Assembly (NCBI GenBank): GCA_001829785.1
Contig: MICF01000003.1
Span: 172,586 to 236,585 of the forward strand
Length of the DNA stretch: 64,000 bases
Direction: 5' to 3'
Origin: Sulfurimonas sp. RIFOXYD12_FULL_33_39
GTDB taxonomy: Bacteria > Campylobacterota > Campylobacteria > Campylobacterales > Sulfurimonadaceae
Positions within the stretch are counted from its first letter, which is position 1. Each line of letters begins with the position of its first letter. The notes beneath the pieces are model-generated. The model did not search any database. It saw only the letters and a list, made by a program, of their open reading frames with translations, and was not told the DNA's origin. This document shows, piece after piece, positions 1-64,000 of the stretch. A program made the translations under genes and the position numbers.

Positions 1-3000
1 ACATGTAATGTATTGAAACAACAATTTAGCAAGCACCCCATCTTTTTGAATATTTCTTGAACCGATACATGTAATGTATTGAAACCATCTTCTTTGATAG
101 AGTCTGAAACATTTATATCTTCTTGAACCGATACATGTAATGTATTGAAACTCTATAGGCTTTAGAGTGTCTTTTATTCCAAAAAACTTGAACCGATACA
201 TGTAATGTATTGAAACAACAAAACCAATAAACAGACCCCGCCACAAATGAACCTTGAACCGATACATGTAATGTATTGAAACCTGAGGAGTGACAATGCA
301 AGTAATTAAACACGGTTTTCTTGAACCGATACATGTAATGTATTGAAACGGGGGTTGTTAATGGCTATCCCTCTGGCTGCTATTGCTTGAACCGATACAT
401 GTAATGTATTGAAACACTGCTAGGAAGCATACTGATGAAAATAACTTTGACCCTTGAACCGATACATGTAATGTATTGAAACTTAGCTCAAACGAGCTTT
501 TGAGATACAAAAAAAGCCTTGAACCGATACATGTAATGTATTGAAACTAATTAGAATTAGGGTCACGGAAACCATTAGCAGGAACTTGAACCGATACATG
601 TAATGTATTGAAACTTGCGTTAACGTCCATTCTTGAAATTTCTTCATCCTTGAACCGATACATGTAATGTATTGAAACATTGTTAATTTTGTGAGAGGGG
701 GAAAAAGTAGCGTACTTGAACCGATACATGTAATGTATTGAAACTGTATTACTTTATATCCTCTATAAGCCGCAAAGCCACTTGAACCGATACATGTAAT
801 GTATTGAAACATTCCAATTAAACTAAAAAAAACTTGCATCACATCCTTGAACCGATACATGTAATGTATTGAAACAGATTTATCAATCCAGCAAATGTAT
901 GATATTGCTTTCTTGAACCGATACATGTAATGTATTGAAACTCAGGTATATGCAAAATATATCAATGATGGTAAGTTTCTTGAACCGATACATGTAATGT
1001 ATTGAAACGACCTTAATCGGGGGCTTTGCCCCCCTTAATGGTCTGCTTGAACCGATACATGTAATGTATTGAAACAAACAGAGGGATTAGTTACCCCTCT
1101 GACTACTATCTTGAACCGATACATGTAATGTATTGAAACCGCGTAGGATAAGAAAGATACTCAGTTAAGTCGCCCTTGAACCGATACATGTAATGTATTG
1201 AAACGCATGAATAAAATCTTTATATACTCCGATACGATTCTTGAACCGATACATGTAATGTATTGAAACTAAAACTGTTTTTGGGCAGATTTTTACGCTT
1301 AAGGTTCTTGAACCGATACATGTAATGTATTGAAACCATCATCTCTTAGCTCTTTAGATTTTAGCTTATTAGACTTGAACCGATACATGTAATGTATTGA
1401 AACCTGCTTTATTTCAAGCCCAGCAGCAACAGCATAATACCTTGAACCGATACATGTAATGTATTGAAACTTGGAGAGTTTGTAGATAAAGGTAATCCGA
1501 AGATAGCTTGAACCGATACATGTAATGTATTGAAACCAGAATCAAACACAGAACTAGGCAAAAAGTATGAGCTTGAACCGATACATGTAATGTATTGAAA
1601 CCATAATCTCCAAACTCCTCTTTTAAGCTCATTTCAGCTTGAACCGATACATGTAATGTATTGAAACTTTTAAATCCTCTTCAAAACTTCGGGTAAGGTC
1701 AACTTGAACCGATACATGTAATGTATTGAAACGGAAGTGTTGATTAAAAGCCCTTAGTTGCTGAAGCTTGAACCGATACATGTAATGTATTGAAACCAAA
1801 AATTTAAAGTGTTTACAGATGTGGATGGGAATCTTGAACCGATACATGTAATGTATTGAAACAGGTTCCCTACGAGTTTTGCAGTGACATTCGCTACTTG
1901 AACCGATACATGTAATGTATTGAAACTTGTAAAAGAATTATAGATGAATGTGAAGACCTTAAACTTGAACCGATACATGTAATGTATTGAAACTATTCTC
2001 TTAGAGATTTAACAAAAAGCTATAACAACTTGAACCGATACATGTAATGTATTGAAACCTGGGTGGTGGTAAACTCTATGTAGAGGACGTGTTCTTGAAC
2101 CGATACATGTAATGTATTGAAACCATATAGTAATGATAGCACTACACTTAGCAGCACTCTTGAACCGATACATGTAATGTATTGAAACTGACAACTACGG
2201 TAACTATATACATACAAACAGTTCTATCTTGAACCGATACATGTAATGTATTGAAACTCGACAACAGACCTAAGTTGCTGGTTATTACTATTCTTGAACC
2301 GATACATGTAATGTATTGAAACGAGGGGGTTCGTCAGCAAGAACAAGAGGAAGTAAACTTGAACCGATACATGTAATGTATTGAAACCAAGTTACAAGCA
2401 TATACTCATCCTCTTGTATGCCTTGAACCGATACATGTAATGTATTGAAACCAGTGCAGAACATCATAGAGATAAATAAAAGGACAAACTTGAACCGATA
2501 CATGTAATGTATTGAAACTGAAATAAGTGTCTATGATACGAGAGCCACCAAGCTTGAACCGATACATGTAATGTATTGAAACCCTAACACAGAACAAATA
2601 GCAGCGTTTAAAGAGTTCTTGAACCGATACATGTAATGTATTGAAACTCTGCGACCGCCTACGTTAGTAAATGCTTGAATTGCTTGAACCGATACATGTA
2701 ATGTATTGAAACCTTCTCGCTCTCTAGTTCCTCAGTGGGTCTATCAAACTTGAACCGATACATGTAATGTATTGAAACCGCTGATGATGATTATTCAAAA
2801 GTTAAAAATGTAATCTTGAACCGATACATGTAATGTATTGAAACATATGATTTTTCAAAGCAACAAATAACACAAGCTTCTCGAACCGATACATGTAATG
2901 TATTGAAACAAACTACTTCTAGTTTTTTGAGAAATCGCAAATACTCGAACCGATACATGTAATGTATTGAAACCCGTTGATAAGGTCATCTATTCGTTCC

Positions 3001-3697
3001 ATCTCTTTACTCGAACCGATACATGTAATGTATTGAAACATAGTTGCATTGTAAAGAACCGCTGCATCTTTTTGTCTCGAACCGATACATGTAATGTATT
3101 GAAACAGTTAAAAAAGATGGATATGGCTATGCTCTTGACATACTTGAACCGATACATGTAATGTATTGAAACACATAAGGTGCAATTTCTACAAGCTCAT
3201 CCGATAGCTTGAACCGATACATGTAATGTATTGAAACTAGGAAACAAAACCATACTTATGGCATTTGACATAGCTTGAACCGATACATGTAATGTATTGA
3301 AACCATGTTATATTTGCGTTAAAAGTCTTGTTTCCATCTTGAACCGATACATGTAATGTATTGAAACCAGAAACACTCTTTAGCGAGGAACGCATAATCA
3401 TTATCTTGAACCGATACATGTAATGTATTGAAACCCCGCTCTAACTTTGGCTTGATATGCAGGGGATTGTTCTTGAACCGATACATGTAATGTATTGAAA
3501 CTTTACTAAAAGTATTTCATCTAAATTAGGTACTATCTTGAACCGATACATGTAATGTATTGAAACCGGTAAACACAAGACCGAAATATCAATTAGTACA
3601 ACCTTGAACCGATACATGTAATGTATTGAAACAATCTTTTTTTAAAGAGAGTGTTTAATGTTTCATTCTTGAACCGATACATGTAATGTATTGAAAC
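1..3697 (+). CRISPR. CRISPR array, 57 repeats (first truncated by window edge), 56 spacers
   Basis: A 30-nt repeat recurs with a period of about 66 nt. It begins CTTGAACC, ends ATTGAAAC and carries a central inverted repeat ATACAT-GTA-ATGTAT, which with flanking bases can form an 8-bp stem (one G-U pair). The first copy is cut (1-19); complete copies run from 56-85 to 3668-3697. Spacers are unique by eye and 34-39 nt long. The terminal ATTGAAAC is the typical 8-nt crRNA 5' tag of type I-B and type III systems, so the array is probably transcribed on the plus strand with its leader before position 1. No cas gene lies in the window, so the subtype is inferred from the repeat alone. Short ORFs across the array merely translate repeats (MYRFK and FNTLHVSVQ peptides). 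Confidence 0.99.
2880..3105 (+). repeat. block of four CRISPR repeats with a T3C variant
   Basis: Repeats at 2880-2909, 2944-2973, 3010-3039 and 3076-3105 begin CTCGAACC instead of CTTGAACC. All repeats before and after this block carry the T. The changed base lies outside both the stem and the 8-nt tag, so crRNA processing should not be disturbed. Confidence 0.95.
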
Positions 3698-3833
3698 TTA
3701 GTTACCAGTTCCCCTATATTCACTTTTACAAGTAGTATTATGTTTTTATTAGAGTATCGCTTATGTAATTCCCAAAAAATATTTTTTTGTTCTTTGCTTA
3801 ATATCGTTTGCCGTCTGTTAAAGCCGTTAATAG

Positions 3834-3986
3834 CTAAAGTTGCGGAATTTGATATCGGAGAGTATTACCAGAGTTGTTTTGAGAACCGTAACCACTGTTA
3901 AAATTGCTGTAATGGTTTGGTTGTGCAAGATGCGAACTGCAACCACAAAATACAAATAATATAAAAAGTGGTGTGTAGTATTTCAT
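3834..3986 (-). CDS. small putative lipoprotein (50 aa)
   Basis: This short frame encodes 50 residues starting MKYYTPLFILFVFCGCSS. It has a basic start, a hydrophobic stretch of about ten residues and a lipobox-like FCGC, so the mature form would be a peptide of about 35 residues rich in Asn, Ser, Gly and Tyr attached to a membrane. It lies 6 nt after the stop of the small membrane protein at 3993-4169, suggesting a two-gene transcript running toward the CRISPR array. No clear Shine-Dalgarno sequence precedes it and I do not recognise a family. It could be a chance frame, but the clean signal sequence argues for a real gene. Confidence 0.45.
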   Translation of the reverse strand: MKYYTPLFILFVFCGCSSHLAQPNHYSNFNSGYGSQNNSGNTLRYQIPQL

Positions 3987-3992
3987 TTGTTT

Positions 3993-4169
3993 TTAGAGTA
4001 TTTCGAGAACGATTTTATCCGTAGTAGTCATAAACTCTTTATTTGCTGTTTTTCTAGTTTTCATTTCTTCTTTTGTCAATGGTCTTGCATTGCGAATAAA
4101 AAGAAAATACACTATTGAAGAAAAACCTGCAAAACAACCCGCTAAAAATAAGATAAGTTCAAAGTTCAT
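3993..4169 (-). CDS. small single-pass membrane protein (58 aa)
   Basis: Start chosen at the internal ATG at 4169, giving MNFELILFLAGCFAGFSS; the open frame continues upstream to 4274, but there it only translates a decayed CRISPR repeat. Residues 3-25 form one membrane helix, followed by a basic, Lys/Thr-rich tail of about 33 residues (RPLTKEEMKTRKTANKEF) that should lie in the cytoplasm. A weak AAGGC sequence sits upstream of the start. It appears to be cotranscribed with the small lipoprotein gene downstream. No family was recognised; function unknown. Confidence 0.5.
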   Translation of the reverse strand: MNFELILFLAGCFAGFSSIVYFLFIRNARPLTKEEMKTRKTANKEFMTTTDKIVLEIL

Positions 4170-4224
4170 AATAAAGCCTTTTTTAAATATATAAAATATT
4201 GTAACGAAATCAATATAAAAAACT

Positions 4225-4434
4225 CTATATTCCTTGAACCCATACATGTAATGTATTAAAATATGAGATTCCACGAAGTAAAACTATTTCCCTCGTTCCT
4301 GCCACAGTTTCTAAAAGGTAATATCTTCGCCCATATTTGATGCGGTTTATTTCGCTGATAAGCAAGTCAGGCTTTGCATCCACAAATATCGTACTCAGAG
4401 CAAGATATACACAGTCACTCTGGATTTCCGCCAT
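4225..4434 (-). other. uncharacterised ORF, possibly a gene fragment
   Basis: A frame of 69 codons starting MAEIQSDCVYLALSTIF. The first 57 residues look like ordinary soluble protein (IKYGRRYYLLETVAGTREIV), while the last 12 only translate the degenerate CRISPR repeat (YFNTLHVWVQ). This suggests the 3' end was lost and the frame now stops by chance after reading through the repeat. I do not recognise the family. It may be a truncated remnant next to the array or a non-coding frame. Confidence 0.25.
4233..4262 (+). repeat. degenerate solitary CRISPR repeat
   Basis: This 30-nt stretch matches the array repeat at 27 of 30 positions, differing at repeat positions 9 (G to C), 26 (G to A) and 30 (C to T). 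It lies 535 bp past the last array repeat, in the same orientation. Two of the three changes hit the 3' tag ATTGAAAC, so it is probably no longer a functional processing unit. Its place on the expected leader-distal side fits decay of old repeats. Confidence 0.9.
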
Positions 4435-4517
4435 CTAGCTAAAAAAGTTGTCCTCAACGCCAACTACCGTATTTTTTATGATGTAATTCTGTCATTCAAG
4501 CTTAAATGTTTGCTTTT

Positions 4518-4889
4518 TCATGACTCTTTATTGCAGAGTTTGCAGATGCCTTTATAAATCGTATCGACGATGGTATATCCGTTTAATTTTTTAGAACGGA
4601 CTTCATCCAAACACTCTATGTTGTTGCATACATTACATATAAAGTGAGAGTGTGCAGAACTTTGGATTTCATAGTATCTTTTTTTATCATTGGATTCAAA
4701 ACCTCTTACTATGGATTCTTTCTCAAACATCAATACATTCCTATAAAATGTAGCCTTATCCATGTTGATTTTATCTTTTATATCTTCAAAAGAGAGAGGT
4801 CTCTTCTTAAGGTTAAATATTTCTAAAAGCTCTTTTCTTGCAGCCGTCAATTTAAGATTTTTTTCTTCAATGATATTTTTTATTTGCAT
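4518..4889 (-). CDS. Fur-family regulator, probably zinc-responsive
   Basis: Small Fur-family repressor of 123 aa when started at the ATG at 4889; an upstream ATG at 4949 would add 20 residues unlike the family. The N-terminal winged helix is visible (LTAARKELLEIF, MDKATFYRNVLMFEKESIV). The C-terminal part has a His-rich segment (SAHSHFICNVC) and two CxxC pairs (CNVC and CKLC) of the structural zinc site. The gene diverges from znuABC with about 100 bp between starts, the usual place for a Zur-type regulator of zinc uptake. The zinc assignment is inferred from context; Fur or PerR specificity cannot be excluded. Confidence 0.8.
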   Translation of the reverse strand: MQIKNIIEEKNLKLTAARKELLEIFNLKKRPLSFEDIKDKINMDKATFYRNVLMFEKESIVRGFESNDKKRYYEIQSSAHSHFICNVCNNIECLDEVRSKKLNGYTIVDTIYKGICKLCNKES

Positions 4890-4894
4890 GACGC

Positions 4895-4906
4895 AATGAT
4901 AACATT
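4895..4906. promoter_or_regulatory. possible Fur/Zur-type operator
   Basis: AATGATAACATT is an imperfect palindrome (AATG-N4-CATT), six bases upstream of the Fur-family start codon, inside the divergent region shared with znuA. It resembles a shortened proteobacterial Zur box (AATGTTATAACATT). This is inference from motif and location only. Confidence 0.3.
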
Positions 4907-4992
4907 TTCTCTCTTTACAAAATCTTAGATTTATGCGACTAAGTTGCAATTAAGTACGCTAAAAGTAAAATACCGCCTTTAAAGGATTTCAT

Positions 4993-5847
4993 GTGAAAAA
5001 AAGACTATTTTTACTACTTCTACTATTTAGTTCTGCGGCTTTTGCCAAACCTGCCGTTATAGTAAGCATCCTTCCGCAAAAAACATTCGTACAAAAGATT
5101 GCAAAAGATATGGTCGATTTGACGCTGATGGTTGAACCTGGAAATTCTCCGCACTCTTATGAACCGAAATCTTCACAAATGATAGCAATTTCAAAAGCAG
5201 ATATATACTTTAGCATCGGCGTTGAGTTTGAGGGCGTATGGCTGCCAAAGTTCAAATCACAAAATGAGAAATTACACTTTGTAGATATTGGTCAAAATGT
5301 TACAAAGCTTGAGACAGAAGAGGAGACTCACAACCATGCGGGAGAACATGAACATAAACATGAAGGAGCGGATCCTCATATATGGACCTCTCCGAAAAAT
5401 GTAGAGATTATGGCAGAGACTATCTATAAAACCCTTGCAGAACTTGACCCAAAAAACAAAACTGCCTATAAAACAAATCTGGATTTATTTCTTCAAGAGA
5501 TAAAGGGTACGGATGCAAAGATAAAAGAGATACTAAAAGGTCTGAGTCCAAAAAGCAAATTTATGGTCTTTCATCCTTCATGGGGTTACTTTGCAAAAGA
5601 GTACAATCTCACGCAGATTGCAGTTGAAGTGGGCGGTAAAGAGCCTAAACCAAAAGAGATGATTCACATCATAAACGAAGCGAAAGAGGAGAGTGTAAGA
5701 GTAATCTTTACACAACCCGAATTTTCAGACAAAAGTGCTAAAATCATCGCAAAAGAGGTCGGCATAGAGGTAAAAAAAGTCTCTCCGCTTAATCCTGAGT
5801 GGTCACAAAATCTAATAGAACTGGCAAAATCCATTGCACAAAAATAA
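4993..5847 (+). CDS. znuA: zinc ABC transporter substrate-binding protein ZnuA
   Basis: Periplasmic cluster A-I metal-binding protein that hands Zn(II) to the ZnuBC permease. The GTG start is preceded by AAAGGA six bases upstream, and a signal peptide covers residues 1-18 (LLLLLFSSAAFA). Metal-site histidines are seen in SPHSYEP (His54), DPHIW (His129) and VFHPSWG (near residue 193), with a late acidic segment TQPEFSD. Between them lies the His-rich loop typical of zinc rather than manganese binders (HNHAGEHEHKHEG, residues 113-125). First gene of the operon znuA-znuC-znuB-NicO-type gene, divergent from the Fur-family regulator; its 3' end overlaps znuC. Confidence 0.92.
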   Translation: MKKRLFLLLLLFSSAAFAKPAVIVSILPQKTFVQKIAKDMVDLTLMVEPGNSPHSYEPKSSQMIAISKADIYFSIGVEFEGVWLPKFKSQNEKLHFVDIGQNVTKLETEEETHNHAGEHEHKHEGADPHIWTSPKNVEIMAETIYKTLAELDPKNKTAYKTNLDLFLQEIKGTDAKIKEILKGLSPKSKFMVFHPSWGYFAKEYNLTQIAVEVGGKEPKPKEMIHIINEAKEESVRVIFTQPEFSDKSAKIIAKEVGIEVKKVSPLNPEWSQNLIELAKSIAQK

Positions 5848-6586
5848 AACAAGAGCCGTTATCGAGGTAAAAAACCTCTCTTTTGCCTACGATAAAGATT
5901 TAGTCCTAGAAGATATAAACCTTGAGATATTTGAAAAAGATTTCATGGTTCTTATAGGCCCAAACGGGGGCGGTAAAAGTACGCTTGTCAAACTAATACT
6001 CGGCATCAACCCCTTACAAAAAGGAAGCATCGCTATTTTAGACAAATCGATTAGCAAAAGCATCTCGCAAATCGGCTACGTTCCGCAAAACACAAATATA
6101 AATCTTAATTTTCCCATCAAAGCCGTAGAGGTCGTTATGATGGGAAAAAACTCCCGCAGAAACTCTCTTTTTGGATATAAAAAAGAGGAAGTGCATTATG
6201 CTATGCAACTTTTAGAAAAGGTTGGCATACAGGAGTTTGCAAACACTAAGATAGGCTTGCTCTCAGGCGGTCAACGTCAAAGAGTGATGATAGCAAGAGC
6301 ACTCTATATAGACCCGAAAATTCTGCTGCTCGATGAGCCGACTTCAAGCATAGATACAGACGGGCAAAAACAGATATATGAACTTTTAAAAGAGCTTAAC
6401 AAAGAGATAACCGTGATTGTTATCAGCCATGACATCTCCATTCTTTTGGAGTACGCTTCAAAAGTCGCTCACATAAACAAAAAACTCTCGTTTCATGACT
6501 TAGGTTCTATAAAAAACATCGAAACAAAGAGTGAGCATATCTGCGAAGTTGAACTTCTTCAAATGTTAGGAAAATGCAAATGTTAG
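5834..6586 (+). CDS. znuC: zinc ABC transporter ATP-binding protein ZnuC
   Basis: Cytoplasmic ATPase of the zinc importer, 250 aa. Visible motifs are the Walker A GPNGGGKST (residues 42-50), Q-loop region GYVPQNT, ABC signature LSGGQRQR, Walker B ILLLDEPTS and the switch histidine in VISHD. The frame opens with TTG inside the last codons of znuA (14-nt overlap), so translation is probably coupled. It overlaps znuB by 13 nt at its own 3' end, giving a tight operon in which all three transporter parts are made together. Confidence 0.92.
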   Translation: MHKNKTRAVIEVKNLSFAYDKDLVLEDINLEIFEKDFMVLIGPNGGGKSTLVKLILGINPLQKGSIAILDKSISKSISQIGYVPQNTNINLNFPIKAVEVVMMGKNSRRNSLFGYKKEEVHYAMQLLEKVGIQEFANTKIGLLSGGQRQRVMIARALYIDPKILLLDEPTSSIDTDGQKQIYELLKELNKEITVIVISHDISILLEYASKVAHINKKLSFHDLGSIKNIETKSEHICEVELLQMLGKCKC

Positions 6587-7380
6587 AAGCCCTCTCTTAT
6601 GAATTTATGCAAAACGCTCTTATTGCAGGAGTACTTGTTAGTCTTATCTCCGGAATTATAGGCTCTTTAATTGTTGCAAACAGAATGGTTTTTTTAGCCG
6701 GAGGCATTGCTCATGCGGCATACGGCGGTATCGGCATAGCTATATTTACGGGCATACCGATTTTTTTAGGCACATCCCTTTTCGCCGTTGCGGCAGCCCT
6801 TTTTATGGCATTTATCACTATCAATCAAAGAGAAAATATTGATGTTTTTATAGGTCTTACCTGGGCGGTAGGGATGGCAATAGGGATTATCCTTGTGGAT
6901 TTGACGCCGGGATACAATGTCGATTTATTAAGTTATCTCTTTGGTTCTATTTTAGCAGTAAACAGAGATGATTTATACTTTATGGGGTTACTTTTTGTCG
7001 TAATACTTTTTGTCATTACATTTTGGTACCGCGATATTTTAGCCGTCTCTTACGATAGCGAGTATGCGGCACTCAGCGGCATAAATGTAAAGTTCTTCTA
7101 TACACTGATTCTTGTTCTCTCCGCTTTGACCGTTGTGATAGCCATAAAAGTTGTAGGACTTATCTTAGTAATCGCACTCTTAAGTATTCCTGTATATATC
7201 GCTCAAAAGCTTTCATCATCACTCTATAGCATGATGCTTATCTCAGGTGTTATTGCCTCTGTTTTTACACTCATAGGTCTTTGGTTCTCTTATAGCTTTA
7301 ACATAACTTCTGGCGCTTCTATTATCTTGGTATCGGCGTTATCACTTATGCTTTTTATGCTTTTTGCAAAATTGAGATGA
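6574..7380 (+). CDS. znuB: zinc ABC transporter permease ZnuB
   Basis: Integral membrane subunit of the zinc importer, 268 aa, nearly all hydrophobic with about eight to nine membrane segments. The family hallmarks are present: GGIAHAAYGGIGIAI in the first third (the conserved HxxxGG-like stretch of the ABC-3 family) and the late segment KVVGLILVIALLSIPVYIA. Start at 6574 (MQML) or two codons later (MLEA). It overlaps znuC by 13 nt and its ATGA stop/start overlaps the next gene by 4 nt, so the transport genes and the NicO-type gene form one translational unit. Confidence 0.92.
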   Translation: MQMLEALSYEFMQNALIAGVLVSLISGIIGSLIVANRMVFLAGGIAHAAYGGIGIAIFTGIPIFLGTSLFAVAAALFMAFITINQRENIDVFIGLTWAVGMAIGIILVDLTPGYNVDLLSYLFGSILAVNRDDLYFMGLLFVVILFVITFWYRDILAVSYDSEYAALSGINVKFFYTLILVLSALTVVIAIKVVGLILVIALLSIPVYIAQKLSSSLYSMMLISGVIASVFTLIGLWFSYSFNITSGASIILVSALSLMLFMLFAKLR

Positions 7381-8768
7381 AAAAACTTTTCCTTCTTCTT
7401 TTTTTTACTTCATATCTCTTTGGATGTGCTACATGTCAGCTTATGATTCCGATGGCAGAGGTAAAAATCGATATAACAGCCGAAAATAAAAAAGTGACTA
7501 ATATCCGCATGGAGTGGGGATTTTCCGATTTGTACACAAGCGAAATAGTGACGCAGTATGATAAAAATAAAAATACTTTACTAGATAAAGATGAGCTTGA
7601 AGTGATTTTAAAAGCAAAACTTGATTATCTTCTGCCAAAAAAAATGCTCACACAGATAAAATATGCCAAACATAATCAAGATGCCATTGAGATTACTCCA
7701 AAATATCAAAACTTTACTCTAGTGATGCAAAATAAGCGTCTTGTATTTTTCTATGATACAACTATCAATCTGGATATTGACGACAAAGCAATGCTCTCTT
7801 TTGTATTTGAAGATGATGAATCCTACTTTGGTTTTGTGGTAACAAAACTAAGTATTGCAAAAAGCGGGCTTTACCATACAAAAAACCTCTATCTCTTCAG
7901 CGCTTCCCTGCTTTTTAGCCATACTCCTTTAAAAGAAGAAGAGTCAATTCAGCCAAAAGAGAAGCCCATTTCCAAAGAGAAAACAGAGATAAAAGAGACA
8001 TCTTTTGAAGAAAATATACTACAAGAGAGTATCTCAAAGATAAAATCTCTTTTTACCTCTATAAAAGATGAAAAAAATCCCCTTACCTACATTGCACTGC
8101 TCTTTTTTGCCTATACTTACGGTCTTATTCATGCGCTTGGTCCGGGACATGGCAAAACAATCGTGGCAAGCTACTTTTTATCAAACGACAAATCCTACTC
8201 AAAAGCGCTCTTTATATCTTTAGCAATCGGTATCGTGCATACATTTTCCGCTTTTTTGCTTACACTATTCATATACTTTATAGTAGATACTTTTTTAGCA
8301 CAGTTTATGGACAACGCCGTTTTTTATACCACAAAAATCTCAGCGCTTATCATCATTGCCATAGCTTTATATCTTATCTCTAAAAAATTTCAAGCATATA
8401 AACAGAGCAAAAAAGTATCCGCTTACAAATTCAGTTCCACTCCTCATGTACAGACATGCGTATGCCCTTCATGCAAAGTAGATAAAAATACGACGGACAT
8501 GGCACTTATCATCTCTGCGGGGATTATTCCGTGTCCGGGAACTGTTACTATTTTTATCTTTTCACTCTCTTTGGGTCTCTACTACGCCGGATTTTTATCT
8601 GCACTTGTTATGAGTCTTGGTATGAGTACTATCATCTTTTTCTCGGCTCTCTTAAGCGTAGCAATCCGCAGAAAAACAGCGCAAAGTTCCTCGCGCCTCA
8701 AAAAGTATTTGGAATATGCAAGTCTTACACTTATACTTTTGCTTGGTATCCTTCTGCTATTTGCGTAA
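7377..8768 (+). CDS. DUF1007-NicO fusion, Ni/Co/Zn-type membrane transporter
   Basis: A 463-aa protein with two parts. Residues 1-20 form a signal sequence ending LFGC, possibly a lipobox. Residues 20-190 resemble the periplasmic DUF1007 domain, including MEWGFSDLYT and an EF-like DKNKNTLLDKDE loop. After a Lys/Glu-rich linker (190-225) comes a six-helix NicO/RcnA-type permease with its signature HALGPGHGKT and a second half starting AGIIPCPGTVTIF. A cytoplasmic loop contains a CxCxxC cluster (Cys361, 363, 366) suited to metal binding. The gene overlaps znuB by four bases, so it belongs to the zinc operon. Whether it exports excess metal or imports Ni/Co/Zn is not clear from sequence. Confidence 0.8.
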   Translation: MKKLFLLLFFTSYLFGCATCQLMIPMAEVKIDITAENKKVTNIRMEWGFSDLYTSEIVTQYDKNKNTLLDKDELEVILKAKLDYLLPKKMLTQIKYAKHNQDAIEITPKYQNFTLVMQNKRLVFFYDTTINLDIDDKAMLSFVFEDDESYFGFVVTKLSIAKSGLYHTKNLYLFSASLLFSHTPLKEEESIQPKEKPISKEKTEIKETSFEENILQESISKIKSLFTSIKDEKNPLTYIALLFFAYTYGLIHALGPGHGKTIVASYFLSNDKSYSKALFISLAIGIVHTFSAFLLTLFIYFIVDTFLAQFMDNAVFYTTKISALIIIAIALYLISKKFQAYKQSKKVSAYKFSSTPHVQTCVCPSCKVDKNTTDMALIISAGIIPCPGTVTIFIFSLSLGLYYAGFLSALVMSLGMSTIIFFSALLSVAIRRKTAQSSSRLKKYLEYASLTLILLLGILLLFA

Positions 8769-8830
8769 ATTTTATAAGTGTTGCACTTTAAATTTGAATT
8801 GGCGTGAATAATTCTCTATGGTTTATCTCC

Positions 8831-8847
8831 ACATGTAAAGTACATGT
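8831..8847. repeat. perfect inverted repeat ACATGTA-AAG-TACATGT
   Basis: A 7-bp inverted repeat with a 3-nt spacer sits between the convergent 3' ends of the NicO-type gene and the copper receptor. No T-run follows on either strand, so it is not a standard terminator. The ACATGT core equals the centre of the CRISPR repeat and recurs across the window. Confidence 0.6.
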
Positions 8848-8870
8848 AGAAATAAAAGGTGTGTGGAGTG

Positions 8871-10871
8871 TTAGAATTTTACCGTAAGGTTCGTGTAGAT
8901 ATATCTTCCCGGTTCGTTCATAAGCATAACATCAGATGCACCGCCGACGGTGATAAGGGTTAAGTCAACATAGCTGTTGTTCATAGCATAAGTTTGGTCA
9001 AACATATTGTTTACGCCCAGAGTAAAGTCAACGTTTTTGTTAACTGCATGTTTTGCTTTTAGGTTGAAAATTGCCCATCCGCCGAGTTCTTGCTCGCCGT
9101 TATCCGAGTCTATATTGTTCCAGTTATCGGAAGCTTGCATCTCAAATGTAGCTACGCTTTTGTTTGCATACTCGTAGTTTAATGCTACGTTTGCTCTAAG
9201 AGGTGCCATATCTGCCAAATCTCTATCTGTTTGTCCAGCAAGAGCCTCATCTTTTTTACCAACTTTATAAGATAACCCTGCATCAACGATAATATCATCG
9301 CTTGCGTAGTAAGAAGCGCTTAATTCTGCTCCGTAAACTTTAGCATCAATATTTTGAAATGCATTAACTGCAACATCTTTTTTAAGATAGATATAATCTT
9401 TTAAGATTGAGTAAAATGTTTTGACTTTAAACTTCATCGTATCATTGCTTGTCTCATACCCTAAGTCGATTTCTCTGTTTTTTGTTTGCTCTAAATTAGT
9501 CGTACCCAAAAGAGTGCCGTTTGAACTGTAAAAATATAGCTCTCTTGCATCAGGAACGCGCGAAGCTTGTCCAAAACCTAAAAATGCTCTTGAACTATTA
9601 TCGATATTGTATGAAGTTACGATATTTGCATTTAAGGCACTGTAGCTGTTTGACGCCAATGCGCCGCCGTTTTCTATATCCGTCGAGTCATATCTAGCAC
9701 CCGCAGTTACATCAAATGAACCGAAAGTTTTTTCTAGTTTTGTAAATATTGCCGCATTTTTAGTCGTAGAATCATTAATGCTTTTTGATTGAGCAAGAGG
9801 AATTTTAGTTGTAGTATTGTAATAGTTTCCGTCCCAATTTCTCTGGCTTGCATCAAGTCCTACTAAAAGTTTATAGCTATCTAAATCAAAACTGTTTTTT
9901 AGTTTAACCCCGTCCATGCTTGTCGTTAGATGACTAGTGTTGTTCATCGATGCCATGTTTGAAGACATTCTGTATGTCGTAGCCATAGGATGGTCAACGT
10001 CAGAGTGGTAGTATTGCAAGTTTATATTTTTATAAACATCGTTAATATCTTTAATATCATACTCTACGCTGTATATATTAGAATCGTCATACAGAGCGTC
10101 CATTTTAGAGTTTCCGTAAAGTACATCATCGCTTCTGTTACCCGTATAGCTTAGGCGAAGCTCTTGATTGTCTGCAACATCAATATATATTTTAGACATA
10201 ATGCTTCTTTTAGTATAAGCATCCATATCATGGAACTCTGATTTAAATTTAGTTCCTGCCGCCGATGGATTTATAAGTGCGTAGTTGTCGATTTGGTCTG
10301 CGATTGTGTTGCCGTCGCCGTCTTTATACTGTCCGCTTGATTCACGAGACGCACTTACTAGTGCGCGAACAGTGTCTGTTCCGCCACTTAGTGTTGCGCC
10401 GATTTTTTTATAACCCCAGCTTCCCACGCCGAAATTTGCTTCACCGTGTACATCTTCTGTAGGTTTTTTAGTTGTGATTTTTAGTCCGCCGCTCATTGTC
10501 CCAAATGTTTCAACATCGTAAGGACCTTCGATTACTTCTACTTCATCGATTTGGTTTGCCAAGATGTGAGAAACAGGCGGATCCATTCTGTTTGGACATG
10601 CGCCGCAAACTTTTGTTCCGTCAACTTCTACGGAAATGTTGTCTCTTTTTTGTCCGCGGATATAGATGTCGTTTGCAATCCCGCTTCTGCGATTCATATC
10701 TATGCTAGGAACGCTTGAGCTTAACGCTTGTGCCAAATCTGCAGAAATTTGGGCATTTTGACTAACTTCTGTTATTTTAGTTGACTGAACGTTTATCTTT
10801 GGCAGCTCAATCTCATTTGCTTGTATAACCGTTACAACAGCTAATGATAATGGAATAATTTTTCTATACAT
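8871..10871 (-). CDS. TonB-dependent copper receptor, OprC/NosA-like
   Basis: Outer-membrane TonB-dependent receptor of 666 aa. A signal peptide (1-18) is followed by a short N-terminal segment, a plug domain (about 30-140; DIYIRGQKRDNISVEVDG and IEVIEGP-like EVEVIEGPYDV) and a beta barrel ending in a terminal Phe (YTNLTVKF). The plug holds CGACPNRMDPP: Cys92-x3-Met96 matches the CxxxM copper ligand pair of OprC, and HPM at 294-296 in an extracellular loop matches the HxM pair. Both halves of the copper site are therefore present. NosA of denitrifiers, which helps supply copper for N2O reductase, is in the same family. It is convergent with the znu operon. Confidence 0.85.
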   Translation of the reverse strand: MYRKIIPLSLAVVTVIQANEIELPKINVQSTKITEVSQNAQISADLAQALSSSVPSIDMNRRSGIANDIYIRGQKRDNISVEVDGTKVCGACPNRMDPPVSHILANQIDEVEVIEGPYDVETFGTMSGGLKITTKKPTEDVHGEANFGVGSWGYKKIGATLSGGTDTVRALVSASRESSGQYKDGDGNTIADQIDNYALINPSAAGTKFKSEFHDMDAYTKRSIMSKIYIDVADNQELRLSYTGNRSDDVLYGNSKMDALYDDSNIYSVEYDIKDINDVYKNINLQYYHSDVDHPMATTYRMSSNMASMNNTSHLTTSMDGVKLKNSFDLDSYKLLVGLDASQRNWDGNYYNTTTKIPLAQSKSINDSTTKNAAIFTKLEKTFGSFDVTAGARYDSTDIENGGALASNSYSALNANIVTSYNIDNSSRAFLGFGQASRVPDARELYFYSSNGTLLGTTNLEQTKNREIDLGYETSNDTMKFKVKTFYSILKDYIYLKKDVAVNAFQNIDAKVYGAELSASYYASDDIIVDAGLSYKVGKKDEALAGQTDRDLADMAPLRANVALNYEYANKSVATFEMQASDNWNNIDSDNGEQELGGWAIFNLKAKHAVNKNVDFTLGVNNMFDQTYAMNNSYVDLTLITVGGASDVMLMNEPGRYIYTNLTVKF

Positions 10872-10964
10872 CTTATAACTATCCTTAATTTTTAAAATTA
10901 AAAAATTATATAAGCTTAGTGTTACAATAGTGTTAAGAAAAAATAATTATGATAAAATTTCGGT

Positions 10965-11129
10965 ATGAGTAAAATAGAGAAAATAAAAAAAATAGTTTTG
11001 ATAATTTTTGGTTTAAGCCTCTCGGCTTATTTGATGTATAGCGGGTTTGCTATTTTAAACCAAGAGGAGCAATCATCAAACAGTGATGTTAACTCCAGCG
11101 GCAAAGTTCATAGTAACGCAGTGAAGTGA
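10965..11129 (+). CDS. possible small single-pass membrane protein (54 aa)
   Basis: An open frame of 54 codons starting MSKIEKIKKIVLIIFG. It has a basic N-terminus, one strong membrane helix (residues 10-31) and a short polar tail (NQEEQSSNSDVNSSGK). It sits between the copper receptor, which is read away from it, and the agmatine deiminase gene, whose last 54 nt it overlaps on the opposite strand. TATGATAAAAT just upstream could serve as a promoter -10 region. No good ribosome binding site is present and no family was recognised, so it may be a chance frame. Confidence 0.35.
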   Translation: MSKIEKIKKIVLIIFGLSLSAYLMYSGFAILNQEEQSSNSDVNSSGKVHSNAVK

Positions 11130-12074
11130 ACCGTGCTGTTTTATCAGACTAAAGCAGTTTATGCCGACTATATCTCTTGAGGGAAAAGTTTTTCTAAAAA
11201 TCTCTAGTGCTTCTTCATCCTCTTTAACTCCGTAAGTAGGAACTAAAACCGCGCCGTTTACAAATAAAAAGTTGGCATAAGTTGCAGGAAGTCTCTCATC
11301 TTCAAAGTAACATGCACTGCTCATAGGAAGAGCGATAAGTTTAAAATCATGCTCCCTTGATAGAGCTTCAAGCTCCTCTTCCATAAGTTTAAGTTCATGA
11401 AAGTGTTCATCTTTTTCATCGTCGCATTTTACGTACATGATACTTTTTTCATCTATAAATCTAGCCAGAGTATCTACATGTGAATCAGTATCATCGCCCG
11501 CAAGATAGCCGTGATTTAGGTATAAGATTTTGCTCATTCCAAACTCGTCTTGAAGCTTTTTCGTCATTTGCTCTTTATCAAGAGAGGCATTTCTGTTTTT
11601 GTTCAGCATACACTCCGAAGTTGTTAAAATCGTATCAACACCGTTACTCTCAACTCCTCCGCCTTCTAAAATCAAATCTACATGTAAAAGCTCTTTGTCA
11701 TAGCATTTTTTGATGGCATTACTCATGGCATTGTCTTTTGAAGCTTCAAATTTTCCACCCCAGCCCGTAAATATAAAATCAAGCAGTTTGATATTTTTTT
11801 CATCTTCAATACAAAGAACAGAACAATCCCTCGCCCAAGTGTCGTTTGTCTCATACTCTACAAAGTAAAGATTTTCATTTTTGCTAAATCTGCTTTTTAC
11901 TTTTTCTACATTGTCACAAACTACAAGACACTTCTGGTATTTGATAATTGCATTGATAATATTTACAAAAGTATCCTGTGCTTCATCCAAATAATCAACC
12001 CAATCACTCTTTTCATGAGGGAAAATAATTTGGGTAAAACTTTGTTCCTCAAACTCTGCAATCAATCTTTTCAT
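11076..12074 (-). CDS. aguA: agmatine deiminase / peptidylarginine deiminase family protein
   Basis: Cytoplasmic guanidino-group hydrolase of the PAD_porph family, converting agmatine to N-carbamoylputrescine in polyamine synthesis. Start chosen at 12074 (MKRLIAEFEEQ), which matches the usual MRRLPAEWEEQ opening and has GGGGGAA upstream; the ATG at 12092 is the alternative. The four active-site blocks are visible: NDTWARDC, LEGGGVESNG, DDTDSHVDTLARF and the nucleophile Cys in QHGSLHCVTMN near the C-terminus. Length 332 aa is close to the family's usual 340-370. It is divergent from alr with almost no space between them. Confidence 0.85.
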   Translation of the reverse strand: MKRLIAEFEEQSFTQIIFPHEKSDWVDYLDEAQDTFVNIINAIIKYQKCLVVCDNVEKVKSRFSKNENLYFVEYETNDTWARDCSVLCIEDEKNIKLLDFIFTGWGGKFEASKDNAMSNAIKKCYDKELLHVDLILEGGGVESNGVDTILTTSECMLNKNRNASLDKEQMTKKLQDEFGMSKILYLNHGYLAGDDTDSHVDTLARFIDEKSIMYVKCDDEKDEHFHELKLMEEELEALSREHDFKLIALPMSSACYFEDERLPATYANFLFVNGAVLVPTYGVKEDEEALEIFRKTFPSRDIVGINCFSLIKQHGSLHCVTMNFAAGVNITV

Positions 12075-12090
12075 CTGGTATAATTCCCCC

Positions 12091-13113
12091 ATGGCTTATA
12101 TAACTTTAAATAAAAATAATTTTTTTAATAATCTCGACATTATTGCAAATCGTACCAAAAGCGTAGATAAAATCGCACTAGTTTTAAAAGATAATGCATA
12201 CGGACACGGTCTTTTGGAGATGGCAACTTTGGCAAAAGAGTACGGCGTGAAAAAAGCGGTTGTGCGTACATGTAAAGAGGCACAAAAAGTAGAGAGCTTT
12301 TTTGAGTATATTTTAGTTTTGGCGGATAACACTACATGTGAAAATGAAAAAATCAGATATACGATAAATGATATAAAAAGCATTAAAGAGTTCCCAAAAG
12401 GTACAAAAGTAGAGCTGAAAGTAGATACGGGAATGCACCGTAACGGTATAGCTATGGATGAGCTTGAAGCGGCATTTTTAAAAATAAAAGAGGCAGAGCT
12501 TTTGCTAGAGGCCGTTTTTACTCATCATAGAAGCGCAGACGAATTTACAAGCGAGTGGTTTTGGCAGAGGGAAAATTTTAAAAAAGTAAAAGAAAAATCA
12601 CGCGTACTTGCAAAAGAGTTTGGTTTTAGCGAACTTAGATTTCACTCCTCAAATTCTGCGGCGCTTTTTAGATGGACTAATTTTGATGAAGATATGGCAA
12701 GAGTAGGAATTGCGGCTTATGGTTGTATGAAACTTCCAAATGCACTACATGTAGAAAAGTTCAAACCTGTTTTATCTCTATGGGCAAATAGAATTTCCTC
12801 AAGAGAAGTTAAGCAAGGTCATAGAGTAGGGTATGGCGGCGACTTTGAAGCTAAAGAGGAGTGCGTTTGCGTTATAAGTAATTACAATTTTGGTTACGGA
12901 GACGGTTTTTTAAGAGCTTGTGCAAACGGTTATAAAACCCCGCACGGTATAGAGTTATCAGGCAGAATCTCTATGGACAACAGCTCTTTTGTAAGCGACA
13001 AAGATGAAATCTTAGTTTTTAATGATGCAAGAGAGGCTGCTTCATACGCCAAAACAATAAGCTATGAAGTGCTAACGTCTCTAAAGGCAGATTTGAATAG
13101 AGAGATAGTTTAA
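12091..13113 (+). CDS. alr: alanine racemase
   Basis: PLP enzyme that interconverts L- and D-alanine for peptidoglycan synthesis, 340 aa. The PLP lysine is Lys33 in VLKDNAYGHG, the second catalytic base is the Tyr near 248 in HRVGYGGDF, and VDTGMHRNG and SGRISMDNSS are further family blocks. It is slightly shorter than the common 360-380 aa, typical of Campylobacterota. Its ATG overlaps a possible start codon of the divergent deiminase gene (shared CATG), so its promoter must lie within that neighbouring coding sequence. A hairpin with a T-run follows its stop. Confidence 0.92.
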   Translation: MAYITLNKNNFFNNLDIIANRTKSVDKIALVLKDNAYGHGLLEMATLAKEYGVKKAVVRTCKEAQKVESFFEYILVLADNTTCENEKIRYTINDIKSIKEFPKGTKVELKVDTGMHRNGIAMDELEAAFLKIKEAELLLEAVFTHHRSADEFTSEWFWQRENFKKVKEKSRVLAKEFGFSELRFHSSNSAALFRWTNFDEDMARVGIAAYGCMKLPNALHVEKFKPVLSLWANRISSREVKQGHRVGYGGDFEAKEECVCVISNYNFGYGDGFLRACANGYKTPHGIELSGRISMDNSSFVSDKDEILVFNDAREAASYAKTISYEVLTSLKADLNREIV

Positions 13114-13130
13114 CTCTCTATCTTTTTTTC
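13097..13130 (+). terminator. rho-independent terminator of alr
   Basis: ATAGAGAG (13097-13104) pairs with CTCTCTAT (13114-13121), followed by CTTTTTTTC. The hairpin contains the alr stop codon and overlaps the stop of the convergent chemoreceptor gene. Confidence 0.75.
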
Positions 13131-14560
13131 TTTGTAGGGTCAAGCTCTTCGACTATGCTGTCAAGAACCTTGAAGAGTTTTGAACTCTCCTCTTCCATAG
13201 CCTCAAAATTTTGAATAATATCTTTCTCATTTTTTGGATCCATAGCAGTCGAATTTTCAACATATTTTATATTTTTTAGAGCATTGTCATGTACTTTTGA
13301 GTGCGGTTCATCGATAAATTTATAGTTATTCGTATGACCGTAAGTATCTTTGCCGGTACCAAGATACCACTTGCCGAGACGGCAGCTTTTGTGGTCTGAA
13401 AAAGCAGATACGCTTTTTTCCCCGACAACGGAAGCATAAGCATTTGATTTAAAGAGAATATGGTCAATTTTAACAAGTACCATAAATAGTGAATCTCGTA
13501 TGTAAGCCGCATAATCGGCAGAGTTTTTGGCATTTGTATGAAAATTTTCAAGCGTATTTGCAAATACGTTGATTGTTTGAGATGCGTCTTGAGCAATATT
13601 TGACATATCTTGAGAACTGCCCTCTATCTCTTGTGTCTCTTGTTGAAGAGAAGATATAGTTATAGATATCTCTTGTGTAGCTTTTTGAGTTCTCTCTGCA
13701 AGTTTACGTACTTCATCCGCAACAACGGCAAATCCGCGTCCGTGCTCTCCCGCACGAGCCGCTTCAATAGCTGCATTTAGTGCTAAAAGATTTGTCTGTT
13801 CTGCAATATCTTTTATAAGGTCTGCTATAACGGAAATCTCATTTGAGCGTTCTGTTAATCCGCCTATACTTTGATGAGTCATATCTATTTTTTCTATAAG
13901 TTCATGAAATTGGTTCATAACATCATTCATAGAATTTATACTGTTGCTAGCTTCAGTTGCTGTACTTTGTGATAAATTTGAGATAGTATCTATCTCTTTA
14001 GAGTTGCTAAGCAGGTTGTCTTGAATAACTTTCAAGCTGTGAGCAATTCCACCGCCTAAGTCATGAAGTTTTTGAGTAAAGTTACCGCGAATCTGAAGTT
14101 TATAGCCTCTCTCAATGTCTTTAACCGATCTGTTTATAGCCTCGGCTGCTGATGTTAAAGTAGGATTTAAATTGTCCGTTTTAGCATAGTAAGAAGTGTT
14201 TATATCTGCCGCCTCATCAATGGCTTTCGTAGTCTCTTGCATGTAGTATCTTGCTTGAAAAAGTAGAGAGTTGAACTCTTCTCCTAGTTTTTTAATTTCA
14301 CCTAGACCGATAACAGGAGCGAGACCGTCCATATCTCCTGCGGATGCTTTGGTTATCGTAACGGTAACCTCTTCGATAGATTGTTTTACAATCATTAATT
14401 GTGAACGCAGATACAACGCAAGTCCTATATGAACGGCTATCATAGCGATAACAATAAATGAAGAACCAAATAGAAAAATTTCTATAAAAAAGCCTACAAC
14501 AAAAAGTATAATTTGCAATAAGTTTGAGAGAGCAACATTTTGTAGGGTAGAAGTATTCAT
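13118..14560 (-). CDS. methyl-accepting chemotaxis protein with C-terminal zinc-binding (CZB) domain
   Basis: Chemoreceptor of 480 aa. Two adjacent membrane helices (about residues 12-55) with almost no periplasmic loop anchor it, so sensing is probably cytoplasmic. A HAMP-like region follows ([19 protein letters not shown]), then the signalling domain with its hairpin tip [32 protein letters not shown] (about 245-280). The C-terminus is a CZB domain: a His in [19 protein letters not shown] and the HSKVHD pair supply the expected 3-His/1-Cys zinc site. CZB receptors respond to zinc-linked or oxidant (HOCl) signals in other bacteria; which applies here is unknown. It is convergent with alr. 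Confidence 0.9.
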
Positions 14561-14581
14561 AAAGTATCCCTTAAAATAAAA

Positions 14582-14600
14582 TTGTATTGTGATAATACAA
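14582..14600 (-). terminator. hairpin between EAL gene and chemoreceptor gene (terminator or operator)
   Basis: TTGTATT and AATACAA form a perfect 7-bp inverted repeat with a 5-nt spacer. Read on the minus strand it is followed by TTTTATTTT, as in a terminator for the upstream EAL gene. It also lies 22-40 bp before the chemoreceptor start, so an operator role is possible. The stem is AT-rich and weak. Confidence 0.5.
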
Positions 14601-14635
14601 TAAGGAAATCATAAAGTCAATCAATTAACTTTATT

Positions 14636-16600
14636 TTATTGGTAATTTACAAGCTCTTTTTCTGGTCTGCCTATATAATAACCTTGAACAAAATCAACTC
14701 CCATTTTTTCCAGTAAATCTAAGGCATCTTTGTCTTCAACATATTCGGCAATTGTCCTTAGCCCTAAATTTGAAGCAAAATTGATAATTGTTTTTACAAC
14801 TACTCTTGAGTTTTCATCCGTAGTGACAAACTTGACTAAAGATGAATCGATTTTTAGAAAATCAACATTTAATTCTAAAATATGCGAAAAATTCGAATAA
14901 CCGCTTCCAAAATCATCTATGGCTATTTTACAACCGTATTTTTTTACATCTTTTATAAAGCTTTTAATCTCTTCGTAGTTTTCTATTTTATCGCCTTCTA
15001 AAATCTCAAAAACCACTCTTTGGGACTGGTTAAACTCTTGAAGTTTATTTGCTATAAACTTTACAGTATCAGGGTTTTGTATATCAGCGATTGAAATGTT
15101 AATTGAAAATTCAAAATTTTTATCTTTGAAAAATTCAAACGATTTTCTAATCATAGCTCTTGTTATTTCAGGATAGAGTTTAGATTTTACGGAAATATCC
15201 AAAAAAGCAAAAGGAGCTATTACTCTTCCATCGTCAGTAACTATTCTTGCAAGTGATTCGTACTTCTCTATTTTTTTTGTTCTAGTATTGTAAATAGGTT
15301 GATAATATGGCGTTATCCAGTCATGTAAAATAGCATCTTTTAGAAGTAGCAGAGCGTCGATGTTTTTTGTAATTTTCTCTTTTGCATCAAACGAACTGTG
15401 ATAAACAACAATATTTTTTGAGTGTTTTTTAGCAATTTGCAAAGCAGAGTTTGCTTTGATTAAAAGAGGTATTTTGTTTGAAGCTATACCGCAGCTAAAT
15501 GATACAAAGATAGATTGATTTGCTATCTCAAACTTAGCTTCGCTAATCTTGTCGATAAGATTTTTGATAGTTTTGTAAAATGTATCTTCAGATATTTCTG
15601 AGGTTGTAAAAATTGCAAATTCATCATTTGGAAATTTATAAACATAGTTTCCGCCACTGCAAAATTCTTCTACCTGTTTTGATATCTCTATCAAAAGCTC
15701 ATCCCCAACTTCGTAACCGTAAAGGTCGTTTATATCTTTAAAAGAGTCTATATTAATAAGTGCCAAGTGAGAAAATTTGGAGTTTTTATTTTGTTCGATA
15801 TCATCTATAAGTTTCAATCTGTTTGGCAGACCTGTCAATCTCTCGTAAAAAAACGAATCTTTTAACTCTTTTGTTTTTGCTTTTATCTTCTCTTCAAGAG
15901 AGATGTTTAATGCTTTAGACTCTCTTGTGAGATATGAAACTCCAAGAAAGAGCAGAAGAAAAATAAACAAATCATAAAATATAGATTTGATGAAGTTTTT
16001 AAAAAAGTAGCTATTTAAATTTTTTGTCGGAATTTGTATGCTGATTATTCCACGAACTTCGCCTAGTTTATAACCATAGGCTTCGTTGTATCTGCTTTGT
16101 ATAAAAGATGGAGCATCATTTTTATCGCCATGACATTTGAGACATATCGGTTCTACTCTCAGAACACTTCCAAATTGATACAATTTGCTATTTTCATCAC
16201 TAAAATATCTCTCCTCTTCTAAGTTCTTTTTAAAAAACTCTATAGCTTTCATCTCATCGGCATTTGCTTGATTTTTACTGTTTCTTGCACGGTCGGATAC
16301 TGTTCTTACGGTAATATTTAGCGGATTGTTTTTTGAAAAATTGTCTGAAATTATATGTGAACTAAAAGCAGGAAGTGCGGAGAGCGTTTTCTCACTTATA
16401 TTTAACGTGCCGTCTAAAAAAAGTTTTTGATAATAGACTCTGTTTTCAATAGCGTAACTATTTAAAACTTCAGCCTCTTTTTTAGCAAAATCGGCTTCTC
16501 TATTTTTTATCTCAAAATATGTATATGTTACTTTAATAGTTGCAACAAGTAAAAAAATGACAGGTATCAACTTCAATATCTTGCTGTTTAATTTGTACAT
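14636..16600 (-). CDS. heme-sensor c-di-GMP phosphodiesterase (DUF3365-GGDEF-EAL)
   Basis: Membrane signalling protein of 654 aa. After a first membrane helix (8-26) comes a periplasmic DUF3365/Tll0287-like sensor containing a c-type heme site CLKCH (residues 153-157), then a second helix (about 208-228). The GGDEF domain (about 250-410) is degenerate: the signature reads FPNDEF, so cyclase activity is unlikely. The EAL domain (about 425-650) keeps ESLAR, the Asn/Glu positions, DDFGSGYSNF, KIDSSLV, EYVED and FVQGYYIG, so c-di-GMP hydrolysis is likely. The protein probably couples periplasmic redox state or a gas bound to heme to c-di-GMP level. The start was taken as the first ATG, giving a clean signal anchor. 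Confidence 0.85.
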   Translation of the reverse strand: MYKLNSKILKLIPVIFLLVATIKVTYTYFEIKNREADFAKKEAEVLNSYAIENRVYYQKLFLDGTLNISEKTLSALPAFSSHIISDNFSKNNPLNITVRTVSDRARNSKNQANADEMKAIEFFKKNLEEERYFSDENSKLYQFGSVLRVEPICLKCHGDKNDAPSFIQSRYNEAYGYKLGEVRGIISIQIPTKNLNSYFFKNFIKSIFYDLFIFLLLFLGVSYLTRESKALNISLEEKIKAKTKELKDSFFYERLTGLPNRLKLIDDIEQNKNSKFSHLALINIDSFKDINDLYGYEVGDELLIEISKQVEEFCSGGNYVYKFPNDEFAIFTTSEISEDTFYKTIKNLIDKISEAKFEIANQSIFVSFSCGIASNKIPLLIKANSALQIAKKHSKNIVVYHSSFDAKEKITKNIDALLLLKDAILHDWITPYYQPIYNTRTKKIEKYESLARIVTDDGRVIAPFAFLDISVKSKLYPEITRAMIRKSFEFFKDKNFEFSINISIADIQNPDTVKFIANKLQEFNQSQRVVFEILEGDKIENYEEIKSFIKDVKKYGCKIAIDDFGSGYSNFSHILELNVDFLKIDSSLVKFVTTDENSRVVVKTIINFASNLGLRTIAEYVEDKDALDLLEKMGVDFVQGYYIGRPEKELVNYQ

Positions 16601-16659
16601 GTAACTAACTGCTTTAAAGTTTATTTAGCCAATTGTAACTAAAAATCTCTCAATTGTTA

Positions 16660-17052
16660 CTAAGAACTTATTTTTATGACGGCATTTGAGAAAATCACAC
16701 CGTCAACTCCTAAAAGAGCCAACTCTTCAATCTCATCCTCTTCTTCTATACGGATTAATATTTTTGCATCAAAAAGATAAGTTTCGGCAATGTTTTGAGC
16801 AGTTTTTGCAAGCTCTTTTTCTACGATTATAAAAGATGCGCCGAGTGATGAAGCGTATAAAATTTCGGTTATGTTTTTTACATGTAGAGCTGTTTGTATA
16901 GAGTTTAAAACGGCATGATTTATTATGTCTAAATTATTTTCGCAAAATTCTATATATAAGGTAGAAGAGGGCGGCGTGTGAACTATAGAGTCAATGCTTG
17001 ATATGTGGTAGAAATTTTTACTTTTTAAAAATCTGTGTCCAAAAAATATCAT
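16660..17052 (-). CDS. conserved-looking hypothetical protein (130 aa)
   Basis: Start chosen at 17052, whose ATGA overlaps the stop of the upstream gene; an earlier in-frame ATG at 17070 lies inside that gene. The sequence alternates hydrophobic strands and helices (SSTLYIEFCENNLDIINHAVLN, EILYASSLGASFIIVEKELA, LALLGVDGVIFSNAVIKI), reminiscent of a small alpha/beta fold. The ending GVDGVIFSNA resembles TIM-barrel phosphate-binding ends, but no catalytic motif stands out. Last gene of the apparent operon ribA-rsmG-71 aa protein-this gene. Family not recognised. Confidence 0.7.
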   Translation of the reverse strand: MIFFGHRFLKSKNFYHISSIDSIVHTPPSSTLYIEFCENNLDIINHAVLNSIQTALHVKNITEILYASSLGASFIIVEKELAKTAQNIAETYLFDAKILIRIEEEDEIEELALLGVDGVIFSNAVIKISS

Positions 17053-17264
17053 TTTACTTTCTCTAGACACTCTTTTGAGCAGTAGTATTTACTTCCGCTT
17101 AGTATAGCATCGTCTAATTCGCAGTAAACTTTACATGTAGCGCATTCAACCATTTCACTGCTTTGTTCTTCATTTTTAGAGATTTTGTCCGATGGTTTTT
17201 TCTTTATAAATATAAAATAAACAACAGCAATAACACCGATAACAAGTAGTAGTTTTAATATCAT
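17049..17264 (-). CDS. small membrane-anchored Cys-rich protein, PP0621-like
   Basis: A 71-aa protein with one N-terminal membrane helix ([20 protein letters not shown]), a charged linker ([15 protein letters not shown]) and a C-terminal Cys cluster: CATCKVYC, then KYYCSKEC. Four to five cysteines spaced CxxC...C...CxxxC suggest a small zinc-ribbon-like module. The arrangement resembles the PP0621 family of short proteins of unknown function. It overlaps rsmG by four bases (ATGA) and the next gene by four bases, so translation of the three genes is coupled. Confidence 0.75.
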
Positions 17265-17842
17265 ATATTTTCTCCGATAAGTAAATAGTGCCTGTTTTTA
17301 GCCTGTATTATTCTATGTTTTATATTAGAAGGAACTTCATCGTAAACTCTTTCTCCTTTATAAAAAAGAAGTTTTGAGTTCTCATCGCGAAAGTTTTTAC
17401 TTAGCTCAAGAAGCATATCTGTATCTGTTACTGCTCTTGATGTGACGATATCAAAAATTTCGCTATCCATCTCTTCAACGCGTTTTTTAACAACAGTGAC
17501 ATTTTTAAGCCCCAAATCCGCTTTTATAAACTGCAAAAAACTTGCTCGTTTTTGTAGCGGTTCGACAAGAGTAACTTTTACATCAGGAAGACCCATCGCA
17601 AGAATAAGACCGGGAAATCCTGCCCCCGTTCCTATGTCTAAAAGTTTTTCGCACTTTGGCAAAAAGCTGATAGGAAAAGCGGCATCGTATATAAATTCAT
17701 CAATAGTTTTTTCATCTTTTGCACCTGTGAGGTTGTGGATTTTATTCCATTTAAATAGATGCTCTTTATACTTTGCGATATTTTCAAAAAAATTATCAGG
17801 CAAATCTATATTATGCTGAGTAAATGCGGTTTTTAAATTCAC
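17261..17842 (-). CDS. rsmG: 16S rRNA (guanine-527-N7)-methyltransferase RsmG
   Basis: SAM-dependent methyltransferase of 193 aa acting on G527 of 16S rRNA. Family blocks are visible: [16 protein letters not shown], the SAM-binding [30 protein letters not shown] and IVTSRAV. Length is close to the usual 200-215 aa. It follows ribA by 14 bp and overlaps the next small gene by four bases. Loss of rsmG gives streptomycin resistance in other bacteria; nothing in the sequence suggests that this copy is damaged. Confidence 0.92.
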
Positions 17843-17856
17843 CGATATCCTTTATA

Positions 17857-18420
17857 TTAAAGCAGATGTCCCATTTCATCTTTTTTTACATTCAAATAGG
17901 CTTCATTATGCGGGTTTGATTTCATAATGATAGGAATTCTCTCGACAATCTCTATGTCGCTAAGCGAGTCTATCTTTTTTGGATTGTTTGTAAGAAGCTT
18001 TATTTTATGTATGTTAAAATGATGAAGTATAAACGTTACCATCTCATAGGTTCGCTCATCCGCCGCAAACCCTAGCTGATGGTTCGCTTCTATCGTATTT
18101 AAGCCTTTATCTTGCAGGGCATAAGCGTTTATCTTATTTAAAAGACCGATATTTCGCCCCTCTTGTCTTAGATAGATAACCATACCGTTAGTTTTAGAAG
18201 CCAGCGTAAGTGCGTGTTCTAGCTGATCTCTGCAATCGCACTTTAGACTGCCTATAGCATCTCCCGTCAAACACTCCGAGTGAACTCTTACAATGGGGAT
18301 TTCATCTAGTTTTTCTTTGAAAATCACAAGATGCTCTTTGTTTCCCTCTTTGAAAGCTTTTACTTTAAAATCACCGAATCTTGACGGCAAATTTGCTATT
18401 TCTGAAATTTTTATGTTCAA
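17857..18420 (-). CDS. ribA: GTP cyclohydrolase II
   Basis: First committed enzyme of riboflavin synthesis, 187 aa, stand-alone rather than fused to RibB. The zinc cysteines are in RVHSECLTGD and LKCDCRDQL (C-x10-C-x-C pattern), and YLRQEGRNIGLLNKINAYALQ carries the catalytic Arg/Tyr region. NPKKIDSL near the C-terminus is also typical. It heads an apparent operon with rsmG and is divergent from hemB; the roughly 70-bp shared upstream region must hold both promoters. Confidence 0.92.
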   Translation of the reverse strand: MNIKISEIANLPSRFGDFKVKAFKEGNKEHLVIFKEKLDEIPIVRVHSECLTGDAIGSLKCDCRDQLEHALTLASKTNGMVIYLRQEGRNIGLLNKINAYALQDKGLNTIEANHQLGFAADERTYEMVTFILHHFNIHKIKLLTNNPKKIDSLSDIEIVERIPIIMKSNPHNEAYLNVKKDEMGHLL

Positions 18421-18491
18421 TTAACGTACCCTAATTTTAACTTTAAAACGGTAAAATATTTTTTCAAAATTATAGCTAAAAAGGTTTAATA

Positions 18492-19463
18492 ATGTTTCAA
18501 AGATTTCGTAGAACTCGTCTAAATAGTCATCTTCGCACACTTGTAAGAGAGACAAGTGTAAGTGTAAATGATTTTATTTACCCGCTTTTTGTCCGTTCTG
18601 GAGAAGGTATTAAAACAGAAGTGGCTTCAATGCCGGGTGTTTTTCAGATGAGTATCGATGAAGTTTTAAAAGAGTGCGAAGAGCTTAAAAAACTGGGGCT
18701 TTACGCAATTATACTTTTTGGAATCCCTGATGTAAAAGATTCCATCGGTTCAGACTCTTTGTGTGAACATGGGATAATCGCAAAAGCTATTCGCGCCGTA
18801 AAAGAGGCTCATCCCGATATGTTTGTTGTTACGGATCTATGTTTTTGCGAATATACCGATCACGGACACTGCGGTATTATCGATGAAAAATTAGAAACCG
18901 TAAACAACGATGCAACGCTAAAAATATCCGCACAACAAGCTATCGTACATGCAAAAGCAGGTGCCGATATGATAGCACCTTCGGGTATGATGGACGGAAT
19001 TATACAAACGTTAAGAGAAGCTCTTGATAGCGCAGGGTATGTAAATCTTCCGATTATGAGCTATTCGACAAAATTTGCTTCAGGCTATTACGGACCGTTT
19101 CGCGACGTTGCAGAGTCAACACCTAGTTTCGGCGACCGCGCAACTTACCAAATGGACCCTGCAAACAGAAGAGAGGCAATAGCCGAGAGTAAATCCGATG
19201 AGCTTCAGGGTGCGGATATACTGATGGTAAAACCTGCTCTTGCTTACCTTGATATAATAAGAGATATAAAAGACAATACTTCTCTTCCTATGGCTGTTTA
19301 TAACGTAAGCGGCGAGTATGCGATGCTAAAATTTGCAGGGATGAACAACTTAATCGATTATAATAGAGTAGTTATGGAAACTATGGTTAGTTTTAAAAGA
19401 GCGGGTGCTGATATAATCATCTCTTATCATGCAAAAGAAGTTGCAAAGATGTTACAAAAGTAA
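18492..19463 (+). CDS. hemB: delta-aminolevulinic acid dehydratase (porphobilinogen synthase)
   Basis: Condenses two 5-aminolevulinate molecules to porphobilinogen in heme synthesis; 323 aa, the normal length. It carries the metal-binding [15 protein letters not shown] (three cysteines, zinc-type), and the two active-site lysines in [12 protein letters not shown] and [11 protein letters not shown]. The heme demand fits the cytochrome and heme-sensor genes nearby. It is divergent from ribA and followed 54 bp later by argF in the same direction, possibly in one transcript. Confidence 0.95.
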
Positions 19464-19517
19464 TTTTAAAGGAAATTACTATAAACTTACGGCTTATTTA
19501 AAAATTTGGGGAATACT

Positions 19518-20438
19518 TTGAGACATTTTTTAACACTAAAAGACTTTACTAAAGAAGAGATTTTAGAGATAATCGATATCGGGCTTGATATTAAAAAAAA
19601 TCTTGCATCAAAAGTATATAAAAAAGAGTTAGAAAATCAGACTCTTGGAATGATATTTGAAAAAAGCTCTACAAGAACAAGAGTCAGTTTTGAAGTAGGA
19701 ATGTTTCAGCTTGGCGGTCATGCTCTATTTTTATCAAACAGAGATATTCATTTGGGTCGCGGAGAGCCTGTAAAAGATACTGCTCGCGTCATTTCAAGTA
19801 TGTGCGACATGGTCATGATAAGAACTTTTGAGCACTCTATGGTAGAAGAGTTTGCACGCTACTCAAAAGTACCTGTTATAAACGGGCTGACGGATTCGTA
19901 TCATCCAGTACAGCTTTTGGCGGATTATATGACTTTGGTTGAGTATGGAGTTGATAAAAATATTGTTGCCGCTTATGTGGGTGACGGAAACAATATGACT
20001 CACTCTTGGCTCATGCTTGCCGCAAAACTAGGGTTTGAGCTAAGAATTGCTACTCCAAAAGGGTATGAAGTAAATCCTGATATTTTAAGTCAAGCGCTAC
20101 ATATTGCCAAAGATAGCGGTGCGATTATAAAAACTATGAACGACCCGATGGAAGCGGTAAAAGGTGCGACTGTTGTAACAACAGACACTTGGACGTCTAT
20201 GGGGCAAGAAGAAGAAAAAGAGCAGCGCATAAAAATATTTAAAGGTTTTATGGTTGATGATAAAATGATGTCGTTGGCGGCAAAAGATGCTCATTTTCTT
20301 CACTGCCTTCCTGCTTATAGAGGCTTGGAAGTAAGCGAAGAAGTTTTTGAAAAACACTCTGAAATAGTTTTTAATGAAGCAGAAAATAGACTTCATGCCC
20401 AAAAAGGACTTATGGTCTGGCTGGATAGACAAAGATAG
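19518..20438 (+). CDS. argF: ornithine carbamoyltransferase
   Basis: Makes citrulline from ornithine and carbamoyl phosphate in arginine synthesis. The start was placed at the TTG at 19518 ([10 protein letters not shown]), with GGGGA eight bases upstream; a TTG at 19506 would add MGNT. Carbamoyl-phosphate loop [13 protein letters not shown], the following GGHALFL, SxxH-type [14 protein letters not shown] and the ornithine-binding HCLPAYRG are all present. Length 306 aa is normal. A hairpin near its stop is shared with the convergent hemerythrin gene. Confidence 0.93.
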
Positions 20439-20442
20439 TCTG

Positions 20443-20880
20443 TTAATAGACTACGCTTCTCATTCTTGATATGAGATGCTCGGCATCATCTTCTAGGTGC
20501 TGCTGTGCCAAAGTGTAGAGTATCTGCTCCTCTTTCATATTGTGCTGCTGCATAAGTATCATCAGTGTCTCGGAAGCCGAGAAAAATCTGTCTTTGTCCT
20601 TTTGTTCAAGAGCGTTTCTCATTTTAGATAAAAGCTCTCTCATCTGCTCATGCTCCATCTCCATAAGTTTTGCGGGATTATTTTTTATATCGCTTACTTG
20701 AGCCAACGCCTGAAACAGCACTATCTCTTCCATACTGAAATGATTGTTCAAATCATCGTAAAACTTCTCAAACTTTAAAAGTACTTCATCATTGTTGTTT
20801 GCAACGGCATCTTCCATCTGGGCAAACGTTTCGTCGCACTCTCTGTGGTCGTTTGTCAAGAACTCTTTTATATTTGACAT
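20443..20880 (-). CDS. hemerythrin HHE-domain protein
   Basis: A 145-aa, all-helical protein with the non-heme di-iron pattern: NDHRECD (first His), NNHFSMEE (His and Glu), EHEQMR (His) and QQHNMKEEQIL (His and Glu). Bacterial HHE proteins bind O2 or NO, or protect and repair iron centres. It ends five bases from the argF stop on the other strand. Its ATG at 20880 is followed upstream by intergenic sequence of the accessory island. Confidence 0.85.
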   Translation of the reverse strand: MSNIKEFLTNDHRECDETFAQMEDAVANNNDEVLLKFEKFYDDLNNHFSMEEIVLFQALAQVSDIKNNPAKLMEMEHEQMRELLSKMRNALEQKDKDRFFSASETLMILMQQHNMKEEQILYTLAQQHLEDDAEHLISRMRSVVY

Positions 20881-20946
20881 GTAAGCTATCCTGATTAAGT
20901 TTTAGCGAATGATAGCTTTTTTAGGGTTTTTGGCGATTGATGGGAG

Positions 20947-21162
20947 TCAATACTGCTTTTTGTAAGTTTTTAGTTTTTTTACATCTTTAAGTCTTATTGC
21001 AGATGAGAAATTTAAATGCTCATTAATGTCTTCACCGTTATCAAACTTTTTATCAAACTCTTTGGCTGTTATCTTTTTCATATTTTTTTCTGTATCTACG
21101 AAATCAATACCATGTTTTTCTTTATGGATTTGGTTTTTGTTTTCATCATATTCAAATTTCAT
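20947..21162 (-). pseudogene. fused BrnT/BrnA toxin-antitoxin remnant
   Basis: A 71-codon frame whose two parts come from different proteins. Residues 1-25 (MKFEYDENKNQIHKEKHGID) match the start of BrnT, a RelE-like RNase toxin. From residue 28 it reads MKKITAKEFDKKFDNGEDI, the start of the BrnA antitoxin. The BrnT catalytic body is gone and the BrnA C-terminal ribbon-helix-helix region is also lost after KLKTYKKQY. The simplest reading is an in-frame internal deletion joining brnT to brnA, followed by loss of the brnA 3' end. A short BrnA-like peptide could still be made from the internal ATG. Confidence 0.7.
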
Positions 21163-21251
21163 GCAACCTCATTTTATGTATAAAATTATACTTTCATTGT
21201 AAAGAATGAAATATAGCGACTGACTTCACTTATAGATTTATCTATTCAGTG

Positions 21252-21611
21252 CTAAGACTTTTTATCCAGTTTATTTATCATATCATTGATAGCTTTTTCA
21301 AATTCATCAAAATCCTCTCCCAAAGTATCCCATAAAACCTTGTCATCTACTCCAAAATAGTGATGAGTTAAAACATCTCTCATTTTAGCTATTTCACTCC
21401 ATGGAATTTCAGGGTATTCATCTGTAAGTTCTTTTGGAATATTTTTTACTGCTTCTCCGATATTTTCAAAAGCTTTTGCAACGGCATAAACCTTTTCAAG
21501 ATTTTCTGTAAACTCTTCATAGGTAACATTTTCAACAAACTTTTTAATATTTTTGCATTCATTTTTTATGTCTTCAATATAAAGCTTATAATCTCTATTG
21601 CTTTTAAACAT
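21252..21611 (-). CDS. hepT: HepT-like HEPN ribonuclease toxin
   Basis: HEPN-domain protein of 119 aa (DUF86/HepT). The Rx4HxY RNase motif reads RDVLTHHY near residue 78, preceded by the typical FENIGEAVKNIPKEL and IPWSEIAKMRD. It overlaps the MntA-type gene by 8 nt, the standard order antitoxin then toxin. In studied HepT/MntA pairs MntA inactivates HepT by AMPylation of the Tyr of this motif; that Tyr is present here. It lies in the accessory island beside the cassette array. Confidence 0.85.
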   Translation of the reverse strand: MFKSNRDYKLYIEDIKNECKNIKKFVENVTYEEFTENLEKVYAVAKAFENIGEAVKNIPKELTDEYPEIPWSEIAKMRDVLTHHYFGVDDKVLWDTLGEDFDEFEKAINDMINKLDKKS

Positions 21612-21900
21612 AGCTGATATCCTTTTGAATATAGCTTTTTATTTGTGGTTTTAATGTCTCATCTCTGACCAAATCAATTTTTTTATGAAAAAAATCTTCA
21701 AGTTGTTTCGTTAATTTAAGATATTTAAACATTGATAATTTTTTATCTTTTTCAATTTTATATAAAATGTCTATATCACTATTATCATTTGCTTCATCTC
21801 TGGCAAAGGAACCGAACAGACCGATAAATTGTATTCCGAATTGATTATGATAATATTCTTGATTTGATTTTAAATAGTTTAATATATTTTGTTTATTCAT
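21604..21900 (-). CDS. mntA: MNT-domain nucleotidyltransferase antitoxin MntA
   Basis: A 98-aa minimal nucleotidyltransferase. The catalytic GSFARDEANDNSDIDIL (GSx10DxD) is intact, followed by a later Asp in KKIDLVRDE, so it should be able to AMPylate its partner. It lies directly upstream of hepT with an 8-nt overlap. A 33-codon frame precedes it and ends two bases before its start codon, perhaps in the same operon. Confidence 0.85.
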   Translation of the reverse strand: MNKQNILNYLKSNQEYYHNQFGIQFIGLFGSFARDEANDNSDIDILYKIEKDKKLSMFKYLKLTKQLEDFFHKKIDLVRDETLKPQIKSYIQKDISYV

Positions 21901-21902
21901 TG

Positions 21903-22004
21903 TTATATCTCCTCATCTTCATCAATTTGCTCAGTCAGCTCTATAAAATTTTCAAAGATATTTAAATCTTCAAGGCTTTTTAATATTGCTTCTTTTATTG
22001 TCAT
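21903..22004 (-). CDS. small ORF upstream of mntA (33 aa)
   Basis: Short acidic frame starting MTIKEAILKSLEDLN and ending EQIDEDEEI. The opening resembles the start of small winged-helix (HARE-HTH type) domains found with restriction or defence genes, here cut short. Its stop is two bases from the mntA start, so it could act as a leader peptide or be a truncated relic. Too short for certainty. Confidence 0.4.
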   Translation of the reverse strand: MTIKEAILKSLEDLNIFENFIELTEQIDEDEEI

Positions 22005-22074
22005 ATCTTCTCTTTAAGTTTTCATAAATTATATCAGATTTAGTTTCAGTAAATACTTTAGTGATATTTTTTTA

Positions 22075-22183
22075 AGATAATGGCAGTGCTGAGCGAAACT
22101 CAGAGATAAGTATAAGAAAGCGTAGCTTTCGTTGGACTTATCGGAAGAGTGAAGAGAGTGTTCGCTCCAGCGACTTGTTATCC
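22075..22183 (-). repeat. attC-like recombination site A (109 bp)
   Basis: An imperfect palindrome of 109 bp, nearly identical over about 80 bp to site D at 24620-24728. Outer arms contain GTGCTGAGCGAAACTC and the matching GAGAGTGTTCGCTCCAG; an inner hairpin pairs GATAAGT and AAAGC with GCTTTC and ACTTATC around GTA. On the minus (cassette) strand it begins GGATAAC, an R''-type core, but the distal core reads ATTATCT instead of GTTRRRY, so that side is probably decayed. It follows the metallopeptidase gene. Confidence 0.7.
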
Positions 22184-22197
22184 GAAGCCGAAGGCGA

Positions 22198-22232
22198 GGG
22201 TAACAAGAACTCGCTCAGCACTTTTGTTATGT
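22198..22232 (-). repeat. truncated attC-like element (35 bp)
   Basis: On the minus strand ACATAAC begins this element, AAGTGCTGAGCGAGTTC lies inside and GTTACCC ends it. It has both core-type ends but lacks the long arms of site A, from which 14 bp separate it. It looks like a collapsed attC or an orf-less mini cassette. Confidence 0.45.
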
Positions 22233-22292
22233 TATCTTGTTCTATATGTCCTTAAAACTTCAACTGCAATCAATAATAATTTAAGTAATACA

Positions 22293-23354
22293 CTATTGAA
22301 ACTCGGGGAGTATCCCATCGCTATTTTTTCCAAAATACTTGGATACAACAGAAGGTCTAATTTTATTCCACACATCAGCAATGATATCTATATATTTCTT
22401 TGAATCTTTACTCTCAGCATCAAAAAATAAATTCATAAACACTGAAACCCCCTCTAAATCATTATACTTTTCTTCATAATATATTAATGATACAAGAAGG
22501 GAATACTTAATCGCTTTTTCATAATCTTGAAAAGTCTTGCCTTCTTCGAAGTGTTTTTTCATATTAGGATTTTTAAATATTTCTATTAATTGAAAATATA
22601 AAAATCTCATTCTTACTGTTGGATTAGGATGAGTACCAGAGACTTTTCCATCATGATATTTATTCTGTTTTCCATGAAAATAAAAAAATAAATAATTTAA
22701 TCCTGCAGATAAGTTCCAGAGAGTTGAACATTTGATAATAGCATCTTTTTTAAGGAATTCAATAATTAAATATGTGGCTTCATAATCTGCAGATAATTCA
22801 CATGCATGTTTTATAGAAGCATCATGAGAAGAAATTTGTTGATTATTATTATCACTACTTTTTTGACTTTCATACCACTCTGAAATATTGTTTTCTTTCT
22901 TTGTGTCTGAAAATTCGGAATATATAGCTCCATGACATTGTAAAAGGTGTGCTTGTTCATGTAAGTATACCCAAGAAAGTGAATTTTCAAAATAAGGAAT
23001 ATATGATTCTGCAGGTGCTAACTCATTTGGAATGAAATGACTTTCATTCTCTTGTTCATCACAAAAAACCTTTTTATAAAAATCGAGTCCATTATTGTGC
23101 CATTCATTACTAAAACCAATAGCATTCTGAATAATATCAATGGTTACACCATAAGATATATTAATTACATCACATGTCATATTCTTTGATGAAACATATG
23201 CAATAAAGTCCTTATCTCGGTACCAATAGAATATGAGTTTTTTATCTGTGATATAAATATCATCAGAAGCAAATTCTTTAATTTTGTCAATTACTCTTTC
23301 CCCAAAACTTACTGCATCAGGTATTAATCTATCAGATATTTCAATAGCGATAAT
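22293..23354 (-). CDS. cassette gene: HExxH zinc metallopeptidase-like protein
   Basis: The core, from an ATG at 23180, holds WVYLHEQAHLLQCHG (HExxH zinc site) followed by ACELSADYEA, which offers the third Glu ligand, and then SGTHPNPTVRMRF, a conserved-looking substrate-side loop. The reading frame stays open for 58 further codons upstream, to an ATT at 23354 preceded by TTAGGAG, with protein-like content (ISDRLIPDAVSFGERVIDKI). I therefore propose a 353-aa product with a non-standard ATT start; the conservative form is 295 aa (22293-23180). It has no signal peptide, so it should be cytoplasmic. It lies between attC-like sites B and A. The substrate is unknown. Confidence 0.65.
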   Translation of the reverse strand: MIAIEISDRLIPDAVSFGERVIDKIKEFASDDIYITDKKLIFYWYRDKDFIAYVSSKNMTCDVINISYGVTIDIIQNAIGFSNEWHNNGLDFYKKVFCDEQENESHFIPNELAPAESYIPYFENSLSWVYLHEQAHLLQCHGAIYSEFSDTKKENNISEWYESQKSSDNNNQQISSHDASIKHACELSADYEATYLIIEFLKKDAIIKCSTLWNLSAGLNYLFFYFHGKQNKYHDGKVSGTHPNPTVRMRFLYFQLIEIFKNPNMKKHFEEGKTFQDYEKAIKYSLLVSLIYYEEKYNDLEGVSVFMNLFFDAESKDSKKYIDIIADVWNKIRPSVVSKYFGKNSDGILPEFQ

Positions 23355-23394
23355 ATACTCCTAATATTTGTTATATGAATTTAATTCACTTGTA

Positions 23395-23463
23395 ACATAA
23401 CGGTTGAGGAGAGCAATAGTTTTCCCGTTAGGGTAAACTATTGGCTCCTGCGTTTTGTTATAC
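23395..23463 (-). repeat. attC-like recombination site B (69 bp)
   Basis: On the minus strand it runs from GTATAAC to GTTATGT, the two simple core sites, with arms CAGGAGCCAATAGTTTACCC and GGGAAAACTATTGCTCTCCT forming a long imperfect hairpin around CTAAC. It starts five bases after the stop of the 77-aa gene. Length and layout match chromosomal-integron attC sites. Confidence 0.75.
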
Positions 23464-23467
23464 TTTA

Positions 23468-23701
23468 CTAGTTTTCGCCTCTAACAAAGTCTATGATTGT
23501 TGTTAAACTATCAAATTGTCCTTCCCTTTTTGTGGACATATTTGTTGCTACAATAAAGTTTTCTATTGCTTTATAATCTACAGTGTTTAATTCATTTGTA
23601 TTAAAACTGACCAATAAATCATTAGCTTCTGTTACTTCTTGAGCTGTAATTTCATTTTGATTAATGATTTCAATTAATCTTTTATATTTTTCATTTTGCA
23701 T
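23468..23701 (-). CDS. cassette gene: hypothetical protein (77 aa)
   Basis: A small acidic, probably helical protein of 77 aa (MQNEKYKRLIEIINQNEITA...) without membrane segment, signal peptide or known motif. It fills one cassette: attC-like site C lies 16 bp upstream of its start and site B begins 5 bp after its stop, which is the compact spacing of integron cassettes. I do not recognise a family. Confidence 0.65.
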   Translation of the reverse strand: MQNEKYKRLIEIINQNEITAQEVTEANDLLVSFNTNELNTVDYKAIENFIVATNMSTKREGQFDSLTTIIDFVRGEN

Positions 23702-23716
23702 ATTTGAACCTTTTGT

Positions 23717-23785
23717 GTATAACGTTAATCTTGAGGAATAGTTTCACCGTAGGGGGAACTATTCCTCTCCAAGTACTTGTTAGTC
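23717..23785 (-). repeat. attC-like recombination site C (69 bp)
   Basis: On the minus strand it begins GACTAAC and ends GTTATAC. Arms GGAGAGGAATAGTT and AACTATTCCTC pair around CCCCCTACGGTGA. It has the same length as site B and related arm sequence (AATAGTT/AACTATT). It lies 10 bp after the stop of the DUF6602-like gene. Confidence 0.75.
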
Positions 23786-23794
23786 TTGGAGGTT

Positions 23795-24598
23795 CTAAAT
23801 AAAATTATGAACTTCTGTTTCTGATAATTTTGCATAATACATTCTGTAGCGCTCTTTTGTATTATGGATTGGGAACCAAGCATCAGAAGCATTTTGAGTA
23901 AAACTTGTTGATAAATATGCCACCAAATTACTTATGAAATATGCATGAGATAATTTTTTAATTTCGTAGGAATGCCATATGGGATCGTGACCTAGATTAG
24001 CTAAGGGATGACCACTTTCCCAAAATCTAATAAACATGTTTTCGCCAATTGATACACAATTTATAATACTATTAATATCATTATTGGCTATTTCTTGAAG
24101 TATTTGCAGAACTTCTTCTTCTCTAATACTACCTTTATTATAAACAAAGAGTCCTGCCCAACACTTTTGTCTATCCCCTGAATTTTCACGAATACCTTTT
24201 ACTTCTTTACTTAGTTTTGCTAATACGGATTTTATGCTTTCACCATTTGACAGTTTTGTTTTTACTTCAACAATGGCATTAGCACATTCTGGTGTCACAA
24301 AATGAAGTTCGCCACTTTTATATAAAGTTGGGTTGAATTTCGAAGTAATTAGAATATCTATTTGACCTGAATTTTTTTCTCCATTATTAGTTGAGCTTGG
24401 ATAGCAAACAAAACCAGTGCCAACTCTATATATTTCTGGTAAAAAATCATTCATTACTTTTCTTAGAATACTTTCTTTATGTTCCCCATCTGTAAGCCAA
24501 TGAGATTTTCCTATTAAGTTTCTAACTCTTTTTTCTGAAGTTTTAAGTTCTTCACCAATTGACTTATGATAAGCAAGAAAATCTTGTTGTATTGGCAT
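23795..24598 (-). CDS. cassette gene: DUF6602-like PD-(D/E)xK nuclease-fold protein
   Basis: A 267-aa cytoplasmic protein resembling DUF6602. It carries a nuclease-fold core: an N-terminal Glu-rich helix, SGQIDILI (Asp) and, about 35 residues on, AIVEVKTKL (ExK), the D...ExK arrangement of PD-(D/E)xK enzymes. The opening FLAYHKSIGEELKTSEKRVRNLIG and the GTGFV strand before the Asp fit family members. Such proteins are often found with defence or restriction genes, but no partner is present here. The gene is bracketed by attC-like sites D and C, making it a single-gene cassette. Activity on DNA or RNA is not established. Confidence 0.75.
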   Translation of the reverse strand: MPIQQDFLAYHKSIGEELKTSEKRVRNLIGKSHWLTDGEHKESILRKVMNDFLPEIYRVGTGFVCYPSSTNNGEKNSGQIDILITSKFNPTLYKSGELHFVTPECANAIVEVKTKLSNGESIKSVLAKLSKEVKGIRENSGDRQKCWAGLFVYNKGSIREEEVLQILQEIANNDINSIINCVSIGENMFIRFWESGHPLANLGHDPIWHSYEIKKLSHAYFISNLVAYLSTSFTQNASDAWFPIHNTKERYRMYYAKLSETEVHNFI

Positions 24599-24619
24599 GT
24601 TTTACCTTTATATTTTGTT

Positions 24620-24728
24620 GACTAACGGCAGTGCTGAGCGAAACTCAGAGATAAGTATAAGAAAGCGTAGCTTTCGTTAGACTTATCGGAAGAGTGAAGA
24701 GAGTGTTGGCTCCACTGATTTGTTATAC
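24620..24728 (-). repeat. attC-like recombination site D (109 bp)
   Basis: On the minus strand it begins GTATAAC, seven bases from the stop of the 112-aa repeat protein gene, and ends GTTAGTC. Arms CAGTGGAGCCAACACTC and GAGTTTCGCTCAGCACTG pair imperfectly and an inner stem pairs GATAAGT/GAAAGC with GCTTTC/ACTTATC. It is almost identical in its central part to site A, 2.5 kb away, with equal length. Confidence 0.8.
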
Positions 24729-24732
24729 CCTG

Positions 24733-25071
24733 TTAAACGATCTTTTTAATTAGGAAATGGTAAGTGGCAACGATCTCAGCATCTAGCTCACGTTCCATGC
24801 CTTTGATTGTAAAATCGCTAATTTTTCCGATAGTTTTGCCTGCTCCAAGAGAAGAACCATCACGAACGGTGTCTCCTTTGACATTCAATATAGCTTTTCC
24901 AGCACCTTTTGATGAGCCATCGCGGATAATGCCATCCTTTACATTTCCCAAGGCACTTCCTGCTCCCTTGGATGATCCATTTCGAATGATTCCATCTTTG
25001 ATATTTCCAAGTGCTTGACCAGCACCAAGTGAATTCCCGTCTCTAATCACGCCATCTTTGAAGTTTGCCAT
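24733..25071 (-). CDS. cassette gene: 20-residue tandem-repeat protein (112 aa)
   Basis: A 112-aa protein made of four tandem units of about 20 residues of the form K-D-G-I-I-R-D-G-S-S-K-G-A-G-x-A-L-G-N-V (residues 4-85), then a helical tail (MERELDAEIVATYHFLIKKIV). Alternating beta-prone and Gly-rich segments suggest a short solenoid or roll. Similar IRDGSSLG-type repeat proteins of unknown function exist in other bacteria. It is the first gene of the cassette array on the minus strand, followed by site D. The AT-rich region upstream may hold the promoter of the array. Confidence 0.7.
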   Translation of the reverse strand: MANFKDGVIRDGNSLGAGQALGNIKDGIIRNGSSKGAGSALGNVKDGIIRDGSSKGAGKAILNVKGDTVRDGSSLGAGKTIGKISDFTIKGMERELDAEIVATYHFLIKKIV

Positions 25072-25455
25072 TTCTGTCTCCTGTTTTTTTGATTGGATTG
25101 AAGGTATAACTATTTATTCATACACATTATATACATAGTAACTTAAAAAAATAAAAATAACTTACATGTTAAATGTGTGTTAATTATTAAAATTTAGTAA
25201 AAAATATGACTATTTACAATATTTCTTTATATTACGAAAAAAAATACATATTATTCTTAAAGATATAGTGTGTGTTAAATGTCATATAGAGAAATAACAT
25301 ACAAAAATGTTTGTTAATTGTTAAAAAAACTACATAACAAACACGATGTAGCTTAAACAAAGAAAATAACATGTAAGTAAAAAATGACTTTTGGAGTTAT
25401 AGAAAATCAATAATATTGGGGAGCAAGGATTTATCCTTGCCGATGATAAAAGAGG
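25072..25455. other. AT-rich intergenic region upstream of the cassette array
   Basis: About 380 bp without a credible gene between the first cassette gene and trpS (convergent in orientation to neither). It is very AT-rich and holds two imperfect copies of a roughly 37-bp stretch at about 25153-25190 and 25291-25328, sharing ATAAC, TAAATGT or AAAATGT, TGTTAATT and TTAAAA. In an ordinary integron this side would carry attI and intI; no integrase frame is present. It is the likely site of a cassette promoter. Confidence 0.5.
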
Positions 25456-26415
25456 TTAGTAACTTATTCCTGTAACGCTTCTAATTTTTTCGATTGTCGG
25501 AAGTGCAATTTCCCTAGCCTTAGAAGCTCCCGCTTTTAAGATATCTCTCACTTCGTCTTGATGTGCTTCGAAGTACTCTCTTTTTTCTCTAAACTCTCTA
25601 AAGTACTCCCACATCACTTCGCCGAGGTAGATTTTAAAATGCCCGTGACCTTCGCCGCCTCTTTTGTATCTATCTTGAAGTGCTATTAAGTTGTCGCCTT
25701 CTAAAAAGAGTTTTGCCATATTGTAAACATTACATGTCTCGTACTCTTTTGGCTCTTCTAGCGCTACATTTTCGGTTACAATCTTTTTGATTGTTTTCAT
25801 TTGAGCTTTCTCTTCGCCGAAGATATTTACTATATTTCCGTAGCTTTTAGACATTTTTTGCCCGTCAATTCCCGGAACTGTTTGAACTTCTTCTTGAACA
25901 CGAAATTCTGGGATAGTCAAGATGTCACCGTATTGGTTGTTAAACTTTATAGCTATGTCTCTTGCTATTTCTACATGTTGAATCTGGTCTTTTCCTACGG
26001 GAACTACTTCGGAGTTAAAGAGTAAAATATCTGCCGCCATTAAAACAGGATAAGAAAAAAGTGAATGATTTGCCGCAATGCCTTTAGCCGTTTTATCTTT
26101 GTAGCTGTGAGCGCGCTCAAGCAGACCCATCGGTGTAAATGAAGATAAAATCCAGTATAGCTCAAGCACCTCTTTAACATCCGACTGAACCCAGAAAACA
26201 GATTTGTCAGGGTCGATACCGAGTGCTAAAAAGTCCGTTGCACACTGCATAGTTAGTTTTGACAAATCTTTGCCGCCGCTTGTCATTGCGTGATAGTTGG
26301 CAATAAAAGCAAACGTCTGACTGTCTGCTTGAGCATCTACCATCTGCTTTATAGAACCGAAATAGTTTCCTATATGTAAATCTCCAGATGGCTGAATTCC
26401 TGTCAAAACTCTCAT
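25456..26415 (-). CDS. trpS: tryptophanyl-tRNA synthetase
   Basis: Class I aminoacyl-tRNA synthetase charging tRNA-Trp, 319 aa, the usual bacterial length. The HIGH-type motif is HIGNYFGS preceded by TGIQPSGDL, and the second signature is KMSKSYGN near residue 196. Interior family blocks MAADILLFNSEVVPVGKDQIQH and VPGIDGQKM are intact. It is divergent from the short hpf-like gene and marks the end of the accessory island. Confidence 0.95.
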   Translation of the reverse strand: MRVLTGIQPSGDLHIGNYFGSIKQMVDAQADSQTFAFIANYHAMTSGGKDLSKLTMQCATDFLALGIDPDKSVFWVQSDVKEVLELYWILSSFTPMGLLERAHSYKDKTAKGIAANHSLFSYPVLMAADILLFNSEVVPVGKDQIQHVEIARDIAIKFNNQYGDILTIPEFRVQEEVQTVPGIDGQKMSKSYGNIVNIFGEEKAQMKTIKKIVTENVALEEPKEYETCNVYNMAKLFLEGDNLIALQDRYKRGGEGHGHFKIYLGEVMWEYFREFREKREYFEAHQDEVRDILKAGASKAREIALPTIEKIRSVTGISY

Positions 26416-26530
26416 AAATATACTCCAAAAATTATAGTTAATTAACTTTCGTATTATACATTTTTTAGCTTTATTTCGCTATTATTGGGCTACATATAGT
26501 AAATAAAACTATTAAAATAAAGGATAAAAA

Positions 26531-26860
26531 ATGAATGTACAAATTCATGCAAAAGATGTTACTCTTCACGCAAATACAAGATCTCATATAGAGGTGGCTA
26601 TTGAAGCGTTTAAAAAATATTCACTTGACATTACTACTGTAAACGTGAATCTTAAAAAAGAGAAAAATGGTGTTTCGGTAGAGTTTGATATTCATATTGC
26701 ACATGCACAACCTGTTGTTATAAATCAAGGTGATGAAGATTTAGATACGGCAATTGATTTGGCAATTGACAGAGCGACAAAAGCACTTCGCCGTTTACAT
26801 GACAAAGTGATTTCTCATCAAGGCGCTTCAATAAAAGATATGGAAACAGCAGAAGTATAA
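26531..26860 (+). CDS. short ribosome hibernation factor (HPF/RaiA family)
   Basis: A 109-aa protein of the S30AE family that binds the 30S decoding centre in resting cells. Typical features are the opening NVQIHAKDVTLHANTRSHIE, the VEFDIHIAHAQPVVINQGDEDLDTAIDLAIDRATKALRRLHDK region with its basic helix, and lack of the C-terminal dimerisation domain. A second, longer family member lies at 42261-42803. AAAGGA precedes the start. It is followed directly by hemJ, with a one-base gap. Confidence 0.85.
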   Translation: MNVQIHAKDVTLHANTRSHIEVAIEAFKKYSLDITTVNVNLKKEKNGVSVEFDIHIAHAQPVVINQGDEDLDTAIDLAIDRATKALRRLHDKVISHQGASIKDMETAEV

Positions 26861-26861
26861 C

Positions 26862-27284
26862 ATGTACAACTGGATTGTATGGTTTCACATAATCTCTCTT
26901 GTTTCGTGGTTTGCGGCACTTTTTTATATGCCGCGACTCTTTGTTTATCATGCTGAAAATGCGGATAATGAGGGGTTTGTCAAAGTAGTAAAAATAATGG
27001 AGATGAAGATTTATAAGTATATAGGTCTTCCTGCCATGTGGGCAACTGTTCTAAGTGGTAGCTATCTTGCATATGAAATTGGTTTTAGCGGTAACGGCTG
27101 GTTACATGTTAAAATATTTTTTGTAGTTATTTTGATGGCTTATTTTTTTTCACTCGGGTATTTTAGAGAGAAATTTTTAAAAGATGAGTGCAACAAAAGC
27201 GGAAAGTTTTTTAGAGCTTATAACGAAGTTCCGACAATTTTACTGCTTATAATAGTAGCTATGGTTATTATAAAACCGTTTTAA
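26862..27284 (+). CDS. hemJ: protoporphyrinogen IX oxidase HemJ
   Basis: Membrane protein of 140 aa with four predicted helices that oxidises protoporphyrinogen IX in heme synthesis in bacteria without HemG or HemY. The conserved start WFHIISLVSWFAALFYMPRLFVYH has the key His, and GNGWLHVKI has a second conserved His. It begins one base after the stop of the short hpf-like gene and ends at a shared terminator facing der. Confidence 0.88.
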   Translation: MYNWIVWFHIISLVSWFAALFYMPRLFVYHAENADNEGFVKVVKIMEMKIYKYIGLPAMWATVLSGSYLAYEIGFSGNGWLHVKIFFVVILMAYFFSLGYFREKFLKDECNKSGKFFRAYNEVPTILLLIIVAMVIIKPF

Positions 27285-27296
27285 CAGTTTAAATAT

Positions 27297-27320
27297 AAAA
27301 GGAGTTTTTCTCCTTTTACT
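27297..27320. terminator. bidirectional terminator between hemJ and der
   Basis: AAAAGGAG (27297-27304), loop TTTTT and CTCCTTTT (27310-27317) form a perfect stem, flanked by A-rich sequence on the left and T-rich on the right. It overlaps the last codons of der. Confidence 0.7.
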
Positions 27321-28812
27321 TCTCTCCGCGTTTTTTAGCTTTAAATAAAACAGGCGTTCCGCTAAAATTGAAAGATTCTCTTAGTTTATTTGTCAAATAT
27401 CTTCTGTACGTAAAGTGAAGACCTCTTGGTTTATTCATAACAATAGCGATTTTCGGCGGTCTTGTCTCATACTGTGTTGCGTAGTATATTCTTATAACTT
27501 GACCACGCATACTAGGCAGTTGATGGCGTCTAAGAGCTTTTTCCAACACCTCGTTAAGCTCAGAAGTTTTTATACGTTGAGAGTAGTTTTCGTTTATCTC
27601 TAAAATCATATCGTGAAGCTTGTCAACTCTTTTGTGAGATTTTGCAGATAGCGTGATAATCGGTGCATAAGCCAAAAACTTAAATCTGTCTCTTACGTTT
27701 TGTATGATTTTGTCGTAGTCTTCTCTGTTTGCGATATCCCATTTATTTAAAACTATAATACATGCAAGGCGGTTACTGTCAACAAGTCCTGCAATTTTTT
27801 CGTCAAGGTCTAAAAGAGGTTCGCTTGCATCAAGTACGACAAGTGCCATATTTGAATTTTCAAGCATCTCTTTTGTTCTCATGAGAGCAAATTTCTCAAT
27901 CCCCACAATTTTGCCGCGACGTCTAAGACCTGCAGTATCTACAAAAGTAAGCTGTTTGCCTTTGTACTCTATACTCTCATCAATCGGGTCTATCGTAGTT
28001 CCTGCAACAGAGCTTACAACAGAGCGTTCTTCACCTAAAAGAGCGTTTAGAAGTGAGCTTTTGCCTACATTTGTACGACCGATAATAGAGATTTTTATGT
28101 GGTTAACATCTTCTTCGTTAAACTCTTTTATTCTGTCATTTTGGGCAAATATTGAGTCATCTTCAAAATCTTCTTCATTTACATCCGTATAAAAGAAACC
28201 GTCGTCATCGTCTTCATCTTCGTCTTCTGCATTCTCATCTTCATCAAAGAAATCATATTCACTGCCGTCTTCTTCAATGATATTTACATCATCTTCTTCG
28301 TCGTTTTCTTCTTTTATGATATCTGAATCAGGAATTTTTTCATACATCCAGTCAAGAAGAGGAACTATACTTCTGTTATGTGCAACCGATATACCGAAAA
28401 TTGCATCAGTTCCAAATTCATAGTAATCCCAAAGATTATCTTTCATCTTGTCATTATCAATTTTATTTACGACAAGAGCTACGTCTTTTCCCAAAGTTTG
28501 AAGTTCATAAAAAAGTTTTTTATCCTCATCTTCGGGAATAGTTCTTCCATCAACCATATAAAGGATAATGTCTGCTTTATGCGCCGCTTCAAGAGACTTC
28601 TCTTTTATGCGGTCAAAAAGCTCACACCCTTTGTCTAGTCCGCCGGTATCTAAAAGCAGGGCTTCTTTGTTTATGATAACAACATGACGTCTTTTTACAT
28701 CCCTTGTTGTTCCTGCTTGCTCGGACGTAATAGCGTCTCTTTTTTTGACGAGTCTGTTAAAAAGCGAACTTTTTCCGACATTCGGACGACCTATTATGGC
28801 GATTTTTTTCAT
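27316..28812 (-). CDS. der: ribosome assembly GTPase Der (EngA)
   Basis: Double-GTPase for 50S subunit maturation, 498 aa against a usual 440-460. The first G domain has GRPNVGKSSLFN and DTGGLDKG with NKID; the second has GRTNVGKSSLLNALLG, DTAGLRRRGK and NKWD; a KH-like C-terminal domain follows (RIYYATQYETRPP). The extra length is an acidic insert between the two G domains, about residues 165-235, consisting largely of Asp and Glu (NAEDEDEDDDDGFF). Acidic linkers occur in this region in relatives, but this one is long. Likely monocistronic. Confidence 0.94.
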   Translation of the reverse strand: MKKIAIIGRPNVGKSSLFNRLVKKRDAITSEQAGTTRDVKRRHVVIINKEALLLDTGGLDKGCELFDRIKEKSLEAAHKADIILYMVDGRTIPEDEDKKLFYELQTLGKDVALVVNKIDNDKMKDNLWDYYEFGTDAIFGISVAHNRSIVPLLDWMYEKIPDSDIIKEENDEEDDVNIIEEDGSEYDFFDEDENAEDEDEDDDDGFFYTDVNEEDFEDDSIFAQNDRIKEFNEEDVNHIKISIIGRTNVGKSSLLNALLGEERSVVSSVAGTTIDPIDESIEYKGKQLTFVDTAGLRRRGKIVGIEKFALMRTKEMLENSNMALVVLDASEPLLDLDEKIAGLVDSNRLACIIVLNKWDIANREDYDKIIQNVRDRFKFLAYAPIITLSAKSHKRVDKLHDMILEINENYSQRIKTSELNEVLEKALRRHQLPSMRGQVIRIYYATQYETRPPKIAIVMNKPRGLHFTYRRYLTNKLRESFNFSGTPVLFKAKKRGEK

Positions 28813-28919
28813 AGCTGCTACCTTAGTTTAAGTGAAGAAAAGTTGTAGTTTATTTGGAATTATAGCGAAATAAGAGAGGATTAGAAATTGTTTGTAAAAA
28901 GTTCTCTTTTTATGTCTTT

Positions 28920-28977
28920 GCATTGCCGCGCTTCGCTCACAATGAGAGTCATTGCGAGGAACTTGTGACGAAGCAAT
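28920..28977. repeat. REP-like inverted repeat in intergenic region
   Basis: The left arm TTGCCGCGCTTCGCTCACAA is matched by an arm containing CATTGCGAGGAACTTGTGAC and GAAGCAA; together they form a long imperfect hairpin. The CATTGCGAGGA...GAAGCAATC pattern resembles interspersed palindromic elements seen in many bacterial genomes. It is the only copy in this window, in the gap of about 190 bp between der and the LPP20-type gene. Confidence 0.5.
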
Positions 28978-29005
28978 CTATGATTAATGATAGTTTTATT
29001 AAATA

Positions 29006-29584
29006 CTATTCTGCAGCAAAATCTTTTTCCATGCTCTCAAGTGCATTTTTAGCTTTAAACTGTTGCCACAATGCTCTGTCGTTTTGATAGCTTGTTTTAA
29101 TATTATCTTGAATTTGTACGTTTGCAGATTTTTTTGAAACCGCAACAAGCAGATATAGCGCACCAGATGGAGATGACCATGTATCTATTGCTTTTGAATC
29201 TGCTAAATCTACTTTTGCCAACTGTTTTGTTACCGCTTCGACAGACTGATCTACGGTCTCTCCTGAACCGACACCCGTAGTACCGCTGTAGATAGTTATC
29301 TTATCTTGAATTTGAGATTTTATCTGCCCTGCCAAATCTGAACGACCGTTAGCAAGTGCTACTCTTCTCATGTGTGCCATTCCTGCCGCACTTTTTTGGG
29401 CGATTCCAACACCTGCATAATTATCCGCCACTTCTGCAATACAAGTCCATCTAGGAGCAGATACGCCCTCTTGTTTACACTCGAACTCTCGCCCTTCATC
29501 TTTTAGCTCAACATCTTTGCCGCAGCCTGATATTGAAATTAAAAGCAAGCCCGCTAATGCGGTCGATAAGACGGTTTTAATCAT
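29006..29584 (-). CDS. LPP20-family outer-membrane lipoprotein
   Basis: Lipoprotein of 192 aa with signal peptide and lipobox ISGC (residues 18-21). The middle part AGVGIAQKSAAGMAHMRRVALANGRSDLAGQIKSQI matches the LPP20 family of Campylobacterota surface lipoproteins, where AR/N-rich helices are followed by a beta-rich region (WSSPSGALYLLVAVSK). The C-terminus is charged and helical. Function is not established beyond membrane localisation. It forms a pair with the NlpC/P60 lipoprotein gene upstream (64-bp gap). Confidence 0.8.
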   Translation of the reverse strand: MIKTVLSTALAGLLLISISGCGKDVELKDEGREFECKQEGVSAPRWTCIAEVADNYAGVGIAQKSAAGMAHMRRVALANGRSDLAGQIKSQIQDKITIYSGTTGVGSGETVDQSVEAVTKQLAKVDLADSKAIDTWSSPSGALYLLVAVSKKSANVQIQDNIKTSYQNDRALWQQFKAKNALESMEKDFAAE

Positions 29585-29647
29585 AGGTAATCTCCTTATT
29601 TTTATAAAGCCATTTTAGCACTATTAATCTTAAATAGCATTGACTAA

Positions 29648-30337
29648 TTAAAGCTGTTTTTTAGGTGCATTATAACTTAACTCTATCTTCTTTTTTGCAA
29701 TAGGAGAACCATAAGCACTAAAGAAAAAAGAGCTTAAGCACTTACTTTTTTGCCTGTTTTTAGGGCATCTCTTAAGAAAGCTGTTTACTTGTTTTTCCGA
29801 GATTATATGATGGTTTGAAAATTTTATATTTAGTTTGTCAATTTTGTTCTTACCTTGAATATTGTGGATAAAATGGATAGTCTCATCCTCGTCAACTTCT
29901 ACAACTATGCCAATATGAGTAATATTAAATGAGCCGGTTTTTCGTTTTGTTTTTTGAAGAGTGTCTGCAAAGAAGACTATATCGCCTATTTGTGGGAGAT
30001 CGTTATCTACTAGTTTATCTTCATCTTTCATAATATTAAAAATCGCTTTTGAGCGTCTTGCATTATCAAAATATTTATATAACATGTCAGATTTATAGAA
30101 AGATTCATTAGTATCGCTATTTACCAAATCAACAAACCCTGAACAATCTTTGCCATCATCTTTACCCAGATACTTCATAGCACTCTCTACAATCGCTTTG
30201 CGAATAGAAAACTCTTTATCCTCCGGCGGTTTTACCTCTTCTGTGAGCTGAGATTCCGGAACTACGATTGACTCTTTTTGTGAACATCCCGTTAGAAAAA
30301 GCAGAATAAGAGTAAATGTTAATACTATATTTTTCAT
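29648..30337 (-). CDS. NlpC/P60-like cell-wall hydrolase lipoprotein
   Basis: A 229-aa lipoprotein: signal peptide with lipobox LTGC (Cys18), then a papain-like NlpC/P60 domain. The nucleophile Cys lies in GKDCSGFVDLV and the catalytic His in FNITHIGIVVEV, with a third polar residue probably at HFIHN. A C-terminal basic segment with two extra cysteines follows (RCPKNRQKSKC). Likely a periplasmic peptidoglycan endopeptidase or a related amidase. Confidence 0.78.
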   Translation of the reverse strand: MKNIVLTFTLILLFLTGCSQKESIVVPESQLTEEVKPPEDKEFSIRKAIVESAMKYLGKDDGKDCSGFVDLVNSDTNESFYKSDMLYKYFDNARRSKAIFNIMKDEDKLVDNDLPQIGDIVFFADTLQKTKRKTGSFNITHIGIVVEVDEDETIHFIHNIQGKNKIDKLNIKFSNHHIISEKQVNSFLKRCPKNRQKSKCLSSFFFSAYGSPIAKKKIELSYNAPKKQL

Positions 30338-30454
30338 TCTTTAGAAAACTTTTTTTTAAAATTCTTAATCAATCGGTAATTATAGTGCTTTGCGTCTTAA
30401 ATTTTTGCTAATGCATCATAGGCTTTTTTAGAGTTTTTTTGTACAATGCATTTT

Positions 30455-30901
30455 ATGAAATATTACAGTTATGAAAATTTTAAAAACGATACTAACATCT
30501 TGATAAAAAAAGTGAAGGATTCACACTTTGAAGCAATTGTCGCAATAGCAAGAGGGGGATTAACGCTTTCACATGCTATGGCCGAGGGGTTAAACATACG
30601 TCAGGTGCAAAGCATTAGAACGGAACTTTATGACAAAAGCTTAAAGAGAGAAAATATCACTATATTCGGCAATTGCGAATTTAAAGATGTAAAAAAAGTT
30701 CTTGTAGTCGATGATATATCAGACAGCGGCGATACATTAAAAGCAGTTATGGAGCATCTAGGTAGCGAATTTAAAGATATTGAGTTTGTATCGTGTACTC
30801 TTTTTTATAAAAAAACATCCATCTATGAACCACATTTTTGGGTAAATGAAGCAGATGATTGGATAGACTTTTTTTGGGAGAGAGATTTTTTACTTAAGTA
30901 G
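30455..30901 (+). CDS. phosphoribosyltransferase-domain protein
   Basis: Purine/xanthine-type phosphoribosyltransferase of 148 aa from the ATG at 30455 (an ATG three codons upstream is possible). The PRPP-binding loop reads VLVVDDISDSGDT, the PPi loop is AIARGGL, and the hood ends in FWVNEADDWIDFFWERD, as in Gpt-like enzymes, where a Trp and acidic residues contact the base. It probably salvages guanine, xanthine or hypoxanthine; the exact base is not determined. It is convergent with the small cytochrome gene. Confidence 0.8.
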   Translation: MKYYSYENFKNDTNILIKKVKDSHFEAIVAIARGGLTLSHAMAEGLNIRQVQSIRTELYDKSLKRENITIFGNCEFKDVKKVLVVDDISDSGDTLKAVMEHLGSEFKDIEFVSCTLFYKKTSIYEPHFWVNEADDWIDFFWERDFLLK

Positions 30902-30912
30902 AGACACTAAAA

Positions 30913-31281
30913 TTAGTGGCTCCAGTATCTTCCGCCTCTTTTTGCAAAATCCGTTTCATATATGTATGCGGATATCTCTCTTAATGTATCTTCATCAAAC
31001 CCAAGGTGCGGCATTAGCTCATATTTTTTAATCCATTTATCCATCAAAGAGGTCTCTCTTTTTGGATTTGCAACCCACTTTGACATGTAGTTTACAAAAT
31101 CTTCTTTATTGCTAAAGGCATCTTTATATACTTTTCTTAACTCAACCATTGACGGAGCAGATACGCTCTTTGTCTCTTTATGACATGTAATACAGTTTCC
31201 ATTAAAGAGTAAAGAGCCTGTATCATCTGCAAAAGATAGTGAAAAAGCACAGAGTGACGATAATAAAAAAACTAATTTCAT
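30913..31281 (-). CDS. periplasmic monoheme c-type cytochrome
   Basis: A 122-aa secreted protein: signal peptide (1-18, ending SFADD) and one heme site CITCH near residue 31-35. The distal ligand is probably the Met in YELMPHLGF. The remaining sequence is helical, as in class I cytochromes, with SAPSMVELRKVY after the heme. It would carry electrons in the periplasm. It lies five bases after the DjlA-like gene in the same direction, so the two may be cotranscribed. Confidence 0.82.
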   Translation of the reverse strand: MKLVFLLSSLCAFSLSFADDTGSLLFNGNCITCHKETKSVSAPSMVELRKVYKDAFSNKEDFVNYMSKWVANPKRETSLMDKWIKKYELMPHLGFDEDTLREISAYIYETDFAKRGGRYWSH

Positions 31282-31285
31282 GCGG

Positions 31286-32038
31286 TTACTTTCTATGAGC
31301 TTTTATCATCTCATACGCTTGATTTATCTCCTGCGTTTTTGCGGTTGCTTCTTGCATATAGGCATCATCTTTGCCTTGAGATTTTATAATGTCCGGATGG
31401 TACTCTCTTATTAATTTTCGATAAGCTTTTTTTACCACGTCCATATCGTCACTCTCATTTACGCCTAAAAGTTTGTATGCATCGCTTACGTTTGCTTTTG
31501 GTCTTATGTTGTGAATCATCTTCTCAAACTGATCAAAAATAGCATGATAAGCATTCGGGTCAAACTCAAACGCCTCGGCAATCGATGCCAATATCTCCTC
31601 TTCGGCTTTGCTTACTTCCCCGTCAACAAAAGCAAGTTGAATCAAAAAGCCCATAAACTGATGCTGTTTTGCTCTGTCCCTTTTAATCGAAGAGCCAAGT
31701 GCATGAGCAACTTCTTGCAGATTATCGGTTCTGTCTTTCTCTTCGTTGAAAATCTCTTTTAATATATCTTTTGTTTTTTGCGGCTGTGGAAAAACTGCCG
31801 AGATATCATCAAACATTATGCCTATAAGTTCAGCTTCAAGAGCATCAACTTTTCCGTCAGCCTTTGCTACTTTTGCAACAAGTGCTATAAAAAGTCCCAA
31901 ATCACTCTTTTGCAGAGACTCTTTTGTAATTGTAAAATTTTTAAATGCTTCCTGCGAATAAGCCGTATATTTTGAATAACTCTTAAAAATCCAGTAAAAA
32001 AAACCGCCTAATACGGCAAGTAATATTATATTTCCCAT
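31286..32038 (-). CDS. DjlA-like membrane-anchored J-domain protein
   Basis: A 250-aa protein with an N-terminal membrane anchor (MGNIILLAVLGGFFYWIF), a TerB-like helical domain (about 40-170; VAKADGKVDALEAELI and AFVDGEVSKAEEEIL) and a C-terminal J domain (183-250) with the DnaK-contacting HPD in IREYHPDII. This order is that of DjlA, a co-chaperone that brings DnaK to the inner membrane. It is followed by the small cytochrome gene. Confidence 0.85.
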   Translation of the reverse strand: MGNIILLAVLGGFFYWIFKSYSKYTAYSQEAFKNFTITKESLQKSDLGLFIALVAKVAKADGKVDALEAELIGIMFDDISAVFPQPQKTKDILKEIFNEEKDRTDNLQEVAHALGSSIKRDRAKQHQFMGFLIQLAFVDGEVSKAEEEILASIAEAFEFDPNAYHAIFDQFEKMIHNIRPKANVSDAYKLLGVNESDDMDVVKKAYRKLIREYHPDIIKSQGKDDAYMQEATAKTQEINQAYEMIKAHRK

Positions 32039-32099
32039 AACTCTCCTTTATCAATAGTATAATTATAAGAAATAAAAGCTAATAAAGAGATATAAAATT

Positions 32100-32921
32100 T
32101 TAGTTGCTTGAGATTTTATGATAAACTCTTTTAGCGGTAATTTTCCCGACCCAAAAAATCTCATCCATCAAAGCCTCTTTTAAAAGACCGTCACTGTCAA
32201 ACGCTATAAGCACGTCAACTATGCTGTCATCTTTATCTAGCGGTTCTACATGTAGATTGTATATATTTGCAATGTTGCCTGAAAAGTTTAACTTCGCAGA
32301 CTCCCTTTCTTTATCTTCCAGATAGGAGAGGATGATACTATTTTTTTCATCATGTGCACCAAAGGCTATAAGACGGTAGCTTTTTTTCTCTTTGTTGCAG
32401 TTTGCTTTAGTGTTAAGGTACGAACTTAATACGTCATTATCTTTATAAATGTCAAGTAAAGTCTCTTTTTTTGAACTCTCTTTTACCTCTTTTGATATAA
32501 GCTCAAAGTTAGCGGGATTGAACTGCATTTTATTTACTAATTTTGTTTTTTCTTCTATAAGCGTAATCTCTTTTTTGTCGTGATTGAAATAGTAGGTGTC
32601 ACTCGTTGTTTTTTTGGTCGTCTCTTTTATTTTTATGAACAACTCTGGACGGTATATACCGTTAATAATTTTACCTTTGCTTATATATGTTTCAACTCTG
32701 TGTCTTAAAAGTACGGCAGCAGTGCCAATTGTATATGCATCAAGTTTTATCTCGTAATTATCGCCGCTCTCTTTTAGCGTTACGTCACTGTATCCTACAT
32801 TTCCAAAAAGAGTAACATATACATCGTAGCGGGTAGAAAAATCTTGCGCAAAAACAGAACTTAATGATAAGAATAAAATGAACATGTATTTCACGACAAG
32901 AATCTTTTTAAATATTTCCAA
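32100..32921 (-). CDS. periplasmic DUF3108-like protein
   Basis: Secreted protein of up to 273 aa, with a signal peptide ending SSVFAQ in either start choice (32921 or the ATG at 32885). The beta-rich body with FGNVGYSDVTLKESGDNYEIKLDAYTIG and SKGKIINGIYRPELF resembles DUF3108 proteins, which are predicted cell-envelope beta barrels or barrel-like folds. It overlaps the upstream outer-membrane protein gene by 14 nt when the first start is used, suggesting the two act together in the envelope. Function is unknown. Confidence 0.7.
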   Translation of the reverse strand: MEIFKKILVVKYMFILFLSLSSVFAQDFSTRYDVYVTLFGNVGYSDVTLKESGDNYEIKLDAYTIGTAAVLLRHRVETYISKGKIINGIYRPELFIKIKETTKKTTSDTYYFNHDKKEITLIEEKTKLVNKMQFNPANFELISKEVKESSKKETLLDIYKDNDVLSSYLNTKANCNKEKKSYRLIAFGAHDEKNSIILSYLEDKERESAKLNFSGNIANIYNLHVEPLDKDDSIVDVLIAFDSDGLLKEALMDEIFWVGKITAKRVYHKISSN

Positions 32922-33948
32922 AATAAAAATCTACATAAAATCGAACAATTTGGTTTGGTTTATAATCATGCTCTCTATGAAAACTAACTCCCGGTTGAAT
33001 CTCATAGGTAATCCATTTGCGAAAAATATTTTGTCTCCACGATACAAAAGTAGAGTAGTCGCTTATGCCGCCAAACTGTCGCGGTGCTGCGTCACATGTA
33101 TATTTTGAATTTCCCCAAAACTGTTGTGTAAAACTAAAACCTTTTTTGCTTGATGGCGTTAAGTAGTAGGAGAATGCAAGTGCATAGTCAAAACCGGCTA
33201 TGCTTGATTGTGTTTTTCGATGCAGAGTTGTTCTAAAGAGAGAAAGCTCCTCTAATGTTCTGTCAAAGTATATATTTGTCTCTTCGCTAAAATCGCTTTT
33301 TGTAGAGTATTTAAATTGCTGTGTAGGCTGAATAAGCCATTTTTGTATTTTAAAATCTTTACTATATCTTGCACTTGCAAAGGTAGATAAACCGCTAAAA
33401 CCTATTGAATATTTTGATTTTATATCATTTGGAGTCGGTGCAAAGTAGTTAACACCGATTTCAAGTGATTTTTGATTATCTTTTGAAGTAGTACTGTTTT
33501 GACGATAATCTTCTTTAACGTCGTCTATAAAGAGTTTAAAACTCTCTTTTGTTCTGCTAAGAGGAACTTGTGCTCTTACCTTATGGATAAAGCTTGTTGA
33601 ATTCTTTGACTCAAAAGCTGCGCCTATGCTTACTCGAAGATAACTTTTTTCAGTTTCACTTGTATATTTGTCATTTTTAAAAAACTCATCAACGGAGTTT
33701 TTATCTTGAAAAAAATCATTAACCGCTTTTTGTTCCATATCTTCGCAATATTTTTCATTGTCTGCACTGCCGATACTCCTGCTTATGCCGCGGTCAATGC
33801 TATCAAAGAGGTTTATAACTTTGTTTGAGAGAACCTTTTGTTTTTCGTCGATGTACTCTTGGAATGTTTGAGTCGTGCGACTTGACTCTGCAAATAAATC
33901 AAATGCAAAAAATGTGTACAGTAAAAGAGCTATGATAGGTAACTTCAC
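32908..33948 (-). CDS. predicted outer-membrane beta-barrel protein
   Basis: A 346-aa protein with a signal peptide (1-20, FFAFDLFAES), a helical periplasmic segment (about 25-105) with an acidic Cys-containing region, and a C-terminal part of alternating amphipathic strands (RYSKDFKIQKWLIQPTQQFKY, YALAFSYYLTP, TFVSWRQNIFRKWITYEIQPGVSF). It ends RFYVDFYFGNI, close to the usual aromatic end of barrel proteins. Family not recognised. It is in an operon with the DUF3108-like gene. Confidence 0.65.
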   Translation of the reverse strand: MKLPIIALLLYTFFAFDLFAESSRTTQTFQEYIDEKQKVLSNKVINLFDSIDRGISRSIGSADNEKYCEDMEQKAVNDFFQDKNSVDEFFKNDKYTSETEKSYLRVSIGAAFESKNSTSFIHKVRAQVPLSRTKESFKLFIDDVKEDYRQNSTTSKDNQKSLEIGVNYFAPTPNDIKSKYSIGFSGLSTFASARYSKDFKIQKWLIQPTQQFKYSTKSDFSEETNIYFDRTLEELSLFRTTLHRKTQSSIAGFDYALAFSYYLTPSSKKGFSFTQQFWGNSKYTCDAAPRQFGGISDYSTFVSWRQNIFRKWITYEIQPGVSFHREHDYKPNQIVRFYVDFYFGNI

Positions 33949-34018
33949 GACATCTCCCTCGCTTTAGTAATTAATTATACACTATTTTAATTAAATATAG
34001 CTCGCTATACTTCTAATT

Positions 34019-34906
34019 ATGAATCAAATTAAAGAATTAAATAACGGCGTTAAATATATGCTTTTTGCATCATTTTTATTTGCAATTATGGGCGCATTTG
34101 CAAAACTGGCTTCAGAGCATATGAGTTCACTCGAAGTTGTCTTTTTTAGAAATGTTTTTGGCGTTGTATTAATAGGTTATACGGTATATAAAACTCCTAT
34201 GACAAGCAAGGGCGGTAAACCTCTTTTACTTTTTTTCAGAGGACTTATGGGCTTTTTAGCACTTCTTGCATATTTTTACAACATTGCCCATATTCCTCTT
34301 GGCGATGCAGTGACATACTCAAAAACAGCACCGATTTTTACTGCTATCTTTGCTTGGGCTTTTTTAAAAGAGAAACTGAGTGCAGCTGCATGGATAGCCG
34401 TTTTTATCGGATTCGTAGGTATTTTATTTATTGCCCAGCCCACGGGTGTAGGATTTAGCAAGTATGATATTTTAGGGATTTTTAGCGGAGTTGGAGCCGC
34501 ACTTGCCTACACTTCAGTTAGAGAGCTTAGAAACTATTATGACACAAGAGCGATAGTTCTATCTTTTACATTGGTAGGAACAATAGGCCCAGTTATTTTA
34601 TTTATATTGTCAAAATATTTTTACATGTCAGAGTTTGATTTTATGATGGGTGAATTTATTATGCCCAGCGGAGTTGTTTGGGTTTACGTCATAGGGCTTG
34701 GAGTTTTGGGAACACTCTCTCAGTACTACATGACAAAAGCGTACGGCGAGACAAAAGCAGGAATTGTGGGAGCGGTTAGTTACACAAACATTGTTTTTGC
34801 AATTTTAGTAGGCTTAATACTAGGTGATTCTCTGCCGACTTTTATAACTACATGTGGAATTATTTTAGTCGTAATCGCAGGCATAGTAGTAGCAAAACAG
34901 AAGTAG
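34019..34906 (+). CDS. EamA-family (DMT) membrane transporter
   Basis: Inner-membrane protein of 295 aa with ten predicted helices in two EamA repeats. Repeat one has MLFASFLFAIMGAFAKLA and SLEVVFFRNVFGVVL, with YFYNIAHIPLGDAVTYSKTAPIF at the end; repeat two starts near ILGIFSGVGAALAYTSVREL and ends with GETKAGIVGAVSYTNIVFAIL. Members export amino acids, metabolites or drugs; the substrate here cannot be read from sequence. It is monocistronic, upstream of kdsA. Confidence 0.88.
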   Translation: MNQIKELNNGVKYMLFASFLFAIMGAFAKLASEHMSSLEVVFFRNVFGVVLIGYTVYKTPMTSKGGKPLLLFFRGLMGFLALLAYFYNIAHIPLGDAVTYSKTAPIFTAIFAWAFLKEKLSAAAWIAVFIGFVGILFIAQPTGVGFSKYDILGIFSGVGAALAYTSVRELRNYYDTRAIVLSFTLVGTIGPVILFILSKYFYMSEFDFMMGEFIMPSGVVWVYVIGLGVLGTLSQYYMTKAYGETKAGIVGAVSYTNIVFAILVGLILGDSLPTFITTCGIILVVIAGIVVAKQK

Positions 34907-34933
34907 AATAACTTTTGTTTAAACCCATTATGA

Positions 34934-34939
34934 TATAAT
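34934..34939 (+). promoter_or_regulatory. -10 promoter element of kdsA
   Basis: TATAAT within ATGATATAATC lies about 30 bp before the kdsA start codon, the only consensus -10 in the 62-bp gap after the EamA gene. No good -35 is visible, common in Campylobacterota promoters. Confidence 0.5.
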
Positions 34940-34968
34940 CATTTTTCTATTTTTTAAAAGGTAAACAT

Positions 34969-35760
34969 ATGACACTACTCGCCGGTCCTTGCGTTATAGA
35001 GAGTGAAGAAAATATATTTAAAATAGCTAAATCTTTGGAAATTTATCAAAATGACCCGTCGATTGATTTCTATTTTAAATCTAGTTTTGACAAAGCAAAC
35101 AGAACATCTTTGGATAGTTTTCGCGGGCTCGGGCTTGAAGAGGGACTTAGAATTTTAGAAAAAGTCAAAAAAGATTTTGGCTATAAAGTCGTAACTGACG
35201 TTCACGAATCACATCAAGTTAAGCAAGTCGCCGAAGTTGTGGATATGCTTCAAATACCTGCGTTTTTATGTCGTCAAACAGATTTGCTTGTTGCCTGTGC
35301 TATGACCGACAAAGAGGTAAACATCAAAAAAGGGCAGTTTATAAACCCTCCCGATATGCGTTACTCAGTAGCAAAAGTGCTTAAAACTCGCGGATGTGAT
35401 GAGGTTAGCTATGAAGCTTCCAAAAAACACGGAGTTTTTTTATGTGAAAGAGGCTCATCTTTCGGGTATGGAAATATCGTCGTGGACATGCGCTCACTTG
35501 TTATCATGAGAGAGTTTGCACCGACTATTTTTGATGCTACTCATTCCGTTCAAGCTCCGGGTGCGCTTGGCGGAAAAACGGGTGGAGACAGAACAATGGT
35601 GCCTTATCTGGCAAAGGCTGCGGCGGCTGTTGGAGTGGACGGTTTCTTCTTTGAGACTCACTTTGACCCGAGCATCGCGCTAAGTGACGGCCCAAATATG
35701 ATAAAGTTAGATGAGTTGGATACTTTAATAAAAAGAATTAAGAGAATTAGAGAAATCTAA
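34969..35760 (+). CDS. kdsA: 3-deoxy-8-phosphooctulonate synthase (KDO-8-P synthase)
   Basis: Condenses arabinose-5-phosphate with PEP for LPS core synthesis; 263 aa, normal length. Family blocks: [64 protein letters not shown] and [10 protein letters not shown]; the metal ligand positions His, Glu, Asp are present. RGSSFGYGN with a preceding Cys (LCERG) is conserved as well. It starts the run kdsA-ribH-nusB, but a strong hairpin after the stop suggests that only part of transcription continues. Confidence 0.95.
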
Positions 35761-35770
35761 TTCTCTCTTT
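35741..35770 (+). terminator. hairpin terminator at the end of kdsA
   Basis: AGAGAATTAGA (35741-35751), loop GAAA and TCTAATTCTCT (35756-35766) form a perfect 11-bp stem followed by CTTT. The kdsA stop codon lies inside the right arm. The short U-tract may allow partial read-through. Confidence 0.65.
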
Positions 35771-35773
35771 AGT

Positions 35774-35844
35774 GACCACAGCGGTCTTAGCGAAGTAAAA
35801 GGGACTTGTTCCTTTTACGGACAAATAATAGGGAAAAGGTTCCC
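35774..35844 (+). promoter_or_regulatory. structured leader region upstream of ribH
   Basis: Three small hairpins follow each other: GACC/GGTC (35774-35786), GTAAAAGG/CCTTTTAC (35795-35818) and GGGAA/TTCCC (35831-35844). AAGGGA in the second can also pair with TCCCTT after the third, so alternative folds are possible. It does not match the FMN riboswitch consensus. Confidence 0.35.
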
Positions 35845-35880
35845 TTGAATTTTATGAAATAAAATATAAGGAAAAAAAAG

Positions 35881-36345
35881 ATGAATTTAATTGAGGGCAA
35901 ATTAAAAGTAGTAAACGGCAAAAAAGTTGCTATCGTAAGCACAAGATGGAACCATTTTATCGTGGATAGACTTGTAGAGGGTGCAAAAGATGCGTTTGCA
36001 AGACATGGCGGAGATGATGCTGATTTAACTCATGTTTTAGCACCGGGTGCATTTGAGCTACCGATGGTAATTGACCAGCTTTTAAATAGCGGAAAGTATG
36101 ATGCAGTGTGTGCTTTGGGTGCAGTAATAAGAGGTTCTACTCCGCACTTTGACTATGTTTCTGCTGAAGCTACAAAAGGGATTGCGACTGTTAGTTTAAA
36201 ACATAAAAAACCTGTCTCTTTTGGACTTTTAACAACTGATACTATCGAGCAGGCAATCGAGAGAGCAGGTACAAAAGCTGGAAATAAAGGCTTTGAAGCG
36301 ATGACTGTCGTAATCGAACTTTTAGACCTTTATGAGAACATGTAA
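35881..36345 (+). CDS. ribH: 6,7-dimethyl-8-ribityllumazine synthase
   Basis: Penultimate enzyme of riboflavin synthesis, 154 aa, forming icosahedral or pentameric assemblies. Family motifs: [46 protein letters not shown] (catalytic His) and [24 protein letters not shown]. The overlap TAATG with nusB couples the two genes. ribA of the same pathway lies elsewhere in the window (17.9 kb). AAGGAAAA precedes the start. Confidence 0.95.
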
Positions 36346-36743
36346 TGGCGACTAGACATCAAGCCAGAATGGCGGTAGTAAGTTTACTTTATGCATTTGA
36401 TTTGGGTAACGGAAATTTAGCAGAGCATACTGATGAGATTTTAGAAGAGAAAAAGATTCGCAACAAACAAAGAGATTTTGCACTTACTCTTTACGAGGGT
36501 GTTATGAATAACATCACTCCTGTTGATGAAGCTATTGTAAAACATTTAAAAGATTGGGATTTTGAGCGTCTTGGAAGTATAGAGAGAGCGACTTTGAGAC
36601 TTGCGACTTATGAGATACTTTACGGCGAACTTGACTCGGCAGTAGTTATAAATGAAGCAGTTGAAATCACAAAAGCGTTCGGAACAGAACAGTCGCCTAA
36701 GTTTATAAACGGTGTGCTTGACGCAATCTCAAAAGATAAGTAA
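36345..36743 (+). CDS. nusB: transcription antitermination factor NusB
   Basis: All-helical RNA-binding protein of 132 aa that acts with NusE/S10 in rRNA antitermination. RHQARMAVVSLLYAFDLGN at the start and RLGSIERATLRLATYEILY plus VVINEAVEITKAFGTEQSPKFINGVLDAI at the end are the classical blocks. Its ATG overlaps the ribH stop by one base; ribH-nusB is a widespread pair. Confidence 0.95.
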   Translation: MATRHQARMAVVSLLYAFDLGNGNLAEHTDEILEEKKIRNKQRDFALTLYEGVMNNITPVDEAIVKHLKDWDFERLGSIERATLRLATYEILYGELDSAVVINEAVEITKAFGTEQSPKFINGVLDAISKDK

Positions 36744-36791
36744 AAAGTTGCTTTTTCATTTTATTTTCTGCAAGATTTAGAAAAAGAGTGA

Positions 36792-36815
36792 AACTAACTA
36801 TCTGTTTAGTTAGTT
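36792..36815 (-). terminator. hairpin at the 3' end of the 117-aa protein gene
   Basis: AACTAACTA (36792-36800) pairs with TAGTTAGTT (36807-36815). On the minus strand the stem is followed by TTTCACTCTTTTTC. It overlaps the last codons of the gene at 36806-37159. Confidence 0.55.
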
Positions 36816-37159
36816 ACAAAAAAAATATACTGTTTTTGCTCATGGTTTTCTCCAAATCCTATAACGGGCATAAGCGGATGTTCATTTGAGATTTTTATCA
36901 CCACTTCATACATCATAGCTTGTATTTCTAAGGAGTTTACACATTCTAACAAGCTTTGTGTAGTAGCATTTTCATCTAAAAACCCTAGCTGTAACTCTTT
37001 GGTATCATGGTCTATATGCAGAGATGTAATAACTTTTTCACCTGCATTTTGAAAGTTTTTGGAATCGTCCTCTTTTAAAAGCATAGCTAAGAGCGTATAC
37101 TCTTTAGAGTTTTGTATATTTTCCCGCATATCATCTATCATGTCTATAATATATTTCAT
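36806..37159 (-). CDS. hypothetical protein (117 aa)
   Basis: Soluble 117-aa protein (MKYIIDMIDDMRENIQNS...) with an N-terminal helix, a central strand-rich region (KVITSLHIDHDTKELQLGFLDENA) and a C-terminal part NEHPLMPVIGFGENHEQKQYIFFV. No signal peptide, membrane helix or catalytic motif is visible and no family was recognised. Codon use resembles neighbouring core genes. It is convergent with nusB and divergent from the mazEF-like pair. Confidence 0.7.
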   Translation of the reverse strand: MKYIIDMIDDMRENIQNSKEYTLLAMLLKEDDSKNFQNAGEKVITSLHIDHDTKELQLGFLDENATTQSLLECVNSLEIQAMMYEVVIKISNEHPLMPVIGFGENHEQKQYIFFVTN

Positions 37160-37334
37160 TTATACCCTTTAAAAACGGCAATTTATCAAAAATACAATTA
37201 TATTTAAAAACTATACTTTAAATATTTAAACTGCATTTTAAGATTTTAGATAAATTCTTTAAAGTGTAATGATTGATTTGACATTAAAAAGTTATTACAT
37301 TATAATTACACAATATGCTAAAAGGGAGTATGTT

Positions 37335-37595
37335 ATGACTATGCTTACAAAAATCGGCAATTCACAAGGTGTGCGAATTCCAAAAGCTTTTATAGCTCAA
37401 GCTCATCTTGATGATGCACAAATAGAGTTTGAAGTTTTAGAAAATGGACTTTTGCTAAAACCTGTCAAAAAATCTGCTAGGGTTGATTGGGAAGAGAATA
37501 TCAAAGAAGTTTTACAAAAAAACAAAAACAAAAAAGATGACGGCATGATAGATGAGTTCTTAAACGATAGTGACTTGGAAGATTTTCAATGGTAG
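37335..37595 (+). CDS. mazE: MazE-like AbrB-fold antitoxin
   Basis: Start at the ATG at 37335 (MTMLTKIGNSQGVRIPKAF), after GGGAG; the open frame upstream to 37269 is not protein-like. The N-terminal 45 residues form an AbrB/MazE swapped-hairpin DNA-binding domain, and the acidic tail (DDGMIDEFLNDSDLEDFQW) is the type that wraps and blocks the toxin. It overlaps the MazF gene by 7 nt. As in other MazEF pairs it probably represses its own promoter. Confidence 0.82.
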   Translation: MTMLTKIGNSQGVRIPKAFIAQAHLDDAQIEFEVLENGLLLKPVKKSARVDWEENIKEVLQKNKNKKDDGMIDEFLNDSDLEDFQW

Positions 37596-37912
37596 AAAAG
37601 ATAGCTAGATACGATATATATTTAGTATCGCTTAACCCTACCATTGGCAGTGAAATTCAAAAAACAAGACCTTGTATTATAATATCTCCCGATGAGATGA
37701 ATATCTTAAATACCGTAATAGTAGCCCCAATGACTAGCAAAGGTTTTGATTTTGTGTTTCGTCCAAAAATAAAATTTGAAGACAAAATAGGCTTAGTCGT
37801 ACTTGACCAAATAAGAGCTGTAGATAAGTCAAGGCTTATCAAAAAAATTGGAACGGTAGATAAAAAAACATCAAAACAAATATCTGTTACTCTTGTAGAA
37901 ATGTTTAAATAG
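37589..37912 (+). CDS. mazF: MazF-like endoribonuclease toxin
   Basis: PemK/MazF fold protein of 107 aa that cuts mRNA at short sequence motifs. The family signature is clear: RYDIYLVSLNPTIGSEIQKTRPCIIISPDEMN at the start, VIVAPMTSKG in the middle and LVVLDQIRAVDKSRL with the conserved Asp-Gln-hydrophobic-Arg stretch. It overlaps the antitoxin gene by 7 nt and looks intact. The target sequence is unknown. Confidence 0.85.
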   Translation: MVEKIARYDIYLVSLNPTIGSEIQKTRPCIIISPDEMNILNTVIVAPMTSKGFDFVFRPKIKFEDKIGLVVLDQIRAVDKSRLIKKIGTVDKKTSKQISVTLVEMFK

Positions 37913-37985
37913 CAATCTTGCAGTTTATTTGTTTGTTGTAAAAAAAAGGGTAAAATCCAATCACTAAAAAATAAAACGGCAGGAA

Positions 37986-39035
37986 ATGAAAAGATTAACA
38001 AAACAAGAAGCACTGGATTTAATAAAAAATGCTGATTTAAAAGAGCTTGGTCGTATGGCAAGTGCGCGTAAAAAAGAGCTTCATCCCGAAGGTGTTACGA
38101 CTTTTGTCGTCGATAGAAATATCAACTACACAAATATATGCTGGGTTGATTGTAAATTTTGCGCATTTTACAGACATGAAAAAGATGCGGATGCTTATGT
38201 TTTAACCTTTGAGGAGATAGACGCAAAGATAGACGAACTGCTAGAAATTGGCGGAACGCAGATACTTTTTCAAGGCGGAGTTCATCCAAAACTAAAGATT
38301 GAGTGGTATGAAGATTTGGTTGAGCATATTCATACGAAATACCCTACGATTACTATTCACGGCTTCTCATCTATTGAGATAGATTTTATCGCCAAAGTTT
38401 CCCATATTAGCGTAGAAGAGACTCTTGAGAGATTACATGTAAAAGGACTTGCTTCAATTCCAGGAGCAGGAGCAGAGATTCTCAGCGATAAAGTTCGTGA
38501 CATCATAGCGCCTAAAAAAATTGACAGCGAAGTTTGGGTAGATATTCATAGAAAAGCTCATAAACTAGGCATCATGTCCACGGCAACAATGATGTACGGA
38601 ACTATTGAGAGCGATGAAGATATAGTAGAGCATTTTGACATGATAAGAAACTTACAAGATGAAACGCACGGCTTTAGGGCTTTTATCATGTGGAGTTTTC
38701 AAAGTGAAAATACGGAGCTTTTACGTCAGATACCTGATATGGAAAAACCGTCTTCAAACCGTTATTTAAGACTTTTGGCGGTTGCCAGACTTTACCTTGA
38801 CAATGTGCCAAATATCCAAAGTTCTTGGGTAACGCAAGGTCCGTATATCGGTCAGATGGCTTTGATGTTTGGAGCAAACGATTTGGGTTCTACTATGATG
38901 GAAGAAAATGTAGTAAGCTCTGCCGGTGCCGCATATAAAATGGCAAAAGAGGAGATGGTAAGTCTCATAAGAGATGTTGGCGAGATACCTGCCGTGAGGA
39001 ATACGGCGTATGAAATTTTAGAGAAATTTGCATAG
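37986..39035 (+). CDS. mqnC: cyclic dehypoxanthine futalosine synthase MqnC
   Basis: Radical SAM enzyme of 349 aa in the futalosine route to menaquinone, the only quinone pathway of Campylobacterota. The [4Fe-4S] motif is CWVDCKFC (CxxxCxxC) in NINYTNICWVDCKFCAFYRHEKD, followed by LFQGGVHPKLKIEWYE and GTIESDEDIVEH. These blocks fit MqnC better than MqnE. AGGAAATG places the ribosome binding site close to the start. It is followed at once by the M16-like gene. Confidence 0.9.
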   Translation: MKRLTKQEALDLIKNADLKELGRMASARKKELHPEGVTTFVVDRNINYTNICWVDCKFCAFYRHEKDADAYVLTFEEIDAKIDELLEIGGTQILFQGGVHPKLKIEWYEDLVEHIHTKYPTITIHGFSSIEIDFIAKVSHISVEETLERLHVKGLASIPGAGAEILSDKVRDIIAPKKIDSEVWVDIHRKAHKLGIMSTATMMYGTIESDEDIVEHFDMIRNLQDETHGFRAFIMWSFQSENTELLRQIPDMEKPSSNRYLRLLAVARLYLDNVPNIQSSWVTQGPYIGQMALMFGANDLGSTMMEENVVSSAGAAYKMAKEEMVSLIRDVGEIPAVRNTAYEILEKFA

Positions 39036-40322
39036 ATGAAGAAAATAGTTTTAATATTACTAGTACTAGGAAATATAATGATGGCAGCAACGATAGATAA
39101 GATAGAGGTAAACGGGGTAAGTGTTCCCGTTATTTTTGAACAAGATAAAAGATTACCTCTTGTAACCATGCAGTTTGTTTTTAAAAATGCTGGAAGCATA
39201 GCGGATACGACAAAAGCAGGTTTGGCGAAATTTAGTGCAAAAGTTATGAGTGAAGGAACAAAAAAGCTAGGTTCAGGCGCATTTGCAGAAGCTCTTGAGA
39301 GCAGAGCTATTCATATATCCTCATCAACGGGCAAAGAGACGTTTGTTATGGAAGCAGGGTGTTTAAAAGAGGAGTTTGACAACGCTCTTAAATATTTTGA
39401 CTTGCTTTTAAAAGACCCAAACCTTACTCAAGATGTTATAGATAAAATAAAAACTAATACTCTAGGCTCACTTGCACGCAAAGAGAATGATTTTGACTAT
39501 ATCGCTTCAAATGAACTAAAAGCGCTTCTTTTTGAAGGGAGTGTTCTTGCAAGTCCATCTTTGGGAACTCAGGAGAGCGTAAAAAGCATCACTCTTGAAG
39601 ATGTAAATAAATTTATAGCAGAAAATTTAGTTGCTTCTAAACTCATAGTAGTTGTCGGCGGAGACGTAGAGCGAGAGAAGATAAAAGCTAAAATCGCAGA
39701 GGTAATAAAATCTATGCCATTGGGCAAAGACGGCGAAGTAAAAAAATATGAGGTTACTAAAGAGCCTAAAGAAAAAATAATCAAAAAAGAGACCGAGCAG
39801 GCTTATATATATTTCGGGTCGCCTTATAACGTAACTGAAAATTCGCAGGATTATTATAAAGCCAGAGTTGCTACTTTTATCTTAGGCACGGGCGGTTTTG
39901 GTTCAAGACTTATGGAAGAGATAAGAGTTAAAAAAGGTCTTGCCTATTCTGCTTATGCAAGAATGGATATTACAAAATCAAGCAACTACATGAACGGTTA
40001 TCTGCAAACAAAACTTGAGTCTCTTGAAGATGCAAAAAAGACCGTAAAAGATGTTGTAGCGCAGTTTGTAAAAGATGGTGTTACAAAAGATGAGCTTGAA
40101 CAGACTAAAAAGTTTTTGCTAGGAAGCGAACCTCTAAGAGTTGAGACTATGAGTCAAAGACTCAACCGTACATTTATGGAGTATTATAGAGGTAAGGAAC
40201 TCGGAGACTCTTTAAAAGAGCTTGAGCTTATCAAAAATCTAAAACTAAAAGATTTAAACGAGTTTATAAAATCTCATAAAGAGATTTTAGATTTGAGCTT
40301 TGCTATAGTTACAAAGCAGTAG
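39036..40322 (+). CDS. secreted M16-family peptidase homologue, probably inactive
   Basis: A 428-aa protein with signal peptide (1-18, MMAA) and two M16 (pitrilysin-like) halves: ITLEDVNKFIAENLVASKLIVVVGGDV and, in the second half, LGTGGFGSRLMEEIRVKKGLAYSAYA with TKDELEQTKKFLLG. Where active enzymes carry HxxEH this protein reads AKFSAKVMSEGTKKLG, so the zinc site is missing. Such members form pairs with an active subunit or act as chaperones. It starts directly after the mqnC stop. Confidence 0.82.
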   Translation: MKKIVLILLVLGNIMMAATIDKIEVNGVSVPVIFEQDKRLPLVTMQFVFKNAGSIADTTKAGLAKFSAKVMSEGTKKLGSGAFAEALESRAIHISSSTGKETFVMEAGCLKEEFDNALKYFDLLLKDPNLTQDVIDKIKTNTLGSLARKENDFDYIASNELKALLFEGSVLASPSLGTQESVKSITLEDVNKFIAENLVASKLIVVVGGDVEREKIKAKIAEVIKSMPLGKDGEVKKYEVTKEPKEKIIKKETEQAYIYFGSPYNVTENSQDYYKARVATFILGTGGFGSRLMEEIRVKKGLAYSAYARMDITKSSNYMNGYLQTKLESLEDAKKTVKDVVAQFVKDGVTKDELEQTKKFLLGSEPLRVETMSQRLNRTFMEYYRGKELGDSLKELELIKNLKLKDLNEFIKSHKEILDLSFAIVTKQ

Positions 40323-40443
40323 CTTCTTTAGAAAACGCTAGTTTCTTTAGAAAATAAAACTTATTTAAAATAAATATTGCAAAATGCAATTTTTTTACAT
40401 GTAGTTCATAATAATAGATAGTATTTGATACTAAGGAGTTAAA

Positions 40444-42243
40444 ATGAACATAACAAAAGAGCAAGAAGCTAAATTTAAAAAGCTCGGTATTGGCACTTAC
40501 TGTGAACTTGCTCTTTTTGTTCCTGCGTCTTATGAAGACTTGCGGCTTCATAACAAACTTAAAATACATGAAATGCAACTGATTGACGCTACGGTAGAAT
40601 CGGTTTACAAAGCTCCCAATTCTATTCAAGTCACTTTATACGTTCATAATTTTTCTCATACTATTACAGGTGTTATCTTTCGTCCAAAACCCTACATGAT
40701 GCATCAGTTTAAAGTAGGCGAGAGAGACTATTACTATGGAATGGTTGAGTGCAAAATAGGGCATTGCAGTATGAACATGCCAAAAAAAGTGACAAATGTC
40801 GGTGCAATAACCCCAAGATATAACTCGGCATTAAGAACTGATAGTATGTCTGCTCTTATTAAAAGCGCTCTGACAAAAGAGAATTTAGAAGCAGAAGGGT
40901 TAAAAGAGGAGATTATAGAAGAGCTTTTAAAACTCCATTTTATAGATAAAAATCCGCCGAATCTAAAAGAGCTAGATATAAAAACGCTAAATGCTTTAAA
41001 ATATACAGAACTATTATCTTATATGAAACAACTCTCTGCCAAAAGAAGATATTTTAAGGCTTTAAGTTCTACATGTAGTGATTATAAAGAGTGGGCTTTG
41101 AGTCTGCCGTTTAAACTTACAAATGAGCAGATAATGACAATCGAAGATATAAAAGCGGATTTTTCAAAAGATGTCGCGACTAAACGTATGATTGTTGGAG
41201 ATGTCGGAAGCGGTAAAACTATGGTAATCCTAGCCTCATGTGTTATGATGCTTCCGAATCGCTCTGTTTTAATGGCTCCTACGACCATACTTGCAAATCA
41301 GCTTTATGAAGAAGCATGTAAATTTCTTCCACATGTAAAAACAGTGTTGGTAACAAACAAAAGTAAAAAAATGGATTTGGATGAGTTTGATTTTATCATA
41401 GGTACTCACGCTCTGCTTTATAGAGAACTCCCATGTGCTTCACTTGTTATGGTTGACGAACAGCACCGTTTTGGTACGGCGCAGAGAAATATGTTGGAAA
41501 AACTTGTAAGCAGCGGCGATGCAAAGCCGCATTATCTGCAGTTTTCAGCCACTCCAATTCCGAGAACTCAGGCAATGATAGAGACTGCTCACATTGATGT
41601 TTCTCTTATAACTTCAACACCTTTTAAAAAAGATATAACTAGCAGAGTTATACATAAAGAGGATTTTAAAAATCTGCTTTTACATGTAGAGAGTGAAATA
41701 GCCAAAGGCAATCAGATACTTCTAGTTTATCCTTTAGTTCTTCAGAGCGAGTTTTTAGAGTATCAGAGTATTGATGAAGCAAGAGGGTTTTGGGAGAAAA
41801 GGTTTAGCAATGTTTATGTTACTCACGGAAAAGATAGGGAGAAAGAGGAAGTTTTACTTGAGTTTAGCAAAAGAGGAAATATTTTAATAGCCACAACAGT
41901 AGTTGAAGTAGGTATCTCTTTGCCGCGCCTTAGTACTGTAATTGTTGTCGGAGCAGAGCGGCTTGGACTTTCAACTCTTCATCAGCTTCGCGGTAGAGTA
42001 AGCAGAACAGGATTAAAAGGCTACTGCTTTTTATATACAAATCAAAACTCATCAGAGCGTCTTGATATGTTTACAAAGACAATAAGCGGTTTTGATATTG
42101 CAAATCTTGATTTGAAGTTTAGAAAAAGCGGTGATTTGCTAAAAGGCTCGAACCAAAGCGGAAGCCAGTTTAAGTGGATTGATTTGGCGGAAGACGTGGA
42201 GATAGTTAAAAGTGTCAAGAGTGATTTAAGTAAAAGGAGATAG
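40444..42243 (+). CDS. recG: ATP-dependent DNA helicase RecG
   Basis: Branch-migration helicase for stalled forks, 599 aa, short like other Campylobacterota RecG (E. coli 693 aa). An N-terminal wedge/OB region (1-230) is followed by helicase lobes: GDVGSGKT (Walker A), APTTILANQ, DEQHRFG (motif II), FSATPIPRT (motif III), TTVVEVGISLP and HQLRGRVSRTG (motif VI). AAGGAG precedes the start. A perfect hairpin covers its stop codon. Confidence 0.92.
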   Translation: MNITKEQEAKFKKLGIGTYCELALFVPASYEDLRLHNKLKIHEMQLIDATVESVYKAPNSIQVTLYVHNFSHTITGVIFRPKPYMMHQFKVGERDYYYGMVECKIGHCSMNMPKKVTNVGAITPRYNSALRTDSMSALIKSALTKENLEAEGLKEEIIEELLKLHFIDKNPPNLKELDIKTLNALKYTELLSYMKQLSAKRRYFKALSSTCSDYKEWALSLPFKLTNEQIMTIEDIKADFSKDVATKRMIVGDVGSGKTMVILASCVMMLPNRSVLMAPTTILANQLYEEACKFLPHVKTVLVTNKSKKMDLDEFDFIIGTHALLYRELPCASLVMVDEQHRFGTAQRNMLEKLVSSGDAKPHYLQFSATPIPRTQAMIETAHIDVSLITSTPFKKDITSRVIHKEDFKNLLLHVESEIAKGNQILLVYPLVLQSEFLEYQSIDEARGFWEKRFSNVYVTHGKDREKEEVLLEFSKRGNILIATTVVEVGISLPRLSTVIVVGAERLGLSTLHQLRGRVSRTGLKGYCFLYTNQNSSERLDMFTKTISGFDIANLDLKFRKSGDLLKGSNQSGSQFKWIDLAEDVEIVKSVKSDLSKRR

Positions 42244-42253
42244 CTCCTTTTAC
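42230..42253. terminator. hairpin between recG and the long hpf gene
   Basis: GTAAAAGGAG (42230-42239), loop ATAG and CTCCTTTTAC (42244-42253) form a perfect 10-bp stem at the convergent gene ends. U-tracts are poor on both sides, but the stem is AAAAG-rich like the terminators at 27297 and 35795. Confidence 0.6.
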
Positions 42254-42260
42254 AAAACTA

Positions 42261-42803
42261 TTAATATAGTCCGAATTTTCCGTCGTTTCTTTTGTAAAGA
42301 ACGCGTGTTTTGCCGTCATTATCTAGAAAAATCTCAAATAATTTTTTGTTCTCTTTGATATCTTGAAGAACATCTTCAACTTCACGCGGTTTGTACAGTT
42401 CAAGTTCAACCGGTACTATTTCATCTTCCAATGCTTCGCTTGCTTCATGTAGGTTTATATTAGCACTTGCTTCGTTTTTAGCCTCATTCATTCCCTCTTT
42501 ATGATGTCCGTTCTCCTTATCATGCATACGGCGCATCGCTTTTTGCGCTCTTGCAATAGCTAAATCAATAGCAGCATAAAGGTCTTGGTCATTTTGTTTA
42601 ATAATAATAGAATTTTTGTGAGCTAAGTTGATAACAAATTCAACGACAGAGTGCTCTTTTCCTTTTTTTGTTTGAGTGTCCGCAATTACGTTTACGGAGA
42701 TAATGTCCATATTGTACTTGCTTAGTGTTTCAATCGATGAGTTCATGTGAGCTTTTATAGGCTCCGTTAGTTCTACATGTCTTCCCGTTAATGAAATATT
42801 CAT
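42261..42803 (-). CDS. hpf: long ribosome hibernation promoting factor
   Basis: A 180-aa long-form HPF. Residues 1-100 are the S30AE domain (MNISLTGRHVELTEPIKAHM; IDLAIARAQKAMRRMHDKE with its basic helix). After a polar linker, residues 130-180 form the C-terminal dimerisation domain (VEDVLQDIKENKKLFEIFLDNDGKTRVLYKRNDGKFGLY) that joins two 70S ribosomes as 100S particles. The short paralogue lies at 26.5 kb. It is convergent with recG. Confidence 0.88.
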   Translation of the reverse strand: MNISLTGRHVELTEPIKAHMNSSIETLSKYNMDIISVNVIADTQTKKGKEHSVVEFVINLAHKNSIIIKQNDQDLYAAIDLAIARAQKAMRRMHDKENGHHKEGMNEAKNEASANINLHEASEALEDEIVPVELELYKPREVEDVLQDIKENKKLFEIFLDNDGKTRVLYKRNDGKFGLY

Positions 42804-42867
42804 AATAAATCCTTTAGTCTCTAAATATGAAATATTATATCATTAAATGCTTTAGAAGTTTTGGAAT

Positions 42868-43320
42868 TTATAGTTTTTGAATGGTTCTTCTAAAGTAGCG
42901 TATAGGCTCTGAAGCAAGAGTCGTATCATTTACACTTATTGTTATATCCATCAAAACAGAACCGTTTTGTTCGGGAGTATTTATGTTAAAGTAGTTTGTG
43001 CATCCGCCTACTGCTCCCGTGTAGATATAGCGCATGGTTACATTAGCATCATAAATTCCGTCAAATGTAGTGTTGAAATTATCGCTACATCCGTTTTGTG
43101 CAATATCTAAAAGAGCCAATTCCGCTGCACTTTTTGAGTATAAGACGGCTTGTTCGTAAAGGTACAAGTCGGTAGTTCTTTTGCCTGTTTGTGTTGTAAG
43201 TGCCAGAGATAGAGCCATAATGGTAGAGATTACCAAAATTACGAGTATTGCCATTATCATAGCAAAACCGTCTCTTTTTTTAAGTGGATTTGTTTTCAAA
43301 ATATCGTCTTTTCTTTGCAT
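42868..43320 (-). CDS. PilX/GspK-like pseudopilin
   Basis: A 150-aa prepilin-like protein. The leader NPLKKRDG is cut before FAMIMAILVILVIS; the usual Glu at position 5 is replaced (FAMIM), as in tip-type PilX/GspK pilins that lack it. The hydrophobic helix runs to about residue 45 and the globular part has two cysteines (GCSDNF, GGCTNYF) likely forming a disulfide. It overlaps the upstream prepilin gene by 25 nt. Last gene of the four-gene operon. Confidence 0.72.
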   Translation of the reverse strand: MQRKDDILKTNPLKKRDGFAMIMAILVILVISTIMALSLALTTQTGKRTTDLYLYEQAVLYSKSAAELALLDIAQNGCSDNFNTTFDGIYDANVTMRYIYTGAVGGCTNYFNINTPEQNGSVLMDITISVNDTTLASEPIRYFRRTIQKL

Positions 43321-44153
43321 AATGAATAATCATTAACAAGAGCTGTTTTTGTGCATATTTGAATTTTAACTATTGAGCCTATACCTATAAATTGAAATGT
43401 ACTGACATCTTCCATAATTACTGTACTTTTTCCATTTGTGTAACTTTCGCCATTCCATGGCTGATAGTCATAATAGAGTATCAAATTGCCATTAGCGAGT
43501 TCAACGGCATAAGCACTCCATGCAAGTTGGTAATACTCATATATATCGACACCGCTAAAATCTACTCCTCCGATTCCTGATATAAATTCATCAACTGCAC
43601 CTGCATTTATAGGGTGCATTACGCTTGTGTTATGGTCTGCTAGTGCAACGCCGTTCCAGCCGTAGTTGTTTATGTCGCTGTCTGAACCTACAAAATAGAT
43701 AGCGGCATCACTTATGCTGCTTCCTCCGTCTGAAAGAGCATCTATTAAAGCATCTAGTGCTGTCGTATCTGTCCCAGGCGATTTTAGGGTAGCGGCACTT
43801 GATAAACCTAAATCAATAATTCCGCTCCATAACGGCATGGAGTCTCCGCGTAAGCCTTCGATATCGGTTCCTATCCACTCAAGTATAGTTGCAGTGCCTG
43901 CGGTATATCCTGAGAGCGCGCTAAAGGCGCCGCCGGTTTCTCTAGCTATTACCGAATCTTTAATTCTGTATTGAAGTCTTGATGCTATTGTCTCTACTGC
44001 TGCGGCACTTTGAGACTGAAGAGTGCTGTTTATATTTGAGAAGATAAAGCTGTTGTACGCTTGAGCCAAAAATTCGACGCCGAATTTAGCAAGAATACCC
44101 ATAATAACTATAACAAAGATAAGTTCTATAAGAGTAAAAGCGGCTCTTCGCAT
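43296..44153 (-). CDS. type IV prepilin-like protein (285 aa)
   Basis: The N-terminus MRRAA-FTLIELIFVIVIMGIL is a textbook class III signal with Glu5, cleaved after Ala rather than Gly. The first helix is followed by a globular domain of about 240 aa, large for a pilin, rich in Ser, Gly, Asp and Tyr. Two cysteines near the C-terminus (KIQICTKTALVNDYSLC) could form the terminal D-loop. Its start overlaps the stop of the preceding prepilin gene by one base. Likely a minor pilin. Confidence 0.78.
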   Translation of the reverse strand: MRRAAFTLIELIFVIVIMGILAKFGVEFLAQAYNSFIFSNINSTLQSQSAAAVETIASRLQYRIKDSVIARETGGAFSALSGYTAGTATILEWIGTDIEGLRGDSMPLWSGIIDLGLSSAATLKSPGTDTTALDALIDALSDGGSSISDAAIYFVGSDSDINNYGWNGVALADHNTSVMHPINAGAVDEFISGIGGVDFSGVDIYEYYQLAWSAYAVELANGNLILYYDYQPWNGESYTNGKSTVIMEDVSTFQFIGIGSIVKIQICTKTALVNDYSLCKEKTIF

Positions 44154-44776
44154 TAAAATCTCCGCTTATAGTAATCTACTTCGCCAACATTTGCGCTGTA
44201 TGTGCTTAGTACCGTTATAGGTGTTCCGTCATTTTTTGTTATGCTAACAGTTATTTTTTTGATATTATTGTCTGTTTCATTAGTAACGGTTACAGCGCTT
44301 TTGTAGTTATCTTTATAGCCGCTGCCGCTTCCTGTCGGATTTAAAAATATATCTGCAGCAGTATGAGCGGCATTATTTAGGTTTGGAAATAGTGATGAAT
44401 TTGTGCCAGCAGCTACTGTTGAATTGCTTTCTAAACATCTTCTGTGATACGGTTGGTCAATATGTCCCGTCCTTAGTCTATATCTTGGATTTGAACTATT
44501 ATTTTCACATGTAGCGCCTATATCTATTACTCTTGATAAGTGACTTACGTTACTGTCTTGCATAGAGTTTAAATCCCAGTAATAGGATGTTGCTCCCATA
44601 AGCTCTGCAGAAGCGGCAAAAATAGCCTCTTGCGCTAAGTTGCTATCAACTCCTTTTGATGTGATTTGAGTCATCATCGGCAGAGAGATAACGGCAATAG
44701 AAATAATAATGACGGCAAATATAAGCTCAATTAGAGTAAATGCGGATTTATAAAAAGAGCTTTTTGTGTTTACCAC
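44153..44776 (-). CDS. type IV prepilin-like protein (207 aa)
   Basis: A 207-aa pilin-like protein with leader MVNTKSSFYKSA, cut before FTLIELIFAVIIISIAVISL. The GTG start at 44776 lies inside the end of the large adhesin-like gene (7-nt overlap), so the genes are translationally coupled. The globular part has two cysteines (GATCENN, RRCLESN) and a segment typical of type II/IV minor pilins (PRYRLRTGHIDQPYHRRC). Probably a minor pilin that caps or initiates a filament. Confidence 0.78.
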   Translation of the reverse strand: MVNTKSSFYKSAFTLIELIFAVIIISIAVISLPMMTQITSKGVDSNLAQEAIFAASAELMGATSYYWDLNSMQDSNVSHLSRVIDIGATCENNSSNPRYRLRTGHIDQPYHRRCLESNSTVAAGTNSSLFPNLNNAAHTAADIFLNPTGSGSGYKDNYKSAVTVTNETDNNIKKITVSITKNDGTPITVLSTYSANVGEVDYYKRRF

Positions 44777-47700
44777 GTGCTTCTCCTGTTTGTTTTAACC
44801 GCGCCTACACTTTTTGTAGTCGTACTTGTTTCATGCTCTCCGCTCCAGTTTGATGAAGCATTTTCGAACTCTACGGAAAAACTGTTTCTTGTTGCGTTTA
44901 TATCTGTTTCGTTATAAATCAACCAGCTAGAGGCATTATTTTCCATAGTTGTTTTGTAAGGATAGCCTTTTGATTGATTATAAGTCATAAGCGTTGAGTT
45001 ATCCGGATGGTTTCCGCTTGTCACACCCGCAGTCGTAACTATAGATAGAGCATTTTTTTCGACAATTTTTCCTGCATCTCCAAAGTCTGACGTGTGGTTT
45101 TCATTTATAAACCATCTTAAATCATCTACTCTTTTTGAAGTAAGTCCGTTTGGAAGAAGAGTTTTATCACATGTATTGCCGCCGATGGTGTTAAAACAGA
45201 AAATTTCATAAAATATATTTGCCACTCCTGTGCTTCCCTGATATCTCTGTCTTGATGCATGGGTTCTGCCGTAGTAGTGTTTGATTTTCATTTTATTCGT
45301 AGTTATTACCGTTTGGTTTAAATCAAAAGAGCCTTCTGTTTTTTTTGTTCCTAAATCAACACTCATAGTGCAGTTCGCGGGAGTAGTGCAGTTAGCATCG
45401 TATGTGTCAAACGTAATCTCTTGCGGATTTAAAAAAGCCGTTGCATTTCTATCAAGATTTAAGTTTAGAGTCGTATTTAGCGCACCGCTGTTTGATTGGT
45501 TAAAATCGCTTGCAGTTAAAGTAATAGTTCCCGCGGTATTATTCATAGTTCCGTTTTGGTCATTCGCAGGTAAGTCGTTGTTATGATATCTGTATTTATA
45601 ATCTGTCGCGCTTGAGATAGCAGATTTGTTTACGGTTAGATTTATAGGCTGTGCATAACAGTTATTTACAAAGTTGCTAAGCGTAGAATTGTCTTCGCCT
45701 TGAGCGCTTACGGTACCGTTTAGATGCAATGACATTCTCTCATCTTGCGATATGTTTGACATGTAGATAGAACTGTTTTCGTCAAAAACTGTATTATTGG
45801 TCAGACCGTAAGACGGTGTTATACTGCTTAAGTCGAATTTATATGGATGGTAGGTAATATCTTGGTCTTTATATGTACGTCCGCCTCCGTCACTCCCGTG
45901 ATTTGTGCTGATAATACAACCGTATTTGCCGCTTATGGGAGTCGAGCTTGTAGAACCTGTTACACAGTCGTTACCTGATACAAATCCGCCGCTTGAAGTT
46001 GTGTCATGATGTGTCAAGTTTTGCCAGTCAACAGATGTCCACGAACTGTCTATAACTCTAAATCTGTACTCTCCGACTTCTGATTGGCTCCGTTCCTCAT
46101 TTTGCATCTTTCCGTTTGCTACGTAAAAGGTAAAATTTTTATTAGAGGTATCGTTACAGCCTGTTTTTACCGATTGCGGATCCCATAGCATTGTTGTATT
46201 GTAATCATCGAAACCGTTAAAGTAGCGTGTATAACCGGGAACTAAAGTTGTACCGTCATGTCCTGTCGCATTTATGTCGAAGCGGTATTTGTATCCTCCA
46301 GCCAAATTCATTCTGCCGCTTGGAGAAGTCGTCGGAGTATATCCGTACTGGGTAGAGAGGTCTATTTTTGTCGTGTTTTTCGTATTTGAGGGGGCGCTGT
46401 TGATATCATAAGCAGGCAGTGTTTTGTCTATATCGAAGATACGAACGTCGTATGATTCAGGACGGATAGAGAAGTTGTCTCTTGAACATAATGCTCTGGC
46501 ATACTTCTCTTTTATACATGTAAAGCAACTTGTCGAAGTAGAGTTTATACAGCTTGAAGCACACTGTGTATGTACACTGCTTTTATATAAACCGGAGACA
46601 CTGCCTAATGTCTTGTTGTAGTTTGTAGTATTTGCACTCCAGTTTTGAATCAAAGTTCCGTTTTCATCACTAAAGTACCAAACACGAAAAGAAGCATTTT
46701 TAACAGCAAAGTTGTAATAATCGGCACTTTGCGACGTTATGTTTGCTTGATAAGAGGAGGGTGTAAATGTAATCGGTACAAAAATAGGTTCCGATACCGA
46801 AGAATCCGGATTTACGCATGATGCATTAATATCTCCAAAAGAATCGATATTTATTATCTCTACTAAAACTGTTGTGTTTAAATCAGAAACAGGAGCTTCA
46901 TTATCTCCTGTTTCAGGAGTAGAGTCAAAAACAACTGTCGCATCAAATGGTTTACGAGAAATTTGAGTATATAGATTATTTTTTATGTTTCCGTTAGCTT
47001 GACCGCTTTGTACAACGTTAAACTGCCCCCATTCAGGCTGATATGAAGTCGTAGGAGGGCATAACGGAACGTTCTGGCTTCCTAGAACATAGTCGGGATA
47101 CTCTATTTTTGTTCCGCCTGCGGTAATATAATACTTAAGCGATAGACCAAGAGGTTCATCTATACTCTCTAAAGAGTTTGAGTTTTGCAGTTGAAGTTTG
47201 TACTTTGTATATACATAATCCCCCGCATCTAAAGAACCGTTCCCTTTTCTTATATCATGTCCATTGGTACAACCGCTGTTTGATACTGAATTGTCGCCAT
47301 ATTTATTATAATCGCAAAGCGGTGAAGAGAAGCTTGGAGTTCCTCTGTCTATAAGTGTAGAGCCGTTTGTATTTGAGGTGTAAATATTGCCTATCTGAAT
47401 AAATCGCGTGTCGTTAATGTCTGCTTTTATAGCTATTCCTTCAGCCGCAATGTCTGCTTCTATATTTTTTAAAAAAACTGTTATTTCAAGTTCTGAAGAT
47501 GATATCGTAGAGTTAAGCCGTGCTATCGGGTAGGCATCTCTATCTATATCCAAGTAGTTGCCGTCTTGTTTTATAGAGTAGTCATAACACATCTGCGGAA
47601 GATATAGCTGTGTTGAAAAAACTATAAGCGAAGGGAAGTATGTATCCTGATCTGAGGTAAATCTAAATTTTGCTCCGGTTTCGTCGGTGCTAATAATATT

Positions 47701-49599
47701 TCTAGCGCCGCTAGTCGTTCCGGTATCGTATTTGTGGATATCTATTCCGTTATTGTTTATAAGATTCGGGCTTCTAGTTCCTAACACATCGACACGAGAA
47801 TCAAAAGTGCCTAATGTTTGCAGAGACGTGTTATATGTAAGACCTGCCATTTTAATAACATCGCCGTTTTTTTCTAAATATTTGTCTCCTTCAGCCGTAA
47901 ACACGTAAGTTTTTGAATCAACTTCACCGCTTTTTGGAGTTAAAAAACCGCTAACCGAAACATCTATATCTCCGCTTGAACTAGTTACTTGTTTATAGCC
48001 GTCAAATATAGTTATATTTCTGGCTTTTGGTTCATTTGGGTCTTTATAAATTACCACTAAAACCCATGCGCCGTATGCTCCCAGACCATCATCTGGATTT
48101 TGATTGTCCATCTCTCCCGTTGCCGTATAAAAACTGTCCGTATCGATATAGTATGTTCCGCTGCTATCTACTATACTTGAAGCATCTGCACTTGCCGAAT
48201 AGACTCGGATATAATTTCTTGAATTTGTCGAGTCAAAATCTTTCATATCTGCGGTAAGTGAAGTAAATGCTCCACTACTTCCTTTTCTGATACCTATTGT
48301 TCCTGCTGCAGTTTTAGATGTGGAGTCCCATGAAACATTAGCGCTAGTTGCATATTTACGCCCTTGCCAATATATACGTGCATACTCTACGGTGGAATTT
48401 GCAGGAAGAGTCAGTGTAGAGTATGAGGACGGTGCTTTTTGTAAATTTGTATCGGTATTTGAGTTTGTGTTGGAAGGCTCTACGCATACCCCGTTACTCA
48501 GGATACAAAGTACCGTATTCCCGATAACTTTTACGTCTCCAAAAAGACTTGATTGTGTTCTTTGTGCAAAATCGCGTCCACCTGTAGTTTCAGTTAAAGG
48601 CGGAGCAACGGTTAATGTAAAACTGTCTGAGTTTGATGCGCCGTCATCATCGCTTGCGGTTACGCTAAACGTAATCGCAGATGCCGATGCCGTAGGTGTT
48701 CCAATTAATAAGCCCGTCGTAGTGTTAAATGTAAGCCAGCTAGGAAGAGTTCCTGTTAACGTATAGCCGTTATTTAAAATCGGGTCGCTATTTGTAAGCG
48801 TGACATAAGATGAGATATCAAGTGAAAAAACAACTCCCGCCGTTGCATTCTGATTTGGAATATCTCCCATTACCGGGGGTGTCTGCATTAATGAGACGAC
48901 TAATGTAAAAGAGTCGCTATTTGAACTGCCGTCTTTATCGGTTGCTATTACACTATAATTGTATGTTCCTGCTTGACTCGGTGTCCCGCTTAGAACACCG
49001 CTGGATGTATTAAAAGATAAGCCTGAAGGGATAGAGCCTGAAAGCGTATATGATATGATTGAATCACCGTCTGTAAGAGTAACATAATTTGAGATGTTTA
49101 GGTTGTATGATATAGTGGTTATAGCAGTCTGGTTAGGAATATCTCCCATAGTAGGCGGAGTTCCTAAAGAAGCACCGGTTACTACTATATTGTCAATATA
49201 AATATCTTCACTATTGCTGTCAGTATTTGGTTTTATCGTTATTGTCGTTTGGGCATTTGAGTTTAGCGTGGCGGTAAATGTTTTTGTCTCGGTTGCGTTA
49301 ATAGTGTCGTCAATAACTTTGTTTCCATCTACACTTATCTCTAAATCATCATCGTTTTCCCAATTGCTGATTTCTGTTGCTTCAAGTGTAAAGGTTACGC
49401 TTTGGTTTGCATATCCGGCAAAAGTGAAAGTTTTTGATGCCGTATCGTCTCTGTCAACTCGTAGTTTACCTGATTCTTGGGAGACATTATTTCCGCTCCA
49501 GCCGTCAGTATTGGAATTAAATGTGTCCGTGTCCAGTGTTACGGCAAGTAGGGCTGTTTGGAATATATAAAAAATTAGTACAAGGAGAAGAGATTTCAT
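44770..49599 (-). CDS. giant secreted Ig-repeat protein, possible pilus-associated adhesin
   Basis: A 1609-aa secreted protein. A signal peptide (1-19) is followed by a jelly-roll-like domain (about 20-145, ending IYIDNIVVTG). Two Ig-like putative-adhesin (He_PIG) repeats come next, at about 150-235 and 240-330 (IPSGLSFNTSSGVLSGTPSQAG and LPSWLTFNTTTGLLIGTP). A long Asn/Ser/Thr-rich body has a middle region resembling DUF3344-type domains (KARNITIFDGYKQV) and many cysteines in the second half (CASSCINSTSTSCFTC). The C-terminus VGAVKTNRRSTW has no sorting motif or barrel. It heads an operon with three prepilin-like genes, an arrangement like PilY1 or MSHA-type tip adhesins; a role in attachment is inferred. 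Confidence 0.75.
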   Translation of the reverse strand: MKSLLLVLIFYIFQTALLAVTLDTDTFNSNTDGWSGNNVSQESGKLRVDRDDTASKTFTFAGYANQSVTFTLEATEISNWENDDDLEISVDGNKVIDDTINATETKTFTATLNSNAQTTITIKPNTDSNSEDIYIDNIVVTGASLGTPPTMGDIPNQTAITTISYNLNISNYVTLTDGDSIISYTLSGSIPSGLSFNTSSGVLSGTPSQAGTYNYSVIATDKDGSSNSDSFTLVVSLMQTPPVMGDIPNQNATAGVVFSLDISSYVTLTNSDPILNNGYTLTGTLPSWLTFNTTTGLLIGTPTASASAITFSVTASDDDGASNSDSFTLTVAPPLTETTGGRDFAQRTQSSLFGDVKVIGNTVLCILSNGVCVEPSNTNSNTDTNLQKAPSSYSTLTLPANSTVEYARIYWQGRKYATSANVSWDSTSKTAAGTIGIRKGSSGAFTSLTADMKDFDSTNSRNYIRVYSASADASSIVDSSGTYYIDTDSFYTATGEMDNQNPDDGLGAYGAWVLVVIYKDPNEPKARNITIFDGYKQVTSSSGDIDVSVSGFLTPKSGEVDSKTYVFTAEGDKYLEKNGDVIKMAGLTYNTSLQTLGTFDSRVDVLGTRSPNLINNNGIDIHKYDTGTTSGARNIISTDETGAKFRFTSDQDTYFPSLIVFSTQLYLPQMCYDYSIKQDGNYLDIDRDAYPIARLNSTISSSELEITVFLKNIEADIAAEGIAIKADINDTRFIQIGNIYTSNTNGSTLIDRGTPSFSSPLCDYNKYGDNSVSNSGCTNGHDIRKGNGSLDAGDYVYTKYKLQLQNSNSLESIDEPLGLSLKYYITAGGTKIEYPDYVLGSQNVPLCPPTTSYQPEWGQFNVVQSGQANGNIKNNLYTQISRKPFDATVVFDSTPETGDNEAPVSDLNTTVLVEIINIDSFGDINASCVNPDSSVSEPIFVPITFTPSSYQANITSQSADYYNFAVKNASFRVWYFSDENGTLIQNWSANTTNYNKTLGSVSGLYKSSVHTQCASSCINSTSTSCFTCIKEKYARALCSRDNFSIRPESYDVRIFDIDKTLPAYDINSAPSNTKNTTKIDLSTQYGYTPTTSPSGRMNLAGGYKYRFDINATGHDGTTLVPGYTRYFNGFDDYNTTMLWDPQSVKTGCNDTSNKNFTFYVANGKMQNEERSQSEVGEYRFRVIDSSWTSVDWQNLTHHDTTSSGGFVSGNDCVTGSTSSTPISGKYGCIISTNHGSDGGGRTYKDQDITYHPYKFDLSSITPSYGLTNNTVFDENSSIYMSNISQDERMSLHLNGTVSAQGEDNSTLSNFVNNCYAQPINLTVNKSAISSATDYKYRYHNNDLPANDQNGTMNNTAGTITLTASDFNQSNSGALNTTLNLNLDRNATAFLNPQEITFDTYDANCTTPANCTMSVDLGTKKTEGSFDLNQTVITTNKMKIKHYYGRTHASRQRYQGSTGVANIFYEIFCFNTIGGNTCDKTLLPNGLTSKRVDDLRWFINENHTSDFGDAGKIVEKNALSIVTTAGVTSGNHPDNSTLMTYNQSKGYPYKTTMENNASSWLIYNETDINATRNSFSVEFENASSNWSGEHETSTTTKSVGAVKTNRRSTW

Positions 49600-49680
49600 A
49601 AAAAATTCCTTGATATACTATAAAACTTATTTAAAAAACTACTGTTTTAAATATTTTGCTTTATTTTTTTATTATAATTT

Positions 49681-50061
49681 CTACTTTTTTAAAAAAGTAG
49701 AAATTTGTTCAGCAACACCGTAGTTCGCAGATTCAGTAAGAATTATTTGAGCGGCTTTGTTATTGTTGGTATTAAAAACTAAAGGTCCTATAAAATTTAC
49801 TACCGAGTTTTCAATGGGTGTTTGAATCAGAACGATATTTAAGACAATAATATTTGATTTTTCATCAATTTCAAGCAGTTCCTGAGTTTTACTAGGAATC
49901 TCGAAATCATACTCTCTTAAAATAAAAGGGTCAATTAAAGTAAAAGAGATATGTTTATCGCTTAGAGATTGCATTTTCATAAAAATATCATCTATCTTCT
50001 CTAAAGTAACTTCTTTAACATCTTCAAAGCCTAAAATAGGCAGACAAATATCAAATTTCAT
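49681..50061 (-). CDS. fliW: flagellar assembly factor FliW
   Basis: A 126-aa FliW from the ATG at 50061 (MKFDICLPILGFEDV); an upstream ATG at 50106 adds 15 non-conserved residues. The pattern LPILGFEDVKEVTLEKID and SFTLIDPFILREYDFEIP matches the family, as does NFIGPLVFNTNNNKAAQIIL. FliW binds flagellin and the translational regulator CsrA, so free flagellin level controls flagellin synthesis; in Campylobacter this partner switch is well studied. It is divergent from bamD. Confidence 0.88.
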   Translation of the reverse strand: MKFDICLPILGFEDVKEVTLEKIDDIFMKMQSLSDKHISFTLIDPFILREYDFEIPSKTQELLEIDEKSNIIVLNIVLIQTPIENSVVNFIGPLVFNTNNNKAAQIILTESANYGVAEQISTFLKK

Positions 50062-50182
50062 AAAAATCCTTATCGTGCATTTTAGTAATTGTAGCACTAT
50101 AATCATAAAATATACCTAGTTTAATGAGTGTTATATATCTTTTAGATAAAATATCAACCTATTTATTATTAGGAATATATCA

Positions 50183-50941
50183 ATGAAATTAAAAATTTAT
50201 ACGCTATCTGGCTTGTTGTTACTTTTAATGCTTTTTACGGGTTGTTCAAAAGATGTCGATGAGTATAACAAACCGGCTCTTTATTGGTACTCTAAGATAG
50301 TGGAGAATGTCTCTAACGGAGATTTGGAAAAAGCAGACAACTACTATAGTTCTTTGCAAGGCGAACATATAGGTTCTCCGCTTCTTCCTGAAGCTACTAT
50401 GATACTTGCTATTGCTCACATGTACCACGAAGAGTATCTTTTAAGTGAACATTTTTTGGATGAATATACAAAGAGGTATGCAACTCCAAACGAGAAAGAG
50501 GACGCTGAATTTTTAAAAATAAAAGCAAAGTATATGGCTCTGCCAAATCCAAGACGCGATCAGGCTTTGATAGGCGAAGCGATAAAAGAGGGAGAGGCGT
50601 TTAAACTAAACTATACAAATTCCGTATATTTGGAAATAGTAAATACTATGCTTACTCGTTTATATCTTGCAGAATATGCACTTAACGAGAGTATAGCGGA
50701 TTTGTATGATAGACTTGATAAGCCAAAAAGTGCTAAATATTATAGATTGGTTAACCCTCAGCCTTGGATTAAATCAGAAGAGGTTGAACGGGCAACTGCT
50801 CCTTGGTACCGTGCATGGTTTGAAGGAGACGGAACATCGAGCTGGTATGATTTTATGATACCTGATACAAAAAGCGTTGTTTCAAGAAATTCCATTTCAG
50901 ATGATGAAGAAATTTTAGGAGATAAAAATGAAACTAAGTGA
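50183..50941 (+). CDS. bamD: outer-membrane assembly lipoprotein BamD
   Basis: Lipoprotein of 252 aa with lipobox FTGC and TPR-like helices, a part of the BAM complex that inserts outer-membrane proteins. ALYWYSKIVENVSNGDLEKADNYYSSLQGEHIGSPLLPEATMILAIAHMYHEEY is the classical BamD opening. The C-terminal part (WIKSEEVERATAPWYRAWFEGDG) is typical of the Campylobacterota variant. It overlaps lon by 14 nt, so both are made from one transcript. Confidence 0.85.
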   Translation: MKLKIYTLSGLLLLLMLFTGCSKDVDEYNKPALYWYSKIVENVSNGDLEKADNYYSSLQGEHIGSPLLPEATMILAIAHMYHEEYLLSEHFLDEYTKRYATPNEKEDAEFLKIKAKYMALPNPRRDQALIGEAIKEGEAFKLNYTNSVYLEIVNTMLTRLYLAEYALNESIADLYDRLDKPKSAKYYRLVNPQPWIKSEEVERATAPWYRAWFEGDGTSSWYDFMIPDTKSVVSRNSISDDEEILGDKNETK

Positions 50942-53339
50942 TTATAGTGAATTTCCTGCCGATATACCGATAATAGCCGAAGATGAACTATTTTTATACC
51001 CTTTTATGATAGCACCGCTTTTTTTAAGCGACGAGAGCAATATAAGAGCTGCTACAAAAGCCATAGAAGAGAGCTCTTTGGTGTTAGTATGCCCGACAAA
51101 ACCATCTCATGAGGGAGAGAGAAAGTTTGAATCGCTATATGATGCAGGCGTAGTCGGTTCTATTATGAGAAAGGTTGCACTGCCGGATGGAAGAGTAAAA
51201 GTACTCTTTCAAGGATTGGCTCGTGCAAAAGTTTTAAACAGAGTTTCAGATAATCCTCTTATTGTACATGTAGATGTTATAAAAGCTACAAGCGTAAACT
51301 CACTCAAGATAGATGCCATACTTGAAATAGTTCGTGAAAAAGTGAGAACTCTTGCTAGTGTAAGCAACTATTTTCCTCCTGATTTGCTTAGAACAATTGA
51401 AGAAAATCATGACTACAACCGTATAATTGATTTGATTTGTTCTACCGTTAAATTGAAAAAAGAGCAGGCATATCATCTTTTTGTAGAAGCTGATACGGAA
51501 AAAAGATTTTTAGATTTAATAGAGTATCTAATAGATGAGATAGAAGCAAATAAGCTTCAAAAAGAGATTCGCTCAAAAGTTCACACTCATATTGAAAAAG
51601 TAAATAAAGAGTATTTTTTAAAAGAGCAGTTAAAGCAGATTCAAAAAGAGCTAGGAAGCGATACCTCAAGAGATGAAGAGCTAGAAGAGTACCGTAAAAA
51701 GCTTGAAGCGAAAAAAAGTAAGATGAGTGCTGAAGCATATAAAGAGATTCACAAGCAGATAGAGAGATTTTCTCGTATGCATCCTGATTCTTCCGATGCT
51801 TCAATGACACAGACATACCTTGACTGGGCTTTAGAGATTCCTTACGGTGATGAGAGCAAAAAAGAGCTCAAAATCAGCGAAGTAGAAAACCAGTTAAACA
51901 AAGACCACTTCTCGCTAGAAAAACCAAAAGAGAGAATAGTCGAGTTTTTTGCCGTTAAAGAGTTAATGGAATTACGTGGGGTAAAAGGCAATACAGGTGC
52001 AATAATCTGTTTTTCTGGACCTCCGGGTGTAGGTAAAACGTCACTTGCAAATTCTATTGCAGAGGCACTAAAACGTCCACTTATTAGAATAGCATTAGGC
52101 GGACTTGAAGACGTAAACGAGCTTCGCGGTCATAGAAGAACTTATGTCGGCGCAATGCCCGGACGAATAGTTCAAGGCATAATCGATGCTAAAAAGATGA
52201 ATCCGGTAGTAGTTTTAGATGAGATTGACAAAGTTGCAAAAACAGGAAGAGGCGATCCTACTTCTGCACTTTTAGAGATACTAGACCCTGAACAAAATAA
52301 GGAGTTTAGAGACTATTATCTGAATTTTAATATCGATTTGTCTAAAGTTATCTTTATTGCAACTGCAAATGATGTAGGAAATATTCCTGCACCGCTTCGT
52401 GATAGAATGGAGTTTATTACTATCAGTTCATATACACCGCAGGAAAAATATGAGATAGCCTCACGTTATCTTCTTCCTCAAGAACTTAAAAAACACGGAC
52501 TTAAAAAATCTGAAGTAACTATTTCAAAACAGGCGATGAAAGAGTTAATTCATAGCTATACGCGTGAAGCAGGTGTTAGAAATCTTCGCCGTCGTCTTGC
52601 AAATATGGCAAGAAAAGTTGCAAGAGAAATTTTAGAACATCCTGACGTGAATAAAGTTTCTCTTAGTCTGAAAAATCTAAAAAACTATTTCGACAAAACG
52701 GTATTTGAAATAGAAAAAACTACAAAAGTTCCGGTTGTAGGTGTTGTTAACGGTCTTGCATGGACGGCAGTCGGCGGAGACGTTTTAAAAATAGAGAGTA
52801 TTCGCATCAAGGGCAAAGGTTCTATGCAGCTAACGGGTAGTCTAGGCGAGGTAATGAAGGAGTCTGCCGTAATTGCCTACAGCGTAGTAAAAACTCTTAT
52901 CGATACTAAAAAATTAAAGATTGATGCCGCTAACATTCCTCTCTCGCCAAAAGAGAGAGAAGAAAAGACGGTTATCGATTCTAGCGAAGTTTATAAACGT
53001 TACGATTTGCATATACATGTACCTGATGGTGCAACCCCAAAAGATGGACCGAGTGCAGGTATAGCTATGGTTAGTGTTATAGCTTCTATTCTTAGCTCAA
53101 GAAAAATACGCTCCGAAATCGCAATGACGGGAGAGGTTTCTCTTAGCGGAGAAGTACTTCCAATAGGCGGACTTAGAGAAAAACTAATTGCGGCACATAA
53201 AGCTGATATGAGTAAAGTACTTATTCCTTTAAAAAATTATGATAGAGATTTGGAAGATATCCCAACAGAGGTTAGGGACTCATTGGAGATAATAGCAGTT
53301 AGCAGAATTGAAGAGGTATTAAATATAATTTTGGTTTAA
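50928..53339 (+). CDS. lon: ATP-dependent protease Lon
   Basis: Cytoplasmic AAA+ protease of 803 aa. An N-terminal substrate domain (1-200; PIIAEDELFLYPFMIAPLF) and a coiled coil (about 210-290) precede the AAA module with Walker A GPPGVGKTS near 365, Walker B VVVLDEIDK and sensor residues. The protease domain has the catalytic Ser near residue 709 in DGPSAGIAM and a Lys about 43 residues on in REKLIAAHKAD. All key residues are intact. Confidence 0.95.
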   Translation: MKLSDYSEFPADIPIIAEDELFLYPFMIAPLFLSDESNIRAATKAIEESSLVLVCPTKPSHEGERKFESLYDAGVVGSIMRKVALPDGRVKVLFQGLARAKVLNRVSDNPLIVHVDVIKATSVNSLKIDAILEIVREKVRTLASVSNYFPPDLLRTIEENHDYNRIIDLICSTVKLKKEQAYHLFVEADTEKRFLDLIEYLIDEIEANKLQKEIRSKVHTHIEKVNKEYFLKEQLKQIQKELGSDTSRDEELEEYRKKLEAKKSKMSAEAYKEIHKQIERFSRMHPDSSDASMTQTYLDWALEIPYGDESKKELKISEVENQLNKDHFSLEKPKERIVEFFAVKELMELRGVKGNTGAIICFSGPPGVGKTSLANSIAEALKRPLIRIALGGLEDVNELRGHRRTYVGAMPGRIVQGIIDAKKMNPVVVLDEIDKVAKTGRGDPTSALLEILDPEQNKEFRDYYLNFNIDLSKVIFIATANDVGNIPAPLRDRMEFITISSYTPQEKYEIASRYLLPQELKKHGLKKSEVTISKQAMKELIHSYTREAGVRNLRRRLANMARKVAREILEHPDVNKVSLSLKNLKNYFDKTVFEIEKTTKVPVVGVVNGLAWTAVGGDVLKIESIRIKGKGSMQLTGSLGEVMKESAVIAYSVVKTLIDTKKLKIDAANIPLSPKEREEKTVIDSSEVYKRYDLHIHVPDGATPKDGPSAGIAMVSVIASILSSRKIRSEIAMTGEVSLSGEVLPIGGLREKLIAAHKADMSKVLIPLKNYDRDLEDIPTEVRDSLEIIAVSRIEEVLNIILV

Positions 53340-53345
53340 TACCTG

Positions 53346-53720
53346 TCAAACTAGACTTGATGTTATTTTTTGAGTAAGCTCACTGTTTCTTATAGGTTTT
53401 GTAATGAAGTCATCGGCACCGAGTTCTATGGCTTCTCTCTTTTTTGTCTCATCGGTTGTTAAAACTATGATGGGCATCTGTTTTATACTCTCATCACAGC
53501 GCACAACTTTTAAAACTTCCAAACCGTTCATAATGGGCATAATAATATCTAAGAGTATAAGATTTATATCCGGTCTTGATTTTATCAAGGCTATTGCTTC
53601 TGCACCGTTTTTCGCTTCTATAACTTCTTTAATATCAGGATTTTTTATAAGCATTGACCTGAGCAGTTTAAGATTAATTATATCATCGTCAACCGTTAAA
53701 ATTATTAACTCTTTTAACAT
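53346..53720 (-). CDS. CheY-like single-domain response regulator
   Basis: A 124-aa receiver without output domain. Acidic pair DDD in TVDDDIIN, phospho-acceptor Asp in LILLDIIMP (residue 57), switch Thr in VLTTDE and Lys in FITKPI are all present. It sits 12 bp after the hybrid kinase gene in the same direction and is the likely final receiver of the phosphorelay. The output target is not evident. Confidence 0.88.
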   Translation of the reverse strand: MLKELIILTVDDDIINLKLLRSMLIKNPDIKEVIEAKNGAEAIALIKSRPDINLILLDIIMPIMNGLEVLKVVRCDESIKQMPIIVLTTDETKKREAIELGADDFITKPIRNSELTQKITSSLV

Positions 53721-53732
53721 TATTTTTGTCCT

Positions 53733-56700
53733 TTAGGAATATTTTATAAACAAGGATAACAATAAATCTCTGTTTACCTCATTACCGATAATCTCATCTA
53801 CATGTTCTATATGCTCTAAGGCATTTTTTTCTAAAGAGTCGTCAATAAGAATGATATGAGATTTAAGTTTGTTTAGAGTGCTTAACTTTCTAATGGTTGC
53901 AGATATTTCGGCTATATCCATATTGCTGTATTCTTTATCAAATAGCACTATTTTATAGGAGTTTTTTTCTATTAACTCTTGAAAATTTTCAAGTGAGGAT
54001 GCGACTTCGTAAGTTAATCCGTTTATACTCTCAATAATTATGCCGTATAGTTTGGTTTCAAAAGCACTTTTTTTAGCTATTAAAATATCTGCTTTGTATT
54101 TTGGTACCGACTCTTGCTCTTCATTTTTATTTTGCTCTATTTTTATATCTTCAATAATATGCTCGTTTAAAAATTTGTTCAACAAGGAGACTATTTGTGA
54201 ACGCACTAAAGGTTTTGTCGTATATTCATCAAGACCTGAACTTAAAAATCTCTCTCTGTCTCCGTTTAGAGCGTTAGCCGTTAATGCGATAATAGGAATA
54301 TGAGGTTTATTATAATCCCTCTCCCACTCTAATATCTCGTTTGTAGCTTCTACACCGTCTAAAAACGGCATCTGTATATCCATAAAAATAACGTCAAAAT
54401 TTCCATCTTTTCTTTTTTGAAATGCTTCAAGACCGTTGTTGGCTATAGTTACGCATAGTCCTAAATCTTCAAGCGTTCTTTTGATTAGCTTCTGATTTAT
54501 GACATTGTCTTCTGCAATCAATACATTAGCCGAGAATTTTAATTTATCTAAATCAACACTTTTTTTAGGCTGTTTTTTAGGAGTATTTTGTGATATATTT
54601 AACATATTATAGTTTTCAAATGTCTGCCTTAATTTTGAGTAGTGTATCGGCTCATATAAAATTTTGAATATATTTAGATTTAATGCATCTATTTTTTTCA
54701 TTAAGTTTGATTTTGTCAAAACAACAAGCTCTTGAGAAAGTTTTGCAAGTTCTACTAAAGCTTCCGAAGTTATGTAATCATAATCAACGAGTATAAGGTT
54801 GTAAGAAGTTGTTTTTTCAAAAGTTTCTATCTCTGCAACATCGATAAAAGTCTTATAGCCTATGCCGAAATAGTCCAAATACTCCGTTAAATATTTATCC
54901 TGTTTCTTACTTCTTACCGAGTCGTTAAGGATAAGTACGTTTAGATTACTAAAGTTTTCTTGAGAGTTTTTAGGGATGAGTTCTACCTCGTCAAACTCAA
55001 GAGTAAAGAAAAATGTACTCCCTTCACCTATTTTGCTTAATAGACTTAGTTTTCCGCCCATTAACTCTACAAAGCGGCTTGAGATTGTCAGTCCAAGACC
55101 TGTTCCGCCGTATTTGCGTGTTATTGAAGCATCGGCTTGATTAAATGCTTCAAATATTTTAGATTTTTGCTCATTAGTGATACCTATACCGCTGTCTTGA
55201 ATTTCAAATTTAATTTTTATTTTACCTGTCTCGTTTGATACTGTTTTTCTTATATTGACATTTATAGAGCCGTAATTATTTGTAAACTTGACCGCATTTG
55301 ATAGAAGATTTATAATAATCTCTTTAAGTTTTGTAGGGTCTCCAATTAGCAAAGACTCAAGAGAAGGGTCTATAAAACAGCCTAAATCTATATGTTTTTC
55401 ACTAGCGCGAACGGCATAAACTTCAACAGCACTTTCAAATTCTAAAACAGGGTTAAAAGCTATCTGCTCAATTTCAAGTTTATTGCTCTCAATTTTTGAG
55501 AGGTCTAGTATGTTATTTATTATCTCAAGTAGGTTCTCAGAGCTTTTTTCTATAATATCTACAAACTCTATCTGCTCCTCTTCTAAGCCTGAATCTTTTA
55601 AAAGTTCTGTAAATCCTACAATTCCATTTAGCGGTGTACGAATCTCATGAGACATATTCGCTAAAAACATAGATTTTGCTTCACTTGCCTCTTGTGCAGA
55701 AATCTTATCTCTTTTTGTCTGTTCGATAATCTCTTCAAGAAGCTCATAAGCCATGTTTGTGCCTTCTGAAGTATTTAAGTCTATCTTTCTTTTTTGCGAG
55801 TCGTAATCCTCGGCAACTTTTTTTAATACATTTTCAAGATGTTTGATATTGTAGGCAATCTCATTTGAGAGCAAATAGCCAAGCAGAGCAAGAATAATAG
55901 CTATAAGCCAAACTAAAAAAGTTATGATAAAAATTTTCAAAGAGTTGTTTTGCACCTCTTTGGCTCTGCTGTTCATGGCATCTAATAGAAGGTTTTCCGC
56001 TTTTGAGATAGTGTTTATCTTTTCGCTTAGCATTGTAAACCAAACACCTGAAGTGATGTTGTACTCTCCGTTTGTAGCAGCCGTGATTATTGCAGTTCTC
56101 TCGCTATTTATATCTTTAAAGAGTTCTCTGCTCTCTTGCGTTTTAAATAGAATATCAAGATTGCCAATCAAATTCTTGTTTTGGATACCCTCATAATAGA
56201 GAGCATCCGCCTTTCCTATAAGAGAAATCCATGTATTTAAATCATTGTTTGTTAGTTGAGCTGAGCGTGAGATGATGTAGGAGAGATACCCTCTCTCGAT
56301 TCCTGAAGCTTCTTTAGCATTGACCATTGAGATATAGAGTGAATAAAGCTCGTTTATCTCTTTGTCTATCTGATTGTCGCTGATATGTTCTAGTTGTTTG
56401 ATTAATCTTTTTTGAACATTGGTATAGATACCTATAAACATTTTATTAAATTCAATTTTATTTTCATCTAAAAGAGGTCTTATTGAACGAATTTTAGCTA
56501 AAGAGTCACTAATTACCTCTATGTTTGATTCTCTGTTTGGGATTTTGCTCTCTTTAGCTTCTAGAATATATGTTGCTATCTTTTCATCAACAATTTTTCT
56601 CTGCTCTTTGATAGAAGTTAAAATATTTTGCGTTTTATTGCCCATATACATAGCACTCATGCCGCGTTCTCTGGCGATATTTCCGACTATTTCATTGAGG

Positions 56701-56849
56701 TTTGCATTTTGGTTTAATCTGTTTTGCAGCAGTTGGGCGGCTTGATATGCCATAAAAGAGTTGTAAACATAGTAGCTTGTGACCGTAAAAAGAACGATAA
56801 TAGGCAAAAGACTAATTAATCTTAATCTGTTTTTTAGCCCAAACTGCAT
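53733..56849 (-). CDS. hybrid histidine kinase with NIT sensor and three receiver-like domains
   Basis: A 1038-aa kinase. After a membrane helix (about 10-30) an all-helical NIT-type (nitrate/nitrite-sensing-like) domain spans 40-280 (ANLNEIVGNIARERGMSAMYMGNKT), then a second helix (about 305-325). HisKA has SHEIRTPLNG near 400 and HATPase has GTGLGLTIS. C-terminally there are a divergent receiver (NVLILNDSVRSKKQ), a complete one (VLIAEDNVINQKL, VIFMDIQMP, TTKPL) and a third divergent one (ADILIAKKSAFET). The NIT domain senses nitrate in other proteins; here the ligand is a guess. It begins one base from the end of the HPt gene. Confidence 0.86.
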   Translation of the reverse strand: MQFGLKNRLRLISLLPIIVLFTVTSYYVYNSFMAYQAAQLLQNRLNQNANLNEIVGNIARERGMSAMYMGNKTQNILTSIKEQRKIVDEKIATYILEAKESKIPNRESNIEVISDSLAKIRSIRPLLDENKIEFNKMFIGIYTNVQKRLIKQLEHISDNQIDKEINELYSLYISMVNAKEASGIERGYLSYIISRSAQLTNNDLNTWISLIGKADALYYEGIQNKNLIGNLDILFKTQESRELFKDINSERTAIITAATNGEYNITSGVWFTMLSEKINTISKAENLLLDAMNSRAKEVQNNSLKIFIITFLVWLIAIILALLGYLLSNEIAYNIKHLENVLKKVAEDYDSQKRKIDLNTSEGTNMAYELLEEIIEQTKRDKISAQEASEAKSMFLANMSHEIRTPLNGIVGFTELLKDSGLEEEQIEFVDIIEKSSENLLEIINNILDLSKIESNKLEIEQIAFNPVLEFESAVEVYAVRASEKHIDLGCFIDPSLESLLIGDPTKLKEIIINLLSNAVKFTNNYGSINVNIRKTVSNETGKIKIKFEIQDSGIGITNEQKSKIFEAFNQADASITRKYGGTGLGLTISSRFVELMGGKLSLLSKIGEGSTFFFTLEFDEVELIPKNSQENFSNLNVLILNDSVRSKKQDKYLTEYLDYFGIGYKTFIDVAEIETFEKTTSYNLILVDYDYITSEALVELAKLSQELVVLTKSNLMKKIDALNLNIFKILYEPIHYSKLRQTFENYNMLNISQNTPKKQPKKSVDLDKLKFSANVLIAEDNVINQKLIKRTLEDLGLCVTIANNGLEAFQKRKDGNFDVIFMDIQMPFLDGVEATNEILEWERDYNKPHIPIIALTANALNGDRERFLSSGLDEYTTKPLVRSQIVSLLNKFLNEHIIEDIKIEQNKNEEQESVPKYKADILIAKKSAFETKLYGIIIESINGLTYEVASSLENFQELIEKNSYKIVLFDKEYSNMDIAEISATIRKLSTLNKLKSHIILIDDSLEKNALEHIEHVDEIIGNEVNRDLLLSLFIKYS

Positions 56850-58153
56850 TAATTGTTCTCTATATTTGAGAGTATGTTTAGTTTTGAGATAATATCTTCG
56901 CCTATGTTGCTAAGACCTATCGTATCTTTTGCATTTATAATACTCTGTAAATCATTATCAAGTATGTGAACTCTCATATTTTCACTCATGCCTTTTAGCT
57001 TAGTTGCAATACTTTTACATGTAGTTAAATCATTCTCATCAATAAGTTTTGAAATGGAAGATGCTTGTTCCTTACTCTCTTTTAAATATTCATCAAAGAG
57101 TTGCTCAAAACTGCCTAAATCTAAACCGATTTCGTCTGCTACTACTTTTTTATCGTATAAAAAAGAGATATCGGAATCGTGCTCTTTTATAGATAAGACA
57201 AAATCATCATTATCGTTAACATCTTCTTTTGTATCTTTAACAATATCTTGAACCGTTTCTACGGTACTCTTGCCGGAGAGTTTATCTATAATTCTATATA
57301 ATTTGTCAAGATTTGTTGCGATTTTTTCATAGTTATCAGATGAATTTATTGTTGTTAAAACGTCAAGAGCGTCTTCTATTCTTAAATTTGCGGCAACACC
57401 TTTGAGTTTATGTGACTGTATTTTAAGATTGTTTAAATTTCTTGCGTTGAGTGAGTCATAAAATCCGTTCCTAAAGTTATATGCCTGAGCTATAAAATCT
57501 TGAATAAACTCCTCAATCAAATCGATTGGCAATCCAAGTTCATGAGAGGCTACTTGAGGATTGTAAATATAATTTGCAAACTGTTCTTCGACTTTAGTAT
57601 CGTCAATTTTTTTTACTTCATGAAGCGGTTCATTTTTAGACTCAATATGCTGTTTTTGTACCGGTTTTATTAAAAGATCCGAATATTCGTCTTTATTCTC
57701 TACTTTTACTTCAGGTATTTTTATCTCATCTACATTTTCTTTTTGTACTTTAGGCTCTTCTAGCGTTACTTTTTGCGTAGGAGTCTGGGTAACATGTGTC
57801 TGTTTTTTTTCAGTTTGACTATATGATGAAGTTACTATATCCGATAGTTCGATTATATATGCTTTTTCTGTAGGGCTGTCTGCTAAATATATAGTTTTTA
57901 CTCTTATAGCCGTTGTGAAATTTTTGCCTTTGACATTGATAATTGCTTTAGGTTTTATGCCGCTTTCATCACATGTAATATAGTCAATCCAGTGTACATG
58001 TGCAAAATTATGGATATAGCCGGGAGTTTTTACAAATAAATCTGCAAAATCTTTTGCTTCTTTATAAAAATCATCTAAAGTTGCAAATCCAAAAGCAGTT
58101 AAATCATCTTCATCAATACCAAAAAACTCTTTTTTATAATTGTAAATTAACAT
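56849..58153 (-). CDS. PAS-like sensor with two HPt domains
   Basis: A 434-aa cytoplasmic protein. The N-terminal 110 residues form a PAS-like region (FVKTPGYIHNFAHVHWIDYITCDESGIKPKAIINVKGKNF), then a low-complexity charged linker (125-185). The first HPt domain (about 195-295) has the phospho-His in QSHKLKGVAANLR. The second (about 330-430) has the same fold pattern, but the His is replaced by Thr (ATKLKGMSENMR), so it should not accept phosphate. Its stop is one base from the start of the kinase gene, which it should serve as phosphotransfer partner. Confidence 0.78.
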   Translation of the reverse strand: MLIYNYKKEFFGIDEDDLTAFGFATLDDFYKEAKDFADLFVKTPGYIHNFAHVHWIDYITCDESGIKPKAIINVKGKNFTTAIRVKTIYLADSPTEKAYIIELSDIVTSSYSQTEKKQTHVTQTPTQKVTLEEPKVQKENVDEIKIPEVKVENKDEYSDLLIKPVQKQHIESKNEPLHEVKKIDDTKVEEQFANYIYNPQVASHELGLPIDLIEEFIQDFIAQAYNFRNGFYDSLNARNLNNLKIQSHKLKGVAANLRIEDALDVLTTINSSDNYEKIATNLDKLYRIIDKLSGKSTVETVQDIVKDTKEDVNDNDDFVLSIKEHDSDISFLYDKKVVADEIGLDLGSFEQLFDEYLKESKEQASSISKLIDENDLTTCKSIATKLKGMSENMRVHILDNDLQSIINAKDTIGLSNIGEDIISKLNILSNIENN

Positions 58154-58173
58154 CTATATCCTTTGATATCGGT

Positions 58174-58566
58174 CTATTGATTTGATTTTTCATAATCGTT
58201 GATATTTTTTCTATGAGAAGGTTTGCTTACAGAAATATATCCCGTAATTTGACCCTCTTCGTCAATAATAGGAATTATCTCCATATCTATCCAGTAATAA
58301 CGACCGTCTTTACGAAGATTTTTAAGTGTACCGCTCCATACTTTATTACTTTTTACGCTCTCGTAAATTTTTTCAAAACTTAAATTTTTGTTACCAGGAT
58401 GCTCTACTATACCATGACTGTTGCCTATGAGTTCATCAACGTTATAACCTGATATCTCACAAAATTTTCTATTGACAAAAGTTATATTACCTTCCAAATT
58501 AGTTTGGCTGATAGCGATTTTTCCTTCAAAAATATACTCTTCATCCACGGCAACGACTAAACTCAT
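58174..58566 (-). CDS. PAS-domain signalling protein, Aer-like
   Basis: Start chosen at 58566 (MSLVVAVDEEYIFEGKIAIS) after GAGGG; the frame extends to 58599. A single PAS domain of 130 aa reads ISQTNLEGNITFVNRKFCEISGYNVDELIGNSHGIVEHPGN and ends with GRYYWIDMEIIPIIDEEGQITGYISVS, as in the FAD-binding sensor of Aer. With no output domain it must act through a partner. It lies 20 bp upstream of the HPt-protein gene in the same direction, so it probably feeds the kinase cascade. Confidence 0.82.
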   Translation of the reverse strand: MSLVVAVDEEYIFEGKIAISQTNLEGNITFVNRKFCEISGYNVDELIGNSHGIVEHPGNKNLSFEKIYESVKSNKVWSGTLKNLRKDGRYYWIDMEIIPIIDEEGQITGYISVSKPSHRKNINDYEKSNQ

Positions 58567-58626
58567 AAAAACCCTCGGTACGATATTATCTGGCACCAAT
58601 ATATCATTAATAGTTTAAAAAAAAAC

Positions 58627-60429
58627 TTATTTATAAATATCTTTTATTATTATCGCATCTTTTAAACTTAAAACAGCAGCTATCTCTTCTACGCTTAATA
58701 TTTTTAACATGTCAAAAGTACCGAAATGTTTTATAAGCTTTACTATTTTTGCTTGAGATATCCCTTTTAGCGTTAGAAGTTTACTCTCATTGTCTATTTT
58801 CAATTTTGTTTTTTTATGGAAGTTTATAGCGCATCTGTGAGCTTCGTCTCTTAGTTTTTGCACCCACTGAAGCTTTTTATCGCTCTCTATAAGCTTGAAG
58901 GTATTCTCTTTGGTATGTATGATATCGTTGGCTTTACCTTTCGCTCGGTGTGATTTTTTATCTATCTTCTCTTTTGATATAGCAATAACATCTAAAAAAA
59001 CTCCATCCGATTCTAAAATTTCAAGTGCTAGGTTTAAAAGCGTGCTGCCGCCGTCAATAACCCATAAGTCGGGCGGCGGATTTTTTGAAAAACTTTTTAC
59101 TCTTCTTGTAAGTGTTTCTCTCATTTGCGAGTATTCATCTTTGGCATCAAGATGATATATTCTATAACTCTTTTTATCAAATTTTTCATCTTCATAAACT
59201 GCCATTGCCCCAACAGTTGCCATCCCTGACATGTGAGAGTTGTCAAAAACTTCCACTCGATTTGGGACTCTTTGTAAAGAGAATAGCTCTTTTATCTCCT
59301 CTGCTATATCATTGTTTTTTTGTTTATTATCTTTTTTTAAAAGTTCTTGGGCATTTAATAGAGCTAAATCTACGAGTTGCTTTTTATTTCCTATCTTAGG
59401 CACTTTTATTTGTGCCTTTTTTTCAAATAGAGTTGTTAGATACTCTTCTATTATATTTTTGCTCTCAAATTTACATGCTACTAAAATCGGTGCAATAATA
59501 GGCGGTTTTTCATTGCCGTAGAACTCCATGATAACTCTTTGGTAGAGTTCATCTTCATCATAGCCTTCATTTAGCTGTATATAGTCGTAAGAAGACGAAA
59601 TTATTTTGCCATCACGCATAAAAATTCTAACAACGACTGCTTTGTTACCTGCATCTTTTAGTGCAAAAATATCGTAATTTTCATCGCTTGCAAAATCTAT
59701 CTCGCTTTTAATTTCCGAACGGCTTATTCTCTCACATCTGTCTCTAATCTCTTTTGCCTCTTCAAAGCGGAGATTATCGGCATAAAAACGCATTTTTTCT
59801 TCTAATTTTTTTAATAGTGTTTTTTTATTCTGTATCAGTTCTATCGCTAAATCAAGCTCTTTTTTATACTCTACATGTGAGATTTTTAATTCACACGGTC
59901 CCAAACATCTGCCTATTTGATAGTAAAGACACAACTTTTTTGATTTTAAAGAACCTTTTTTTTGAACAAGACGACATAAATCATAAACAGAGTCTAAAAT
60001 ATCTCTTGCACCTACGGAGTATGGACCGTAATATTTGATATTAGCCGACTTTACCGTTTTTCGCGTTATCTCAAATCTCGGATACTCTTGCGAATAATCT
60101 ATGTAAATATATGGGTAGGTTTTATCATCTCTAAGAAGAATATTGTATTTAGGAGTAAGTTGTTTTATAAGAGAGTTCTCTAAAATAAGCGCATCATGCT
60201 CTGAATTTACGACTATATAGTTCATAGAGAAGGTTTGAGAAATCATCTTTGTAATTCTTACGGATAGATTGGAATTCGGTTTTAAAGATGGTGTAAAATT
60301 AAAGTAGCTTTTTACTCTTTTGGACAAACTTTTTGCTTTGCCTATATACAGAAGGTTGCCGTTTTCATCAAAATATTGATAGACCCCTGCAGAGTCGGGA
60401 AGCTGTTTTATGCTCTCTTCAAGTCTCAT
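58627..60429 (-). CDS. uvrC: excinuclease ABC subunit C
   Basis: Nucleotide-excision repair endonuclease of 600 aa. The N-terminal GIY-YIG domain reads [29 protein letters not shown], the UVR helix pair is at about 200-235 ([19 protein letters not shown]), the RNase-H-like domain has [28 protein letters not shown] and a conserved His in [11 protein letters not shown], and a helix-hairpin-helix pair closes the protein ([19 protein letters not shown]). It overlaps the DUF721-like gene by 4 nt. Confidence 0.95.
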
Positions 60430-60872
60430 TTGCGGCTCTTTATGATATCTTGAATAGATTTTATAAGAGAGTTTAACTTCTCGTCTTGGACATTTATCTC
60501 AAAATTTCCGCTTGAGCGCTCCGTATAAATCTGCTTTGTCTCTATAAAATCAGGTATCTCTTTTTTTGGAGTATGTGTTACAAAAGCCCGTATATCATCA
60601 AATAACTTCTCATCATTCTCTTTGCACTCTAGGGGCATATAAAACTTTAAAGCACTTTTAATGCTATGTATATTATTATCAAACTCTTGTTTTCCTACGG
60701 GATGATTAAATACGAAGAATAGAGTCTTGTTTTTTATGTATGCAAAGTTAATCATTTTTTGTACGGGTGCAGTGAACATAGATTGTACTATTTTGATGCA
60801 CTTATAATAAGATAATTTAGAGAATTGAGGTCTATTTTGAATAGAATTTATAATTTGAGCGGCATTTTTCAT
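60426..60872 (-). CDS. DUF721/DciA-like protein
   Basis: A 148-aa protein whose first 80 residues ([55 protein letters not shown]) have the layout of DUF721: a helix, a core strand pair and NxxxI-type helix. DciA of this family loads the replicative helicase in many bacteria. The C-terminal half is polar and does not match well. The four-base overlap with uvrC makes an operon. The assignment is tentative. Confidence 0.5.
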
Positions 60873-61028
60873 TCGATAATTATAGCAATGTTTTTATTAA
60901 GCTTAAGTGGATGCGGATATAAAGCGAGTCCATACTATGAACAAGAAGTGCAGAGTGATAAAAATATAAAATTTATTATTAAAAAACCGGCTAGTGATAA
61001 TAATCAAAGCAGTAATGAGCATAAATGA
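60837..61028 (+). CDS. small LptM-like lipoprotein (63 aa)
   Basis: Start proposed at the TTG at 60837, with GAGG six bases upstream; other TTG starts at 60825 and 60855 and an ATG at 60888 are possible. The signal peptide ends with LSLSGCGYKASPYYEQ, in which Gly-Cys-Gly-Tyr-Lys and Pro-Tyr-Tyr resemble the short LptM/YifL lipoproteins that assist the LPS translocon LptD. A short polar tail follows. It overlaps nadB by four bases and the divergent DUF721-like gene by 36 nt. Confidence 0.65.
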   Translation: MNRIYNLSGIFHSIIIAMFLLSLSGCGYKASPYYEQEVQSDKNIKFIIKKPASDNNQSSNEHK

Positions 61029-62476
61029 AATATGACGTAATAATTGTCGGCGCAGGAGTGTCGGGTCTTTATGCAGCTATGCATATACCTAAAAGCAAAA
61101 AAGTTCTTATAATAAATAAAAGAGAGACTTTTAAATGTAATAGTTTTTATGCACAAGGCGGAATAGCTTTAGCAATAGATAAAGAGGATATTCCTCTACA
61201 TGTAAAAGATACTCTTGATGCAGGGGCAGGGCTTTGTGATGAAGAAGCGGTAAAAGTGTTAAGCGAAAACTCAAAAGCGATTATCGATGATTTAATTGCA
61301 AGAGGATTTGAGTTTGACAAAGACAAAGACGGAAATTTGCTTTATACAAAAGAAGCGGCACACTCAAAAGAACGAATACTACATGCAGGAGGAGATGCGA
61401 CAGGCAGATATATGCACTACTTTTTGCTAGAGCAAAATCCTCATCCGATGTTAACCGATGCCAGAGTAGTAGATTTGCTTATAAAAGACAATGAATGTTA
61501 CGGCGTAACAGTGCTAGACCATAGAGAGAGCAGAAATATATATGCCGATAATGTAATTATTGCAAGCGGAGGAGTAGGTTCACTTTATGAATACCACACA
61601 AACGCACCGTGTATTAGCGCAGATATGCAAGGACTTTGCGTATTAAAAGGCATAAAACTTGATGATATGGAGATGATGCAGTTTCATCCGACGGTTTATG
61701 TTGATAATAACTCCGCACAAAAACTTCTTTTAACCGAAGCACTAAGAGGTGAAGGTGCTACTATTGAGGATGAGAAAGGGAGACGATTTTTATTTGATTA
61801 TGATGAGAGAGGAGAACTTGCTTCAAGAGATATTGTAAGCAAAGCAATATACGATTACAATAAAAAAACAGGTATGCAGACATATCTTTCATTTAAAAAT
61901 TTCGATCATGTTTACTTTACAAAAAGATTTCCAAACATATATAAAAACCTTCAGCTTTTGGGTTTTGACGTGCCAAAACAGAGAGTTCCGATATCTCCGG
62001 CGTTTCATTATGCAATAGGAGGAATAAAAACAGATATAAACGGTGCCGTAGCAGGTGTAAAATCTCTTTATGCCATCGGAGAGGTTGCTTCTACAAAAGT
62101 TCACGGAGCAAACAGGCTCGCTTCAAATTCACTTCTTGAAGGGCTTGTTTTTGGCAAGAGAGCAGTAGAACATATGTTTAAAAATATACATGTAAAAGAA
62201 GATATCAAGTTTGAAGTAAGTGATGAGATAATGAGTTTAAAAGAGGATAAGGAGAAAAAAAATCTTCTTCGCCGTCTTATGTGGGAAAATGTCTCCATTG
62301 TTAGGACAAAAAGCGGTTTAAATAGTGCGTTAAATCAAATTAATGCTCTTTTAAATGAAAAAATTGGTAAACTTCTCAAATTTCGTTTACTCACAGCAAA
62401 AGAGATTGTTCTTGCGGCGTTAGCAAGAGATGAGTCGGTCGGGGTACATTTTATCAAAAAGGATAGTAATGATTAA
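61025..62476 (+). CDS. nadB: L-aspartate oxidase
   Basis: FAD flavoprotein of 483 aa, first step of NAD synthesis (L-aspartate to iminoaspartate). The dinucleotide-binding VIIVGAGVSGLYAAMHI opens the protein; FYAQGGIALA, HAGGDATGRYMH, MMQFHPTVY, LLTEALRGEGA, AFHYAIGGIKTD and GEVASTKVHGANRLASNSLLEGLVFG are the classical blocks. Length is normal. ATGA overlap with the small lipoprotein gene upstream; the downstream antiporter start lies inside its end. Confidence 0.93.
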   Translation: MKYDVIIVGAGVSGLYAAMHIPKSKKVLIINKRETFKCNSFYAQGGIALAIDKEDIPLHVKDTLDAGAGLCDEEAVKVLSENSKAIIDDLIARGFEFDKDKDGNLLYTKEAAHSKERILHAGGDATGRYMHYFLLEQNPHPMLTDARVVDLLIKDNECYGVTVLDHRESRNIYADNVIIASGGVGSLYEYHTNAPCISADMQGLCVLKGIKLDDMEMMQFHPTVYVDNNSAQKLLLTEALRGEGATIEDEKGRRFLFDYDERGELASRDIVSKAIYDYNKKTGMQTYLSFKNFDHVYFTKRFPNIYKNLQLLGFDVPKQRVPISPAFHYAIGGIKTDINGAVAGVKSLYAIGEVASTKVHGANRLASNSLLEGLVFGKRAVEHMFKNIHVKEDIKFEVSDEIMSLKEDKEKKNLLRRLMWENVSIVRTKSGLNSALNQINALLNEKIGKLLKFRLLTAKEIVLAALARDESVGVHFIKKDSND

Positions 62477-63851
62477 GCTTTTAATTATTATGCTCGGTTT
62501 TAGTTTTGCATTTGCCAGTTCAGATGCTTCAAGTAGTGTTATTCCGGATTTAACATTCACGTGGGTAGGGATACTCTCTTTAGTAATATTTGTAGTTGCT
62601 TATTATTTTGTTGCAATGGAAGAGAAGTATCATATAGACAAAGCTAAACCTGCACTTTTTGCCGGTACGTTTATGTTTATACTTATCGCAATTTACTACA
62701 TGTTAAATCATCTTGATATGAATCTTGTTCATACTCAAGCACAGCATCTAATCCTTGAAATAGCAGAAATTTTCTTCTTCTTGTTTGTTGCTATGACTTA
62801 CATCGAAACTCTAATTCACATGAATGTATTTGAGAAGTTAAAATATAGTCTTATCTCAAAAGGATATAGCTATAGAAAACTTTTTTGGCTTACCGGTTTT
62901 TTAGCATTCTTTATCTCCCCGATAGCAGACAACTTAACAACGGCTCTTATTCTCTCAACCGTGCTTATTACAATTGAGCGTGAAAAAATATCATTTTTGG
63001 TTCCGGGCGCAATCAACATAGTAGTTGCCGCAAATGCAGGCGGTGCATGGAGTCCATTTGGAGATATAACTACACTAATGGCTTGGACGTCTGGTAAAGG
63101 TGCTTTTTCTGACTTCTTGTTCTTGTTTCCCGCAGCAATAGGAGGATATTTGGTAACAGCATATCTGCTTAGTAGATTTGTACCGCAAACACAGCCGGAT
63201 TTTGACGTCTCAAAAGAAAAAGTTCCTGAATTAATGCATGGTGCTAATAATGTAGTATTTCTTGGCGTAGCTACTATCGCTTCAGCAGTTCTTTCTCATC
63301 AGCTTCTTCATCTTCCTGCAATGTGGGGTATGATGTTCGGTCTGGCAATGTTGAAAATTTATCAATACAGTTTAAAAAGAAAATATAACTCAAAATTAAA
63401 TATTTTTGAGTCCATGAGCAAAATTGAGAACAACACTCTTCTTTTCTTCTTCGGTATTTTGGCTGCGGTCGGTGCTCTTTATTTTGTTGGTTGGCTTGCT
63501 CTTGCTGCCGTAGTTTATGACCCGTCGGTTCTTGGGCCTACATGGTCAAATATCGGTGTCGGCTTCCTATCTGCAATCGTAGATAATGTTCCTGTTATGT
63601 CGGCGATTCTAAAAGCTAACCCTACTATGGGACTTGATCAGTGGATGTTGGTTACATTAACTGCCGGAGTCGGCGGTTCGTTAATCTCTTTTGGTTCTGC
63701 TGCAGGGGTTGGCGTAATGGGTAAATTACCTGGTATTTACACTTTTGGCTCTCATATGAAGTATGCATGGACAATTTTTATCGGATATGTAGCATCTGTT
63801 GTTATCTGGTATCTTCAATTTGAAGTATTAGGTCTATATATTAAACATTAA
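62469..63851 (+). CDS. nhaD: Na+/H+ antiporter NhaD
   Basis: Start at the ATG at 62469, giving MIKLLIIMLGFSFAFASSDA, a signal-like first helix; the frame open to 62430 lies inside nadB. The 460-aa product has about 12 membrane segments. NhaD hallmarks are FFISPIADNLTTALIL with the conserved Asp-Asn, NAGGAWSPFGDITTLMAW, FLSAIVDNVPVMSAIL and GSLISFGSAAGVGVMG. It expels sodium for protons, useful to a marine or brackish bacterium. It overlaps nadB by 8 nt. Confidence 0.92.
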   Translation: MIKLLIIMLGFSFAFASSDASSSVIPDLTFTWVGILSLVIFVVAYYFVAMEEKYHIDKAKPALFAGTFMFILIAIYYMLNHLDMNLVHTQAQHLILEIAEIFFFLFVAMTYIETLIHMNVFEKLKYSLISKGYSYRKLFWLTGFLAFFISPIADNLTTALILSTVLITIEREKISFLVPGAINIVVAANAGGAWSPFGDITTLMAWTSGKGAFSDFLFLFPAAIGGYLVTAYLLSRFVPQTQPDFDVSKEKVPELMHGANNVVFLGVATIASAVLSHQLLHLPAMWGMMFGLAMLKIYQYSLKRKYNSKLNIFESMSKIENNTLLFFFGILAAVGALYFVGWLALAAVVYDPSVLGPTWSNIGVGFLSAIVDNVPVMSAILKANPTMGLDQWMLVTLTAGVGGSLISFGSAAGVGVMGKLPGIYTFGSHMKYAWTIFIGYVASVVIWYLQFEVLGLYIKH

Positions 63852-63946
63852 TCTTAATTATTGTATCCTTTCACTATGTGAAAAGGGTACACCCCTCTTT
63901 AAAGCCGTTTTTTGGCACCTCAAACACTCTTATTAAAGGCATTTAA

Positions 63947-64000
63947 ATGACAAATGTTAGCATCATTGTTTTAGACTTTGGCTCTCAATATACACAACTT
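63947..64000 (+). CDS. guaA: GMP synthase, N-terminal fragment (cut by window end)
   Basis: The last 54 nt of the window code for MTNVSIIVLDFGSQYTQL, the typical opening of the glutamine amidotransferase part of GuaA (I-L-D-F-G-S-Q-Y-T-Q-L). AAAGGC lies upstream. The rest of the gene is beyond the window. Between nhaD and this gene (95 bp) an imperfect hairpin CCTTTCAC-TAT-GTGAAAAGG is present; without a T-run directly after it, its role is unclear. Confidence 0.85.
   Translation, partial: MTNVSIIVLDFGSQYTQL

Follow-up and report, generated by a model that had tools for sequence, protein, structure and literature searches.

A cassette array with an attI leader and no adjoining integrase gene in a Sulfurimonas genome

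Positions 22075-25110 of the window (the whole 64,000-nucleotide stretch of Sulfurimonas sp. RIFOXYD12_FULL_33_39 DNA that we analysed) hold an array of four cassettes on the minus strand (Table 1). As the preliminary description stated, there are four genes with four attC sites, and the core ends are those given there. The palindromes had been put at 69 or 109 bp, which holds for the first three but not for the fourth. The distance from gene end to attC is 4, 9, 4 and 60 nt in the four cassettes.

Table 1. Positions of the features at the locus, numbered from the first letter of the window
Feature	Position	Strand	Remarks
attI/Pc leader	25104..25399	-	88.5% identical (295 bp) to the intI leader of contig C7
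intI stub	25371..25399	+	start codon plus about nine codons; codon 2 now reads as stop; compared with the start of intI on C7
-10-like TATAAT	25126-25131	-	7 nt ahead of attI core
attI core AATAAATAGTTA	25107-25118	-	within leader
Crossover box GTTATAC	25104-25110	-	within leader
Cassette 1	24626..25109	-	start GTTATAC, own R'' GTATAAC
Cassette 1 gene	24733-25071	-	112 aa, beta-flower repeat protein; Pfam PF21786, 39.2 bits (cut-off 34)
attC1	24620..24728	-	109 nt; R1 26.3 bits, E 0.0056
Cassette 2	23723..24625	-	start GTTAGTC, own R'' GACTAAC
Cassette 2 gene	23795-24598	-	267 aa, DUF6602, PD-(D/E)xK/NucC-like nuclease; PF20247, 61.6 bits
attC2	23717..23785	-	69 nt; R1 53.4 bits, E 7.4e-9
Cassette 3	23401..23722	-	start GTTATAC, own R'' GTATAAC
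Cassette 3 gene	23468-23701	-	77 aa
attC3	23395..23463	-	69 nt; R1 64.9 bits, E 2.3e-11
Cassette 4	22081..23400	-	start GTTATGT, own R'' ACATAAC
Cassette 4 gene	22293-23180, frame open to about 23345	-	295-350 aa, HExxH
attC4	22075..22232	-	158 nt, double structure; R' box degenerate
HepT/MntA-like HEPN-MNT pair	21252..21900	-	PF01934, 93.3 bits; PF18765, 50.2 bits
BrnT-like remnant	20947..21162	-	PF04365, 23.3 bits (under cut-off 34.5); far end of insertion

The product of the second cassette gene scored 64.2 bits with PADLOC PD_DExK and 40.4 bits with NucC. The cassette 3 protein had no family match in profile searches that included Pfam, PADLOC and PHROGs, and the HExxH protein of cassette 4 had none in Pfam, NCBIfam, PADLOC or PHROGs. 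Distant relatives of the HExxH protein (25-31% identity, tblastn) were found on 6 plasmid records. Its frame is open 5' of the ATG, so the start may be a non-ATG codon. For the cassette proteins of unassigned family, nothing useful came from PHROGs or from solved structures. The beta-flower protein had no relative among viral contigs.

We built our own attC model, R1, on 42 attC sites taken from 14 other genomes, and used it in place of the IntegronFinder models. Its input was short sites (67-73 nt) from a tight palindrome search, loose settings being too noisy. Left out were 84-nt sites, reverse-strand duplicates, coding-looking candidates and some further short sites, as well as every site from the window or elsewhere in its genome; part of the training came from genome G251. 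R1 matched three of the four sites. The other matches in the window at E up to 10 were the reverse strand of attC3 (E 0.02) and one at E 0.35. R1 did not match attC4, whose R' box is ATTATCT rather than GTTNNNN. Along 153 bp this site is 94.8% identical to an attC without a gene that occupies the first position of the intI-bearing array on contig C7 of the same genome, and 24623-24726 of attC1 is 95% identical to part of one attC in that array. The sites have R''/R' boxes and paired L boxes, and all four are predicted to form single-stranded attC structures on the bottom strand (z from -3.5 to about -6.3: attC1 -3.5, attC2 -3.7, attC3 -5.8, and -6.25 for the fourth site, taken as 22072-22236). 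The window had no Rfam match at the gathering threshold.

Integron cassette circles require the first bases past the crossover to complement the R'' of the cassette's own attC. This was found in 4/4 cassettes and at 16/16 variable bases, with a chance of about 9e-10 if positions are independent. The palindromes lie close behind the genes, as terminators do, and one might read the locus as unrelated genes with terminator-like hairpins. That reading, to which we give practically no credence, is refuted by the hold-out attC model, by the complementarity and by the attI leader that heads the array. The model matches, the folding of all four sites and the complementarity bear out the earlier suggestion of an integron cassette array.

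The leader was examined with an attI model, R2, made from 25 leaders that adjoin intI in other genomes and were chosen among the matches listed. R2 matched the window at 25107-25184 (42.2 bits, E 6.9e-12), and the runner-up reached 9.8 bits. The leader ends within 4 nt of the cassette 1 crossover. As at the head of a complete integron, an attI is present, and a Pc is predicted from sequence homology. The attI core had no exact occurrence in viral contigs; the leader, searched with a string not identical to the window sequence, had no exact match in the genome contig collection. Since leader and intI stub stand at the array head, we read the locus as an attI-headed integron that has lost intI. 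It is very likely a chromosomal integron array that has kept its platform (attI and Pc) and lost its integrase gene.

An ordinary CALIN could also arise by off-target insertion, in which case IntI would have used an attG-like site beside trpS and attI would never have been there. Insertion at attG is described in sections of PMC12444791 and PMC12901181. Among 32 attC clusters in ten near-complete congeners, seven have no attI in front; all seven are single attC sites, so off-target insertion may occur. At the window locus it is ruled out by the leader and the intI stub, a 295-bp homologue of an intI leader ending so close to the first crossover, and we regard such an origin as highly improbable here.

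A tblastn search with 19 IntI proteins (E<=1e-5) detected no intI frame in the window, and only the stub adjoins attI. The reported lack of an integrase is correct for this locus but not for the genome, in which one gene on C7 lies above the TIGR02249 cut-off. This gene is part of an sdhE-linked integron, and its start region and remainder are in different frames, with the break near the start. The intact integrase that a functional integron has in the same cell was not found in this assembly, and because the genome's intI is frame-broken, the system may now be frozen.

With at least two attC, cassettes in a single orientation and no intI beside them, the array is a CALIN, as had been proposed. 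An attI/Pc leader is not in the usual CALIN picture. The window array differs from CALINs, which the accounts cited here describe without attI, by this leader and the intI stub. Xanthomonas CALINs likewise lie at loci apart from intI, according to part of PMC12444791. A sedentary chromosomal integron shares attI, a Pc-like promoter, an attC array and the crossover rules. The C7 locus is such an integron, its intI being broken, whereas the window locus has no intI and the genome holds seven attI modules. In the Delta-attI-type cassettes of class 1 and 2 integrons, as presented in part of PMC12901181, an attI fragment away from its place beside intI is likewise found, and it can recombine. There, however, the attI piece is short and stands in for attC within an array, whereas the leader described here is long and lies at the head of separate arrays on the chromosome.

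At this platform IntI would have inserted one cassette after another at the attI core AATAAATAGTTA, and Pc would transcribe them on the minus strand. After loss of the local intI, IntI from the C7 integron may have served the platform in trans.

Among 30 congeneric trpS loci, the leader was found at two, in the window's own genome and in G310 (two of the loci, L109 and L121, extend only 823 and 236 bases past trpS). G310 has a partly deleted leader and the same intI-less junction to trpS, with a different cargo: in place of the window's cassettes it carries BrnT and a CopG-like partner, together with a ParE-like gene that also has a partner. Content thus varies between relatives at one site, with different genes between the same borders and not a fixed order of four genes. 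The shared intI-less border with other cassettes makes cassette turnover with integrase in trans likely. The difference could partly reflect differential loss from a larger ancestral array. Activity in trans at present is at most putative: in the window's genome the one intI that passes the cut-off has a broken frame, and TIGR02249 finds nothing in G310 at E<=1e-20.

Past the last attC, inside the same insertion, lies the HEPN-MNT pair, for which no own attC was found; its MNT partner scored 96.5 bits with PDC-S09. The BrnT-like remnant shows 72% nucleotide identity over 72 bp to the BrnT gene of G310. Two other platforms carry DS8 antiphage (950 bits) and AbiV (109.6 bits). Judged by such profile matches, much of the platform cargo is defence-like, with the NucC-like and HEPN/MNT genes here and DS8 and AbiV elsewhere.

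In the genus, attI modules were found in at least 34 of 41 genomes and intI traces in at least 21. Counts are lower bounds, as the attC survey scored at most 150 candidates per genome and the attI surveys used stricter filters; G010 has intI yet no R2 match, and one surveyed attI (in L171) was absent on a repeat search. In the ten near-complete congeners 25 of the 32 attC clusters are attI-headed, including 14/14 of those with two or more attC. Controls gave 0 on the opposite strand and, by circular shift, a mean of 0.18 and a maximum of 5. No intI lies beside attI in 18 of the 25 clusters. Platforms with attI are scattered along the chromosome across the genus. The ten genomes contain 41 attI modules, of which 34 are without an adjoining intI and 16 are without an attC cluster behind them by R1. 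R2 training overlaps the survey genomes at three of 41 attI, all three intI-linked.

The crossover rule was also scored beyond the window. Consecutive attC pairs were perfect on the four variable bases in 52 of 75 cases (4.3 expected by shuffling), and pairs of attI and first attC in 15 of 29 (2.2 expected). At intI-less attI, 11/22 such pairs were perfect, window included; in two of them (L144, L177) one base of the invariant GTT or AAC is altered. The other 14 of the 29 first cassettes were imperfect, some with an unmodelled attC in between.

These data bear on whether the array is a dead relic, that is, a complete integron at trpS whose intI was deleted and which has since decayed with nothing added. 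The degenerate R' of attC4 and the broken intI of the genome agree with this. Longer intI remnants at other platforms (codons 1-65 at L071; also L083 and L091) show loss in place. Cassettes proximal to attI are normally the newest, however, and across the same intI-less trpS junction the first cassette of G310 is unlike that of the window. The perfect fit of 11/22 first cassettes at intI-less attI also speaks against pure decay, with the limit that fit gives no dating. We consider a dead relic rather unlikely.

How the platforms multiplied is a separate matter. The attI/Pc leader may itself be copied to new loci, without intI and as a unit of about 250-290 bp, and seed new platforms there; we consider this somewhat short of probable. 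Three loci of G432 carry leaders of 95-98% identity whose left ends lie close to the start codon of intI, and none of the three shows intI traces (tblastn, E<=1e-5); a fourth leader is 93-94% identical over 219 bp. Near copies occur in G457 (90-94%, about 211 bp) and G416 (86-90%, about 243 bp). Relatives mostly lack platforms at the corresponding sites: in six genomes, 0/22 flank loci homologous to six platforms of the window's genome carry an attI within 1.5 kb (E<=0.01), the flanks of the C1 and C7:110284 platforms each being present in only one of six relatives. However, the G432 array at the C9 kinase gene, in opposite orientation, has its attI just beyond the 1.5-kb flank. The left ends of the copies vary, with about 86 to 294 bp of leader in common, so a single fixed left end is ruled out. 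The intI stubs at some platforms also speak against such copying, and the G432 assembly is a draft in about 160 contigs. A leader tree had too few sites for a firm history.

Integrons had been called unusual in this phylum, but they are not. We found intI (E<=1e-50) in 41/397 Campylobacterota genomes and 19/68 genera, and a part of PMC8618304 counts the phylum among those that bear integrons. A table in PMC10295459 lists an In0 plus a CALIN for Sulfurimonas autotrophica, probably of the same genus as the window, and two CALINs for Sulfurovum NBC37-1, of the same phylum. It gives these CALINs separately from the integrase and mentions no attI at them, which the window array has. Integrons in Campylobacterota are thus already published; the dispersed integrase-less attI platforms look like a new form.

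We tentatively propose a distributed integron for Sulfurimonas, and probably for other Campylobacterota. The leader would be copied without intI to many sites on the chromosome, each copy would form a separate, expressed platform for cassettes that are largely anti-phage, and one intI, often later lost, would serve all of them in trans. Integron theory places one attI beside one intI, so that expression is limited to the first few cassettes of a single array. Because tools that seek only intI and attC would miss them, attI platforms offer an easy search rule. A genome with several attI/Pc platforms would have several first positions, from which many captured defence genes could be expressed at once. 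Such platforms would also explain the origin of CALINs and their continued use after the integrase is lost.

The window carries four minus-strand genes at 22075-25110, each followed by an attC-like site. These sites were searched with R1, a covariance model of 42 attC sites taken from loci with intI in 14 genomes of the phylum, the window's own genome being left out. R1 matched attC1, attC2 and attC3 (Table). Up to E 10, R1 gave just two further matches in the 64-kb window, one to attC3 on its reverse strand and the other at E 0.35. attC4 had no R1 match; it is a double structure with 94.8% identity over 153 bp to the gene-less attC in first position of the array that accompanies intI on contig C7 of the same genome, and its R' box has lost the G. 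Three or more platforms of this genome, a platform being an attI module with a Pc-like leader, have a nearly identical double attC of about 153 nt, in which an attC is nested with an inverted partial copy.

The first bases of an integron cassette must complement the R'' box of its own attC. The window cassettes start with GTTATAC, GTTAGTC, GTTATAC and GTTATGT, and their own R'' boxes are GTATAAC, GACTAAC, GTATAAC and ACATAAC; 16 of 16 variable bases in the four cassettes are complementary. Among loci of the phylum, 52 of 75 consecutive pairs followed the rule perfectly, against a mean of 4.3 after shuffling. So did 15 of 29 attI-first-attC pairs, for which shuffling gave a mean of 2.2; these include 11 of the 22 pairs with no intI adjoining attI. 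The preliminary description had read the locus as four minus-strand gene-plus-attC units and proposed attC covariance models as a check. With three of four sites matched by our own model, all four folding (z -3.5 to -6.3) and every variable crossover base complementary, that reading stands.

Upstream of cassette 1, window 25106-25399 shows 88.5% identity over 295 bp to the interval that separates intI from the first cassette on C7. This leader contains the attI core AATAAATAGTTA, with TATAAT 7 nt ahead of it. Its far end holds the intI start codon and about nine codons, the second of which is now a stop. R2, a sequence model trained on 25 leaders that adjoin intI in other genomes, matches window 25107-25184 with 42.2 bits (E 6.9e-12), against 9.8 bits for its second-best match in the window. 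A passage of PMC8618304 names off-target insertion, intI loss and rearrangement as origins of CALINs (attC clusters without intI). Because of the attI leader with its intI stub and the R2 match, the array is, judged by sequence, an integron without intI rather than a set of cassettes that landed at random. The integrase-less cassette array described earlier is real and was correctly read.

In the genome-wide search for intI, one gene passes the integron-integrase model TIGR02249 (396.9 bits, cut-off 265), and its frame is broken near the start: the first 25 codons and the rest are in different frames with a small insert between. This gene adjoins a PF02754 gene, which we take to be sdhE-like, in the same arrangement as the intI of a congener (G199).

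In 10 of 44 attI modules, a hairpin of about 30 nt directly follows the attI core. At least seven of its first eight bases pair with its end, and it often reads GTTATC...GATAAC, then GGGGGC or GGCAG. It would either sit right at the 5' end of the Pc transcript or form a minimal gene-less cassette. By eye, two leader copies seem internally deleted between TTAACAMACA-like direct repeats. R2 finds no attI in the 5.5-kb locus of a lone strong attC on contig C1.

R2 found seven attI modules in the genome of the window at E≤7.5e-6 (next candidate, E 0.197), one of them linked to intI. Of 41 congeneric genomes with completeness of at least 98%, a set that contains this one, 34 showed attI modules (E≤1e-3). 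An intI trace (E≤1e-20) occurred in 21, and in 15 of these it was over the cut-off. G342, for instance, has eight attI and G463 has six, and neither has intI.

attI and attC were compared in ten congeneric genomes of one or two contigs. An attI lay in front of 25 of 32 attC clusters (80 of 87 attC), on the same strand and within 6 kb; with the opposite strand as control the count was 0, and in 2000 circular shifts it averaged 0.18, with a maximum of 5. All 14 clusters with at least two attC were attI-headed, and the seven non-headed ones were single attC sites. Intact or broken intI adjoins 7 of the 25 heading attI and none is beside 18. Counting all 41 attI, 34 are without adjoining intI and 16 without an assigned R1 attC cluster. 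Three of the 41 (in G251, G327 and G405, beside intI) were also in the R2 training set, and G251 attC sites were in that of R1.

As a specificity check, R2 at E≤1e-5 matched 21 of 150 genomes and 12 of 39 genera of the phylum, although one or more genomes with intI (G010 at least) escaped this search. In genome contigs, 257 billion bases in all, the exact attI core pattern gave 98 matches. Among the 80 matches listed, 72 are titled with Campylobacterota taxa; the other eight comprise four contigs 3.1-4.2 kb in length and four longer ones from MAGs, the latter named simply 'Proteobacteria bacterium' or 'bacterium' in their titles. The Campylobacterota-type core was seen on short contigs L248, L253, L257 and L259, in bins of Crocinitomix, Flavobacteriaceae, Thiotrichaceae and Gammaproteobacteria. 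Misbinning is the likely cause; transfer may be another. The earlier view that integron cassettes are unusual in this phylum has to be dropped: a passage of PMC8618304 places Campylobacterota among integron-bearing phyla. A table in PMC10295459 lists In0 and CALIN for Sulfurimonas autotrophica and two CALINs for Sulfurovum NBC37-1.

The leader was found at 2 of 30 congeneric trpS loci, the window's own included (two of the 30 extend less than 1 kb past trpS). Several have hemerythrin or carbamoyltransferase genes directly after trpS. In the nearest relative by trpS (G310, 94% protein identity), an internal deletion of the leader removes the intI start codon. It shares the window's junction with trpS, which leaves no space for intI, and the hemerythrin border is common to both (97.5% over 120 bp). 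The comparison with relatives proposed earlier thus revealed other genes between the same borders (Table). From the shared intI-less junction and leader and the differing content, local intI was probably lost before the two species diverged, and the content of the locus has since changed. We infer recombination in trans for this change; the difference may instead reflect differential loss from a larger ancestral array.

The other platforms of this genome are mostly not shared with relatives. At 22 flank loci homologous to six of its platforms, in six relatives, there was no R2 match better than E 0.037 within 1.5 kb; the flanks of the C1 and C7:110284 platforms were found in one relative each. 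One exception is the C9 kinase gene, where the G432 array has the opposite orientation, its attC inside the 1.5-kb flank and its attI just outside. Upstream of the same FGGY-type kinase gene, attI arrays occur in this genome and in G432 in opposite orientations, and this region is a possible insertion hot spot. An empty site for the C5 platform is seen in G466 and G327, where the DUF2201 gene on the left and an unassigned gene on the right are 13 bp apart (alignment ends); here they are separated by the platform and a uracil-DNA-glycosylase gene.

intI remnants remain at L071 (codons 1-65), L083 and L091, and therefore intI was lost in place there. G432 has three leaders, 95-98% identical, at three loci that show no intI trace, and the left ends of these leaders are near the intI start codon. 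These are more simply read as copies of the leader alone. Leader left ends differ at other loci. Such traces suggest two routes of platform spread, intI loss in place and leader-only copying.

Features of the window array and of related loci (R1 values from the window search; z, fold z-score of bottom-strand DNA)
Feature	Location	Strand	Description
Cassette 1 gene		minus	beta-flower repeat protein; PF21786, 39.2 bits, cut-off 34
Cassette 2 gene		minus	DUF6602 protein; PF20247, 61.6 bits
Cassette 3 gene		minus	77-aa protein
Cassette 4 gene	window 22293-23345 (frame)	minus	HExxH protein
attC1			R1 26.3 bits, E 0.0056; z -3.5
attC2			R1 53.4 bits, E 7.4e-9; z -3.7
attC3			R1 64.9 bits, E 2.3e-11; z -5.8
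attC4	window 22075-22232		z -6.3
Double attC copies	window 22075-22232; L014:6877-7029; L164:1680-1837
Post-core hairpins	L014:6851-6881; L164:1656-1686; L165:1600-1628; L129:8335-8363		and six more loci
Deleted leader copies	L128:8487-8683; L129:8223-8341
C7 intI	C7:305607-306497 (TIGR02249); L014:5602-6590
Lone attC	L167:2737-2804 (C1:270736-270803)		59.8 bits
FGGY-type kinase arrays	L166:4014-4700 (own genome); L132:2641-5636 (G432)
G310, between borders			BrnT gene, PF04365, 94.3 bits; CopG-like partner, 25.6 bits, below cut-off 28
G310, between borders			half an attC
G310, between borders			ParE-like gene, PF05016, 33.5 bits, and unassigned partner

The cassette 2 protein also matches the PADLOC PD-(D/E)xK (64.2 bits) and NucC (40.4 bits) nuclease models, and a HEPN/MNT pair adjoins this NucC-like nuclease in the window. 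The cassette 3 and 4 proteins had no family match in Pfam, PADLOC and other profile searches. Since the HExxH frame stays open far upstream of the first ATG, translation may begin at a non-ATG codon; distant relatives of the protein are found on Acinetobacter and Paraburkholderia plasmids. Cargo on other platforms of the genome includes a DS8 antiphage protein (NF053861, 950.3 bits, cut-off 790), an AbiV protein (TIGR04498, 109.6 bits, cut-off 27) and a DUF2971 protein (PF11185; PADLOC candidate PDC-S31), and several further cargo genes had no family by profile search.

Passages of earlier papers describe Xanthomonas CALINs located away from intI (PMC12444791), attI fragments in cassettes (PMC12901181) and CALINs with a putative promoter ahead of the first cassette (PMC12690207). 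Among the open-access titles and abstract beginnings listed, none reported attI-headed integrase-less arrays across one genome. The arrays look like a largely defence-gene store. The integrase-less array at the window is not unusual for the phylum; what looks new is its place among several attI/Pc platforms in the genome, most of them without intI.
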